Below are positions 1-50,229 of a DNA stretch of 50,229 bases, one piece after another. Under the pieces are notes generated by a model. The model had not been told where the DNA came from and searched no databases. It was given only the letters and a program-made list of their open reading frames with translations. The position numbers and the translations under genes were made by a program. The DNA is from Acidobacteriota bacterium (GTDB taxonomy: Bacteria; Acidobacteriota; Terriglobia; Bryobacterales; Bryobacteraceae), in contig JACQZS010000223.1 of assembly GCA_016213725.1 (NCBI GenBank), forward strand, positions 1 to 50,229. Direction: 5' to 3'. Positions within the stretch are counted from its first letter, which is position 1. Each line of letters begins with the position of its first letter.

Positions 1-3000
1 TCGTCCGAAGCCCCGCTCACGCCCGGCCTCGGCTCCGTCACCGTCACCAGCCGCCCGCGCGCATCCAAAGTGAACTTCTTCCACTTCGTCGTCACCGGCT
101 CGATCACCTTCACCGTGTTGCCTTCGTAAATGTACTGCGTGTAGCCGGCGTTTCCGGGCGGCGTCACCCGGATGGTCCGGCCCCGCTCGTCGTAGAGGTA
201 CTCGGTCCAGTAGACGGTGGCGCCCGGCGCGTATGGCATCGAGACCTTCTTCACCTTGCCCAGCGGCGAGCAGGCGCATGGGCCGTATTCCGTGTCTACC
301 ACGGAAACCACTGTCGAGCCCGCGCCCTTCTCCACCTTGACGGTCCGCCCCAGGCCGTCGGTCGTCGTTTTTGCAAAGTGCCCGTTCGTGGTGGCGGTGG
401 CCGTTGTCGCCGTGTAGCTGTAGGTGGTCACCGCGCCCAGCGCCGAGGTGGTGGAGGAGGGCCGCGACACCGCGTCGTACTGGTAGGTCGAAGAGGCCCC
501 ATTCGGCCCCGCCGCCGAACTCAACCGCAGCACCGAATCGAACTGGAACGAACTCCCCAGATTGTTCTCTCCGTTCGGCACCATCGAAGAAGGCGCCGTC
601 CACTGCGAAGCCGAAGTCACTGTAAACTGCTCCGTCGCCCCGCCCTGCGCCGCCGCCTGCACCACGTTCCCGCCGATGTCGTAGACTACCGTCCCCATCG
701 GCTTACCCAGTGCCTTCGACCTCGTCACCATGCCGCGCGTGTAGTTCGCCGGGCCGTAGCCGGCGGCGTGATAGTTCATGTAGGGCGCATCCACCAGCCA
801 GCCCGTCTGCCCGTAGTAGCCCGGCGTGTCATACCACCACTCGCCCAGCACCGTCGTTTGCGTGCCTTCCTGCACCTCGCTCGTCGTCGCCAGGTGCGCG
901 CCGGCGATGTCGGTGTAGTAGTTGCGGTAGATCCGCGCCGGCGTCGAGAGGCTCCCGTATTCATAGATCCGCCGCTCCGTCACCCCGCCGGAGCTGTCCA
1001 ACACCTGCTCCACCTTGGAGCGCTTCTCGTACGCCGCCCCATAATCCAAGACCGTCTCCGTCGTCCCCAGGTACAGCCTCCCGAGAGCGTCCGTGGCCCA
1101 GGTGAAATCCTCCCGCATCACCACGGTGCCTGTGCTCAGCCGCCAGTCCTCATACCGGAACAGCCGCCGGAAATTGCTCTGAGCCGGGTCGCGGTAGAAG
1201 AACCATGCCCTGGCGTGGTTGTTTGGATCGGTCACCGAGCGGCCGCTTACGGTGACCCCACTCCCCGCGTCGTATCCCGCCAGCGTGTACGACCATGTCG
1301 GAGCCCCCGAGGAAGTCCGCAGATACCGGTATTTCACCTCGCGGAAGCGCTTCCCGTTGCTGTAGTCGGCGTTGTCGTAAGCCCACTCCATTTCCGCGCC
1401 CTTCGGCAGCACGACCTTGGTGAGCTCGCCTGAGTTGCTCGCGCCATATGTGAAGTTGTGCGACAGGTTCACGCCCGGGTTCGTGATGGTAGTGAGCATC
1501 ACCGCCGTTCCAAACGCCGCCCCGGTGAACGGCGATTGCAACGTCGTCTCGCTGCCATAGCCGAACGTGTACTGCTCGGCCGTGTTGACGGCGTTAGTGA
1601 TCTGCGAAAGATGCGGCGTCGGACCGCTGCCGTAATAGAACTGGTAGGCCGCATTCCACGAGCCCCCGGCCCGCACGTCGAAGATCTTCCCGATCCGCCC
1701 GCTGGTATCCGGCAAGCCCACCACGAAGCCGGGGTTGTATTCAATCCCGGTGAGATTCCCGTTGCGATCGACAAAGGCGGTGGGGTAGTACGTCCCCCGG
1801 TCCGCCTCGCCCGCGCCCGAGACGCAGTAGAAGTTCCAGTACGAGCCATCCGGAAACAGAAGCCGGTGCATGGCGTCATCCCACACCACGTAGACCGGCT
1901 CCTTCGAACGCCACTTGCCGCCGCTGTACTGGTCCAGCCGGTATTCGGCGCCGGTCGAATCCACATAGGTCCAGTGATGGATGTTCCACGTGTCGGTGTA
2001 GTGCGGGCGGATTTGCCCCGCCATCAGCATCCAGCCGTAGCCGTAGCCAATATCACGGCCCAGGTTCCACTCCGCCTGGCCGTTGTCCCGCCGCCAGTTC
2101 TGCGAGTTGTAGCTCAGCCCCAAGGGCAGCGTCCAGCCCCCGCGCCGCGTCGCCGCCAGCAGCGGCACAGAGAAGTTCAGGTTCCCCGACATCATGTCGA
2201 TTTGCTCGCCGGCGCCGCCCCAATAGGCGCCGTCGGGCCGCACGCCCACCCGCCGGGCTTCCCCGGCCTGCGTGGGCGTGGTCACGGAGAAGGTGGTGGA
2301 CGGGCCATCATTGGAGTGGCGGTCCACGGGAGAAATCGTATAGCTGTAGGTCTGCCCTGGCTGCACTGTCTGGTCCAGGAAGTAGTTCGACCGAATCAGG
2401 GCGATGACAACACCGTCCCGCCGCAGCCAATAGTGCGGCACGCCCGAACCATATTGCCCGTCATCAGCGCTCTGCCACTGGATCTCCACACTGTTCGGCA
2501 GCGTCGTCGTCGCGACCCGCCCCCGGTCCACTGCCCCTGGCCCTGTGCGGTCGAGGAGCCCCATCTGCACCAGCGTAAATCCGTTGCCTGCCGGAGCGTT
2601 GATCACGCCCACTCCGGGCTGCCCGCCTGGTATGACATTCGCACCCTCAGTGCCATACACAAGCATCCCATTCAAGTAAACGGTTAGAGCTCCGTTATCA
2701 ATCACCACCGTCTGCATCGTGTTCAGCGCCCCCTGCTGGCAACCCACCACTGACGACGACCGCTGCGTGAACACCCCATTCACGCGCTGGTTCACCGTCA
2801 TCGTCATCTGACAGCCGTTGCCCAGCACCACATTGCCCCACTCGATGGAATAGAAAGTCCCCGAAGGCGAAGGCCCCGTCATTGCGTCCTGTGTCGCGTG
2901 AATGTAGTGCACATACGTGCCGCCGGTGGAATCGAGCTTCACCTGCGTCCGCACCTCGTATGCCGCGGTCCCGTCCGGCACCGGGATTTTAGAAATCAGC

Positions 3001-3185
3001 GAAGCGCCCGCACTGGCGCCGCTGTATAGAGGACTCGTCGAATTCGACCAGGATCCGTTCGACTGCCAGTTAGAGCCGTTGATCCCGTACTGAAAGTTAT
3101 CGGAATAGTAGTAGGAATACTGCCCGAATGCGGGCAGAACCAATGCCGGCAGAGCGAGCGCGGCCAGCAGAACGAGGTTTCTCAT
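1..3185 (-). CDS. Secreted RHS/YD-repeat protein, 3' end outside window
   Basis: About 1061 codons are open from an ATG at 3185 to the left edge, so the C-terminus is missing. Residues 1-22 form a signal peptide (MRNLVLLAALALPALV, then an Ala-Phe-Gly-Gln cleavage region). Residues about 23-210 look like a concanavalin-A/LamG-type beta sandwich. A fibronectin-III-like segment follows (about 225-305). From about residue 330 comes the RHS core start (MMSGNLNFSVPL, LPLGLSYNSQNW) and then many Tyr-rich YD-type repeats (YEYGSL, YDERGRTIRV, DARGRLVTV). A cysteine-bearing segment, EYGPCACSPLGKVKKV, occurs near residue 970. RHS proteins build a closed shell that often carries a variable C-terminal toxin; whether this one does cannot be seen here. 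It starts inside the stop of the upstream 137-aa gene (ATGA), so the two are translationally coupled. The family call is firm; the function is open. Confidence 0.85.
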   Translation of the reverse strand, partial: MRNLVLLAALALPALVLPAFGQYSYYYSDNFQYGINGSNWQSNGSWSNSTSPLYSGASAGASLISKIPVPDGTAAYEVRTQVKLDSTGGTYVHYIHATQDAMTGPSPSGTFYSIEWGNVVLGNGCQMTMTVNQRVNGVFTQRSSSVVGCQQGALNTMQTVVIDNGALTVYLNGMLVYGTEGANVIPGGQPGVGVINAPAGNGFTLVQMGLLDRTGPGAVDRGRVATTTLPNSVEIQWQSADDGQYGSGVPHYWLRRDGVVIALIRSNYFLDQTVQPGQTYSYTISPVDRHSNDGPSTTFSVTTPTQAGEARRVGVRPDGAYWGGAGEQIDMMSGNLNFSVPLLAATRRGGWTLPLGLSYNSQNWRRDNGQAEWNLGRDIGYGYGWMLMAGQIRPHYTDTWNIHHWTYVDSTGAEYRLDQYSGGKWRSKEPVYVVWDDAMHRLLFPDGSYWNFYCVSGAGEADRGTYYPTAFVDRNGNLTGIEYNPGFVVGLPDTSGRIGKIFDVRAGGSWNAAYQFYYGSGPTPHLSQITNAVNTAEQYTFGYGSETTLQSPFTGAAFGTAVMLTTITNPGVNLSHNFTYGASNSGELTKVVLPKGAEMEWAYDNADYSNGKRFREVKYRYLRTSSGAPTWSYTLAGYDAGSGVTVSGRSVTDPNNHARAWFFYRDPAQSNFRRLFRYEDWRLSTGTVVMREDFTWATDALGRLYLGTTETVLDYGAAYEKRSKVEQVLDSSGGVTERRIYEYGSLSTPARIYRNYYTDIAGAHLATTSEVQEGTQTTVLGEWWYDTPGYYGQTGWLVDAPYMNYHAAGYGPANYTRGMVTRSKALGKPMGTVVYDIGGNVVQAAAQGGATEQFTVTSASQWTAPSSMVPNGENNLGSSFQFDSVLRLSSAAGPNGASSTYQYDAVSRPSSTTSALGAVTTYSYTATTATATTNGHFAKTTTDGLGRTVKVEKGAGSTVVSVVDTEYGPCACSPLGKVKKVSMPYAPGATVYWTEYLYDERGRTIRVTPPGNAGYTQYIYEGNTVKVIEPVTTKWKKFTLDARGRLVTVTEPRPGVSGASD

Positions 3186-3595
3186 TTCGCACCTCCCTGC
3201 TTGTGGCCGGTAAGGAAGTCGTCGAGATCAAAGTCCTTCCTGTACTTCTTCAACTCCTTTTCCACGTCGTCCCGCTTCCCCTGTCCGCGCTCGAAGACTT
3301 TGACCGCACCGCCTTTCCCCGTCTTGACATCGGTCAAATCCTGTAGGCCCTCCGCCGTCACCCGGCTTAATTCCAGCTCGACAATGGCATATTGGCCATC
3401 GTCGCTGGCGATCCAGTGGTAATTGAAGCCTCCCTCCACAGGCAGCGCTGGCCGCCTCGGATCCTCCCAAGTCCCCTTACCTTTCATCGTAGTGACGGCG
3501 ATCAGTTTCCGCCCGCCGCCGGAAGATTCCGCCAGAACCGGAAGCGCCATAGCGCAGAATAGGGAAAAGAGGATCACGATACCTGAAATCCGCAT
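3182..3595 (-). CDS. Small secreted protein of unknown function, coupled to RHS gene
   Basis: 137 aa with a clear signal peptide (MRISGIVILFSLFCAMALPVLA). The mature part contains GKGTWEDPRRPALP, then a beta-rich segment (HWIASDDGQYAIVELE), and ends in a charged, helix-prone tail rich in Lys, Asp and Glu (about residues 103-137, including KKYRKDFDLDDF). I do not recognise a named family. Its stop overlaps the RHS start by 4 bp (ATGA), so the pair is co-translated and both products should be exported. A role as chaperone, anchor or accessory factor of the RHS shell is inference from this arrangement. Classical RHS immunity genes follow the toxin end rather than precede the shell, so immunity is less likely. 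The start is the ATG at 3595, with a TAGAGT box 6 nt upstream. Confidence 0.75.
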   Translation of the reverse strand: MRISGIVILFSLFCAMALPVLAESSGGGRKLIAVTTMKGKGTWEDPRRPALPVEGGFNYHWIASDDGQYAIVELELSRVTAEGLQDLTDVKTGKGGAVKVFERGQGKRDDVEKELKKYRKDFDLDDFLTGHKQGGAK

Positions 3596-3601
3596 GGCGC
3601 G

Positions 3602-3607
3602 ACTCTA
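3602..3607 (-). promoter_or_regulatory. Candidate -10 box of the RHS-partner operon (TAGAGT)
   Basis: TAGAGT lies 6 nt before the ATG at 3595 and is preceded by TG at the extended -10 position. Transcription would begin at or next to the start codon, giving a leaderless mRNA. No convincing -35 was found. Confidence 0.4.
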
Positions 3608-3643
3608 CCACAGGAAGATGCTAAGAAGTCAAAATATCCGCAT

Positions 3644-3662
3644 TTGTTCCGAAAACAGAACA
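3644..3662. repeat. Near-palindromic element, copy 1
   Basis: The sequence TTGTTCCGAAAACAGAACA is an imperfect inverted repeat (TGTTC ... GAACA) around an AAAA centre. Its first 13 bases are identical to copy 2 at 3784. It lies about 50 bp upstream of the RHS-partner start, a suitable place for a regulator site. Confidence 0.5.
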
Positions 3663-3783
3663 GCTTCCACATCCAAAATCTTCTAAGCAGAGCTAAGCCT
3701 ATCATTCACATTCAGTTGCAGCCGCGCATGAGCGCAGCGATCCAGGCCTGAGTTATTCACAGTTTTCTCCTTTGCGCTGCCGC

Positions 3784-3803
3784 TTGTTCCGAAAACGAAA
3801 CAA
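3784..3803. repeat. Near-palindromic element, copy 2
   Basis: The sequence TTGTTCCGAAAACGAAACAA has half sites TTGTTCCG and CGAAACAA (one mismatch) around AAAA. It sits exactly 140 bp from copy 1, in the same orientation. Two similar dyads before one operon suggest paired operator sites, for example a dimeric repressor able to loop DNA. The binding protein is unknown. Confidence 0.5.
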
Positions 3804-4167
3804 GGATGGATTGGCACACCTCTCAGTGCACCTTCTTCCCACGGCCATGCGACGGTGATTTTGCAGTGTTCGGGCCGGCGAGTTTACTGAATTTACATCC
3901 AAACTAGGACACCAATTGCAGTGCGACCGACCGACTCTGATACTTAGATCGAGGCAGAGGGTGGAAGGACGGACCTTACCAATTCAATCGAAGCCTGCCC
4001 GCCCTTGCCCTGGCGGCGCGACGCCTGAAAGACGAGTTCCACTCTGGGTGGGAGCACGGAGAATGGCAAACAGATGCCACTTCACCCCGATAACTCCCGA
4101 TTGCGGGCGCGGCGTGCGAGGGTGCGACAGGGTGAGTTCCCGGCAGGAGAAGGGACTAGAAGTGATT

Positions 4168-4186
4168 CCTGGCCGGGAGGACCAGG
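4168..4186 (-). terminator. Candidate hairpin terminator after the phoH-era operon
   Basis: Stem CCTGGCC / GG-A-CCAGG with a GGGA loop, 24 bp beyond the stop at 4210. On the minus strand it is followed only by a weak T-containing stretch (AATCACTTCT), so it is a poor classical terminator, but it is well placed. Confidence 0.3.
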
Positions 4187-4209
4187 CAACAGATGCCGTG
4201 AATGGAGTT

Positions 4210-4803
4210 TCAGCGGACGGTGAGGGCGAAGTCGACGTCGAGGACGATGGATTCTTTGGTGACTTTGACCTGGCGCAATTCGAAGGTTGTCAGCTCGCGG
4301 CGGTAGTGGGTGGCGGGGGAGAGGTCTTCGAGGAGTTCGCGGGCGCGGGCGGCGATGTCGAGGCTGAACTCCTTTTCGAGGCTTTCGGCGAGGGCTTTGC
4401 GGACGCGGCGGATGTAGAACGAATCCTTGCCGCCGGTGTCGATGTGGACTTCGGAGAGGACGAGTTTGCCGCGCTTCACAAGGGGGGTGGCGGCGACGGT
4501 GAGGTCGAAGGCATCGCCGAGGCCGACACAGCGGCCGAGGACGTCGAGGCCTTTGCGGCCGGAGAAGCGGGCTTTGACGATCAACTGGCCGTTCCATTCG
4601 CCGGCGGCGGGGGTCTCGAGGTAGGCGAAATCGCAGCGCTTTTCGCGGGCTCCGGCAACGTATTTGCGGCCCTCCTGGGTGAAGACCTGCTCGGCCATCA
4701 GGCGGCCGATGACGGGGTAAGCGAGGCGGACCTCGGCGGCCGCGGCGGCGGCGGGCAGAAAGAGGGCCAGGGCGGCGGCGGGGAGGAAGGGTCGGGCCGG
4801 CAT
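4210..4803 (-). CDS. Secreted protein of unknown function
   Basis: 197 aa from an ATG at 4803. Residues 1-23 are a signal peptide (hydrophobic, ending AAAAAAE). The mature region begins VRLAYPVIGRLMAEQVF and contains a single Cys pair candidate (residues near 57 and 91), alternating beta-strand-like segments, and a long amphipathic helix near 130-155 (RRVRKALAESLEKEF). It ends in another strand-rich segment (SIVLDVDFALTVR). I do not recognise the family; the pattern of one long helix between beta-rich halves resembles lipid-binding or pseudo-dimeric envelope folds, but that is speculation. It is 12 bp downstream of the SDR gene and is the last gene of the phoH-era run. Confidence 0.65.
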   Translation of the reverse strand: MPARPFLPAAALALFLPAAAAAAEVRLAYPVIGRLMAEQVFTQEGRKYVAGAREKRCDFAYLETPAAGEWNGQLIVKARFSGRKGLDVLGRCVGLGDAFDLTVAATPLVKRGKLVLSEVHIDTGGKDSFYIRRVRKALAESLEKEFSLDIAARARELLEDLSPATHYRRELTTFELRQVKVTKESIVLDVDFALTVR

Positions 4804-4815
4804 GCCTTGAGTGGC

Positions 4816-5637
4816 CTAGACTTTTTGCAGGCGGCGGAGGGTGTAGAGGGCGGAGTGGGAGTTGAGGTGTTCGAGCCGCTTCCAGTCGTCGGCGACGGAG
4901 ATGAGCTTGCCGCTGATGTGGTTGGAGCGCTCAGAGCAGAGGAACTGGGAGAGTAGGAGCTGCCTGTCGGGCGGGGTGCCGCCGTTGGAACGGGTGAGGG
5001 CGGCCTCTTCGATTTCGCGGGCGCCGGCGAGGTGGCCGGCGGCGAGGATTTCGTCGGTGAGGCTGGTGTAGGTGAGGCCGGGGTTCATGCAGTTGATCTG
5101 GATATTGGAGTCGCTGACTTCCTCGGCGACCGACTCGACGAAGCGGACGAGGGCGGCCTGGGTGGCGGAGTAGGCGGTGAAGTTGGGGCGGGGCCCGTCG
5201 GCGCCGGGGCCGGTGAGGAGGACGATCTTGCCCCAGCGGTTTGCGACCATGCCGGGCAGCACGGCGCGGCAGGCGTTCATGGAGCCGGTGAGGTTGGTCT
5301 GGACGGCTTCGGCCCACTTGTCGGGCGGGGCGCCGGCCAGGGGACCGATGGCGCCGAAGCTGGAGTGGGCGCAGATGAGGATCTGGACGGAGCCGAAGTG
5401 GTGGACCATGCGGTCCGCGGCGGCCTGGACGTGCGCGTAGTCGCGAACGTCGCATTTGAGGCGGAGAGAAGAGCCGCCGGCGTGTTCGATTTCGAGGTGA
5501 GCGAGATCGAGTTCGGCTTTGCTGCGGGCGAGGAGGCCGACGTGGGCTCCAGCGGAAGCGAAACCGATGGCCAAGCGTTTTCCGATGCCACGACCCGCCC
5601 CCGTGATGAGGATGGACTTTCCCTTAAACGGTCGCAC
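4816..5637 (-). CDS. Short-chain dehydrogenase/reductase with altered catalytic residues
   Basis: 273 aa, GTG start, Rossmann fold. The cofactor loop TGAGRGIG is at 12-19, CDVRD at 62-66 and the structural Asn at N115. The catalytic region departs from the family: the NNAG motif is CAHS (89-92), the Ser site near 142-143 is Thr-Gly, and the YxxxK motif is Y156-S-A-T-Q160, so the lysine is replaced by glutamine (codon CAG). The C-terminus (residues about 235-273, ISGKLIS, YTLRRL) matches an SDR subgroup often found near sugar or envelope genes. It may bind NAD(P) without turnover, or catalyse an unusual reaction. It lies 49 bp after era and 12 bp before the secreted unknown, probably in the same operon. 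Confidence 0.85.
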   Translation of the reverse strand: MRPFKGKSILITGAGRGIGKRLAIGFASAGAHVGLLARSKAELDLAHLEIEHAGGSSLRLKCDVRDYAHVQAAADRMVHHFGSVQILICAHSSFGAIGPLAGAPPDKWAEAVQTNLTGSMNACRAVLPGMVANRWGKIVLLTGPGADGPRPNFTAYSATQAALVRFVESVAEEVSDSNIQINCMNPGLTYTSLTDEILAAGHLAGAREIEEAALTRSNGGTPPDRQLLLSQFLCSERSNHISGKLISVADDWKRLEHLNSHSALYTLRRLQKV

Positions 5638-5686
5638 AGGCGATTACCCACCAAGATGCTAGCAGGGTTGGAGGCAGGATGGGGTG

Positions 5687-6682
5687 TTACAAAATGACGG
5701 GGCCGTCGGGCTCGTCGGCGGCGCCCGGGGAGGCTTCGGGGGCGGTGGGGGCGGCAGGCGCCGCGCCGATCATGGCGCGCCAGTCGAGTTCCTTGAGGAA
5801 CTGCTCGTTTTCGCGCCAATTGGGGCTCACCTTGACGAACAAGGTGAGGAAGACGCGGGTGCCGAGGATGGATTCGAGCTCGACGCGGGCCTGGGTGCCA
5901 ACTTCTTTGAGGAGGGCGCCGCGTGCGCCGAGAACGATGATCTTCTGGCCGGTGCGCTCGACGTGGATGGTGGCGGAGATGCGGGTGAGCTTGGCATCCT
6001 CCTTCCACTCGTCGATGAGGACGGCGACGGAGTGGGGGACCTCCTGGCGGGTGAGGGCGAGGATCTTCTCGCGGATGATTTCGGAGGCGAGGAAGCGTTC
6101 GGGCTGGTCTGTGATGTGATCCGGCGGGAACCAGGCGGGGCCGGCGGGCATGCGCTGGAGGATGGCGGCGCGGAGTTCTTCGACGCCCTCGCCGGTGAGG
6201 GCGGAGATGGGGAAGACCTCCTCGAAGGGGTGCCACTGGCGGTAGTGCTCGATGAGGGCGAGGAGGACGTCTTTACGGGAGAGGGCGTCGATCTTGTTGA
6301 AGACAGCGAAGGCGGGGGCGCCGGCCTGGCGGATGAGAGCAACGGCCTGTTCGTCGAGAGCCGAGGGGGGACGGGTGGAATCGATGAGGAAGAGGAGGAG
6401 GTCACGTTCCTGGAGGGCTTCGCCGATGGATTGCATCATGCGGCGGTTGAAGAGCGAGTCGGCCTGATGGATGCCGGGGGTATCGACGAAGACGACCTGG
6501 GATTGAGGGGTATTCCAGACGCCCTGAATGGTGGTGCGGGTGGTTTGGGGCTTATCGGCGACGATGGCGAGCTTCATGCCGGTGAGGGCATTGAGGAGGG
6601 TGGACTTGCCGGAGTTGGGGCGGCCGAGCAGGGAGACGAAGCCGGAGCGGAAGGCGGGTTTGCGGGTGCGGGGTTTACTCAC
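5687..6682 (-). CDS. era: GTPase Era
   Basis: 331 aa. Era binds 16S rRNA near its 3' end and acts as a GTP-dependent checkpoint in 30S ribosome assembly at the inner membrane. G1 GRPNSGKST (20-28), G3 DTPG (67-70), G4 NKID (129-132) and G5 SAL are all present. The C-terminal half carries the KH RNA-binding domain (GARGALLKEVG near 253). A 28-residue Ala/Pro-rich tail after about residue 303 is extra to the usual length. The GTG start overlaps the CorC stop by 4 bp (GTGA). Placement after phoH, ybeY and corC is the classic bacterial order and links it to rRNA maturation. Confidence 0.97.
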   Translation of the reverse strand: MSKPRTRKPAFRSGFVSLLGRPNSGKSTLLNALTGMKLAIVADKPQTTRTTIQGVWNTPQSQVVFVDTPGIHQADSLFNRRMMQSIGEALQERDLLLFLIDSTRPPSALDEQAVALIRQAGAPAFAVFNKIDALSRKDVLLALIEHYRQWHPFEEVFPISALTGEGVEELRAAILQRMPAGPAWFPPDHITDQPERFLASEIIREKILALTRQEVPHSVAVLIDEWKEDAKLTRISATIHVERTGQKIIVLGARGALLKEVGTQARVELESILGTRVFLTLFVKVSPNWRENEQFLKELDWRAMIGAAPAAPTAPEASPGAADEPDGPVIL

Positions 6683-7941
6683 AGGGATTCCTCTTGATCT
6701 TCAGGGGGGGGCGGAGCGGGGCTGATGCGCACCTTATCCACCCGGTAGTCGTCGGCGGAGAGGATTTCGATGCGCAGGCCGGCGTGTTGGATGACCTGGC
6801 CGGGCTTGGGGATGGCGCCGGCCCATTCGGCGGCAAGGCCGCCGACGGTGGTGGATTCGGTGCCGTCTTCGGGGCGGAAGTCGAACATCTCGTGGAGGTG
6901 GTCGAGGTCGAAGGCGCCGGAGACGGTGATGGAGCCGTCGGGGGAGCGGAGGACGTCGTGCTGGGGCTCGTGCTCGTCGCGGATTTCGCCGAACACCTCT
7001 TCGACGAGGTCCTCCATGGTGGCGAGGCCGGCGAGGCGGCCGTATTCGTCGACGACGTAGACGATGTGGATGCCGCGTTCCTGCATTTCCCGAAGGAGGC
7101 GGGCGACGGGCATGGTTTCGGGGACGGCCTCGATGGGGCGCATGAGGGCGCGGAGGGAGGAAGAGGCGCGCTGGGCGTCGTCGAGTTCGTAGAGATCGCG
7201 GACGTGGACGAAGCCGAGGACGCGATCGATGGTGGACTCGTAGACGGGGATGCGGGAGAACTGCTGATCGCGGGCGAGGCGGCGGAGGGAGTCGAGGGAC
7301 TCGGAGGCTTCGATGGCGACGATGGAGGGGCGCGGGGTCATGACCTCGCGGACGCGCTTGTCGCCGAAGGCGACGACGTTCTGGATGAGGCGGGAGTCCT
7401 CTTTCTCGATGATGCCTTCCTCTTCGCCGGCGGAGATGAGGGCGTCGATCTCCTCGCCGGGCTCAGGGCGGTCTTCGGAAGGAGCGGGAGAGCCGAGTTC
7501 GAAGAGCGACTGGAGAAAGCCCAGGAGAAGGGTGAGGGGCTTGAAGAGGAGAGTGAGGAACTTGAGGAGAGGGACGAACGGCAGAGCCCACTGGCCGGAG
7601 GAGCGGCGGTAGAGGATCTGAGGGAGGACGTAGGCGGCGGCCATCATGACGAGCCAGGCGAGGAGGAAGCCTTCGAGGAAGCCGCGCCAGCTTTCGCCGC
7701 GAGCGGCGGCGGCGGCGACGAAGAGGGCGCCGCAGAGGACGAGGAGGGTGTGCTTGATGAGGGAGAAGACGAAGGCGCCGTCTTCGGTTTCGAAGCCGAG
7801 GCGGTCTTCGAGGGTTTCCTTGAAGAAGGCAAGAGCGTCGGATTCGCGGGTGATGAGGCGGAGGGATTCCAGGTAGAGCAGCTGGATGAAGCTGGCGAGG
7901 AAGAGAAGGAAGCCGAAGACGAAGGCGATGGGGAAGATCAT
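6679..7941 (-). CDS. CorC/HlyC-type CBS-domain membrane protein
   Basis: 420 aa. The N-terminal about 150 residues contain three to four hydrophobic segments resembling the CNNM/DUF21 transmembrane domain, though weaker than usual. A linker ([20 protein letters not shown]) leads into the signature [14 protein letters not shown] and two CBS domains (about 200-320, ending [18 protein letters not shown]). A CorC_HlyC domain follows (about 335-410). Family members take part in Mg2+/Co2+ transport or efflux; the older name hemolysin is not a statement of function. It is coupled to ybeY by ATGA and to era by GTGA. Confidence 0.9.
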
Positions 7942-8381
7942 CGCCGGGCTCTTTCGATGAGGGAGGCGGGGAGCTGGAAATGGGCGCGCCAGCGGGACTC
8001 GGCGCGGCGCATGCGGCCGCGGTCGGATTCGTGGTCGTAGCCGAGGAGGTGGAGGAGGCCGTGGAGGAGGAGGATGCGGAGTTCGGTAGGGGTGTCGTGG
8101 CCGTAGGCGGCGGCCTGGGCGGCGGCGCGGTGCCAGGAAATAGCTATGTCGCCCAGTGGGCCTTGGGGCTCGCCGGAGGGAAACGAGAGGACGTCGGTGG
8201 GGTAGTCCTTGCCGAGGAAGTCGCGGTTCATGCGTTGGAGGCCGGCGTCGGTGGTAATGAGGCAGCAGAAGGGGCGGCCGAGGGCGACTTCATCGCGGAG
8301 GGCGCGGGCAAAGGCCTGGAGTTCGCGGCGGCGGAGGCCGGGCGTGCGGTGTTCGAAGAGAACCAGGGGTTCCGGGGTCAT
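7938..8381 (-). CDS. ybeY: Endoribonuclease / rRNA maturation factor YbeY
   Basis: 147 aa. YbeY is a zinc metalloenzyme needed for 16S rRNA 3'-end maturation and late-stage ribosome quality control. The metal site [11 protein letters not shown] is at residues 107-117 (H107, H111, H117). The upstream substrate-groove motif [10 protein letters not shown] (59-68) and the GDIAIS segment are also conserved. The start overlaps the PhoH stop (ATGA) and the stop overlaps the CorC start (ATGA), so translation is coupled on both sides. Length is typical. Confidence 0.96.
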
Positions 8382-9406
8382 GAATTGGGCGAAGGAGCGG
8401 GCGGCGGCTCAGGAGCTGCCACGTTGGCATCGAGCTTGAGGGACATCTGGCGGCCGATGCCGGACTGTTCGTTATAGCGCTCGTAGGCCTTGACGATGCG
8501 CTGGACGAGCGGATTGCGGACGACATCGTGTTCGTCGAAGGCGATGACGGAGACGCCTTCGACGCCGCGGAGGATTTCAGCGGCTTCGCTGAGGCCGCAG
8601 CGACGGCCGGGGGGAAGGTCGATTTGGGTGAGGTCGCCGGTGATGACCATTTTGGAGTTGAAGCCCTGGCGGGTGAGCACCATTTTCATCTGTTCGGCGG
8701 TGGAGTTCTGGGCTTCGTCGAGGATGATGAAGGCGTCGTTGAGGGTGCGTCCGCGCATGAAGGCGAGGGGGGCGACTTCGATAACGTTGCGTTCGAGGAA
8801 TTTCTCGACCTTCTCGGTGTCGATCATGTCGAACAGGGCGTCGTAGAGGGGGCGGAGATAGGGATCGATTTTCTCCTGGAGGGTGCCGGGGAGGAAGCCG
8901 AGGCGTTCGCCGGCTTCGACGGCGGGACGGGTGAGGATGATGCGGGCCACCTGTTTGTTCAGGAGAGCGGAGACGGCCATGGCGACGGCGAGGTAGGTTT
9001 TGCCGGTGCCGGCGGGGCCGATGCCGAAGACGAGGTCGTGGCGTTCGATGGCGTCGAGGTAGGCGCGCTGGTTGGAGGTCTTGGGGACGAGGGATTTCTT
9101 GCCGAAGTTGCGGGCCTTGCCGGATTCGACGAGGGAGCGGAGGGTGACGGTGTCGTCGGAGATGAGGACGCGGAGGAAGCTGTTGACGTCGGCGGCGGAG
9201 ATGCGCTGGCCGGCCTCATAGAGGGTGATGTAGTCGCGGAGGATGGACTCGGCGCGGGCGGCGCCATGGGGGTCGCCGTCGATTTCGAGCGAGTCCGGGG
9301 TAAGACGAGTTTCAACGGCGAGACCGGATTCGAGGAGGCGAATGTTCTCGTCGCGGGTTCCGAAGAAGGACTCGAGGCCGCGGATTAGGGGCACGCGAGT
9401 TTTCAT
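8378..9406 (-). CDS. phoH: PhoH-family ATPase
   Basis: 342 aa. A PhoH-type P-loop ATPase, likely RNA-related given the near-universal linkage to ybeY and era. Walker A is GPAGTGKT (130-137) and Walker B is FIILDEAQN (226-234). The N-terminal 110 residues contain the KH-like region common to the PhoL branch. The C-terminal tail is Pro/Ala-rich. It is the first gene of a four-gene overlap chain. The ATG at 9406 is followed by KTRVPLIRG. Confidence 0.93.
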
Positions 9407-9455
9407 GCGCTAAGACGGGTCCACGCGAAGAAGGCACGAGCCGTCATGAAGCCAT

Positions 9456-9461
9456 ACTATA
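9456..9461 (-). promoter_or_regulatory. Candidate -10 box upstream of phoH (TATAGT)
   Basis: TATAGT on the minus strand, about 49 nt before the phoH start, in the only gap large enough for an operon promoter. No clear -35 is visible. A five-pair hairpin (CCTGA, loop AGAA, TCAGG) at 9485-9498 overlaps the sigma-gene stop just before it. Confidence 0.3.
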
Positions 9462-9493
9462 GCATAGGCAAGGTGGCGGAGAACCCTGAAGAA

Positions 9494-10114
9494 TCAGGCC
9501 GTGAGGGTGACCAGACCGAGGCGGCCGGTGTGGCGTTGCATGCGTTCCCGGAGTTCGAGGCGGGCGCGCAGAAGCCGGCTCTTGGCGGCGGCCAGGGAGA
9601 TGCCGAGGCGGCTGGCGACGTCGGGCATGGGAAGCTCCTGAACTTCGCGGAGGATGAAGACTTCGCGGAGGAGCGGCGGGATGCGGTGGATCTCCTGGTG
9701 GAGGGTGGTACCGATCTCGGCCTGGGCGAGGGCCTCTTCCGGGGTGGATGATTCGTCGGGCAGGTCGAGGCGGGCCACTTCTTCTCCGGCGACGCCTTCG
9801 TCGAGGTAGAGGAAGCGGGCGCGCTTGTCCTTGCGGAGGCGCATGAGGCACTGGTTGAGAACGATGCGGGAGAGCCAGGTGGAGAACTTGGCGTCCTGGT
9901 TGAACTGGCCAATGTGCTCGTAGGCTTTCCAGAAGGCGTTCTGCACTTCGTCCTCGGCATCCAGCTTGTCCTTGAGAACGGACACAGCGAGGCGCTTGCA
10001 GGTGGACTGATGGCGCTGAATCAGCTCAGAGAAGGCTTCGTTCCCGCCTTGCTGGGCGAGGGCGACGAGCTGCTCATCGGTCAAGTGGTCCAGGTTGGGG
10101 TGGTGCACTCTCAT
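9494..10114 (-). CDS. ECF RNA polymerase sigma factor
   Basis: 206 aa from the ATG at 10114. Region 2 is at about 18-88 (HLTDEQLVALAQQG, then DAEDEVQNAFWKAYEHIGQF, which includes the -10 recognition helix and DDEVQ-like motif). Region 4 is at about 130-185 (PLLREVFILREVQELPMPDVA and the helix ISLAAAKSRLLRAR). An upstream TTG would add 16 residues, but those lack conservation and have no ribosome site. No anti-sigma gene lies next to it on the same strand, so control may be transcriptional or by a distant partner. The start faces the XRE-cupin regulator across a 113-bp shared control region. Confidence 0.92.
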   Translation of the reverse strand: MRVHHPNLDHLTDEQLVALAQQGGNEAFSELIQRHQSTCKRLAVSVLKDKLDAEDEVQNAFWKAYEHIGQFNQDAKFSTWLSRIVLNQCLMRLRKDKRARFLYLDEGVAGEEVARLDLPDESSTPEEALAQAEIGTTLHQEIHRIPPLLREVFILREVQELPMPDVASRLGISLAAAKSRLLRARLELRERMQRHTGRLGLVTLTA

Positions 10115-10184
10115 GATCTCGGCTCTACTTGATGGATGAGTAGAGTATGCCGGAAGAGGCAAAATTTGTGCTCACTTTGAAACT

Positions 10185-10223
10185 CGCTTTAGTAGTATAA
10201 AAATCTTAGCGGAACGCTTTAGT
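10185..10223. promoter_or_regulatory. Paired 9-bp direct repeats between sigma factor and XRE-cupin genes
   Basis: CGCTTTAGT occurs at 10185-10193 and 10215-10223, 30 bp apart (three helical turns). The second copy is part of the dyad AGCG-GAA-CGCT. Between them is an AT-rich stretch with TATAAA on the plus strand and TATACT on the minus strand, usable as back-to-back -10 boxes. This looks like an operator, possibly for the XRE protein itself. Confidence 0.4.
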
Positions 10224-10227
10224 CGTG

Positions 10228-10851
10228 ATGAAAGAACCAGTGAATGTGACGGAGTCGGGGCCGGAGACCGTCCAGAGGGTACTGTCTTCGTACGAGATTG
10301 GGGCGAAGATCCGGCGATTGCGGCTCAAGAAGAAGATCGGGTTGGTGGATCTGGGGCGGCACACGGGGCTTTCGGCCTCGATGTTGTCGCAGTTGGAGAA
10401 CGGGAAGCTGATTCCGACGCTGCCGACGCTGGCGCGGGTGGCGATGGTGTTCGACGTTTCGCTGGAACATTTCTTTGGAGACCGGAAGAAGCGGGGGCTG
10501 TTCTCGGTGGTGCGGGCGGGGGAGAGGATCCGGTTTCCGGAGAAGGCGGAGGCGGCGGCGCCGGCGTGGTATTTCGAGTGTTTGGCGTTTTCGGCGCCGG
10601 ACAAGTCGCTGCAGGCGTACCTGGCGGTGATCGAACCGCGGAAGCGGGAAGAGATGGAGGAGCACGCGCATGAGGGCGCGGAGTTCCTGTTTGTGATCGA
10701 GGGGGAGTTGGGGGTGAAGTACGAGGAAGAAGAGACGCTGTTGAGCGCGGGGGATGGGGTGTATTTTGACGCCTCGCACGCGCACGGGTACCGGTCAGTG
10801 GGCGAGGGGCAGGCGCGGGCGCTGGTGGTGACGACTCCGCCGCGGCTTTAG
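10228..10851 (+). CDS. XRE-family regulator with C-terminal cupin domain
   Basis: 207 aa from the ATG at 10228 (an in-frame GTG lies immediately before). The helix-turn-helix is at about 25-80 (IGAKIRRLRLKKKIGLVDLG, GLSASMLSQLENGK). The cupin barrel is at about 130-205, with EHAHEGAEFLFVIEGEL and SHAHGYRS providing the usual His/Glu cluster. Proteins of this design sense a small metabolite through the cupin and often regulate an adjacent catabolic gene. Here the neighbours are the UroD-fold gene (convergent, stops overlapping) and the ECF sigma gene (divergent). Autoregulation through the repeats just upstream is inference. Confidence 0.9.
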   Translation: MKEPVNVTESGPETVQRVLSSYEIGAKIRRLRLKKKIGLVDLGRHTGLSASMLSQLENGKLIPTLPTLARVAMVFDVSLEHFFGDRKKRGLFSVVRAGERIRFPEKAEAAAPAWYFECLAFSAPDKSLQAYLAVIEPRKREEMEEHAHEGAEFLFVIEGELGVKYEEEETLLSAGDGVYFDASHAHGYRSVGEGQARALVVTTPPRL

Positions 10852-12020
10852 TAGGCGGCGTGGGCGAGGGCGGTATCGACGAAGGCCTGGACGTTTTCGG
10901 GCGGGGTGCCGTATTCGAGGAAGTCGATGGACTGCATGATGAAGCGGCCGCCGGGTTTGCCGGCTTCCATGGCGGCTACGGTAGCGCGGCGGACATCGTC
11001 GATGGAGCCGTTCTGGAGGACATTGACCTGGTCGACGCCGGAGAGGATGACATAGGCGTCGCCGACGATGGACTTGGCGCGGGCGAGGTCGGCATCGCCG
11101 AGGGGGTGGGGACCGAAGGGCTCGACGATGCGGGCACCGAGGGACTTATAGGACTCGACGAGGTTCATGATCTGGCCGCAGTTGTGGTACATAGCGGGGC
11201 GGCCGTTGCGCTGGACGTATTCGATATAGCGGCGCTCGAAGGGCAGGACGAAGCGGTCGTAGTTGGCGCGGCCGAGGAAGCCGCCGGGGACATTGCCGCC
11301 GACGCAGTGGACGTCGGGGGCGGCGGCGTCGATGGCGGCGGTGTAGTCGAGAATGCGCTCCATGGCGAAGTTCATGAGCTTCTCGTAGAAGGGGTAGTCG
11401 ACGCGGAAGAGGCTGTAGAGGACGTCGTGATCGACGAGGAGGGAGGAGTTGTTGAATGGGCCGTGGGGGGTCCAGGTGCCGAGGATGCCATCGTCGCCGA
11501 GAGCGGCGCGGATGGAGGCGACGCGCTGGCGGACCTGCTCTGGCCAGTGGGGGGGCATGCGGGGTTCGTAGCGGATGGCGATGTCGAGATCGGCTTCGGA
11601 TTGGACGGGCTTTTTGGTGCAGGCGAAGACGAAGGTGCCGGGGCGGACCTCTGTGGTGGAGAAGTCCTGAGTGAGGGTGCCGGCGGGGGTGCGGATGGTG
11701 GAGCGGGCGATTTGAGTGTTGCCGTGGGCGATGTGCTCGGTGCGGACCTCCCAGTTTTCCGTTTGCTGGGAGACGTCGAGGCCGCCCATGTGGATGTGGA
11801 GGGGATCGTTGACGCCGTAGAGCATGCGGACGAAGACGTCGGCGCCGAACTGCTTCTGGACTTCAATGACTTTGAGCTGGAGGGCGTGGTGGTCCCAGGA
11901 GTCGATTTCGGGGTGGAGCTGATTGAGGAAGTGTCCGCCGTCGCAGATGAAGAGGGTGACGGGGACGCGGTCCGGCAGGCGGCCTTCGAGGACGGCGAGG
12001 AAACGTTCGCGGGAGGTCAT
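10848..12020 (-). CDS. Uroporphyrinogen decarboxylase-fold protein (methyltransferase-like branch)
   Basis: 390 aa from the ATG at 12020 (MTSRERFLAVLEGRLPDRVP, the family's normal opening). The TIM-barrel motif H279-N-C281-G is the usual H-x-C zinc pair of corrinoid methyltransferases such as MtaA/CmuA. The third ligand expected near GGRFIM is not evident (QSIDFLEYGTP instead). Neither heme nor cobamide genes are adjacent, so housekeeping HemE is unlikely. In Acidobacteria and Planctomycetes such proteins often sit with carbohydrate genes without known function. A longer TTG start at 12062 was rejected. The stop overlaps the XRE stop by 4 bp. Confidence 0.82.
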   Translation of the reverse strand: MTSRERFLAVLEGRLPDRVPVTLFICDGGHFLNQLHPEIDSWDHHALQLKVIEVQKQFGADVFVRMLYGVNDPLHIHMGGLDVSQQTENWEVRTEHIAHGNTQIARSTIRTPAGTLTQDFSTTEVRPGTFVFACTKKPVQSEADLDIAIRYEPRMPPHWPEQVRQRVASIRAALGDDGILGTWTPHGPFNNSSLLVDHDVLYSLFRVDYPFYEKLMNFAMERILDYTAAIDAAAPDVHCVGGNVPGGFLGRANYDRFVLPFERRYIEYVQRNGRPAMYHNCGQIMNLVESYKSLGARIVEPFGPHPLGDADLARAKSIVGDAYVILSGVDQVNVLQNGSIDDVRRATVAAMEAGKPGGRFIMQSIDFLEYGTPPENVQAFVDTALAHAAY

Positions 12021-12067
12021 TTGGTCTGAAACGATGATATAGTTCAACCGTTTTGGAGGCAATTCTC

Positions 12068-14335
12068 ATGATTCGACGCGCGGCGATCGGGATGGTGCTG
12101 GGATGGGGACTGTGGGAGGGGAATGCGCGGGGGGGCTGGATCACGGTGAGAGATGGCCGGGCAGCAGTGCAGGCGGATGGGGTAGAGCGGGGGATCGATC
12201 TGAATGGCGGGCGGGTGCGGACGTGGCGGTACATCGTCTATGGACGGGAGATGCTGGCCGCGGAGGCGCGGGAGTTCACGGTAGTGATTTCGAGAGAGGC
12301 GTCGAACAGGAAGCCGCGCGGTTTGCGCCCGGAAGAGGCGGGGGAGAGGAATTCGTTCAGCGCTGGGAACCGGGGGCGTTGGAGGGGGGACGCCTATGAC
12401 GATTCGAGGTATGCGGACACGCGGCCGGACGCTCCGAAATGGGTGGATGCGCGTCTGGTGGAGGCCGGGGCGAAGGGTACTTTCGCGGGCGAGGTAACGG
12501 CGGAAGTGACGCGACCGAAAGAGTGGCTGAAGCGGTTGACGGTACGGGGGAAGTTGACGGGAGCGCCGGTAGTGGAGGGGGTAGAGGTGGAGTTGATTTA
12601 CGAGGTGAGCGAGGGGTATGGGGCGATCCGGAAGTGGGTGAAGGTGAGGAACGGCGGGGGGAAGTGGCTGCGGTTGGAACGGATGACGATCGACGACCTG
12701 CACCTGGCGGCTCTAACGAGGAAGCCGCTGGCCGCGGCGATGTTCGGCGTGCAGCCGAGCGTGGTGGCATTTGAGTTCCAGGGCGGCGAAGCAGGATTGA
12801 TCGCGGCAAGCGAGGTGCCGTCTGCGCTGCGGTCGATTTCGGACCAGGGGGCAATGGGGTACACGCAGGGGCTGTTCGAGTGGGTACTGGGGCCGGGCGA
12901 AGAGTTCACCAGCGAGCCGGTGTTCTACTACGGCTACGGCGGGGCGGCGAAGGCGACGATCTGTGCCACTTCCACTTCGCTGGACCGGGCGGTGGAGGGG
13001 CCGTACATGGAGCATGTGCGGACGGTGATCGGAGTGGAGGCGGACCGGGCGCCGCATCACGGTCCGCAATGGCTGACGTGGGCGTATTTCTACGCGAATA
13101 TCGACGATCCGCTGGTGCGGCAGTTGGCCGGAATTCTGGGGCGGGCGGGCTTCAAGGAGATGCTGCTGGACGACGGGTGGCAGAAGGGGCGGCTGGGGAC
13201 GGAGATCGACACGAAGAAGTTTCCGGATTTCAAGGCGACGTCGGAGTTTGTGCGGAGCAAGGGGATGGCGCTGGGGCTGTGGGTATCGTGCTTCCGGGAC
13301 TTGGATTCGAAGGACATGCGGAAGATGCCGGAGATGCGGATTCTGCCCGAGCTGATGCGGAGCCAGGAGCTGCCGGGGCTGGGGATGAGCTTCGCGTCGC
13401 CGTGGCGGGACTACTACGTGAAGGACCTGGTGGAACTTGGGCGGCGGTATGGGGTGACGTACTTCAAGCAGGATTTCACGAACATCATGTATGGCGATCT
13501 GGCGGAAGGGCATGAGAGCCGGACACGGAAGGAGTCACTGCTGCGCGGGCTGCGGGGGCTGCTGGCGGCACAGGCGGCGCTGCGGGCGGCGGCGCCGGAG
13601 ATGGTGAACGAGATCACGCACGAGATCTATTGGGGCACGCCGGGGGTACCGGCGGACCTGGCGGCGCTGAAGTACACGGCGCGGTTCCACATTCCGCCGA
13701 ACGAGTGCGTGGGATCGGACCTGGCGCGGGAGTTCGGCGGGCGGAAAGTGAGCGCGGAAGAGCACAGGGCGGCGCTGCTGCGCGGCTGCTGGCTGGCGCG
13801 GCAGAGATTCTATTCACACCGGGGACTGCCTTTGAATCCGCTGGAGTTCTATGCCGCGGCGACCGTGAATCACGAAGGAAGCCTGACGCCCGAGGTGCAG
13901 GACCGGCAGGTGGCTAGCTGGCTGATGGGCGCGCCGGTGTGCTATTCGGGCGATGCGCGAACGCTGACGGAGGCGAACATCGCTCATTACGCGAAGCGGC
14001 TGGCCGAGGTGGAGCGACTGGAGAAGCGCTATGGGATCTACAAGCGGTTTCAGTTCAGCGGCGTGCCGGAGCCGACGGACATAGACTGGCACTGGTGGGG
14101 CAAGCTGACCGGCGCGGGCGAAGGCGCCGTGGTGGTGGTGCGCGGAGGCACAACAAGTACGGACGAGCGGGTGGTGAACATTCCGTGGGTGCAGCGGGCG
14201 AGACGGTACAACGTGGCGGGGTTGTTCAGCGGGAAGGCGTACGGCGAATGGACTGGCGCGCAGCTGCAAGATGCGGGCGTGCGGGTCGCGTTAGGGGTGT
14301 ATGGATCGGAGGTGTTGGAACTGACGGCCCGCTGA
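12068..14335 (+). CDS. Secreted clan GH-D (GH36-like) alpha-galactosidase-type hydrolase
   Basis: 755 aa from the ATG at 12068, preceded by a strong ribosome site (GGAGG). A signal peptide covers residues 1-26. An N-terminal beta-sandwich (about 30-330) is followed by a TIM barrel with EMLLDDGWQKG, FVRSKGMALGLWV and YFKQDF, where D469 is the expected nucleophile. The acid/base is less clear; candidates are in GSDLAREFGG. A C-terminal beta domain ends the protein. Likely substrates are alpha-galactosides or related plant or microbial glycans, acting in the periplasm or outside. It is divergent from the UroD-fold gene across 47 bp and ends 4 bp before the convergent DedA stop. Confidence 0.85.
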   Translation: MIRRAAIGMVLGWGLWEGNARGGWITVRDGRAAVQADGVERGIDLNGGRVRTWRYIVYGREMLAAEAREFTVVISREASNRKPRGLRPEEAGERNSFSAGNRGRWRGDAYDDSRYADTRPDAPKWVDARLVEAGAKGTFAGEVTAEVTRPKEWLKRLTVRGKLTGAPVVEGVEVELIYEVSEGYGAIRKWVKVRNGGGKWLRLERMTIDDLHLAALTRKPLAAAMFGVQPSVVAFEFQGGEAGLIAASEVPSALRSISDQGAMGYTQGLFEWVLGPGEEFTSEPVFYYGYGGAAKATICATSTSLDRAVEGPYMEHVRTVIGVEADRAPHHGPQWLTWAYFYANIDDPLVRQLAGILGRAGFKEMLLDDGWQKGRLGTEIDTKKFPDFKATSEFVRSKGMALGLWVSCFRDLDSKDMRKMPEMRILPELMRSQELPGLGMSFASPWRDYYVKDLVELGRRYGVTYFKQDFTNIMYGDLAEGHESRTRKESLLRGLRGLLAAQAALRAAAPEMVNEITHEIYWGTPGVPADLAALKYTARFHIPPNECVGSDLAREFGGRKVSAEEHRAALLRGCWLARQRFYSHRGLPLNPLEFYAAATVNHEGSLTPEVQDRQVASWLMGAPVCYSGDARTLTEANIAHYAKRLAEVERLEKRYGIYKRFQFSGVPEPTDIDWHWWGKLTGAGEGAVVVVRGGTTSTDERVVNIPWVQRARRYNVAGLFSGKAYGEWTGAQLQDAGVRVALGVYGSEVLELTAR

Positions 14336-14339
14336 GGCG

Positions 14340-14984
14340 CTATTTTGCGCGGTGCGCCTTGAGGAACTGGATGAGGACGGGGACCACCGAGATGAGGACG
14401 ATGAGGATGATCACCTTCTCGAAGTGGGCGCGAATCAGAGGGAAGCTGCCGAACTTGTAGCCGAGGAAGGTCATGGAGGCGACCCAGCCGACACTACCGA
14501 AGACGTTGAAGGAGAGGAAGCGGGGGAGGCCCATGCCGGCGACGCCGGCCACGAAGGCGGCGAAGGTGCGGATGATGGGGACGAACTGGGCGTAGATGAT
14601 GGTCTTGCCGCCGTGGCGAGCGTAGAACTCCTGGGTGCGCACGAGGTATTCGCGGCGGAAGATGCGGGAGTTCGGATTGGCGAAGAGGCGGACGCCGATG
14701 TGGCGGCCGAGGAAGTAGCCGCAGGAGTTGCCGAGGAGGGCGGCGGTGATGAGGGCGGCGATGATGGTGACGAGGTCGAGCTGCCCGGCGCCGGCGACCA
14801 CGCCGACGGTGAAGAGCAGCGAATCACCGGGTAGAAAGAAACCGACCAGAAGGCCGGTTTCGGAGAAGACGATGGCGAACAGGAGCGCGTACCCCCACCA
14901 ACCCGTAAAGACGGTGGTGAGCAGCCCGATGAGCTGTTCCGGGTTGGTGAGGGAACGCAGAAAGTCCAGCAGCGTGTGAAGCAT
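14340..14984 (-). CDS. DedA/SNARE-associated family membrane protein
   Basis: 214 aa with five or six hydrophobic segments. Family motifs are present: ETGLLVGFFLPGDSLLF and the re-entrant arginine motif IIYAQFVPIIRTFAAFVAG. DedA proteins are inner-membrane transporters, including undecaprenyl-phosphate or phosphatidylethanolamine flippases, important for envelope homeostasis. The exact lipid substrate cannot be told from sequence. It lies 17 bp downstream of the PpiD-like gene and likely shares its transcript. Confidence 0.92.
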   Translation of the reverse strand: MLHTLLDFLRSLTNPEQLIGLLTTVFTGWWGYALLFAIVFSETGLLVGFFLPGDSLLFTVGVVAGAGQLDLVTIIAALITAALLGNSCGYFLGRHIGVRLFANPNSRIFRREYLVRTQEFYARHGGKTIIYAQFVPIIRTFAAFVAGVAGMGLPRFLSFNVFGSVGWVASMTFLGYKFGSFPLIRAHFEKVIILIVLISVVPVLIQFLKAHRAK

Positions 14985-15001
14985 CAGTGAGCCGCTGAAG
15001 A

Positions 15002-16939
15002 TTAGCTATTGGAAGCGGCCACGAGGCGCTTCACGTTGTCCTCGTAGATCTTCACCTTCTTCTTCTTGATGAGTTCCTGGACGATGCCGTCGCGGAAGAG
15101 TTCGACGCGCTCCTGGGCCCGGCGCTGCTTGAGGGTCTTGAGAAGCTCTTCGCGGGCGAGGGCGAGCTGGGTGAGGTCGGCCGGGACCTTTTCGACGATC
15201 TTCATGAAGAAGGTGCCGTTGCCGGTCTGGACGGGGCCGACGACATCGCCGACGTTCTTGTTGAAGGCGGCGTCGATGGAGGAAGCGGCGCCGACGCCGG
15301 TGATGGCGCCTTCGCGGTTCACGAGTTCGGAGGTCTTCAGTTCGGCGCCGTAGGATTTGGCGAGGGCGGCAAGATCGGTAGTGGTCTTGAGCTTTTCGCC
15401 GGCCTCGACGATCTTCTGCTGGGCCATCTGGAAGCTCTTCTCGGCGATGAGCCCTTCCTTGACCTTGTCCTCGACCTCAGCGAACTGGGCGGGGCGGGAC
15501 GGGGTGATTTCGGTGACCTGGGCGACCACCAGCTTGTTCTGGCCGACCTGGATGATGGGGGTGACGCCGTTCTTGGGCAGAGCGGCGACGGCTTCATTGA
15601 ACTCGACGCTCACGCCGACGCCCTGAACGGGTTCGCCCTTGGCGACGTTTTCGGCCTTGACGGCCGTGATGCCATTGGCGGCGGCGAGCTTTTCAGCCTC
15701 TTCGCGGGAGCGGACCAGGGTGGTGCGGATCTGGTCGGAGATGGACTGCATCTTCTCGAAGACCTGGGCGCGGACGAGGTCCTGATTGAGTTCAGCCTTA
15801 ACCTCTTCGAGCGGCCGCAGGCGGGCCTGCTCATGAGCGTCCACCCGGATGATATGGAAGCCGTACTGGGTCTTGACGAGAGCGCTGAGTTCGCCGGTCT
15901 TGAGGGTAAAGGCGGCCTTTTCGAACTCAGGCACGGTTTGACCGCGGGTGATCCAGCCGAGTTCGCCGCCCTTGGCGCCGGAACCGGGATCCTCGGAGTT
16001 CTTCTTGGCGAGATCGGCGAAGTTGGCGCCCTTCTTGAGCTGGGCGAGCATGTCTTCCATGCGCTTCTGGATGGCGGCGACTTCGGCGGGGGTCTTGTCA
16101 GTGGTCTTGAGAAGGATGTGACGAGCCTGGACGCGCTCCGGAGTGCGGAAGCGTTCCTGCTGCTGCGCGTAGGCGGCCTGAAGCTGCGCATCGGGCACCT
16201 TGATGGTGGCGGCGATGGCTGCTTCGTCGATGGGGAAGACGAGGTAGCTGCGCTTTTCGGGCAGCAGATAGGAGCTCTTGCCCTTGTTGTAAAACTCCTG
16301 GAGTTCGGCGGGGGTAGTGGCCACCTTGCTCTTAAAGAAATCGGGGCCCAGTCCGAAGTAGGCGACCTTGATCTTCTCGTTGCGGTGCTTGAATTCGTTC
16401 TCGACGTCGGCCGGGGTGACGATGATGCCTTCGAGCGCGAGGGTTTCGAGCCGGGACTGGAGGGCCTGGGCGCGGACATTCTCCTCAAACTGAGGGATGG
16501 TCATGCCCTGCTGGGAGAGCATCTGGGCGTAGATTTCCTTACCGACGAACTTGCCGTCCTGCCAGAGCTGCGGGACGAGAGTGTGGACGATCTGGGCGAG
16601 CTGGGCGTCGGTGATCTTGATGCCCATTTCGGCGGCCTGGTAGCCGACGGCCTTCTGGGCGGCCATCTGCTGGACGATCATGGGGATGTAAACGGCTTCC
16701 ATGCCCCGAGGCAGGCTATTGCCGCGCATTTCGCGCGCAATGAACTGGCGAACATCGGACGCAGTGATCTGTTCACCGGCGACTTCAGCGAGGACGGTAG
16801 GATTCGAGGCGCCTTGGCTACCCCAGCCTCCCCCATAGCCGGGCACCAGGGTGATGACCATCGAGGCGGCGACAAGCGTCAAAAGCGCACCGAGGAGATA
16901 GCGCACAGTCTTCTCCCGGCTGCGGAACAGATCAAACAT
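15002..16939 (-). CDS. PpiD/SurA-type membrane-anchored periplasmic peptidyl-prolyl isomerase
   Basis: 645 aa. One N-terminal transmembrane segment (about 14-34, LLGALLTLVAASMVITLV) anchors the protein. A SurA_N-like helical domain follows (about 45-185), and one parvulin PPIC domain lies at about 270-370 (RVQARHILLKTTD, GGELGWITRGQTVPEFE, YGFHIIRVD). A second helical/chaperone part forms the C-terminus and ends with a basic cluster (KKKKVKIYED). The architecture equals E. coli PpiD, which helps outer-membrane and secreted proteins leave the Sec translocon. The ribosome site is AGGAG. Its own promoter is likely, with TATAAT at 16970-16975. Confidence 0.92.
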   Translation of the reverse strand: MFDLFRSREKTVRYLLGALLTLVAASMVITLVPGYGGGWGSQGASNPTVLAEVAGEQITASDVRQFIAREMRGNSLPRGMEAVYIPMIVQQMAAQKAVGYQAAEMGIKITDAQLAQIVHTLVPQLWQDGKFVGKEIYAQMLSQQGMTIPQFEENVRAQALQSRLETLALEGIIVTPADVENEFKHRNEKIKVAYFGLGPDFFKSKVATTPAELQEFYNKGKSSYLLPEKRSYLVFPIDEAAIAATIKVPDAQLQAAYAQQQERFRTPERVQARHILLKTTDKTPAEVAAIQKRMEDMLAQLKKGANFADLAKKNSEDPGSGAKGGELGWITRGQTVPEFEKAAFTLKTGELSALVKTQYGFHIIRVDAHEQARLRPLEEVKAELNQDLVRAQVFEKMQSISDQIRTTLVRSREEAEKLAAANGITAVKAENVAKGEPVQGVGVSVEFNEAVAALPKNGVTPIIQVGQNKLVVAQVTEITPSRPAQFAEVEDKVKEGLIAEKSFQMAQQKIVEAGEKLKTTTDLAALAKSYGAELKTSELVNREGAITGVGAASSIDAAFNKNVGDVVGPVQTGNGTFFMKIVEKVPADLTQLALAREELLKTLKQRRAQERVELFRDGIVQELIKKKKVKIYEDNVKRLVAASNS

Positions 16940-16956
16940 GGGAAACTCCTAAAACG

Positions 16957-16975
16957 AAGAGACTCTCTTATTATA
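16957..16975 (-). promoter_or_regulatory. ppiD promoter -10 (TATAAT) with adjoining 13-bp palindrome
   Basis: A perfect TATAAT on the minus strand (16975-16970) is followed directly by the palindrome AAGAGA-C-TCTCTT (16969-16957), centred on the expected start of transcription. No strong -35 is visible. The dyad could be an operator. The untranslated leader is about 25 nt and holds AGGAG before the ATG at 16939. Confidence 0.5.
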
Positions 16976-16992
16976 GCCGTGCCGGAGGGGCT

Positions 16993-18402
16993 TCAGGCGC
17001 CCAGGCGGCATTCGGCGTGGACGGCGCGGACAGCCTTCTCGACGCCGCTCTTGCGGACGACGACGCCGATGGTGAGCTCACTGGAGCCCTGGGCGATGGC
17101 GATGATGTTGACATCCTGGGCGGAGATGGCGGTAAAGATGCGTCCGGCGAGGCCGGGGTGGCCCTTCATGCCTTCGCCCACGATGGCGATGAGGCCGACG
17201 TCGAGGTCGACATCGATGGGATGGAGATAGCCGTGGGTGAGTTCGATGGAGAAGGCTGCCTCCAGGTTCTCGATGACGGACGGCAACTCAGCCGTGCGAA
17301 TGAGGAAACAGAAGTTCTGGCGGTAGCTGGAGCTGGTGAGGGCAAGGACCTCGGCGTTGGCGGTGGCGAGGGCTTCCAGGCTGCGGGCCATGATGCGGGT
17401 GCCGCTGATGGCTGAACTGGCCGGATCGACAGTGACCAGGGCGACGTTGACCATGGAAGTGACGGCGCGGGGGCCGATGGGGCCTTCGCGGGTTTCGGGC
17501 ACGATGCGCGTGCCGGGGGCATCGAGGTTGAAGCTGTTCTTGCTCCAGACCGGGATGTCTTTCTCCATCAGGGGAGCGAGAGTGCGGGGATGGAGCACCT
17601 TGGCGCCGTTGTAGGCGAGTTCGGCGGCTTCGCGGTAGGTGATTTCGTTGAGGACCTTGGCGTCGGAGACGAGGCGGGGGTCGGCGGACATGATGCCGTC
17701 GACATCGCTCCAGATCCAGAGTTCGCCGGCATCGAGCACGGAGGCGAGGATGGAGGCGGAGAAGTCACTGCCGCCGCGGCCGAGGGTGGTGGGGCGGCCG
17801 TCGAGGGTGGAGCCGTTGAAGCCGGTGATGATGGGCAGGCGGCGGGCCTGGAGGGCGGGGGCGAGGAAGTTGGCGGCCTTTTCCCGAGTCTGCTCGATGA
17901 GGGGGCTGGCGTTGCCGAAGACGGCGTCGGTGACGACCACTTCGCGGGCGTTGAGAGCGAAGGCATCGATGCCGCGGCTTTGCAGGTGGGCGGCCATGAG
18001 GGTGGAGCTGAGGCGCTCGCCCACGGCGATGGCTTCATCGACGGAGCGCGGCGGGCGTTCGCCCAGCATGAGGACGCCGCGGGCGATGCGTTCAAATTCA
18101 GAGAGGATGTCGTCCAGGACGGGCTGGGTGTCCGCCTGGGCGGGGGGATCCAGCAACTGCTGGCAACATTCGCGATGACGGGCATCGAGCCGGGCGAGCA
18201 TCTCGTCGACTCCGCGCTCATCGCCGCCTTCGGCGTGGCGCAGGGCTTCGAGCAGCATGTCGGTGACTTTGGACATGGCCGAGACGATGACGGCGGCAGG
18301 GCGTTCCTTGTGGACGGATGCACAGATGTCCGCGGCGGAGCGGATGCGTTCGGCCGAGCCCATGCTGGTGCCGCCGAACTTCATGACGAGGAGGTCTTTC
18401 AA
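16993..18402 (-). CDS. lysC: Aspartate kinase with C-terminal ACT domains
   Basis: 469 aa. It phosphorylates aspartate, the first step to lysine, threonine, methionine and diaminopimelate. KFGGTS is at 8-13, the nucleotide/aspartate site includes GRGGSDFSA, and two ACT domains fill about 315-469, implying feedback control by end-product amino acids. The length (monofunctional, no homoserine dehydrogenase) is normal. The TTG start at 18402 is chosen because AAAGGA lies 9 nt upstream; the internal ATG at 18384 has no ribosome site. It is 42 bp (or slightly less) downstream of cmk. A link to cell-wall genes through diaminopimelate is plausible. Confidence 0.95.
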   Translation of the reverse strand: MKDLLVMKFGGTSMGSAERIRSAADICASVHKERPAAVIVSAMSKVTDMLLEALRHAEGGDERGVDEMLARLDARHRECCQQLLDPPAQADTQPVLDDILSEFERIARGVLMLGERPPRSVDEAIAVGERLSSTLMAAHLQSRGIDAFALNAREVVVTDAVFGNASPLIEQTREKAANFLAPALQARRLPIITGFNGSTLDGRPTTLGRGGSDFSASILASVLDAGELWIWSDVDGIMSADPRLVSDAKVLNEITYREAAELAYNGAKVLHPRTLAPLMEKDIPVWSKNSFNLDAPGTRIVPETREGPIGPRAVTSMVNVALVTVDPASSAISGTRIMARSLEALATANAEVLALTSSSYRQNFCFLIRTAELPSVIENLEAAFSIELTHGYLHPIDVDLDVGLIAIVGEGMKGHPGLAGRIFTAISAQDVNIIAIAQGSSELTIGVVVRKSGVEKAVRAVHAECRLGA

Positions 18403-18444
18403 CGCGATCGGTCCTTTCGAAAAACTCAGCGGTCCGCGGGGAAA

Positions 18445-19119
18445 TCAGGTCGCGGCCGGGGTACGGTCTCCGACGATGCGGAGGATGGCTTGTTCGACCT
18501 CGGCTTCGGAGAGGCCGCTGGAGTCGAGGTAGACGGCATCAGGGGCCTGGCGAAGGGGCGAGTCGGGGCGAGTGCGGTCGCGGTGGTCCCGCTCCTGCAT
18601 TTCGCGAAAGACGGCGTCGAAGTCAGCGGCCACGCCGCGGGCGGCGAGGTCCTTGACGCGCCGGTGAGCGCGGACTTCGGGACTGGCGTCGAGGAAGATC
18701 TTAGCCTCGGCATCGGGGAAGACGACGGTGCCGATATCGCGCCCCTCCATGACGGCGGAGGCGGAGTGGCCGAGGCGCTGCTGCTTGAGGACGAGCTCAC
18801 GGCGCACGCCGGAGACGGCAGAGACGACGGAGGCGCCCTGGGAGATCTCGGGCTCACGGATGGCGGCGGAGACGTCTTCTCCGTCGAGCAGGACACGATG
18901 ATCCGGGGTGAGGGTGATGTCGGCGGCGCGGGCGAGCTGCTCGAGTGCGGCCCGGTCTGCCCAATCCACGCCGCGGCGGCGCGCACCGAGAGCGACGGCG
19001 CGGTACATGGCGCCGGTGTCGATATAGACGAAACCCAGCCGCGCGGCGACGCGGCGGGCGAGTGTACTTTTGCCAGCGCCGGCAGGGCCGTCGATGGCAA
19101 CAAGGATTCTATTCTTCAA
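18445..19119 (-). CDS. cmk: Cytidylate kinase
   Basis: About 224 aa. It phosphorylates CMP/dCMP. The P-loop GPAGAGKST is near the N-terminus, followed by YIDTGAMYRAV and the substrate motif GRDIGTVVFPDA; RHRRVKDL-like basic residues and DSSGLSEAEV close the protein, all typical of Cmk. The start is uncertain: TTG at 19119 gives MKNRILVAIDG, matching family N-termini; TTG at 19128 adds three residues. No Shine-Dalgarno precedes either, but TACACT lies about 11 nt before 19119. No ATG is available in frame here. Confidence 0.93.
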   Translation of the reverse strand: MKNRILVAIDGPAGAGKSTLARRVAARLGFVYIDTGAMYRAVALGARRRGVDWADRAALEQLARAADITLTPDHRVLLDGEDVSAAIREPEISQGASVVSAVSGVRRELVLKQQRLGHSASAVMEGRDIGTVVFPDAEAKIFLDASPEVRAHRRVKDLAARGVAADFDAVFREMQERDHRDRTRPDSPLRQAPDAVYLDSSGLSEAEVEQAILRIVGDRTPAAT

Positions 19120-19157
19120 GGTAAACAACCAGTGTATCGCGGCCGGCGGGAGAGGCT

Positions 19158-19520
19158 TCAGCCGGCGGGCGGCGGATTGAGCGGATCGCGGGCGAAGATG
19201 AACTCCTCAACGGGGCGGCCGCCGATGAGATGCTCGTCGACGATGCGCTGGATGACTTCGCGGGAGGCAAGTTTGTACCAGATGCCTTCGGGGTAAACCA
19301 CGGCGATGGGCCCGTCTTCGCAGATGCGCAGGCAGTGGACCTTCGTGCGGAAAATGCCGGGATGTTCCTTCAAGCGCATTTTGAGGTAATCCCAGGATTC
19401 GAGGCTGGTTTTCCGGGAGCAACACTTGGCATCGGACTGGTCGGCGCAAAGGAAGATGTGCCGCTGCAGCTTGCCGATGCCGAGCGAAGCCGATATCTTG
19501 TGGAGCTTGTCCTGCGGCAT
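19158..19520 (-). CDS. Thioredoxin-like [2Fe-2S] ferredoxin
   Basis: 120 aa from the ATG at 19520. Cysteines C25 and C33 (LCADQSDAKCC) and C63 and C67 (HCLRIC) form the CX7C ... CX3C pattern of the thioredoxin-like ferredoxins related to the NuoE/HoxE C-terminal domain; C34 is an extra neighbour. Residues 70-95 (PIAVVYPEGIWYKLASREVIQRIVDEH) match the conserved distal part. It is a soluble one-electron carrier; the redox partner is unknown. An upstream in-frame start at 19658 would run through the divergent gene and was rejected. TATAGT lies 9 nt before the ATG. Confidence 0.88.
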   Translation of the reverse strand: MPQDKLHKISASLGIGKLQRHIFLCADQSDAKCCSRKTSLESWDYLKMRLKEHPGIFRTKVHCLRICEDGPIAVVYPEGIWYKLASREVIQRIVDEHLIGGRPVEEFIFARDPLNPPPAG

Positions 19521-19529
19521 CACACTTAC

Positions 19530-19537
19530 ACTATAGC
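19530..19537. promoter_or_regulatory. Shared back-to-back -10 (ACTATAGC) for ferredoxin and zincin genes
   Basis: The palindromic CTATAG core reads TATAGT on the minus strand, 9 nt before the ferredoxin ATG, and TATAGC on the plus strand, 7 nt before the zincin ATG. The whole gap is 24 bp, too short for two separate leadered promoters. Both mRNAs would be leaderless or nearly so. Confidence 0.45.
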
Positions 19538-19544
19538 TACGCCC

Positions 19545-19913
19545 ATGACGCCCGCTGAATTCGACCAACTGGTGGAAGAAGCCATGGACATCATCCCGCC
19601 GAGGTTCCGGAGGCGGCTGAGGAACGTGGTTTTCGTGGTGGAGGCGGAGCCGCGCCAAGCGGGATTGCTGGGCCTATACGAGGGCCGTCCGCGGACGGAA
19701 CGGAGCCTGGCGGAGCCGTTTTCGACACCCGACCGGATCACGATCTACCAGGGCCCGCACGAGCGCGCGGCGCGCAGCAAGGCGGAGCTGCGAACGCTGG
19801 TGGAGGAGACCATCTGGCACGAAGTGGCGCACTATTTCGGCCTCAACGAGCGCGAAGTCCTGATGGCCGAGAGCCGCCGGCGCAGGCGGATCGACAGGCT
19901 GCGCGGGCTCTGA
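19545..19913 (+). CDS. Small zincin-like metallopeptidase (MetH-type HExxH, DUF1025-like)
   Basis: 122 aa from the ATG at 19545. The zinc motif HEVAHYFGLNE is at 92-102 (H92, E93, H96, likely third ligand E102), as in the Zincin_1/DUF1025 family of small cytosolic metalloproteases. The N-terminal MTPAEFDQLVEEAMDIIPPR is the family's usual opening and the tail is Arg-rich. Physiological substrates are not established for the family. An in-frame start further upstream (19230) lies inside the divergent ferredoxin gene and was rejected. Confidence 0.88.
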   Translation: MTPAEFDQLVEEAMDIIPPRFRRRLRNVVFVVEAEPRQAGLLGLYEGRPRTERSLAEPFSTPDRITIYQGPHERAARSKAELRTLVEETIWHEVAHYFGLNEREVLMAESRRRRRIDRLRGL

Positions 19914-19941
19914 AGCCGGGGGGACGGATAGGGGCCGATGG

Positions 19942-19947
19942 TAAAAT
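19942..19947 (+). promoter_or_regulatory. Candidate -10 box of the YfhO-like gene (TAAAAT)
   Basis: TAAAAT ends 9 nt before the ATG at 19957, implying a leader of about 2-3 nt. There is no Shine-Dalgarno sequence in between. Confidence 0.45.
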
Positions 19948-19956
19948 CGGACTTTC

Positions 19957-21948
19957 ATGGCCAAAGCACAAGTCCACAAGCAGGCCCCCGGTCCGTTCGA
20001 ACCGCTGCCGGGCTGGAAGCTGGCGGGCGCCACCGCGTTCGTCCTACTGCTCTTCTACTTCACTCCGCTGCTGAGCCCGGGCGCCACCATCCAGTGGGAC
20101 GCCGTGGACATCAGCTACCCGGCGCAGCAGTTCTTCGCCGCGCAGGCCAAGCTGAGCCATCTACCCTTCTGGACGCCTACGCTCTTCGGCGGCTTTCCAT
20201 TCCTGGCGGATCCGCAGGTGGGGGCGTTCTATCCGCTGAACTGGCCGTTCTTTCTAGCCGGCATCACGCCGGGGATGATTGAAGCCGAACTGGCGCTGCA
20301 CTCGGTGCTGGCTTTGCTGGGGGCCTACCTGCTGCTGAAGCGGCTGAGCGGCCAAGTGCACGGAGCGCTTGTGGGCGCGCTGATCTACTCGCTGGGCGGC
20401 TTCTTCGCGGCGCACAGCTCTCATGTGGGGATGTTTCAGGGGGCGGCGCTGTTTCCATGGCTGCTGTATGCGGTGGAGCGCGCCCTGGAGGGTGCGGCAG
20501 TGCGCTGGATGACGGCCGGCGCCGCCGTGATGGGCGGCATCGTTCTTACGGGCCATATCCAAACGGCGTTCCACGCGTTTTTCGGGCTAGTGTTGTTCGC
20601 CATCTGGCGCCTGGCTTCGGAAGCTTCGCGCTGGAAGGTGCTGGTGCCGGGCATGATCTGGATTGCCGTACTCGCCCTGGGACTGAGCGCCATTGTGACT
20701 CACCCGGCGATCGAACTCGCCGGACAATCTATTCGGGCGGGCATGGACTTCAGCGACGACAGGACGGGCACACTCACGTTCGGCGCGCTCACCACTCTTG
20801 TTTACGCCAACTCGCTGGGCGTGCTGGACGGCCGGTATACCGGCGGCGGCGACATGACACACACGTACCTGTATTCCGGCCTGTTATTGCTGCCGCTGGC
20901 CGGGCTGGCGCTGAAATACAAGCCGATGAGGCTGCTGGGACTCCTGCTGGTGCTGCTGCCGGCCTGGTATATGCTCGGGCCCTCGGCCGGGCTCTATCGC
21001 GCCGGCGCCCTGATTCCCGGAATGCAGAGAGCCCCGTCGCCGGTGCATCTCTGGTTTGTGGCCGCCATGGGGCTTTCGATCCTGGCGGCGTTCGGAACGC
21101 ACGAAGCGGAGGTGAAGTGGCGAAAGCCATGGCTGGGGCTGGCGCTGTGCGCGGTGTTCGCCGTGGATCTGTGTTTCTTCAATTCGTGGAACAACCCGCT
21201 CACATACGGCCATGCCTCCTATGAAGAGATCTACGGAGTGGGCGAGAAGGCGCTGAAGTACAAAGTGGCGCCGGGGGTGCAGGCGCCCTTCCGTCTGCAC
21301 ATTCCTCCGCGCACGCCGGTGTTTGGACCGCTGAACAGCCAGTTGACGGCGCAGGTGGAGACGACCGGGGGCTACAATCCGCTGGAACTCCTGGCCTGGA
21401 GCGAGTACCTGCAGGCGGCCGAGAAGAACCACCGCCTGGTGGACGGGCTGGGGGTGATTCTGGAGGTCGATCCGAGGAAGGGCGAGGCGAACAGCAATCC
21501 GACGCTGCTGCCACGGGCGTATTTCTCGCCGGAAGTGGTGGGCGTGAAGAGCATGGCGGAGTCTCGCGCGAAGCTGCCGGGGCTGGATCCGGGGAAGCAG
21601 TCTCTGGTGCTGAATCTGCCCGCCGGAGTGGACCACGACGCGCAGGGCAAGGCGCTGGAGATGAAGGTGACGGAAGGCCGCGTGGAGGTGCGCTACTCGG
21701 CCGCATCGCCCAGCCTGTTGCGGCTGGCCGATCCCTGGTATCCGGGCTGGAAAGCCAGCGTGGACGGCAAGCCGGTGGCGCTGCTGCGGGTGAATCACGC
21801 GCTGATGGGCGCGGTAGTGCCGGCCGGCTATCACGAAGCCGTGTTCGAGTATGAGCCGCAGCACTTCCAGCGGGGGATGCAGATCACGCTGGGTTCGCTG
21901 CTGGTGCTGCTGCTGACGCTGGCGGCGTCACGGCCGCATCGCCGCTAA
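19957..21948 (+). CDS. YfhO-family polytopic membrane protein
   Basis: 663 aa. About 12 hydrophobic segments fill residues 20-420, starting with GWKLAGATAFVLLLFYFTPL. The first periplasmic loop carries WDAVDISYPAQQFFAAQ and FWTPTLFGGFPFLADPQ, an arrangement typical of YfhO and other GT-C glycosyltransferase-like proteins, with acidic residues in loop 1. A soluble C-terminal domain (about 440-640) contains the recurrent RLADPWYPGWKASVDGKPV motif, and one last transmembrane segment follows. Family members glycosylate envelope polymers in Gram-positives; here the target is unknown. The last 21 bp overlap the convergent S41 protease gene. Confidence 0.88.
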   Translation: MAKAQVHKQAPGPFEPLPGWKLAGATAFVLLLFYFTPLLSPGATIQWDAVDISYPAQQFFAAQAKLSHLPFWTPTLFGGFPFLADPQVGAFYPLNWPFFLAGITPGMIEAELALHSVLALLGAYLLLKRLSGQVHGALVGALIYSLGGFFAAHSSHVGMFQGAALFPWLLYAVERALEGAAVRWMTAGAAVMGGIVLTGHIQTAFHAFFGLVLFAIWRLASEASRWKVLVPGMIWIAVLALGLSAIVTHPAIELAGQSIRAGMDFSDDRTGTLTFGALTTLVYANSLGVLDGRYTGGGDMTHTYLYSGLLLLPLAGLALKYKPMRLLGLLLVLLPAWYMLGPSAGLYRAGALIPGMQRAPSPVHLWFVAAMGLSILAAFGTHEAEVKWRKPWLGLALCAVFAVDLCFFNSWNNPLTYGHASYEEIYGVGEKALKYKVAPGVQAPFRLHIPPRTPVFGPLNSQLTAQVETTGGYNPLELLAWSEYLQAAEKNHRLVDGLGVILEVDPRKGEANSNPTLLPRAYFSPEVVGVKSMAESRAKLPGLDPGKQSLVLNLPAGVDHDAQGKALEMKVTEGRVEVRYSAASPSLLRLADPWYPGWKASVDGKPVALLRVNHALMGAVVPAGYHEAVFEYEPQHFQRGMQITLGSLLVLLLTLAASRPHRR

Positions 21949-23442
21949 GGCGCGGGTGACGACGGGGTCTGCGCGCAGCTCGATCTCATCTCCGGCGGCG
22001 ACGCTGATGGACTGGTTGAGGATCTCCTGCTTGAGGCGGCGCTGGATGTTTTCGCGCTCGGCGGTCCATTCCGAGAGCGAAGGGCGGACGTTGCGGCGCG
22101 AGAGCCAGAGCTGGAATTCGTCGAGCAGCGCGGGGGTGATCTGCATGTCGCGAGAGGCGTCGGCGCGGTGGCCGGCCAGCCAATCTGTGGCGAATCCGGC
22201 GTAACAGGCAGTGGCTTCCAGATGCTGGCCGAGGCGGGAGTAAGGGCGCGGCTGGACGATCTGATCCGGCTCGATCCCGCCACCGCCGCGGACGGTGCGG
22301 CCCTTGGCGGTTTTGAACTCAGGCCGCGTGGTGGCAGTGGCCGCGGCGAGCTCGTTGTTCTTGAGCGGCTTCTGGATGGAGCGGCCGCTGGGCGTGTAGT
22401 AGAAGGCCGTGGTGAGGGCCAGCCCGGTGGCGTCGCTCAAAGGGAAGACGCGCTGGACCAGGCCTTTGCCGAAGGTGGTTTCGCCGAGGATCTGACCCCG
22501 GTCGTTGTCCTGAATGGCGCCGGCGACGATCTCCGCGGCGCTGGCGGTCTTGCCGTTGACCAGAACGGCGAGGGGGAACTGGTAGGGTTGCGAATCCCTG
22601 GGCGCGTCCACATTGTCCGTCTCCGTGCTGCGCCCGCGCGCGCTGAGAATGCGCGTACCGGAGGGCAGGAAGAGCGAGGCCGCCGCCAGGCCGGATTGGA
22701 GCACGCCGCCGGGATTGTCGCGCAGGTCCAGCACCAGCCCTTTGAGTTTGTGGCCGCCGAGCTGTTCGATGGCCTGCTGGAGGAGGGCGGCCGTATTGGT
22801 GTCGAAACTGGTGGCGCGGACATAGCCGATGCCGGGCTCGAGGTGGAAGCTGCGATCGACGGAAGGCGACTGCAGGTCTTCGGGCGTGAGAGTGAAGGCC
22901 ATGGGCTTGGCGGTGCCCTGGCGGCGAATGAGGATCTGGGCCTGGCGCTGGCGCGTGTAGCCGAGCAATTGGACGAGCTGTTCCAGATCCAGCCGCGAAA
23001 GGGGAATGTTGTTGATGGCGATGATCTCGTCTCCGGGCGCGAGGCCGGACTTCTGCGACGGCGAGCCGGGCGTGGTTTGCAGAATGATGACGCGGCCGGG
23101 CAGCACGCTGACGATGGAGCCGAAGCCCTTGGAAACGCTGCGCTCCATCTCCTGCAGTTGCTGGAACTGGTCCTTATCGAAAAAGACGGAGTGCGGATCC
23201 AGAGTGCGCAGCATGCCGGGAATGGCGCCGGCGTAGAGGGCCTGGTCCTCGCTGACCGCATCCGCAGCGTTGTCCAGCGTGGTGGTGAGGACATCGACGA
23301 AGCGCTTCAGTTCGCGCTCCAGTTCGTCGGTATTCGGCAGAGGCTTTGCCGGCGGCTGCGCGGTGGGGGGCTTGGGCGGCAGCTGAGCGGTCAGCGGCGG
23401 CGCGAGAAGCGAGAGAAGCAGGAGTGCCGCGGGGGCGCGCAT
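21928..23442 (-). CDS. Carboxy-terminal processing protease (S41, CtpA type)
   Basis: 504 aa from the ATG at 23442, which overlaps the Ddl stop by one base (TGATG). A signal peptide (1-19) and a Pro-rich linker precede an N-terminal helical part (40-100). The PDZ domain is at about 103-185, with APGDEIIAINNIPLSRL. The S41 core (about 200-385) has the Ser/Lys dyad S301 (NGKTASAAEIVAGA) and K326 (TTFGKGLVQ). The C-terminal 120 residues are helical. Such periplasmic proteases trim or degrade envelope proteins, including peptidoglycan hydrolases, fitting the ddl neighbour. Starts further upstream would lie inside ddl. Confidence 0.93.
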   Translation of the reverse strand: MRAPAALLLLSLLAPPLTAQLPPKPPTAQPPAKPLPNTDELERELKRFVDVLTTTLDNAADAVSEDQALYAGAIPGMLRTLDPHSVFFDKDQFQQLQEMERSVSKGFGSIVSVLPGRVIILQTTPGSPSQKSGLAPGDEIIAINNIPLSRLDLEQLVQLLGYTRQRQAQILIRRQGTAKPMAFTLTPEDLQSPSVDRSFHLEPGIGYVRATSFDTNTAALLQQAIEQLGGHKLKGLVLDLRDNPGGVLQSGLAAASLFLPSGTRILSARGRSTETDNVDAPRDSQPYQFPLAVLVNGKTASAAEIVAGAIQDNDRGQILGETTFGKGLVQRVFPLSDATGLALTTAFYYTPSGRSIQKPLKNNELAAATATTRPEFKTAKGRTVRGGGGIEPDQIVQPRPYSRLGQHLEATACYAGFATDWLAGHRADASRDMQITPALLDEFQLWLSRRNVRPSLSEWTAERENIQRRLKQEILNQSISVAAGDEIELRADPVVTRALAAMRP

Positions 23443-24422
23443 CACAGTTCGAAGCGCAGCGCCTGGCGTTGCGCGTGGCGTTCCAGGGCGAGGTCGATCA
23501 GCCTGGAGATCAGCGCAGTGAAGCCGACGCCATCGTGCTCCCACATCTTGGGGAACATGCTGATGGAGGTGAAGCCGGGAATGGTGTTGATCTCGTTGAT
23601 GTAGATCTGCCCGGTGGCCTTCTCGACCAGGAAATCGACGCGGCCCATGCCGCTGCATTCCACGGCCAGATAGCAGGCCACGGCGAGGCGGCGCACTTCC
23701 TCAATCTGCTGCGCGGTGAGATTGGGCGGGATGAGGGTGCGGGCCTTGTCGAGGAGGTATTTGTCCTCGTAGTCGTAGAACTCCTTGGAGGGGAGGATCT
23801 CGCAGGGCGTGGCGGCAGCGGGCTGGTGGTTGCCGAGCACGGCGCACTCCAACTCCTGCCCGGCGATGGAGCGCTCGATAATCACCTTGGTGTCATAGCG
23901 GGCGGCATCGGCCAGGGCGGCCGCGAGCTCTTCGCGGTTGTGAGCCTTGGCGATGCCGACGGAAGAGCCGAGATTGGCGGGCTTGACGAAGACGGGCAGG
24001 CCGAGCCGGGCGATGGCGGCATCGGGGTCGAGCGCGGAGGCAGGCTGCACGGCGTATTCGCAGATAGGCAGGCCGCGGTCCGCGCAGAGGCGCTTGAAGT
24101 GTTCCTTATCCATGGCGGCAGACGAGGCGAAGACGCCGGCGCCGACATAGGGCAGGCCGGCCATTTCGAAGAGGCCCTGGATGGTGCCGTCTTCGCCAAA
24201 GGTACCGTGGAGGACGGGAAAGACGACGTCGATGCCGGGGTTGCCGCCGGGCTCCGGGCAGATGTGCCCAGGATGCCACTTGCCCTGCTTGTCGATGAAG
24301 ACGGGCACGGGTTCAAAGCGCTGGCGATCGATGTGATCGAGGACGGCCTTGGCGGAGCGCAGCGAGATTTCATGCTCGCCGGAACGGCCTCCGTGAACCA
24401 CCGCAACTCTTAGCTTGATCAT
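23442..24422 (-). CDS. ddl: D-alanine--D-alanine ligase
   Basis: 326 aa. Joins two D-alanines with ATP for the peptidoglycan stem peptide. N-terminal VVHGGRSGEHEISLRSAK, LHGTFGEDGTIQGLFEMAGLPYVG and the C-terminal metal/D-Ala site NEINTIPGFTSISMFPKMW are all diagnostic ATP-grasp Ddl motifs. Length is typical. The ATG overlaps the arginase stop by 4 bp and its stop overlaps the protease start, so it sits in the middle of a tightly coupled operon. All catalytic regions look intact. Confidence 0.96.
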   Translation of the reverse strand: MIKLRVAVVHGGRSGEHEISLRSAKAVLDHIDRQRFEPVPVFIDKQGKWHPGHICPEPGGNPGIDVVFPVLHGTFGEDGTIQGLFEMAGLPYVGAGVFASSAAMDKEHFKRLCADRGLPICEYAVQPASALDPDAAIARLGLPVFVKPANLGSSVGIAKAHNREELAAALADAARYDTKVIIERSIAGQELECAVLGNHQPAAATPCEILPSKEFYDYEDKYLLDKARTLIPPNLTAQQIEEVRRLAVACYLAVECSGMGRVDFLVEKATGQIYINEINTIPGFTSISMFPKMWEHDGVGFTALISRLIDLALERHAQRQALRFEL

Positions 24423-25330
24423 AGAATTCGTTTCCCCATGGCGGACATCACCAGTTCGACGCCCAGCAGCGCGGTCCGGTTTGCAGTATCGAGCACAGGA
24501 TTCACCTCCACCACTTCCATGGAGCGCAGCAGGCGGGAGTCGCAGAGGATCTCCATGGCCAGGTGCGCCTCGCGGTATGAGACACCGCCGCGAACGGGCG
24601 TGCCGACTCCGGGCGCCTCGCCGGGATCGATGCCGTCCATGTCGAGAGAGAGGTGGATGCCGGCGGCGCCGCGGGAGGCGATGGAGACGGCGTCGCGCAT
24701 GACGGCGCGCATGCCGCGCTCGTCGATGTCGCGCATGGTAAAGACGGTCACGCCGGAGTTGCGGACGATGGCACGCTCCGCGGCATCGACGTCGCGGATG
24801 CCCACCAGAACCACGTTGGAGGCCGGGATGGCGGGTGAAACGCCGCAGAGGCGCGTCAGCTCTTTCGGACCGTGGCCGATGAGACAGGACAGAGGCATGC
24901 CGTGCACGTTGCCGGAGGGCGAGGAGTCCGGCGTGTTCATGTCGGTGTGGGCATCCATCCAGATGACACCGAGGGAAAGACGGCGGCGACGCAGATGAGC
25001 GGCCATGCCGTTGACGGTGCCGACCGCGATGGAGTGGTCACCGCCGAGCACCAGCGGGAACTTGCCCTGGGAGGCGGCCTTCTGGACACGCTGAGCGAGG
25101 GCCTGGCAGGTGGCGGCGATGGGCTTGAGAAAGCGCGCGTTGGCCGGGCCGGCCTTGGCCGATTCCGGCTGCTCCACGGCCACGTTGCCGAGATCTTCCA
25201 CGCTATAGCCGAGCGACTGCAGGCGCGCGTTCAGATTGGCCACGCGCAGCGCGGAAGGGCCCATATCCACGCCACGCCGCCCGGCCCCGAGGTCGAGCGG
25301 CGCGCCCAGAATGGCGATGGTCTTCGGCAT
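24419..25330 (-). CDS. rocF: Arginase
   Basis: 303 aa. Hydrolyses arginine to ornithine and urea at a two-manganese centre. Ligand motifs are GGDHS (H99), DAHTDMNTP (D126, H128, D130) and LSLDMDGIDP. The SGNVHGMP segment (139-146) is the arginase version of the substrate loop, favouring arginase over agmatinase. No urease genes are visible nearby. It lies 6 bp after asnS and overlaps ddl by 4 bp. Why it is between asnS and ddl is not obvious; all could simply share a housekeeping transcript. Confidence 0.93.
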   Translation of the reverse strand: MPKTIAILGAPLDLGAGRRGVDMGPSALRVANLNARLQSLGYSVEDLGNVAVEQPESAKAGPANARFLKPIAATCQALAQRVQKAASQGKFPLVLGGDHSIAVGTVNGMAAHLRRRRLSLGVIWMDAHTDMNTPDSSPSGNVHGMPLSCLIGHGPKELTRLCGVSPAIPASNVVLVGIRDVDAAERAIVRNSGVTVFTMRDIDERGMRAVMRDAVSIASRGAAGIHLSLDMDGIDPGEAPGVGTPVRGGVSYREAHLAMEILCDSRLLRSMEVVEVNPVLDTANRTALLGVELVMSAMGKRIL

Positions 25331-25336
25331 AGCCGG

Positions 25337-26649
<1,313 letters not shown>

Positions 26650-26650
<1 letters not shown>

Positions 26651-27480
26651 CAGAGGGACTCCAGGTTGGTGAAGATCTCGCGCGCGGAGTCGATGGGCTG
26701 AGGGAAGTCGGGAGACTCCTTCAGTTCGAGGAGCAGGGGGAACTGCGAGCCGCGGGAGCGGAGCAGCCCCAAGGCCCGTTTCCAATCGACGGTGCCGGCG
26801 GCGGCGAGTGTGGGGAAAAGGTGGTGATCGTCCTTGCCGTTGTTGTCGTGGATATGCGTGGAGCGGATGCGGTCCTGCATGAGCGTGAACGCGGTCTCTA
26901 CGCCCTCCATGATGTTGGCGTGGCCCGAATCGAAGCAGAAATGAAGGTTGAGGTGCGTGATCTCGTTGAAGCTGATGAGGCGCTCAGCGGAGGAGAGGCG
27001 GTTGGGAATGTTTTCAAGCAGGATCTCCACCCCGCGGTTCTTGGCGAAGAGGGAGAGGTCTTCGAGGGCGGTGAAGGCGGCTTCCACCTTGAAGTCGTCG
27101 TACTCCTCGCCCGCCACGCCGATGTGCTGGATAAGGTAGCGGAAGGGGATTTTCTCGGCCACTTCGATGGCGCGCTTGATCTCATCGACGCATTCCAGGC
27201 GGCGGGGTTTGGAGCGTTCCGTGATGGAGATGACCGAAGACGGGCCGGTGCGGCCCCAGCAGTCATCGTTGTACATGGGAGCGTGCAGGGAGTGGCACTG
27301 GAGCTGGGCGTCGCGGAACCAGTAGCCGAGTTCGTTCACCTGGGAGCGGTCACGGTAGTCGAAGTGCTGCCGGGCGCAGAAGATCTCCACCAGGGGGATG
27401 CCGGATGAGTGGATCCGTTCGAGCCAGACGGTATTGAGCCGGTGGCTGACCAGGACGTGGGTGGAAAGTGCGCGGTTCAT
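26650..27480 (-). CDS. Sugar phosphate isomerase/epimerase-like TIM-barrel protein
   Basis: 276 aa from the ATG at 27480. An AP-endonuclease-2/xylose-isomerase-like TIM barrel, with metal-binding positions recognisable as LLENIPNR (Glu), CFDSGHANI (Asp, His), [12 protein letters not shown] (His, Asp, His) and LLLELKES (Glu). A substrate cannot be assigned; relatives isomerise keto sugars or inositol derivatives. It is 16 bp downstream of ggt with AAGG as a ribosome site, and overlaps asnS by one base. A GATACT box within the end of ggt could give an extra promoter. Confidence 0.82.
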
Positions 27481-27496
27481 GGGCAATGCCTTCAGG

Positions 27497-29218
27497 CTAG
27501 TATCCTTCCGCCTTGCCGGCGGATCTGCCGTTCTGGGCGGCGGCCAGCCAGGTGATGCGGTCAGCGACGTTGGCGCCGACGGTGGAGGCGTCGGAGACGG
27601 CACGCGTGCGGGGGGCCTCCACCATGATGGCCTCGACGGAGGCGACGGTGCCGATGGAGCCCAGGGTGTGCCCGCGCTTTTCGAGCAGCGCGCGCGTGTC
27701 GGGCGAGAAGCCGGGCTCGAGCATGAGGCGGTCTGGCATCCATTGGTGATGGAGGCGCGGCTGATCTACGGCCTGTTGCACGTCCATCTTGAAATCGATC
27801 ACGTTGAGGATGACCTGGAGCACCCCGGAGATGATGCGCGGGCCGCCGGGGGCGCCGAGGATGAGAAAGAGCTTGCCGTCCTTGGTGACGATGGTGGGCG
27901 TCATGGCGGAGAGAGGACGTTTCCCGGGCGCAATGGCGTTGGCTTCGCCCTGGATGAGACCGAACATGTTGGCGGAGCCGGGCTGGGTGGCGAAGTCGTC
28001 CATCTCGTCGTTCAGCAGGAAGCCAAGCCGCGGAACGGTGACTCCGGAGCCGTAGGAGTTGTTGAGCGTATAGGTGAGGGCGACGGCGTTGCCCTGGGCG
28101 TCGACGACATTGAAATGAGTGGTTTCGGAGGGCTCGAAGGAGGGCTTGCCGTGGCCCAGGGCAGAACTGGGAGTGGCCTTGCCCGGGTCGATGGAAGCGC
28201 GGCGCTGGGCGATATAGGCCGGATCGAGCAGGCCCTTCACGGGCAGCTTGACGAAGTCTCCATCGCCGAGGAATTCGGCGCGGTCAGCGAAGTAGCGGCG
28301 CATGACCTCCGCCACGATGTGCGAAGAGGCGGCCGAGCCGGCGCCGCTCTTTTCATAGCCGGTAGGCTCCAGCATGGCGAGCATCTGAAGGATGCCGATG
28401 CCGCCGGAGGAAGGCGAGGGCGCGGTGATCACGCCGTAGCCTTTGTAAGTGCCGGTGAGGGGCCGCCGCTCGACGGGCTTATAGCTGCGCAGGTCGTCCA
28501 GCGTGATGGCGCCGCCGTTGCGCTGGATCTCCTCGACCAGGATGCGGGCGGTCTGGCCGGTATAGAAGTCCTCCGGATCGGCCGCGATGCGGCGCAAGGT
28601 GGCGGCGAGCTCCGGCTGCTTGAGCGTCGCGCCCGGCTCGAAGCACGCGCCGCCGTTGAGGAAGATGCGCTTGGACTCGGGAAACTCGGCCAGCAACTTG
28701 CGCGAGCCGCACATGGAGCGAGCTTCGGCATAGGAGAGCGTGATGCCGTTGGCGGCAAGGCCGGCGGCGGGCTGAACCAGCGAGTCCCACGGTTTGGAGC
28801 CGTACTTCCTGTGCGCATAGGCGAGGCCGCGGACGGTGCCCGGGATGCCGGAGGCGCGCCATCCGGTGATGGAGTCCTTGGTGGCCTTGCCGTCCGGGCC
28901 GATGTACATGTTGCGGGAAGCGGAGGCGGGGGCCATTTCGCGGAAGTCGATGAAGGTGGCGTTGCCGCCGGCGGTGCGCAGCAGAAGGAATCCGCCGCCG
29001 CCGATATTGCCGGCCGAAGGGTGGGTGACGGAGAGGGCGAGCGCCACGGCCACCGCGGCATCCACGGCATTGCCGCCGGCCTTCAGGACGGAGACGCCGA
29101 CGGAGGCGGCCAGCGGCTCCTGGGCGACGACCATCGCGTGGCGGGCGCGAATCGGCTCGCGCGCCGGAAGCGCCATGCAGAGGGCGCAGAAGAGGGCCAC
29201 AAACGCCGGGATTCGCAT
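27497..29218 (-). CDS. ggt: Gamma-glutamyltransferase
   Basis: 573 aa from the ATG at 29218 with a signal peptide (1-19). It hydrolyses or transfers gamma-glutamyl groups, e.g. from glutathione, in the periplasm. The self-processing nucleophile is the first Thr of SETTHFNVVD (T366), and the substrate motif PGKRPLSAMTPTIV and GAPGGPRI (Gly-Gly oxyanion site) are intact, so autocleavage into two subunits is expected. It is the first gene of a likely ggt-TIM-asnS-rocF-ddl-ctp transcription unit. Confidence 0.95.
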   Translation of the reverse strand: MRIPAFVALFCALCMALPAREPIRARHAMVVAQEPLAASVGVSVLKAGGNAVDAAVAVALALSVTHPSAGNIGGGGFLLLRTAGGNATFIDFREMAPASASRNMYIGPDGKATKDSITGWRASGIPGTVRGLAYAHRKYGSKPWDSLVQPAAGLAANGITLSYAEARSMCGSRKLLAEFPESKRIFLNGGACFEPGATLKQPELAATLRRIAADPEDFYTGQTARILVEEIQRNGGAITLDDLRSYKPVERRPLTGTYKGYGVITAPSPSSGGIGILQMLAMLEPTGYEKSGAGSAASSHIVAEVMRRYFADRAEFLGDGDFVKLPVKGLLDPAYIAQRRASIDPGKATPSSALGHGKPSFEPSETTHFNVVDAQGNAVALTYTLNNSYGSGVTVPRLGFLLNDEMDDFATQPGSANMFGLIQGEANAIAPGKRPLSAMTPTIVTKDGKLFLILGAPGGPRIISGVLQVILNVIDFKMDVQQAVDQPRLHHQWMPDRLMLEPGFSPDTRALLEKRGHTLGSIGTVASVEAIMVEAPRTRAVSDASTVGANVADRITWLAAAQNGRSAGKAEGY

Positions 29219-29226
29219 AAAATTCG

Positions 29227-29232
29227 ATTGTA
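29227..29232 (-). promoter_or_regulatory. Candidate -10 box of ggt (TACAAT)
   Basis: TACAAT on the minus strand ends 8 nt before the ggt ATG. The predicted start of transcription falls within a base or two of the start codon. There is no ribosome-binding sequence in between. Confidence 0.45.
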
Positions 29233-29312
29233 CTATGCGGGCTCGCGGCGCCCTGCGAGAGAGAAATCCTCGCGGCCGGCACGCGCCGGGCCGATGAGGG
29301 ATAGCGAAGACC

Positions 29313-31373
29313 ATGATTGGGCGCGGGTTACCAAAAACCAGGCTCGGCAAGGCGGCTCTGCTCAGCTGCCTGCTGGCGCCGTTGCCGTCTTCCACCCCGG
29401 GCCGGGTGGTGCGGATTGGAACGGACAACACGCCGCCGTATCACTACCTGGAAAGCAACGGCAGGCCGCGCGGCATGGTGGCGGACATCCTGCAAGAGGC
29501 GGCGCGGCGGCGCGGCATCCAGCTGCGATGGGAGCTACGGAGCGAGGGGCCGGTGCGGGCGCTATCAGCCAAAGCCGTAGATCTCTGGCCATTGCTCTCA
29601 ACGCAGAGCACGATGTGGCCGGAGTTCCATTTCACGCGGCCCTACATGCGGAATTCGTATGTGCTGCTGTTTCGCAAAGAAGAGTATGAATCGCCGGAGG
29701 GATTGAAGCGTGCCAAGCGGATCTCGGTAATCGGCTACCCCCTGGCCAGCAAGATTGCGGCGCGCGCGGCGCCGGAGGCCGAACTGAGCCGGCAACGGAA
29801 GCGCGAGGATGCGCTGGAGGCGGTATGCCGGGACCAATCGGACGTAGCGCTGCTGGAGGCGCGCACGGCTCAGTACCTGATGCTTCACCGGCCTGAGGCA
29901 TGTGCCGGTCAGGATTTCCACACAGTAGGCCTCGGCATGGCGCCGACGGAACTGGCGGTGGCCTCCACGCGAGAGGCGTCCAAGTATGCCGACGAACTGC
30001 GCGCAGAGATTGACGACATGATGGCGGATGGAGTGGTGGGGCGCTTGATGGCGCCCTGGAACTACTACTACAGCGGAGAGGTGGAGGCTCTTTACAAAGA
30101 GGAAGAAGCGCACCGTGCACGCCAGATCAGCATGGCTTTGGCGGCAGTGTTGGGGCTGGCGGCCCTGGGCTTGCTGCGGGTGGCGTGGCGCATGCAGGAG
30201 GCGCGGCAGCAGGCGCAGGGCGCCAACGTGGCGAAGACGCAGTTTCTGGCGGTGATGAGTCACGAAATCCGCACGCCGCTCCACGGACTGCTGGGGATCA
30301 GCGCTCTCTTGAAGGACAGCAAACTGGATGCCGAGCAACGCGAATTCGTCGAGCTGATCGAGCAATCCGGCAAGTCGCTTCTGGAATTAGTGAACGACAT
30401 TCTGGATCTGGCGCGCATCGAACGCGGAAAGATGGAGTTGGCCATGGCCGCATACGAGCCGCGGCGGCTATTCGACTCCGTCTTGCGAGCCTGGCAGCCG
30501 CAGGCCCGGAGGAAGGGTTTTGAGCTGAAACTCGAGGGGCTGGGGCACCTTCCGTTGAAAGCCACGGGAGACGAGGCCAAGTTGCGCCAGATCCTGAACA
30601 ACCTGCTGGCGAACGCCATCAAGTTTACTGAGCACGGCGCCGTGATCGTGCGCGTGAAGCCGGCGGCGGGCGGCGCCGGAGAGGTATTGCGGGTGGAGGT
30701 GGAAGACACCGGCATCGGCATTGCGCCGGAGAACTTGAGCCGCATCTTCGAACAGTTCCGCCAGGCCGACAGCAGTATTTCGAAACGGTTCGGCGGCACG
30801 GGGCTCGGGCTGAACATCGCCAGACGGCTGGTGGAGTTGATGGGCGGCGAGATGGGAGTGGAGAGCGAGGCAGGCGAGGGCACGGTCTTCTGGTTCACGG
30901 TACGAATGACGGCCGGCAACGAGGATGCAAAGGCGCCCGCGGCGTTCTCCGCCAAGAGACGATCGCCAGGGCACCGGACGGCGGCCAGGGTTCTACTGGC
31001 CGAGGACAACCCGGTAAACCAGCGGATCGCAGAGAAACTGCTCACTCGCTCGGAGTGCTGCGTGACGACGGTCGCCAACGGCCGGGAGGCTCTGGAAGCG
31101 CTGCGGCGGCAGGAGTTCGACGCCATCTTCATGGACTGCCAGATGCCGGAGATGAACGGCCTGGAAGCCGCCGTAGAAATCCGCAAGTTGGGGCTGGAGG
31201 TGCCCATCATCGCCCTGACTGCGTCGGCCATGCCGGAGGAGAAGGAGAAGTGCCTGGCTGCGGATATGGACGACTTCCTAACCAAACCCATCGATCTCGG
31301 AGAACTGGACCGGGTTCTTCGAACCTGGGTGAAGGGCGAGGACGAGGCCGCTCAGCCGGGGAAGAAAGTGTGA
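29313..31373 (+). CDS. Hybrid sensor histidine kinase with solute-binding (SBP_bac_3) sensor domain
   Basis: 686 aa. A signal-like N-terminus leads into a periplasmic SBP_bac_3 domain (about 33-255; RIGTDNTPPYHYLESNGRPRG split, GLGMAPTELAVAS). One transmembrane segment lies at about 272-292. The HisKA domain has SHEIRTPLHG with H317, followed by HATPase (NNLLANAIKFTEHG, DTGIGIAPENL, GGTGLGLNIARRLVELMGG) and a REC domain (ILLAEDNPVNQ-like, phospho-acceptor D608 in FMDCQMPEMNG, KPID). The sensor resembles amino-acid or polar solute binding proteins. There is no HPt domain and no adjacent output regulator, so its target is elsewhere. It is divergent from ggt across 94 bp; sensing a ggt product such as glutamate is a guess. 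Confidence 0.92.
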   Translation: MIGRGLPKTRLGKAALLSCLLAPLPSSTPGRVVRIGTDNTPPYHYLESNGRPRGMVADILQEAARRRGIQLRWELRSEGPVRALSAKAVDLWPLLSTQSTMWPEFHFTRPYMRNSYVLLFRKEEYESPEGLKRAKRISVIGYPLASKIAARAAPEAELSRQRKREDALEAVCRDQSDVALLEARTAQYLMLHRPEACAGQDFHTVGLGMAPTELAVASTREASKYADELRAEIDDMMADGVVGRLMAPWNYYYSGEVEALYKEEEAHRARQISMALAAVLGLAALGLLRVAWRMQEARQQAQGANVAKTQFLAVMSHEIRTPLHGLLGISALLKDSKLDAEQREFVELIEQSGKSLLELVNDILDLARIERGKMELAMAAYEPRRLFDSVLRAWQPQARRKGFELKLEGLGHLPLKATGDEAKLRQILNNLLANAIKFTEHGAVIVRVKPAAGGAGEVLRVEVEDTGIGIAPENLSRIFEQFRQADSSISKRFGGTGLGLNIARRLVELMGGEMGVESEAGEGTVFWFTVRMTAGNEDAKAPAAFSAKRRSPGHRTAARVLLAEDNPVNQRIAEKLLTRSECCVTTVANGREALEALRRQEFDAIFMDCQMPEMNGLEAAVEIRKLGLEVPIIALTASAMPEEKEKCLAADMDDFLTKPIDLGELDRVLRTWVKGEDEAAQPGKKV

Positions 31374-31413
31374 TACCTTGGCGCATACTGTCTAGAGGAG
31401 AGGGAGATGCGCC

Positions 31414-32304
31414 ATGAATCGTGAACACAATCGCAGAGACTTTCTGAGGGCGGCGGCCGGAGCGGCAGGGCTGATCGTAGCCGGCCAGTCCCCGCTGGCT
31501 GCCAAGAAGCGCTCGGCGACTGACTTGGTCAAGCTGGGCAATACCAAAGTGAAGGTCACGCGGCTGGCCTTCGGCACCGGCACATTCGGCGGCAGAGTGC
31601 AGCGCGAACTCGGCCAGGAGGAGTTCACCAAGCTGGTGCGGTACGCACACGAACGCGGCATCCGTTTCTTCGAGACCGCCGACAATTACAAGGCGATGCC
31701 GGGCATGCTGGCCACGGCGCTGAAGGGCGTCCCGCGCGACAGCTACAAGCTGATGACCAAGTACCGGCTGAAGGACCTGGACAACCCGCAGGCCACCATC
31801 GACCGCCTGCGCCAGGACCTGAACTCCGAATACGTCGATATCATGCTGCTGCACTGCGTGCGCACGCCGGACTGGCCGGAGCAGTTCAAGAAGCTGCGCG
31901 ACGCGCTTTCCGAGGCCAAGCACAAGAAGATCATCATGGCGCACGGCGCCTCCTGCCACGGACTGCTGCCGCTGCGGGCGTTTCCGAACAACCAGTGGCT
32001 GGACGTGGCCCTGATGCGCGTGAACCACAATGGCACCCGCATGGACAACCTGAAGGGCACAGAAGACGGCGTGGGCGACGTGAATGAGGTCACCACGCAC
32101 ATCGCCCAGGTGCACAAGCAGGGAACAGGCGTGTTGGGCATGAAGATCATGGGCGAGGGCCAGTTCAAGACGCCGGAACTGCGCGATGCCTCGATGAAGT
32201 TCGTCATGAAACTGGGCACGGTGGATGCGGTCACCATCGGTTTCAAGAGCCCGGCGGAGATCGACGAAGCCATCACCAACATGAACCGCCACCTCAACGC
32301 CTAG
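31414..32304 (+). CDS. Tat-exported aldo/keto reductase family protein
   Basis: 296 aa. The Tat signal is RRDFLRAAAGAAGLIVAG (7-24). The AKR barrel retains Y92, K116 (MTKYRL) and H147 (LLHCVR), but the catalytic Asp position is E87 in RFFETADNY (codon GAG), a conservative change. The C-terminal NADPH-binding signature is short; the barrel appears truncated relative to standard AKRs of about 320 residues, typical of periplasmic homologues in this kind of organism. Substrate unknown. A clear ribosome site (GGAGAGGGAG) precedes the ATG. It is 40 bp after the sensor kinase. Confidence 0.85.
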   Translation: MNREHNRRDFLRAAAGAAGLIVAGQSPLAAKKRSATDLVKLGNTKVKVTRLAFGTGTFGGRVQRELGQEEFTKLVRYAHERGIRFFETADNYKAMPGMLATALKGVPRDSYKLMTKYRLKDLDNPQATIDRLRQDLNSEYVDIMLLHCVRTPDWPEQFKKLRDALSEAKHKKIIMAHGASCHGLLPLRAFPNNQWLDVALMRVNHNGTRMDNLKGTEDGVGDVNEVTTHIAQVHKQGTGVLGMKIMGEGQFKTPELRDASMKFVMKLGTVDAVTIGFKSPAEIDEAITNMNRHLNA

Positions 32305-32335
32305 TTCCGCACCGGGGACGCGCCGGTCCCCACTG

Positions 32336-32341
32336 TAGAAT
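32336..32341 (+). promoter_or_regulatory. Candidate extended -10 box of recG (TG-TAGAAT)
   Basis: TAGAAT immediately preceded by TG lies 6 nt before the TTG start at 32348, so transcription could start on the initiation codon. It falls in the 43-bp gap after the AKR gene. Confidence 0.4.
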
Positions 32342-32347
32342 TGAGGT

Positions 32348-34450
32348 TTGGCGCTGGATCTGACAACGCCCGTCATGTACGTGAAGGGGGTCGGCCCGAA
32401 GCGGGCGGAAGACCTGAAGGGGAAGGGTCTGGAAACCGCCGCCGACCTGCTCACCTATGCGCCGTTCCGCTACGAAGACCGCTCCAACGTCAAGCCGGTG
32501 AATCAACTGGCTCCGGGCGAGATGGCCACCGTGCTGGCGGAGGTGAAAGTAGTCCATACGCCGCGCTTCCAGCGCCGCAATCTGGGCATGGTGGAAGCGG
32601 TGTTTGAAGACGCCTCCGCACTGCGCCTGGTGGGCAAGTGGTTTCACGCGCAATACCTGGCCAACGTCCTTACGCCGGGTACCCGCGTGGCGCTGTTCGG
32701 CAAGGTGGAGTTCGACACTTACAAAGGCGAACTCACCATGCTGCATCCCGACTTCGAGATCCTGCGCGAAGAGGAGGAAGACGAGGCGGGCCTGCACACG
32801 GGCCGCATCGTGCCCGTTTACGAAGCGGCCGGCAAGACGACCACGCGGGTAATGCGCGCCATCCTGAAGCGCATCACAGACCAGTTGCCCGAGATGGAAG
32901 ACGCGCTGCCCGCCACCATCCGCCAGCGCCTGAAGCTGCCTGCGTTGCGCGAGGCGACGCGCGATCTCCACTTCCCCGCCCTGGGTACGGACCTGCGCCT
33001 CCTAAACGGCTTCCGCACGCCGGCGCAGTTCCGCATGATCTTCGAGGAGTTCTTCTGGCTGGAGACGGGCATGGCGCTGAAGCGCGGCCAGGCGCGAGCC
33101 GAGACCGGCATTCGCTTCGAGCTGAACGACCAGGTGCGTGAACAGATCAAGCGGATGCTGCCCTTCAAGCCCACCGGGGCGCAGAAGCGCGTGCTGGGCG
33201 AGATCGCCCGCGACATGGCCTCCCCTGCGCCCATGTCCCGCCTTCTGCAGGGCGACGTGGGCAGCGGCAAGACCATCGTTGCCGCGCAGGCCGCCGTGAT
33301 CGCCGTCGAAAACGGCTACCAGGCCGCTGTGCTGGCCCCGACGGAGATTCTGGCCGCGCAGCAGTTCCTGAATCTGAAGCGGGTGTTCGAGCCGATCGGC
33401 TACACGGTGGCGCCGCTGACCGGATCAATGACGAAGAAGGAGAAGGACGTGGCCAAGCGGGCACTCAAGGCCGGCCTGGTGAACGTGCTGGTGGGCACGC
33501 ACGCGTTGCTCGAGGAAGACGTTGAGTTCCACCGGTTGGGCCTGGCCATCATCGACGAGCAGCACCGCTTCGGCGTGCTGCAGCGCAAGGCCCTGCAGCA
33601 GAAAGGCGTGACGCCGGACGTCCTGGTAATGACCGCCACGCCCATCCCGCGCACGCTGGCGCTCACCATCTACGGCGACCTCGACGTCAGCGTGATTGAC
33701 GAGCTGCCGCCCGGGCGCAAGGCGATTCAGACCGTCCATCGCACCAAGCTCGAACTCGAGCAGGTTTACAGCTTCGTGCTGCGCGAGGTGCAGGCCGGCC
33801 GCCAGGCCTACATCGTCTACCCGGTGATTGAGGAAAACGAGTCGCTGGCCGTCAAGGCCGCGCAGGCCGCCTATCAGGAGCTTTCCACGGTGGTCTTCCC
33901 GCAGCTCAAAGTGGGGCTGCTGCACGGCAAGCTCAAGCCGGATGAGAAAGAGGCGGTGATGTCGGCCTTCCAGCGGGGCGAGGTGCAGGTGCTGGTGTCG
34001 ACAACGGTGATTGAGGTGGGCGTGGACGTGCCCAACGCCAGCGTGATGGTAGTGGAGAACGCCGAGCGCTTCGGCCTGGCGCAGATCCACCAACTGCGCG
34101 GGCGCGTGGGACGCGGCGCGGCGCAGAGCTACTGCATCCTGGTGACGGACAAGCTCAGCGACACCGGCAAGGAGCGGATCCGCACGCTGGTGGAGTCCAG
34201 TGACGGCTTCCACATCTCGGAGATGGACCTCCGGCTGCGCGGCCCCGGCGAGTTTCTGGGGACGAAGCAGAGCGGCCTGCCCGCGTTCCGCATTGGCAAT
34301 CTGCTGCGGGATCGCGAGATCCTGGAGATAGCCCGCGCCGAGGCGGCCAGTTTCGTGGAGCGCCCAACCTCGGAAGCGGAACTTGAGAAAGCGACGCGCT
34401 ATGTGAGAGAACACTGGCAGCGCCGCTACGGTTTGGCATTGATCGGATAA
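32348..34450 (+). CDS. recG: ATP-dependent DNA helicase RecG
   Basis: 700 aa. RecG remodels stalled replication forks and branched DNA. The N-terminal wedge/OB domain (about 1-240) starts LDLTTPVMYVKGVGPKRAEDL. Helicase motifs follow: Walker A GDVGSGKT, DEQHRFG, TATPIPRTLA, and QLRGRVGRG (motif VI). The C-terminal TRG region (FHISEMDLRLRGPGEFLGTKQSG) is intact. The start is uncertain: only TTG (32348), CTG (32354, with GAGG 7 nt upstream) and ATG (32375) are available after an in-frame stop at 32342; conservation of the LDLTTPV segment excludes the ATG. Confidence 0.96.
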   Translation: MALDLTTPVMYVKGVGPKRAEDLKGKGLETAADLLTYAPFRYEDRSNVKPVNQLAPGEMATVLAEVKVVHTPRFQRRNLGMVEAVFEDASALRLVGKWFHAQYLANVLTPGTRVALFGKVEFDTYKGELTMLHPDFEILREEEEDEAGLHTGRIVPVYEAAGKTTTRVMRAILKRITDQLPEMEDALPATIRQRLKLPALREATRDLHFPALGTDLRLLNGFRTPAQFRMIFEEFFWLETGMALKRGQARAETGIRFELNDQVREQIKRMLPFKPTGAQKRVLGEIARDMASPAPMSRLLQGDVGSGKTIVAAQAAVIAVENGYQAAVLAPTEILAAQQFLNLKRVFEPIGYTVAPLTGSMTKKEKDVAKRALKAGLVNVLVGTHALLEEDVEFHRLGLAIIDEQHRFGVLQRKALQQKGVTPDVLVMTATPIPRTLALTIYGDLDVSVIDELPPGRKAIQTVHRTKLELEQVYSFVLREVQAGRQAYIVYPVIEENESLAVKAAQAAYQELSTVVFPQLKVGLLHGKLKPDEKEAVMSAFQRGEVQVLVSTTVIEVGVDVPNASVMVVENAERFGLAQIHQLRGRVGRGAAQSYCILVTDKLSDTGKERIRTLVESSDGFHISEMDLRLRGPGEFLGTKQSGLPAFRIGNLLRDREILEIARAEAASFVERPTSEAELEKATRYVREHWQRRYGLALIG

Positions 34451-34468
34451 GGAGAACCGCGTCAGTTC

Positions 34469-35002
34469 ATGCGAGTCATTGGAGGCGAGTTTCGAAGCCG
34501 GCGATTGAAGGCCCCCGCCGGCGATAGCGTCCGGCCCACGCCGGACCGCCTACGCGAGGCCCTTTTCAGCATCCTGGCCGCGCGGCTGGAGGGGTGCGTC
34601 TTTCTGGACGCCTACGCCGGCAGCGGCAGCGTCGGCATTGAGGCCATCAGCCGCGGCGCGCGCCTGGCGATCTTTCTCGAGAAGAGCCGGCCGGCCTTGC
34701 GGGCCCTTTCCGACAACATCGACGCGCTGGACATCGGCAGCCGCAGCGAGATCCACCCCGGCAACGCCGCCGCGGTCATCACGCGCTTTGAGGCGGATAT
34801 CGTCTTTCTGGATCCACCCTACCCGCGTGAGCGGGAATACACGCTTTGCCTGGAAGCGCTTGGGGAGGAACCGCGTCCGCTGGTGATCGTACAGCACACT
34901 TCGAAGTTCACCCACCACCTGGCCGAGTCCTACGGCAAATTGAAACGGGTACGCATCCTGAGCCAGGGCGACAACTCCCTGAGCTTCTACGAACCGAGGT
35001 AA
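34469..35002 (+). CDS. rsmD: 16S rRNA (guanine966-N2)-methyltransferase RsmD
   Basis: 177 aa. Methylates G966 of 16S rRNA using S-adenosylmethionine. The N-terminal GEFRSRRLKAP and RPTPDRLREALFSIL are diagnostic; the SAM site is DAYAGSGSVGIEAISRGA and the catalytic motif is DPPYPRE. Slightly shorter than average but complete. It lies 18 bp after recG, with AAGGAG upstream, an order frequently conserved in bacteria. Confidence 0.95.
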   Translation: MRVIGGEFRSRRLKAPAGDSVRPTPDRLREALFSILAARLEGCVFLDAYAGSGSVGIEAISRGARLAIFLEKSRPALRALSDNIDALDIGSRSEIHPGNAAAVITRFEADIVFLDPPYPREREYTLCLEALGEEPRPLVIVQHTSKFTHHLAESYGKLKRVRILSQGDNSLSFYEPR

Positions 35003-35006
35003 TCTC

Positions 35007-35648
35007 ATGAGACTCCCTGCCGCACTGCTTCTTGCCGCGCTCTGCGCCTCCGGCCAGACCGGCATCTCGGAACAACTACAGCCCGAAGGGCTCAAGCTGG
35101 AGATGGTGGAGCACAAGGGGCGGAAAGGCGTGAAGCTCACCGAGCTACCCGGCGCCGCCGGAGAGAACCATCTCTGCTTCCTGAAGGGCGAGAAGATCCA
35201 GAACGGGACCATCGAACTTTGGATTGCCGGCGACCCCGGCCCCTCGGCCAGCGCCACGGCGCGAGGCTTCGTGGGCGTCGCTTTCCGCGTGCAGAGCCCG
35301 GAGAAGTATGAGGCGTTCTACCTGCGCCCCACCAACGGCCGCGCGCCGGATCAGGTGCGCCGCAATCACTCCGCGCAGTACATCTCGCATCCGGACTATC
35401 CCTGGCATCGCCTGCGCAAGGAGTTCCCCGAGAAGTACGAATCGTACGTCGATCTTCAACCCGGCGAGTGGACGCGCGTCAAAATCGTCGTCAAGGGCAA
35501 GACGGCCCAACTCTTCGTGCACGGCGCCGAACAGCCCACGCTCATCGTCAACGACCTCTTCCTCGGCGAGACCGCCGGCGGCATCGCCCTTTGGGTGGGC
35601 CCCGGCACCATCGCCCACTTCGCGGATTTCAAGGTGACCCACCAGTAG
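35007..35648 (+). CDS. Secreted ConA-like (LamG/DUF1080-type) protein
   Basis: 213 aa, signal peptide 1-17 (MRLPAALLLAALCASGQ). The mature part is a beta jelly roll like the 3-keto-disaccharide-hydrolase (DUF1080) and LamG families: GTIELWIAG, FVGVAFRVQS, YEAFYLRPTNG, then GEWTRVKIVVKGKTAQLFVHG and ALWVGPGTIAHF. It starts 4 bp after rsmD but functionally belongs with the following carbohydrate genes. A glycan-binding or glycan-cleaving role is likely; no catalytic residue can be assigned with confidence. Confidence 0.78.
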   Translation: MRLPAALLLAALCASGQTGISEQLQPEGLKLEMVEHKGRKGVKLTELPGAAGENHLCFLKGEKIQNGTIELWIAGDPGPSASATARGFVGVAFRVQSPEKYEAFYLRPTNGRAPDQVRRNHSAQYISHPDYPWHRLRKEFPEKYESYVDLQPGEWTRVKIVVKGKTAQLFVHGAEQPTLIVNDLFLGETAGGIALWVGPGTIAHFADFKVTHQ

Positions 35649-35658
35649 GAGCACGGCA

Positions 35659-36726
35659 ATGAATTCGAATCCCGGTTTGAGCAGGCGCGGACTCCTGGCG
35701 GCGGCCACGGCCCTGCCGGCGGCGGCCCCGGACACCGTCAAGCTGCCCGCCAAGGTGAGGGTGGCTGTTTGGGGCCTGGAAGGCCACTCCGGCGAGTACA
35801 CGAAGGTGCTGGCGCGCTATCCGGATATCGAGATCGCCGGCGTCTATTACAAGGACGCCAAGGCCGCCGAGCGCTACGCCCGCGGCAAAGCCAAGGTCTT
35901 CACGGACCCCATCAGGATGCTGGACGAGATCAAGCCCGACATCGTCGGCGTCTGCAATAGCGACGGCGAGCGCGCCGCGGCCATCGTGGAAAGCGCGCGC
36001 CGCAAGATGCATGTCGTCGCCGAGAAGCCGCTCTCCATCACGCGCGCCGATCTGGAAAAGGTCAAGAAGACCGTCGCCGCCAACAACGTCAAGCTCGGCA
36101 TGCTGCTGCCCATGCGCTGGGAGCCGCCTTACCTGGCGTTGAAGAAGATCGTGGATTCCGGGGAAATCGGCGAGGTCATCCAGATCTCTTCGCAGAAGTC
36201 CTATGTGCTCGGCCAGCGGGACGAGTGGTTGCGCAACCGCAAGACCTACGGCAGCACCATCCTCTGGATCGGCATCCACATGTTCGACCTGATGCGGTTC
36301 ACCTCCGGCCGCGAAATGAAGGCCGTCAGCGGCTTCATGGGCATGCCCGGCGACCTCCGCCAGGGCGACATGGAAACCACCACCACGTCTTCCTTCCGGC
36401 TCGACAACGGCGGCACCGGCACCTTGCATATGGACTACTGCCGCCCCGCCGCCGCCCGCTCGCACGGCGACGATCGCCTTCGCCACGCCGGCACCAAGGG
36501 TATCGCCGAATACATGGCCGCCACCGGCGTCACGCTCATGGCCGCCAACCGCAAGCCCGAGAAGATCACCGCCCTGCCCGCGGAGGGCTCCATCTTCGCC
36601 GAGTTCCTGGACCACGTCTATCTCGGCAAGCCCACCTCACTGCCCCATCAGGAGATCTACCGCCTCTGCGAGATCACGCTGGGCGCGCACGAAGCCGCCG
36701 TCAGCGGGAAAGTCATTGCCCTATGA
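35659..36726 (+). CDS. Exported Gfo/Idh/MocA-family oxidoreductase
   Basis: 355 aa. The N-terminus is Tat-like (LSRRGLLAAATALPAAAP). The Rossmann domain (about 32-150) begins VRVAVWGLEGHSGEY, and K123 lies in the conserved AEKPL motif. The C-terminal alpha/beta domain has GIHMFDLMRF, where His and Asp are the usual catalytic region. Such periplasmic enzymes use tightly bound NAD(P) on sugars or cyclitols, including making or reducing 3-keto sugars, which fits the ConA/DUF1080-like gene upstream. The stop overlaps the GH88-like start by 4 bp (ATGA). Confidence 0.85.
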   Translation: MNSNPGLSRRGLLAAATALPAAAPDTVKLPAKVRVAVWGLEGHSGEYTKVLARYPDIEIAGVYYKDAKAAERYARGKAKVFTDPIRMLDEIKPDIVGVCNSDGERAAAIVESARRKMHVVAEKPLSITRADLEKVKKTVAANNVKLGMLLPMRWEPPYLALKKIVDSGEIGEVIQISSQKSYVLGQRDEWLRNRKTYGSTILWIGIHMFDLMRFTSGREMKAVSGFMGMPGDLRQGDMETTTTSSFRLDNGGTGTLHMDYCRPAAARSHGDDRLRHAGTKGIAEYMAATGVTLMAANRKPEKITALPAEGSIFAEFLDHVYLGKPTSLPHQEIYRLCEITLGAHEAAVSGKVIAL

Positions 36727-38075
36727 ACATCAACACTTCCCTCACCGCCGAAGGCCTGAAACAAAAAGCCCAGCGCGTGTTTGAAGCTTCCGCCGTCAAG
36801 ATCCAGTCTCTCGAGAAGTCCTGGAACCCCGCGCAGGGCTCGCCGGTCTTCACCGTCGCCGGCAAGTACACCAGCCGCGGCTGGACCGAGTGGACGCAGG
36901 GCTTCCAGTTCGGCGCCGAGATCCTTCAGTTCGACGCCACCGGCGAGAAGCGGTATCTCGAGGCCGGCCGCCAGCACACCGTGGATATCATGGCGCCGCA
37001 CGTCTCCCACATCGGCGTGCACGACCACGGCTTCAACAACGTCAGCACCTACGGCAACCTCCTGCGCCTCATGCACGAAGGTCGCATCGAAGCCAACACC
37101 TGGGAGCGCAATTTCTACGAACTGGCGCTCAAAATCACCGGCGCCGTGCAAGCCTCCCGCTGGTCCCGCACGTCCGACGGCGGCGGCTACATCTATTCCT
37201 TCAACGGCCCGCACTCCCTCTTCGTCGACACCATCCGCAGCCTCCGCGCCCTCGCCGTTTCGCACCGTCTGGGCCACGCGCTGATGGGCGAGAACGACAG
37301 GAAGATCTCGCTGCTCGGCCGCCTGGCCGATCACGCCCGCGCCACGGCCAAGTACTCCGTCTACTACGGGGAAGGCCGCGATCATTACGACGTCGGCGGC
37401 CGCACCGCCCACGAGAGCGTCTTCAACACCAACGACGGCAACTACCGCTGCCCGAACTCCCAGCAGGGCTACTCGCCCTTCTCCACCTGGACCCGCGGCC
37501 TCGCCTGGGCCATGCTCGGCTTCGCCGAAGAACTCGAGTTCCTCGACACGCTCACCGACGCCGATCTTGAACCCTTCGGCGGAAAGGCCGCCCTGGCCGG
37601 CATCATGCGCAAGGCCGCCGAGGCTACCTGCGATTTCTACATCGCCAACACGGCGCTCGACGGCATCCCCTACTGGGACACCGGCGCGCCCGGCATGTTG
37701 CGCCTGGAAGGCTGGCAGGACCGAGTCTCCGATCCGTTCAATCACCACGAACCCATCGACAGCTCCGCCGCCGCCATCGGCGCCCAGGGCCTTCTGCGCC
37801 TCGGCCGCTACCTCAAGAACAGCACCTACTGGCAGGCCGGCCTCACCGTCTGCGACAGCCTCTTCGCCGAGCCCTATCTCAGCACCGACCCCAATCACCA
37901 GGGCCTCATCCTCCACTCCGTCTACCACCGCCCCAACGGCTGGGACCGCATGCCCGACAGCGACGGCGTGCCGCGCGGAGAATCGTCCATGTGGGGCGAT
38001 TACCACGCCCGCGAGGCCGCGCTCTACATCCTGCGCCTGGCCGAAGGCAAACCCTACCTCACGTTCTGGAGCTAA
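36723..38075 (+). CDS. GH88-like unsaturated glucuronyl hydrolase
   Basis: 450 aa from the ATG at 36723. The (alpha/alpha)6 fold is evident from GWTEWTQGFQFGAEILQF, the first Asp in IGVHDHGFNN (D101), the second in LFVDTIRSL (D169), WTRGLAWAMLGFAEE and PIDSSAAAIGAQGLLRLG. D101 and D169 correspond to the two catalytic aspartates of unsaturated glucuronyl hydrolases, which hydrate the double bond in uronate ends left by polysaccharide lyases. No signal peptide is seen, so it probably acts in the cytosol on imported disaccharides. It is co-translated with the Gfo/Idh/MocA gene. A longer frame from 36225 overlaps that gene and was rejected. Confidence 0.85.
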   Translation: MNINTSLTAEGLKQKAQRVFEASAVKIQSLEKSWNPAQGSPVFTVAGKYTSRGWTEWTQGFQFGAEILQFDATGEKRYLEAGRQHTVDIMAPHVSHIGVHDHGFNNVSTYGNLLRLMHEGRIEANTWERNFYELALKITGAVQASRWSRTSDGGGYIYSFNGPHSLFVDTIRSLRALAVSHRLGHALMGENDRKISLLGRLADHARATAKYSVYYGEGRDHYDVGGRTAHESVFNTNDGNYRCPNSQQGYSPFSTWTRGLAWAMLGFAEELEFLDTLTDADLEPFGGKAALAGIMRKAAEATCDFYIANTALDGIPYWDTGAPGMLRLEGWQDRVSDPFNHHEPIDSSAAAIGAQGLLRLGRYLKNSTYWQAGLTVCDSLFAEPYLSTDPNHQGLILHSVYHRPNGWDRMPDSDGVPRGESSMWGDYHAREAALYILRLAEGKPYLTFWS

Positions 38076-38092
38076 GCCGCATGGGACGGGCG

Positions 38093-38098
38093 TAAGCT
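38093..38098 (+). promoter_or_regulatory. Candidate -10-like box before the secreted hydrolase (TAAGCT)
   Basis: TAAGCT matches TANNNT and ends 6 nt before the ATG at 38105, in a 29-bp gap without a Shine-Dalgarno sequence. It is weaker than the other boxes of this type in the window. Confidence 0.3.
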
Positions 38099-38104
38099 GG
38101 TCCC

Positions 38105-39205
38105 ATGCGCCTCGCTCTCCTGTCTGTGTTGTTCGCGGCGGCGTTCGCCCAGACGCCGCCCGCCCCTCTGCAAGCCCCCTGGGAAGGCGTACCCGAGGGC
38201 TTTCGCGGCCTCCCCGCCGGCCGCCTCATCCTCCCCGCCAAGCGCTCCGAATGGAAGAAGCAGCGCGCGGAGGTGAAGCGCCTTGTAATCGCCTCGCTCG
38301 GCGAACTCCCGCCCCGGCCTTCTCCTTCCAAGGTCCGAGTGGTCCACATCGACCGCCGCGACGGCTGGCGCATCGAGAAGTTCGTCTTCCACAACGGCGT
38401 CGACTCCGACGTCCCCGGCTACATCGCCATCCCCGAAGACGGCGTGGCGCGCCACCCCGCCATCCTCACCATGCACGGCCACTCCAGCAGCAAGGAGAAC
38501 ATGTTCGGCTACCAGCCCACGTCGCAGGACGTGGCCGAGTTGCTCGCCCGCCGCGGCTATGTCGTCATCGGCATCGACAACTACTTCAATGGCGAACGCA
38601 AGGGGCTTGGCCCGGCGGGCAGCCTCGAACGCATGGAGCGCGGCTCCGACCAGGAGATGTCGCTCTTCAAGCTCAACCTCTGGCTCGGACGCACGCTGTG
38701 GGGCATGATGCTGCGCGACGAGCAGATCGCGCTCGATTACCTCGTTTCGCGGCCTGAAGTGGACCCCGCCCGCATCGGCGCGCAAGGCATGAGCATGGGC
38801 AGCACGCGCGCCTGGTGGCTGGCCGCCATCGACGACCGCATCCGCGCCGTGGTCGGCGTCGCCTGCTTCACGCGCTATGAAGACCTCATCGCCATCCGCG
38901 AACTTCGCGCCCACGGCATCTACTACTTCGTGCCCGGGCTGCTGAAGCACTTCGACAGCGAAGGCGTCATGGCGCTGCTCGCCCCTCGCCCCTTTCTCGC
39001 CCTGACCGGCGACCGCGACGCCGGCTCTCCCCCTGAGGGCATGAAGAAGCTCGACGACATCCTCACGCGCCTCTATCAACTGCATGGCGCGCCGGAACGC
39101 TTCCGCAGCATCGTCTACCCGGAAACCGGCCACGTCTACACAGACGACATGAAGCAGCGCATGACCGCATGGTTCGATCGATTCCTGAAAGGAGACGGGC
39201 GATGA
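38105..39205 (+). CDS. Secreted alpha/beta hydrolase (esterase-like)
   Basis: 366 aa, signal peptide 1-15. The alpha/beta hydrolase core (about 95-365) has the oxyanion-region motif TMHGHSSSKEN, the nucleophile S230 in GMSMGSTR, an acidic candidate in LTGDRDAG and the catalytic His in YPETGHVY. It resembles the abhydrolase_7/acetyl-xylan-esterase group frequent in plant-matter degraders, so removal of acyl groups from glycans is plausible. It is co-translated with the M19 gene through an ATGA overlap. Confidence 0.82.
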   Translation: MRLALLSVLFAAAFAQTPPAPLQAPWEGVPEGFRGLPAGRLILPAKRSEWKKQRAEVKRLVIASLGELPPRPSPSKVRVVHIDRRDGWRIEKFVFHNGVDSDVPGYIAIPEDGVARHPAILTMHGHSSSKENMFGYQPTSQDVAELLARRGYVVIGIDNYFNGERKGLGPAGSLERMERGSDQEMSLFKLNLWLGRTLWGMMLRDEQIALDYLVSRPEVDPARIGAQGMSMGSTRAWWLAAIDDRIRAVVGVACFTRYEDLIAIRELRAHGIYYFVPGLLKHFDSEGVMALLAPRPFLALTGDRDAGSPPEGMKKLDDILTRLYQLHGAPERFRSIVYPETGHVYTDDMKQRMTAWFDRFLKGDGR

Positions 39206-40461
39206 TCCCAAGACGCCACTTCCTCGGCGGCGCGGCCGCGCTTCTGGCCTCAGCCGCCGACACGAACCCCGCCATCAAAGCCGCCCGCGACGCCGCCCTG
39301 GCCGTGCTCCGTCCCAGCGAGAAGACGCTTCAGCACGGCCTGGAACTGCACGCGGCCTCGCTCGTCATCGAGTCCTACGGCTTTTCTCCGCGTTCCGCCA
39401 TCGACGGCGCCGCCATGAAGCGCGCCACCGAAGCCGGCGCCGGCGCTCTGGAGCTCGAAGACCTCTACACCGAGATGCTGCTGATGCGGGTAGCTGACGA
39501 TCCCTCCCAGCAGCCTGAATACCGCCAGGCCTGGCAGGCCTCCGGCGTCACCTGCGTGCTGCAGAATGCCGGCGAAGAGGGTAGCAGCCCGCTGCGCCTG
39601 CTGAAGCGGCTCGCCCACTTCACCTACCTCACCGACAAGCTGCGCGGCACCGTTTCGCGGGCCGCCGTTCCGGCCGACATCGAAGCCGCCAAGCGCGAAG
39701 GCCGTCACTGCCTCTATCTCACTGGCAACGGCGTACCGCTGGCCCAGGAGTGGAACTCCACGGTCGAAGAGCTCGCCTACGTGCGGCTCTTCTACCAGCT
39801 CGGCATCCGCATGATGCACCTCACTTACAACCGCCGCAACGTTCTGGGCGATGGTTGCGCGGAGCCGGCCAACGCCGGCCTCAGCGAACTCGGCCGCGCC
39901 GCCATCGCCGAGATGAACCGCCTCGGCATCATCGTCGACGTAGCCCACTCCGGCTGGCGCACCAGCCTGGAAGCCGCCCAGGCTTCCACCAAACCGATGG
40001 TCGCCAGCCACTCCGCGGCCGTCGAGATGCGCCGCCACATCCGCGCCAAGCCCGATGAAGTGATCCGCGCCATCGCCGACACCGGCGGCTATGTGGGTGT
40101 CTACAGCGTGGCGTCATTCCTCGGGCGCAGCGGCGATCTCAACGCCATGCTCGACAACATCGAGTACCTGGTGAAGAAGTTCGGCGCAGATCATGTCGCC
40201 ATCGGCACGGACCTCGCCTACATCCCCTCCACCGCCAATGCCCAGTGGAAACTAGCCGGCACGCGGCCCAAATCGCGCGAACGCTTCGAGGCCCTCTGGC
40301 CGCCCGGCGCGCTCACCAGCCAGTCCCACCCCAGCCTCGCGTGGACCAACTGGCCCATGTTCACCGTCGGCATGGTGCAGCGCGGCATCTCCGATTCAGA
40401 CATTCAGAAGATTCTCGGCGGCAACGTGCTACGCGTCGCCAAGGCCGTTCTTCCCGCCTGA
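39202..40461 (+). CDS. Tat-exported M19 (renal dipeptidase) family protein with altered metal site
   Basis: 419 aa from the ATG at 39202. A twin-arginine signal (RRHFLGGAAALLASAA) precedes a TIM barrel clearly of family M19: YNRRNVLGDG, EMNRLGIIVDVAHSG (H249), MVASHSAA (H270) and VAIGTDLAY (D337). The N-terminal HxD zinc motif is absent (VIESYGF at 55-61 instead) and the bridging Glu position reads T174-G-N-G. Only one metal site or none may remain, so activity may differ from dipeptide hydrolysis. The gene ends directly against the convergent FGE-like gene. Sure of family, unsure of activity. Confidence 0.85.
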   Translation: MIPRRHFLGGAAALLASAADTNPAIKAARDAALAVLRPSEKTLQHGLELHAASLVIESYGFSPRSAIDGAAMKRATEAGAGALELEDLYTEMLLMRVADDPSQQPEYRQAWQASGVTCVLQNAGEEGSSPLRLLKRLAHFTYLTDKLRGTVSRAAVPADIEAAKREGRHCLYLTGNGVPLAQEWNSTVEELAYVRLFYQLGIRMMHLTYNRRNVLGDGCAEPANAGLSELGRAAIAEMNRLGIIVDVAHSGWRTSLEAAQASTKPMVASHSAAVEMRRHIRAKPDEVIRAIADTGGYVGVYSVASFLGRSGDLNAMLDNIEYLVKKFGADHVAIGTDLAYIPSTANAQWKLAGTRPKSRERFEALWPPGALTSQSHPSLAWTNWPMFTVGMVQRGISDSDIQKILGGNVLRVAKAVLPA

Positions 40462-40890
40462 TTACCGCCCCGCGGCATCCACTGCGCAGCGGCTGCCTGG
40501 GCTCCGCGCCAGTCCCATCGCCCCATAGATGCTCACGTCATCTTCGGCCGTCGCGCCACGCGCGGCCTTGGCCAGCTCCGCCGCGGTCGCCAGCCGCTTG
40601 CCCTGGGCCTCGCACGAGAGCGCATCCGCCGCCGCCGCCCGCTTGTCGATATAGAACGCCTTCAGCGCCGGCGCGGCCTGCCCCGGCGGCACCTGATACT
40701 CGCCTGCCGGCACAATCACCATCTCTCCGCCGGCGGTTTTCAACACTGGCTTCTCATAGCGCCGGATCGCCACCGACGTGCGGATCTTGTCGATATTCCA
40801 CAGCGCCAGGCCGGCGAACAGCCCCACAACTCCCACTACAATCGCCAGCAGCACCAGCGCCGCCTTGCGTCCTGAAACCGTTGCGCCCAT
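40462..40890 (-). CDS. Small membrane protein with shrunken FGE-sulfatase-like domain
   Basis: 142 aa. One N-terminal transmembrane helix (about 10-31). Three pieces resemble the formylglycine-generating-enzyme/SUMF1 fold in order: GGEMVIVPAGEYQV (54-67), AFYIDK (78-83) and CEAQGKRLATAAELAKAARG (93-112). The intact domain normally needs over 200 residues; here its central and C-terminal parts are missing, and the N-terminal metal/substrate loops are short. It could be a decayed gene or a minimal fold with a structural role. It is 3 bp downstream of the propeller gene and shares its operon with murB. Confidence 0.6.
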   Translation of the reverse strand: MGATVSGRKAALVLLAIVVGVVGLFAGLALWNIDKIRTSVAIRRYEKPVLKTAGGEMVIVPAGEYQVPPGQAAPALKAFYIDKRAAAADALSCEAQGKRLATAAELAKAARGATAEDDVSIYGAMGLARSPGSRCAVDAAGR

Positions 40891-40893
40891 CCA

Positions 40894-41907
40894 TCACTTC
40901 CTGAAATGCATCAGCAGAATTCCGTAACCCACCCCGGCCTCATCGGCCGATCTTGCAAACTGAAACGCCATCATCCGGCCGTCGGTGGAGACCACTGGAT
41001 TGGAGGCCTTTCCGCCTTCATAGTCGTTGAAATGCGTCAGCCGCTCGAAGCTCTTCCCCGTACCGTCCAGCTTCAGCTTCCAGATGTCGATATCCCGGAA
41101 CAGCTTGGTGGCGCCCATCAGCACGCCCTGGCGGTCCGACTCGACGCAGGTGTACTGCCCGTCCGGGAAGATCCCCTCCACTTCGTTGTAGGAGCCGATC
41201 TGCGCCGTCTGGTTCACCGTCTTCTTCGTCGCCAGATCCAGCGTCCAAACCGACGAAAGGCCCTTCGGCTCATAGCAGGTGTACGTCATCCTGCCGTCGT
41301 TGTCGTAGAAATCCTGCGCTTCCAGAGTGCACCGGTTGTCCGGGCTGGAAATCACCACCTGCCGGTTCTTCAGCGCCGGCGCGCCGGCGCTGAGGTCCAC
41401 CTCCGCCACGATCAGATTCGATGCGCCCTTCGGCAGCTCCGGGTTCTGCCCGCTGGTCTCTGAGAACGCGATCTTCATCGACTTCTTCGAGATGGCGGCG
41501 CCCTCGCTCATCTTCTGGCCCAGCCGTACCGGCTTCGAGCCCGGCTTGCGCGCCAGGTACCACAGCTCGTTGTCGCGGCTGCGCGACGTGCGGATGTCGG
41601 TGAACTTCTCCGCCCCAATCAGGATGTAGTCGCCATTCGAAAGGTGCATCACGCGCAGGAACGCCGCCCCGGGAATGGAACACGTCAGGCAGCGGATGGC
41701 CCGCGTCTTGAGGTCGATCACGAAGGCGTCGCCAAAGCTCTTCGCCATGAAGGCCACCTCGGTGTTCGACGGCGAAAAATCGGCGCGCTCGCCGAAGTGC
41801 GTGAGAATCTCGATGTTCTTGGGCAGCGCGGCCAGCGGGTCGCCCTGCTTCCTGGGAGATTGGCCGCACAGCACCCCGGCCAGGGCGAGCAGAAGGAGAG
41901 GTCTCAT
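40894..41907 (-). CDS. Secreted TolB/WD40-like beta-propeller protein
   Basis: 337 aa, signal peptide 1-15 (MRPLLLLALAGVLCG). Repeating four-stranded blades with a recurrent pattern of hydrophobic strand, Asp/Ser-rich turn and Trp or Phe (NTEVAFMAKSFGDAFVIDL, ISKKSMKIAFSET, STDGRMMAFQFARS) resemble PD40/TolB propellers. Four Cys may form disulfides (LTCS and RCTLEAQ regions). Function unknown; such proteins bind partners or peptides in the periplasm. The ATG overlaps the MurB stop by 4 bp. Confidence 0.7.
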   Translation of the reverse strand: MRPLLLLALAGVLCGQSPRKQGDPLAALPKNIEILTHFGERADFSPSNTEVAFMAKSFGDAFVIDLKTRAIRCLTCSIPGAAFLRVMHLSNGDYILIGAEKFTDIRTSRSRDNELWYLARKPGSKPVRLGQKMSEGAAISKKSMKIAFSETSGQNPELPKGASNLIVAEVDLSAGAPALKNRQVVISSPDNRCTLEAQDFYDNDGRMTYTCYEPKGLSSVWTLDLATKKTVNQTAQIGSYNEVEGIFPDGQYTCVESDRQGVLMGATKLFRDIDIWKLKLDGTGKSFERLTHFNDYEGGKASNPVVSTDGRMMAFQFARSADEAGVGYGILLMHFRK

Positions 41908-42899
41908 GGTAGTTCTTCCGGATCGAATCCAATGTACTGGACTTCCTCGGAAAGCGCGAGCCCGAAGCGCTCCAGCACGCGGCCCTTCAGCGTTCGCACC
42001 AGCCCGCAGAACTCCGCCGCCGTGCCGCCGCCGGCGTTGTACAGCGTGTTCGAGTGATAGTCCGTCACACGGATGCCGCCCATCGCAAGCCCCTTGGCCC
42101 CGGCCTGTTCCAGAAACCAGGCTGCCGGCACTTTGCCGCCCTTCACCACACTCTCCGGCACCGCACGGCGCGCCTGTTCCGGTAGCTCGCTCAGCAGCAG
42201 GTTCTTGAAGATGCTGCCGGCGCATTTCATCTCCGGCGGGAACTTGGCGTTGCGCGTGGCCAGAATCGCATCGGCCTTCGCTTTCATCGCCGCGCCGTCG
42301 CCATTCGGGAATGTCAGCTCCGCGGACAGAATCAGCCACGGCTCGCCTTGTAGCCGCCGCTGCTTGAAGATCGAATCTCGGTAGCGGAACCGGCAGCCCG
42401 CGTGGTCCACCTCCCGCACCGCCAGCCCGTCGTGGAAGCGCACGCTGGAGATGCGGTCTGAGATCGATGCGCCATAGGCGCCGGCGTTCCCGTATACGGC
42501 CGCGCCCACGTTGCCGGGGATGCCCGTCATCACCTCAATCCCCTGTAGCGCTTCAGCCACCGCAAAGTCCACCAGCGACTGCAGCGCCGCCCCGGCCTCC
42601 ACCCGCACCGTCTGCCCAGCCCTCGAAATCCGCGCTCCCCGATAGCGCAGCACGATCCCCGGAAAGCCCTTGTCCGAGACGATCAGATTCGTCCCCGATC
42701 CAATTACCAGCCACGCCAGGCCCGATCCGTGCGCCACACCCAGCGCGGCCAGGAAAGCCGCTTCGTCCGCCGTATCCGCAAACACCCGCGCCGGCCCGCC
42801 GAAGCCGAAGCGGACGTGCGCCGCCAGTGGCTCATTGCAGGTAACCTGAAGTTGCGGGATCGCATCCAGGCGCGCCCGCGCTTCATCGAAGGAGTGCAT
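41904..42899 (-). CDS. murB: UDP-N-acetylmuramate dehydrogenase
   Basis: 331 aa from the ATG at 42899. Reduces UDP-GlcNAc-enolpyruvate with FAD and NADPH in peptidoglycan synthesis. FAD-binding segments are LVIGSGTNLIVSD and GIPGNVGAAVYGNAGAYG; the active-site proton donor lies in KCAGSIFKN, and FRYRDSIFK is the substrate region. A longer reading frame upstream (to 43022) would overlap the divergent gene and lacks conservation. TACAAT lies 8 nt before the ATG. Confidence 0.95.
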   Translation of the reverse strand: MHSFDEARARLDAIPQLQVTCNEPLAAHVRFGFGGPARVFADTADEAAFLAALGVAHGSGLAWLVIGSGTNLIVSDKGFPGIVLRYRGARISRAGQTVRVEAGAALQSLVDFAVAEALQGIEVMTGIPGNVGAAVYGNAGAYGASISDRISSVRFHDGLAVREVDHAGCRFRYRDSIFKQRRLQGEPWLILSAELTFPNGDGAAMKAKADAILATRNAKFPPEMKCAGSIFKNLLLSELPEQARRAVPESVVKGGKVPAAWFLEQAGAKGLAMGGIRVTDYHSNTLYNAGGGTAAEFCGLVRTLKGRVLERFGLALSEEVQYIGFDPEELP

Positions 42900-42907
42900 T
42901 GATCTCA

Positions 42908-42913
42908 ATTGTA
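42908..42913 (-). promoter_or_regulatory. Candidate -10 box of murB (TACAAT)
   Basis: TACAAT on the minus strand ends 8 nt before the murB ATG, the same hexamer and spacing as ggt. There is no ribosome site; the mRNA would be near leaderless. On the opposite strand the same 28-bp gap carries a GGGGAGG ribosome site for the DUF2461 gene. Confidence 0.45.
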
Positions 42914-42927
42914 GGGGAGGGCGTGAG

Positions 42928-43647
42928 ATGGCTGCCAGTTTTCCTGGTTTTTCGAAGGAGGCGATGAAGTTCTTCCGTGACCTCGAGCAGAACAACCGCC
43001 GCGAATGGTTTGAAGAGCGCAAGGAGTTCTACCTCGCCAAGGTGAAAGCGCCCATGGAAGCGCTGGTGGAGGCGGTGGGTGCGGACATGCTCAAGTACGC
43101 GCCAGAGGCCGTCACCACACCTCAAAAGGCGATGTACCGTATCTACCGCGACACGCGCTTCAGCAACGACAAGACGCCCTACAAGACCCACCTCGGCGCC
43201 TCTTTCTTCCGCCACGACCTGGGCAAGCACATCGCCGGCGGCTTCTACTTCGAGGTCTCGCACAAGCACATCGGCCTCGCCGGCGGCGTCTATATGCCGA
43301 CGCCCGAGAACCTGCGCATCCTTCGCCTGCACCTGCTCGAAAACCACGAACGCTTCAACAAGCTGGTCCGCAACAAGAAACTGCTCGACGCGCTCGGCGA
43401 ACTGCAGGGCGACAAGCTCACTCGCCCGCCCAAGGGTTTCCCTGCGGAGCATCCCGCCCTGGACTGGATCCGCTTCAAGAACTGGTACTACTGGAAGGAA
43501 CTCCCGGCCGGCCTCGCCACCACGCCCGGGCTCTTCAAGGAGATCACCACCCGCTTACGCCTCATGGCGCCCGTCGTCGCGTTCTTCAACGAACCGCTAT
43601 TGGCCGACAAGAACCGCCGCGCGCCGCTCGAAACCGGCTGGGTTTAA
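42928..43647 (+). CDS. DUF2461-family protein
   Basis: 239 aa. Matches the TIGR02453/DUF2461 family: FSKEAMKFFRDLEQNNRREWF near the N-terminus, YRIYRDTRFSNDKTPYKTH in the centre and GGFYFEVS. No enzyme activity is established for the family. No signal peptide or membrane segment. The ribosome site GGGGAGG precedes the ATG at 42928. The TAA stop overlaps the convergent iron-sulfur gene's stop (TTAA shared). Confidence 0.88.
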   Translation: MAASFPGFSKEAMKFFRDLEQNNRREWFEERKEFYLAKVKAPMEALVEAVGADMLKYAPEAVTTPQKAMYRIYRDTRFSNDKTPYKTHLGASFFRHDLGKHIAGGFYFEVSHKHIGLAGGVYMPTPENLRILRLHLLENHERFNKLVRNKKLLDALGELQGDKLTRPPKGFPAEHPALDWIRFKNWYYWKELPAGLATTPGLFKEITTRLRLMAPVVAFFNEPLLADKNRRAPLETGWV

Positions 43648-44690
43648 GGGTGTGAGAACTCCCGCACCCGCGGGATCAACTCCTGGTACATCCAGTCCGG
43701 CACGTTGGTCTGCCAGTGGCCGGTGGCCATCGCCGCTCCCGTGATGCCGCAGAAGACCAGGGTCACCCCCGCCGCTATCGCCCAGGCCGGCACCGGCTTG
43801 CGCGCCGGAACTAGTGTCATCTGCAGCGTCTCTTCCACCGGACACACCGCCACGCACTCCAGGCAGCCCAGGCACTCCGCGGAGCGGATCTGCACGAGTT
43901 GATCCACCGGCAGCCGCGCCGGGCACGCCTTCGCGCATTTTGCGCAATCAATGCAGCTCTCCGCATTGCGTTTGATCCGCACCGGGCTCAACATCGACGC
44001 CAGCCCGATCAGCGCCCCGTACGGGCACAGGTAGCGGCACCAGAAGTTCTGTACGAACACGGACGCGATCATCAGCACACCCACCGTCACCGCCGCGCCG
44101 ACGCCCATGAACCGGAAGAAGTTCAGCATCTTCACGTCCGCCACCAGGCCGTAGGGCGACTCCAGAAACTCCGCCAGCGCCCGTGCCGGCAGCGAGACCA
44201 CCGCGTATACGAAGAACCCCATCAGGATGTACTTCAGCGAACGCAAGCCGACGTCCAGCCAGCGCGGCAGGAAGAAGTTCCGCTTGAACGTGTCGCGCCC
44301 CAGTTTCCACAGGTACTCAGACAACGTGCCCACCGGACACAGCCAGCCGCAGAACGACTTGCGGAAGAGAATTGACGCCGTGACGAACGCGACGAACAGG
44401 AACATCGCCGCCGGATGCACCCGCGGCACCTCCCCGGTCATCAGGAAGTACTTCGTGTTCATCATGCCCGCGATGGGCAGCCAGCCCTCCACCCCCGGCG
44501 GCCGCGCGGAAGCCGCGGCGCCCGCCACTTCGTACTGCCGCACCCACTGGTAGAACTGCACCCCCACCCAGACATTCAGCGCCACAAAAGCAAGTTGCAC
44601 CGCGCGGCGCAGCGCCTGCGATCTATCCGCCGCCACTGAACGCCGCCGGAAGCGCATCTTCACTTCCGTCCTGGGAGCTGCAGCTGCCAT
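43644..44690 (-). CDS. NapH/CcoG-like membrane protein with two [4Fe-4S] ferredoxin motifs
   Basis: 348 aa from the ATG at 44690 (an ATG at 44741 would add 17 unconserved residues). Five to six transmembrane segments, with two CxxxCP motifs facing the membrane surface (CGWLCPVG, CRYLCPYG). A soluble part holds two classical [4Fe-4S] motifs, CIDCAKCAKACP and CLGCLECVAVCP. A last hydrophobic helix is at the C-terminus. The design equals NapH and NosR-tail proteins that move electrons from quinol to periplasmic reductases. No terminal reductase is next to it, so the acceptor is unknown. Stops are shared with DUF2461 (TTAA). Confidence 0.86.
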   Translation of the reverse strand: MAAAAPRTEVKMRFRRRSVAADRSQALRRAVQLAFVALNVWVGVQFYQWVRQYEVAGAAASARPPGVEGWLPIAGMMNTKYFLMTGEVPRVHPAAMFLFVAFVTASILFRKSFCGWLCPVGTLSEYLWKLGRDTFKRNFFLPRWLDVGLRSLKYILMGFFVYAVVSLPARALAEFLESPYGLVADVKMLNFFRFMGVGAAVTVGVLMIASVFVQNFWCRYLCPYGALIGLASMLSPVRIKRNAESCIDCAKCAKACPARLPVDQLVQIRSAECLGCLECVAVCPVEETLQMTLVPARKPVPAWAIAAGVTLVFCGITGAAMATGHWQTNVPDWMYQELIPRVREFSHP

Positions 44691-44770
44691 AGTTTCATTC
44701 TCGCGTCTGGCCGCCGCGCTGGCTGTGACCAGAATCACCATCCAGGTTGTTTCGGCATGGTTTCGCCTTC

Positions 44771-44776
44771 TATGAT
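44771..44776 (+). promoter_or_regulatory. Candidate -10 box of the DinB/YfiT-like gene (TATGAT)
   Basis: TATGAT ends 6 nt before the GTG at 44783. The spacing matches other leaderless candidates in the window and supports GTG rather than the ATG at 44798 as start. Confidence 0.45.
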
Positions 44777-44782
44777 GTCCAG

Positions 44783-45244
44783 GTGACCCGAGAGCAGATG
44801 ATCGTCAAAATCGAACAGCTCCCCGCACTGGTCCACCAGGCGGTTCAAGGAGCAGCTGAGGAACAACTCAACATTCCCTACCGGCCCGGCGGCTGGACCG
44901 CCCGGCAGGTGATCCACCATCTCGCCGATTCCCACCTGAACTCCTACATCCGCTGCAAGCTGATCGCCACCGAGTCCGGCCCCACCCTCAAGGCCTACTC
45001 GCAGGATGACTGGGCCCAACTGCCCGACTCCAGCACCGGCCCCATTGAGCCCTCGCTCGCCATCCTGAGCGGCCTGCACCAGCGCTGGGCCGCTTTCTTC
45101 CGGGCACTGCCCGAAAGCGCCTGGAGCCGCGTCGGCTATCACACCGAAAATGGCCCCATGACCCTGGCCCGCATCCTCGAATCCTACGCCGCCCACGGCG
45201 AGCGCCACCTCACACACATCCGGCAGGGCATCGCCGCCCTATAG
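44783..45244 (+). CDS. DinB-superfamily, YfiT/BstA-like metal-dependent S-transferase
   Basis: 153 aa from a GTG at 44783 (MTREQMIVKIEQLPALV). Four-helix DinB fold; PYRPGGWTARQVIHHLADSH carries the first metal His and the C-terminal YAAHGERHLTHI the other two. The match is closest to YfiT/BstA, the bacillithiol S-transferase branch, by the RPGGWTxRQVxHHxADSH signature. Use of bacillithiol or another thiol by this organism is inference. The gene is on its own between a divergent membrane ferredoxin and the convergent nuo operon. Confidence 0.85.
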   Translation: MTREQMIVKIEQLPALVHQAVQGAAEEQLNIPYRPGGWTARQVIHHLADSHLNSYIRCKLIATESGPTLKAYSQDDWAQLPDSSTGPIEPSLAILSGLHQRWAAFFRALPESAWSRVGYHTENGPMTLARILESYAAHGERHLTHIRQGIAAL

Positions 45245-45254
45245 CTTTGCGAGT

Positions 45255-45272
45255 GGCGCGGCCTCCCGCGCC
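45255..45272. terminator. Perfect GC hairpin between DinB-like gene and nuoH
   Basis: GGCGCGG, loop CCTC, CCGCGCC: seven perfect GC pairs in the 43-bp gap between convergent stops at 45244 and 45288. Neither side has a T-run, so a bidirectional hairpin or transcript-end protector is more likely than a classical terminator. Confidence 0.45.
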
Positions 45273-45287
45273 GGAGAACAAACCGGC

Positions 45288-46472
45288 TTACTTGGCGGCG
45301 CGCGCCATGCCCACCAGCGCGTTCAGGAAGATCGCGCCCAGCCCGGTCGGGATCATCACCTTCCAGCCGATATTCATCAGCTGGTCGTAACGGTAGCGCG
45401 GGAACGTCCCGCGGATCCAGATGAAGACGTAGAGGACGGTGAACAGCTTCAGTGCCCACCAGAACACCGGCGTCGCCGCCGTGTTGAAGCCCGGGATCAT
45501 GAACACCGCAGCCAGGCCCAGGAAGATCACGCCAACGGCCGCGATGCCGATCGCGTACCCCGGAATCGGCTGCCTCCGCGAAAGCATCAGGCACAACGCG
45601 CCCGTGCCGGCAAAAACCGCCAGCGGTACGCCGTAGTTCATCGGGACCGCCAGAAACGCCACGTTCGGAAACGGCCGCAGCCAGCCGCCGAAGAACAGCG
45701 TCACCAGCACGCTGCCCACGGCGAACATGTTGATGTACTCCGACAGCATGTACACGCCCCAGCGGAAACCGCTGTATTCGGTGTGGAACCCGGCCACCAG
45801 TTCGCTTTCCGCTTCGGGAAGATCGAACGGCGCACGGTTGGTCTCCGCCACCGACGAGATCAGGTAGATCATCGTCGGGATCAGCATCAGCCCGAAGTTG
45901 TCGAACGCGAACCACACGCCGCGCTCCATCTGGGCTTTCACCATGCCGCTCATGGAAAGCGTGCCGGCGCACATCACGCCGCTCACCAGCGCCAGGCCCA
46001 GCGCCACTTCATAGGACACCAGCTGCGCCGCGGAGCGCAGGCCGCCCAGCAGCGAGTAGTGCGAGTTGGAAGACCAGCCGCCCAGGATGATGCCCAGGAT
46101 ACCCACAGCCGACATCGCCGAGATCACCAGCAACCCGACGTTCACGTCCGTCACCTTGATCGTATCCGAGAACGGCACCACCGTCAGGCACGTGGCCGCC
46201 GTGAAGAACGTGATCACCGGCGCGAAACGGAACAGCCCGCGGTTCGAGTCCGCCGGCACGATGTCTTCCTTCATCAGCAGCTTCACCGCGTCGGCGATGG
46301 TCTGCAACAGGCCTTGCGGACCCACTCGCATGGGGCCGAGCCGCGCCTGCATGTCCGCCAGCACCTTGCGCTCCAGCAGCACGGTGAACGCTACCGCCAG
46401 CGGTGCCAGCCCGATAATGCAGACGCCGACGACCAGCGGGATAAACCAGGGTTGGGATAGAAGTTCTGCCAT
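45288..46472 (-). CDS. nuoH: NADH-quinone oxidoreductase subunit H, enlarged
   Basis: 394 aa. Membrane subunit that forms the quinone entry to the proton path of complex I. LLERKVLADMQARLGPMRVGP, the quinone-site loop ETNRAPFDLPEAESELVAGFHTEYSG (split) and RGTFPRYRYDQLM are hallmarks. Compared with usual lengths of about 325-350, there is an extra stretch between GGWLRPF and ALKLFTVLYVF (roughly residues 258-330), with two further hydrophobic segments (VPLAVFAGTGALCLML, YAIGIAAVGVIFLGLAAVF). It is the last gene of the run, 12 bp after nuoN, whereas nuoH usually precedes nuoI. Confidence 0.95.
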   Translation of the reverse strand: MAELLSQPWFIPLVVGVCIIGLAPLAVAFTVLLERKVLADMQARLGPMRVGPQGLLQTIADAVKLLMKEDIVPADSNRGLFRFAPVITFFTAATCLTVVPFSDTIKVTDVNVGLLVISAMSAVGILGIILGGWSSNSHYSLLGGLRSAAQLVSYEVALGLALVSGVMCAGTLSMSGMVKAQMERGVWFAFDNFGLMLIPTMIYLISSVAETNRAPFDLPEAESELVAGFHTEYSGFRWGVYMLSEYINMFAVGSVLVTLFFGGWLRPFPNVAFLAVPMNYGVPLAVFAGTGALCLMLSRRQPIPGYAIGIAAVGVIFLGLAAVFMIPGFNTAATPVFWWALKLFTVLYVFIWIRGTFPRYRYDQLMNIGWKVMIPTGLGAIFLNALVGMARAAK

Positions 46473-46484
46473 CGCAAGTTTCCC

Positions 46485-47954
46485 TTAACGCGAAATGCTC
46501 ATCTGCGCCAGGCGCAGGAACGGTTCCGGATAGATGCCGATACCCAGCGTCAGCGCGCCGGTGACGCCCAGCGCGATCTGCGTGCCCAGCGAGGTGGCCA
46601 GCGGAGGAGCCTCGCTCTCTTCCGTCTCGATAAAGACGGCCTTCACCAGCCGGAAGTAGTAGTAGACCGACACGGCCACGTAAGCCGCCGCCACCACCGC
46701 CAGCGCCACATGGCCCGTCTCGATCAGCGCCAGGAAGATGAAGTACTTGCCCAGGAAGCCCGCCGTCGGCGGAATGCCTGCCAGCGAGACCAGGAATACC
46801 AGCATCCACAGCGCGTGGCCCGGAGCCCTCTTCATCAGCCCGCGCAGATCGTTGATGTCTTCGCCGGCCAACCCCTGCCGCGTCAGCGACGTCAGCACCA
46901 GGAATGCGCCCAGGTTCATGAAGGTGTATACCAGCACGTAAACCAGCACGCCCTTCAGCCCCGTCGGATTGCCCGCGATCAGGCCCAGCAGGATATAGCC
47001 CGCGTGATTGATGCCGCTGTAGGCCAGCAGCCGCTTTGTATTCGTCTGCGTCACCGCGGCCAGGTTGCCCACGGTCATCGACAGGATGGCCGCCGCAATC
47101 ATCAGCGGCTCCCAGGCCACCCGCGCCGAGCCCAGCGTGCCGGCAAACATCCGCAGCAACAGGGCGAACGAAGCCGCCTTCGAACCCACGGCCAGGTATG
47201 CCGTGATCGTCGTCGGCGCGCCTTCATAGGCGTCCGGCGCCCACATGTGGAACGGCGCCGCCGAAATCTTGAATAGCAGGCCCACCGCAGTGGTGGCGAT
47301 GCCCAGCAGCAGAATCGGGTCCCACGCGTCGCGCGCCGCCACCGCCGCGGTAATCGCCTGCAACCGTGTCGAATCCGCAATCCCGTACAGCACCGAGAAT
47401 CCGTATGCCAGGAACCCCGAACTCATCGACCCCAGCAGCAGGTACTTCAAAGCCGCTTCATTGGACCGCTTGTCCGACCGCAGGAAGCCCACCAGAATGT
47501 AGAACGTGATCGCCATCGTCTCCAGTCCGACGAAGATCGTCACCAGTTCCGTCCCGCTGGCCAGGAAGAACATCCCGCACTGCGCCATCATCAGCAGCCC
47601 GTAGTATTCGCCGTGGTGCTCGTTGCGCACTTCCAGGTACTTGTAGCTGATCAGCCCGACGATCAACGTCGTCGCCAGGAAGATCCAGTGGAAGTACAAC
47701 GAGTAGTTGTCGATCACCAGCGCTCCGTTGAAAGCCGTCAGGTCCCCGCCGTGCCCGGCCAGAAACATCTGCTGCCGCGCGAACGCCACGCCGGCAAAGG
47801 CCTCGCCGATCACCAGAAACAGCAGCAGCCAGCGCCGCTGTTTCGGCTCGGGAAAGATGAACAGGTCGAAGATCAGCGTCGCGCAGCCGAACAGCGCCAG
47901 CAGCAGGGCCGGCAGCAGCACGAAGTGGTCTGTGGAGGTGTAGTAAACGCTCAT
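46485..47954 (-). CDS. nuoN: NADH-quinone oxidoreductase subunit N
   Basis: 489 aa, about 14 transmembrane helices. Antiporter-like proton-pumping subunit of complex I. FKISAAPFHMWAPDAYEGAP is the conserved lysine/proline motif of the discontinuous helix; QTNTKRLLAYSGINHAGY is the second. Length is standard. The ATG overlaps the NuoM stop by 4 bp. Confidence 0.96.
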   Translation of the reverse strand: MSVYYTSTDHFVLLPALLLALFGCATLIFDLFIFPEPKQRRWLLLFLVIGEAFAGVAFARQQMFLAGHGGDLTAFNGALVIDNYSLYFHWIFLATTLIVGLISYKYLEVRNEHHGEYYGLLMMAQCGMFFLASGTELVTIFVGLETMAITFYILVGFLRSDKRSNEAALKYLLLGSMSSGFLAYGFSVLYGIADSTRLQAITAAVAARDAWDPILLLGIATTAVGLLFKISAAPFHMWAPDAYEGAPTTITAYLAVGSKAASFALLLRMFAGTLGSARVAWEPLMIAAAILSMTVGNLAAVTQTNTKRLLAYSGINHAGYILLGLIAGNPTGLKGVLVYVLVYTFMNLGAFLVLTSLTRQGLAGEDINDLRGLMKRAPGHALWMLVFLVSLAGIPPTAGFLGKYFIFLALIETGHVALAVVAAAYVAVSVYYYFRLVKAVFIETEESEAPPLATSLGTQIALGVTGALTLGIGIYPEPFLRLAQMSISR

Positions 47955-49498
47955 TTGGAGACGGCCTCCGAACTGACGGCGGGCGCGTTGGCCACGCTAT
48001 TGGCGGTCTGATGAACCCGGTGCACGATCTGCGCCACCGGCTTCTCCAGAATGTCGAAATAGGGCTTCGGATATACGCCGATCGCCACTGCCCAGATCAT
48101 CAGCGGGATGAATACGGCCCACTCCCGCCAGTTCAAATCCGGCAATCCTTTGTTCTTCTCGTTCGTGACCTCGCCCAGCATCGTCCGCTGGTAGAGCCAC
48201 AGCAGGTATGCCGCGCCGAAGATCACCCCCAGCACCGCGAACGCCGCCCACACCCGGTTGGCGTCGAACGCCGCCTGCAGAATCGTGAACTCGCCCACAA
48301 AGCCGTTCAGCAGCGGCAGCCCCGCGCTGGACAGCATCGCGAAGGCAAACACGATGGCGTAGTTCGGCATCACGTGCGCCAGCCCGCCGTACTCTTTGAT
48401 CTCTCTCGTGTGCCGCCGTTCGTAGATGACACCGACGATCAGGAAGAGCATGCCCGTGGAAATGCCGTGGTTGATCTGCTGGATCACGCTGCCCGCAATG
48501 CCCGCATGGTTCAGCGCGAAGATGCCCAGCGTGCAGAAGCCCAGGTGGCTCACAGACGAGTACGCCACCAGCTTCTTCCAGTCCTGCTGCATCAGGCTCA
48601 CCAGCGCGCCATACAGAATGCCGATGATCGAAAGCACCGCCAGCACCGTCACAATCGTGCGGTCGGAAGATGCGCTCGGCAGCAGCGGCAGGGAGAAGCG
48701 GATGAAACCGTAAGTCCCCATCTTCAGCAGCACCGCCGCCAGAATCACAGAGCCGGCCGTAGGCGCCTCCGTGTGCGCATCCGGCAGCCAGGTGTGGAAC
48801 GGGAACATCGGCACCTTGATGGCGAAGCCCAGGAAGAACGCCCAGAACACCCACTGCTGCAGGCCCAGCGGCAGGTTCAGCTTCATCAGTTCCGTGATCT
48901 CGAACGTGTAGCGCCCGAACTGCGAGGCGTGCTGGAAGTACAGCGTCAGTATGCCCAGCAGCATCAGCACGCCGCCGGCCAGCGTGTATAGGAAGAACTT
49001 AATCGCCGCATACAGCTTCCGCGGCCCGCCCCACACGCCGATGATGAAGTACATCGGCACCAGCACCAGCTCCCAGAAGACGTAGAACAGCAGGAAGTCC
49101 ATCGAGATGAACACGCCGATCATGCCCGTCTGCTGGATCAGGAACATCGCGTAGTATTCCTTCTCGCGGTCCTTGATGGCGTCCCACGAGGAGAAGATGG
49201 CGATCAGGCCCATGAACGTGGTCAGCATCACCATCAGCACGCTGATGCCGTCCACGCCGATCAGGTATTGCACGCCCAGCGATGGAATCCAGTCGGCGCG
49301 CTCCACAAACTGGTAGCCGTCCAGATTCCTGTTGAAGTTCATGATCAGCGGCAGCGACACCAGGAAGCCGGCCGCCGCCGTAAGATTCGCCCACAGCTTG
49401 ATCAGCGTCTTGTTGCTGGAAGGGATGAACAGCAGCACCAGCAGGCCCGCGATCGGTGTGAAGAGGATCAGGGAGAGGAGGTTGGATGTCATCGTCAT
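47951..49498 (-). CDS. nuoM: NADH-quinone oxidoreductase subunit M
   Basis: 515 aa, about 14 transmembrane helices. Antiporter-like proton-pumping subunit. The key Glu is in the WELVLVPMYFIIGVWGG helix, and the Lys motif is GFAIKVPMFPFHTWLPDAHTEAP; QQDWKKLVAYSSVSHLGF is also conserved. Starts ATG-ACG-ATG at 49498, 9 bp after the nuoL stop. A C-terminal extension of about 25 residues, rich in Val/Ala/Ser, follows the last helix. Confidence 0.96.
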   Translation of the reverse strand: MTMTSNLLSLILFTPIAGLLVLLFIPSSNKTLIKLWANLTAAAGFLVSLPLIMNFNRNLDGYQFVERADWIPSLGVQYLIGVDGISVLMVMLTTFMGLIAIFSSWDAIKDREKEYYAMFLIQQTGMIGVFISMDFLLFYVFWELVLVPMYFIIGVWGGPRKLYAAIKFFLYTLAGGVLMLLGILTLYFQHASQFGRYTFEITELMKLNLPLGLQQWVFWAFFLGFAIKVPMFPFHTWLPDAHTEAPTAGSVILAAVLLKMGTYGFIRFSLPLLPSASSDRTIVTVLAVLSIIGILYGALVSLMQQDWKKLVAYSSVSHLGFCTLGIFALNHAGIAGSVIQQINHGISTGMLFLIVGVIYERRHTREIKEYGGLAHVMPNYAIVFAFAMLSSAGLPLLNGFVGEFTILQAAFDANRVWAAFAVLGVIFGAAYLLWLYQRTMLGEVTNEKNKGLPDLNWREWAVFIPLMIWAVAIGVYPKPYFDILEKPVAQIVHRVHQTANSVANAPAVSSEAVSK

Positions 49499-49507
49499 TC
49501 GCTCCCT

Positions 49508-50229
49508 TTAGTGCACCCACCAGTAGTAGCCGAAGATGGCCAGCACGCCCCCAAGAAACACCAGGGCGTAAGAGTGGATGAAGCCGGTCTGGAAAAACCG
49601 CACCGGGTAGGACATCGCCCGCACCGTGAACGCGCTGAGGTTCACCAGCCCGTCCACAATCCAGGTGTCGTACCACATCGAAATCCGCGAGGTCATGCGC
49701 GTCAGCCACGCCGTGCCGTTCACGCCGCCGTCCACCACCTTGCGGTCGAACTCGGCCATCAGCGTGCCGCCGCCCTTGGACAAGCCGTTGACGAACAGGA
49801 AGTCGTACAGCTCGTCCACGTACCACTTGTTCAGCAGTACCGGGTAGATGGCGCCGCCCGTCGGCCGGTCTTCTTCTTTCATCCGCAGGTAGATGTGCCG
49901 CGCCAGGAAGATGCCGGCCAGCGCCACGCCGATCGACATGCCCATCAGCACCCACTCCATCGTCGTGTCGTGGTGCGCTCCACCGTGTTCCGCCATGGAT
50001 GCGCCGTGCCCGGCCACCGCGTGCGCAGCTTCCTTGCCGCTCTCGAACACCGGCCCCAGCCAGTGCTCCAGGCCCTGCATGAAGCCGTTCTCGCCAAAGA
50101 CCTTCGGCATCCCGATCCAGCCGGCGCAAACCGATCCGCCGGCCAGCACCATCAGCGGCACCGTCATGGACTTCGGAGACTCGTGAATGTGGTGCTTCGT
50201 GTGTTCGTCCATCCGGCCCTCGCCGTAGA
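49508..50229 (-). CDS. nuoL: NADH-quinone oxidoreductase subunit L, C-terminal part (5' end outside window)
   Basis: 240 codons to the right edge, reading from YGEGR; the true start is outside. The visible part has HIHESPKSMTVPLMVLAGGS, a loop rich in His/Gly, then a helical piece with LLNKWYVDELYDFLFV (the long lateral helix region) and a final transmembrane helix (YALVFLGGVLAIFGYYWW). These are typical of the NuoL C-terminus. It leads into nuoM with a 9-bp gap. Confidence 0.93.
   Translation of the reverse strand, partial: YGEGRMDEHTKHHIHESPKSMTVPLMVLAGGSVCAGWIGMPKVFGENGFMQGLEHWLGPVFESGKEAAHAVAGHGASMAEHGGAHHDTTMEWVLMGMSIGVALAGIFLARHIYLRMKEEDRPTGGAIYPVLLNKWYVDELYDFLFVNGLSKGGGTLMAEFDRKVVDGGVNGTAWLTRMTSRISMWYDTWIVDGLVNLSAFTVRAMSYPVRFFQTGFIHSYALVFLGGVLAIFGYYWWVH

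What the first reader, a model, noticed from the sequence alone, without database searches (positions are those of the whole stretch)
1..3595. Secreted RHS protein co-translated with a conserved-looking small secreted partner
Both proteins carry signal peptides and share an ATGA overlap, with the small gene first. Textbook RHS systems have the immunity gene after the toxin tip, so this partner is more likely an export, anchoring or shell-folding factor. The RHS N-terminus adds a ConA-like and an FN3-like module, suggesting surface display or glycan targeting. The toxin tip, if any, is just outside the window.
Basis: partly seen in the sequence, partly recalled or inferred. Interest (0 to 1): 0.55.

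Follow-up and report, generated by a model that had tools for sequence, protein, structure and literature searches.

The report
Exported partner of secreted RHS toxins
In one family of soil bacteria, a small exported protein of unknown family is encoded directly in front of giant secreted toxin-carrier (RHS) proteins and stays with them even when the toxin tip is swapped, so it is probably a helper that folds or exports the carrier rather than the antidote.

Summary
A 137-aa gene with a signal peptide (3182-3595, minus) overlaps by ATGA a signal-peptide RHS gene that runs off the contig end. AlphaFold2 plus Foldseek support the ConA-like and FN3-like domains.

The small protein matches no Pfam or NCBIfam family. 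It was found only in the window's own bacterial family (60 of 257 order genomes; named relatives are mainly Bryobacterales MAGs). In 47 of 52 fetched loci a same-type RHS gene follows; three misses are contig ends and two are damaged copies. In the reverse search, 55 of 64 RHS N-termini had it upstream.

Full-length relatives look like polymorphic toxins: Rhs core, variable tips (10 of 23 with HExxH, one glucosaminidase), often an exported gene downstream, and orphan tip cassettes. Two paralogs in one complete genome share the small gene and RHS shell but differ in tip and downstream gene. The small protein is therefore not tip-specific immunity.

Best reading: a dedicated, tip-independent exported accessory factor (folding or export escort) for Sec-exported RHS toxins, analogous in position to EagR and MafA but related to neither by any test passed here. 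The mechanism is inferred, not shown. New variant of a known kind. The window's own tip cannot be read.

The parts
3182..3595 (-). Small exported partner gene, 137 aa: signal peptide (about residues 1-22) and a 115-aa alpha/beta domain with near-invariant loops GxGTxxDPRRP (residues 39-49) and SDDG (64-67)
   Evidence: ORF; alignment of 46 homologues; AlphaFold2 model pLDDT 79.3, pTM 0.72; no Pfam or NCBIfam match
3182..3185 (-). ATGA overlap: stop TGA of the small gene and start ATG of the RHS gene
   Evidence: Sequence; 21 of 37 loci with a placed RHS start overlap by 4 bases
3190..3197 (-). Shine-Dalgarno-like GGGAGGTG of the RHS gene, inside the small gene
   Evidence: Sequence
3..3185 (-). 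RHS gene, 3' end cut by the contig end: signal peptide, ConA-like domain, FN3-like domain, RHS shell
   Evidence: ORF; PF05593; TIGR01643
2547..3125 (-). ConA-like jelly-roll domain (about residues 21-213 of the RHS protein)
   Evidence: AlphaFold2, Foldseek to CBM66 and galectins; limits approximate
2277..2546 (-). FN3-like domain (about residues 214-303)
   Evidence: limits approximate
3..2255 (-). RHS/YD shell, incomplete; Pfam RHS_repeat at residues 883-918
   Evidence: homology to full-length relatives

Best explanation
The small gene encodes a dedicated exported accessory protein of a Sec-exported RHS polymorphic toxin. It is made first, from the same message and by coupled translation, goes to the periplasm, and acts there on the constant part of the RHS protein (shell and N-terminal domains). 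Most likely it is an escort or folding factor that lets the huge shell close around whatever tip it carries, or keeps it competent for the next export step. The gene after the tip, not this one, would be the immunity gene. Shown: the pairing, the order, the frequent overlap, the tip independence, the shared history with the RHS protein. Inferred: binding, place of action, and the folding or export role.
For: Pairing 47 of 52 loci and 55 of 64 in reverse; frequent 4-base overlap; signal peptides on both (by eye); purifying selection, dN/dS 0.16, near-invariant loops; paralogs L028/L029 keep the small gene and shell (92% of bases over 5603) but differ in tip and downstream gene; partner kept with HExxH, glucosaminidase and other tips and with extra N-terminal RHS domains; distances correlate with every constant RHS segment, r 0.43-0.58, 0 of 2000 permutations; 3 of 10 genomes with the pair have no TssK match.
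Against: No interaction or activity has been tested. The fold search gave no significant match and no chaperone family. The correlation does not single out one contact surface and shared descent alone can give it. Some RHS N-terminus places lack the small gene (9 of 64), three at contig edges, five of the rest fetched and broken. Several RHS genes downstream of the small gene carry in-frame stops or frameshifts.
Confidence: 0.5

Rival explanations
1. Outer-membrane export or surface-anchoring factor: the small protein carries the RHS protein across, or holds it on, the outer membrane, working like MafA for MafB.
For: Upstream, exported and tip-independent, as with MafA, which is needed for secretion of its neighbour MafB (PMC7738311, abstract); lectin-like N-terminus of the RHS protein.
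Against: Lipobox-like pattern in only 1 of 46 homologues; the model is a small compact alpha/beta domain without a membrane-spanning part. MafA is reported in the outer membrane as large oligomers (abstract).
Confidence: 0.22
2. Co-secreted subunit of the RHS particle (for example a cap, or part of target recognition) that leaves the cell with it.
For: Near-obligate pairing and shared history; two conserved loops with charged residues could be a binding surface.
Against: No direct evidence; no carbohydrate-binding or receptor-binding family matched.
Confidence: 0.15
3. Immunity protein placed in front of the toxin.
For: Small, exported and adjacent to a toxin gene.
Against: Kept unchanged across tip swap in L028/L029 and across unrelated tips; exported or lipoprotein-like ORFs sit right after several tips.
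Confidence: 0.05
4. Leader ORF: the small gene matters mainly for coupled translation or dosage of the RHS gene, its product being secondary.
For: Overlapping start and stop.
Against: Protein-level constraint (dN/dS 0.16), near-invariant residues in 46 homologues, signal peptide kept; loci with a gap of 9-49 bases keep the gene too.
Confidence: 0.04

Closest known systems
EagR (DUF1795) effector-associated chaperones of T6SS Rhs effectors
   Same: Small gene immediately upstream of an Rhs toxin gene, kept while tips vary; EagR1 is required for its adjacent Rhs effector (PMC4524185, passages)
   Different: No match to DUF1795; signal peptide here; the partner has no PAAR match; EagR binds effector transmembrane segments (PMC7773334, abstract)
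MafA-MafB-MafI of Neisseria
   Same: Exported protein encoded beside a secreted polymorphic toxin and needed for its secretion (PMC7738311, abstract)
   Different: MafA is an outer-membrane protein forming large oligomers (abstract); here a small protein without a lipobox in 45 of 46 homologues
WapA of Gram-positive bacteria
   Same: RHS toxin with a Sec signal and dedicated upstream accessory genes (PMC12704120, passages)
   Different: Accessory proteins there are a membrane SecF-like protein and sortase SrtB; here a different, exported protein
Default-secreted RHS polymorphic toxins (Zhang et al. 2012)
   Same: Signal peptide, carbohydrate-binding-type N-terminal domain, RHS repeats, variable tips including HExxH peptidases and glucosaminidase (PMC3482391, passages)
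   Different: In the passages seen no conserved upstream exported partner is described

Membership tests
RHS polymorphic toxin (the large protein) | RHS/YD repeats | tested here: met
   PF05593 E 2e-7 above cut-off, TIGR01643
RHS polymorphic toxin (the large protein) | Rhs core domain followed by a variable tip | tested here: inconclusive
   Window copy is cut by the contig end; relatives have the core in 10 of 10 C-termini given to NCBIfam and variable tips
RHS polymorphic toxin (the large protein) | Immunity gene after the tip | tested here: inconclusive
   Outside the contig in the window; in relatives exported-looking ORFs follow several tips, protection not tested
EagR / DUF1795 | DUF1795 sequence family | tested here: not met
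   No such match in 9 members at E up to 10
EagR / DUF1795 | Partner with PAAR/prePAAR region for T6SS | tested here: not met
   No PAAR match in the window RHS or in L023, L024, L030, L032
EagR / DUF1795 | Immediately upstream of Rhs | tested here: met
   47 of 52 loci
MafA | Lipoprotein-type signal | tested here: not met
   Lipobox-like pattern in 1 of 46 homologues; that MafA is a lipoprotein is recalled
MafA | Outer-membrane location, oligomer, needed for toxin secretion | not testable with these tools
   Needs fractionation and gene deletion
Cognate immunity protein | Changes together with the toxin tip | tested here: not met
   L028 and L029: near-identical small protein, different tips

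The most novel reading that the evidence does not exclude
A previously undescribed family of periplasmic RHS-shell foldases: proteins that assemble the closed RHS cage around a toxin after Sec export, outside the cytoplasm and without T6SS, restricted to one family of Acidobacteriota.
Probability: 0.3. Interest if true: 0.75.

Novelty: new variant of a known kind. Interest (0 to 1): 0.5.

Why it matters
How Sec-exported RHS toxins, which must pass the inner membrane unfolded, build their closed shell and leave a two-membrane cell is largely unexplained. A small exported protein that almost always goes with the constant part of such toxins is a concrete, deletable candidate for that step. It is also a marker for finding such toxins in soil Acidobacteriota, for which the library searches made here found little on toxin systems.

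Tried and rejected
Immunity reading: rejected on tip independence. Phage or mobile origin of the small protein: no tblastn match in plasmids or phages, none confirmed among 41 pattern matches in viral contigs; PHROG matches weak and scattered. T6SS cargo: signal peptide, no PAAR match, and 3 of 10 genomes with the pair lack a TssK match (one of the three is only 78% complete). The other 7, the own genome included, do have TssK, so T6SS is not excluded everywhere. Fold searches of the small protein: only weak ACT/ferredoxin-like matches, no function drawn from them; a Boca chaperone-domain row (Z 3.8) is tied with unrelated rows and was not used. Solved-structure search by sequence: one chance-level hit, E 1.4. 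Readthrough of in-frame stops in some RHS copies: considered and set aside, because in the G007 pair the stop lies in 131 codons with dS 0 while dS behind it is 0.38, which fits recent gene conversion. A small+RHS fusion: not found. Reading the window's own tip: not possible.

Rows dropped before counts: 6 second fragments of the 80 rows, rows of E 1.7e-21 or weaker that match only the FN3/linker part of the model, and second pieces of the same place (64 places kept by hand). One search kept 24 loci with an unbroken, long enough RHS N-terminus and dropped two near-duplicates.

Results against: 18 of 74 small-gene rows had no RHS N-terminus within 4 kb. Five are in the 52-locus set (three contig ends, two damaged copies). 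Thirteen were fetched: 3 have RHS remnants downstream, 6 run into contig ends, 4 show no RHS; all 13 are weak or partial matches. Nine of 64 RHS N-terminus places had no small gene: three run off a contig edge, five were fetched and are truncated or broken in their N-terminus, and G117:C174 was not fetched.

Not in print: no paper on this pair was found by the searches; subscription papers and preprints are not held.

Full report
Observation. The window is a whole contig (G000:C159). At its left end, on the minus strand, a 137-aa ORF (3182-3595) overlaps by ATGA the start of an RHS ORF (3-3185) that runs off the contig. Both start with signal-peptide-like sequences (by eye). A Shine-Dalgarno stretch GGGAGGTG precedes the RHS start inside the small gene. 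Pfam finds RHS repeats (PF05593). The small protein matches no Pfam family at E up to 0.001 or 10, no NCBIfam family, and PHROGs only weakly.

Domains. The RHS N-terminus (316 residues, 10-row alignment) gives an AlphaFold2 model of mean pLDDT 84.7, pTM 0.77. Foldseek finds a ConA-like jelly roll (CBM66, galectin and L-type lectin chains, TMt up to 0.72) and FN3. The small protein (115 mature residues, 17 rows) gives mean pLDDT 79.3, pTM 0.72, order b1-b2-b3-a1-b4-a2. Its best PDB matches are ACT/ferredoxin-like domains, none significant, and there is no significant viral match.

Distribution. The window's small protein is found in 14 of 61 genomes (own genome included): 14 of the 37 of its own family and 0 of 24 outside it. 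With a profile: 54 of 200 family genomes; 60 of 257 order genomes, all 60 in the same family; 2 of 297 genomes of a phylum-wide sample, both of that family. In the named genome collection 17 loci were confirmed of 173 pattern matches. Their titles are mostly Bryobacterales, Bryobacteraceae, Solibacter and related Acidobacteriota MAGs; one MAG is titled Myxococcales (L111) and one Acidimicrobiia (L115). L111 too has the RHS start next to the small gene. These two may be misnamed or mixed MAGs: the contig of L115 has the same length as that of G063, a genome of the window's own family.

Linkage. Of 52 loci examined with profiles of the small protein and the RHS N-terminus (window, 19 loci, 32), 47 have the RHS N-terminus next on the same strand. 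The five others are L040, L093, L094 (contig ends), L025 (a damaged copy with an RHS remnant further on) and L080 (small gene truncated, no RHS start). Over the rows, 56 of 74 have an RHS N-terminus within 4 kb; the 18 misses are told under Tried and rejected. Conversely 55 of 64 RHS N-terminus places have the small gene upstream. In 37 loci where an RHS start could be placed by script, 21 overlap by 4 bases, 3 by 1, 2 lie at +1 and 11 further; a strict Shine-Dalgarno pattern was seen in 18 of 37. The script's choice of start is a rule of thumb.

What the RHS proteins are. Unbroken relatives are mostly about 1700-1950 aa, with Rhs_assc_core in L023 and L030 and in 10 of 10 C-termini given to NCBIfam. 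Of 23 C-terminal tips read, 10 carry HExxH near the end. One is a glucosaminidase above the Pfam cut-off (L023). A GIY-YIG match (L076) and a lytic-transglycosylase match (L096) stay below cut-offs. Several tips are followed at once by an ORF with a signal-peptide or lipoprotein-like start (for example L023, L026, L028, L029, L038, L075, L098, by eye), the usual immunity position, and several loci carry partial RHS cassettes further downstream (for example L026, L032, L076, L078, L096). This is the anatomy of a polymorphic toxin system as described by Zhang et al. 2012 (PMC3482391, passages), who also list HExxH toxins with RHS repeats and laminin-G-type N-terminal domains in default-secreted toxins.

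Tip independence. In genome G007 (two contigs), loci L028 and L029 are 92% identical over 5603 bases, from before the small gene to near the end of the shell. The proteins then diverge: 94-100% identity per 100 columns for 1400 columns, then 17 of 69, 23 of 73 and 8 of 24 aligned residues over the tip. One tip has HExxH and the other not, and different ORFs with exported-looking starts follow. The small protein therefore belongs to the constant part. In 24 loci with unbroken N-termini its distances correlate with those of the ConA domain (r 0.47), FN3 (0.43) and two shell stretches (0.53, 0.58); none of 2000 permutations reached any of these. The lead of the shell is slight (85% of subsamples) and may be noise; shared descent alone can give such correlations. 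RHS proteins with extra domains in front of the ConA domain (L072 and L075, named L108 and L109; also L074, L085, L092, L101, judged) keep the partner.

Mechanism. Shown: pairing, order, overlap, tip independence, constraint on the protein (dN/dS 0.16). Signal peptides were judged by eye. Inferred: the small protein acts in the periplasm on the constant part of the RHS protein as an escort or folding factor. A Sec substrate must cross unfolded, and an RHS shell must close around its tip, so a dedicated helper made just before it fits (established knowledge plus inference). A MafA-like export or anchoring factor and a co-secreted subunit are the main rivals. A T6SS role is unlikely as a general rule: TssK is found in 7 of 10 genomes with the pair but not in G001, G151 and G092.

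Comparison with the known. By position it resembles EagR, required for its adjacent Rhs effector (PMC4524185, passages; PMC7773334, abstract), and MafA (PMC7738311, abstract). WapA has dedicated upstream SecF-like and SrtB genes (PMC12704120, passages). The small protein is not a DUF1795 protein and its start reads as a signal peptide. I file it as a new variant of a known kind: an unnamed, lineage-restricted family of exported accessory proteins of RHS toxins. Confidence is high for the pairing and tip independence and about one half for the escort/folding role.

Noticed in passing
L028 (oriented 4338) and L029 (4590), both G007; also L033, L035, L038, L082, L089: Single in-frame stops inside otherwise long open RHS frames. 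In the G007 pair both copies share the TGA, in a stretch with dS 0 over 131 codons while dS behind it is 0.38, which suggests recent gene conversion that spread the stop.
   Followed up: partly
L172 (G000:C175:9000-13278), contig 12076-13278: A second RHS shell piece in the window's genome that runs off its contig end; probably an orphan cassette.
   Followed up: partly
L026, L028, L032, L076, L078, L096: Partial RHS C-terminal cassettes in a row downstream of the main RHS gene, like orphan toxin tips.
   Followed up: partly
L072/L108, L075/L109, also L074, L085, L092, L101: Some of the RHS proteins carry extra, unrelated-looking domains between the signal peptide and the ConA-like domain.
   Followed up: no
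G000:C250:4667-8114 and the same in other relatives: Two neighbouring T6SS TssK (PF05936) genes side by side in several genomes.
   Followed up: no
window 4210-4803: 197-aa ORF with a signal-peptide-like start and no Pfam match; a 197-aa ORF with similar ends lies at the same place in the G008 locus L022.
   Followed up: no
window 5687-10162: Era-type GTPase, CBS/CorC, YbeY, PhoH and a sigma-70-like factor in a row next to the pair: ordinary housekeeping neighbours.
   Followed up: yes
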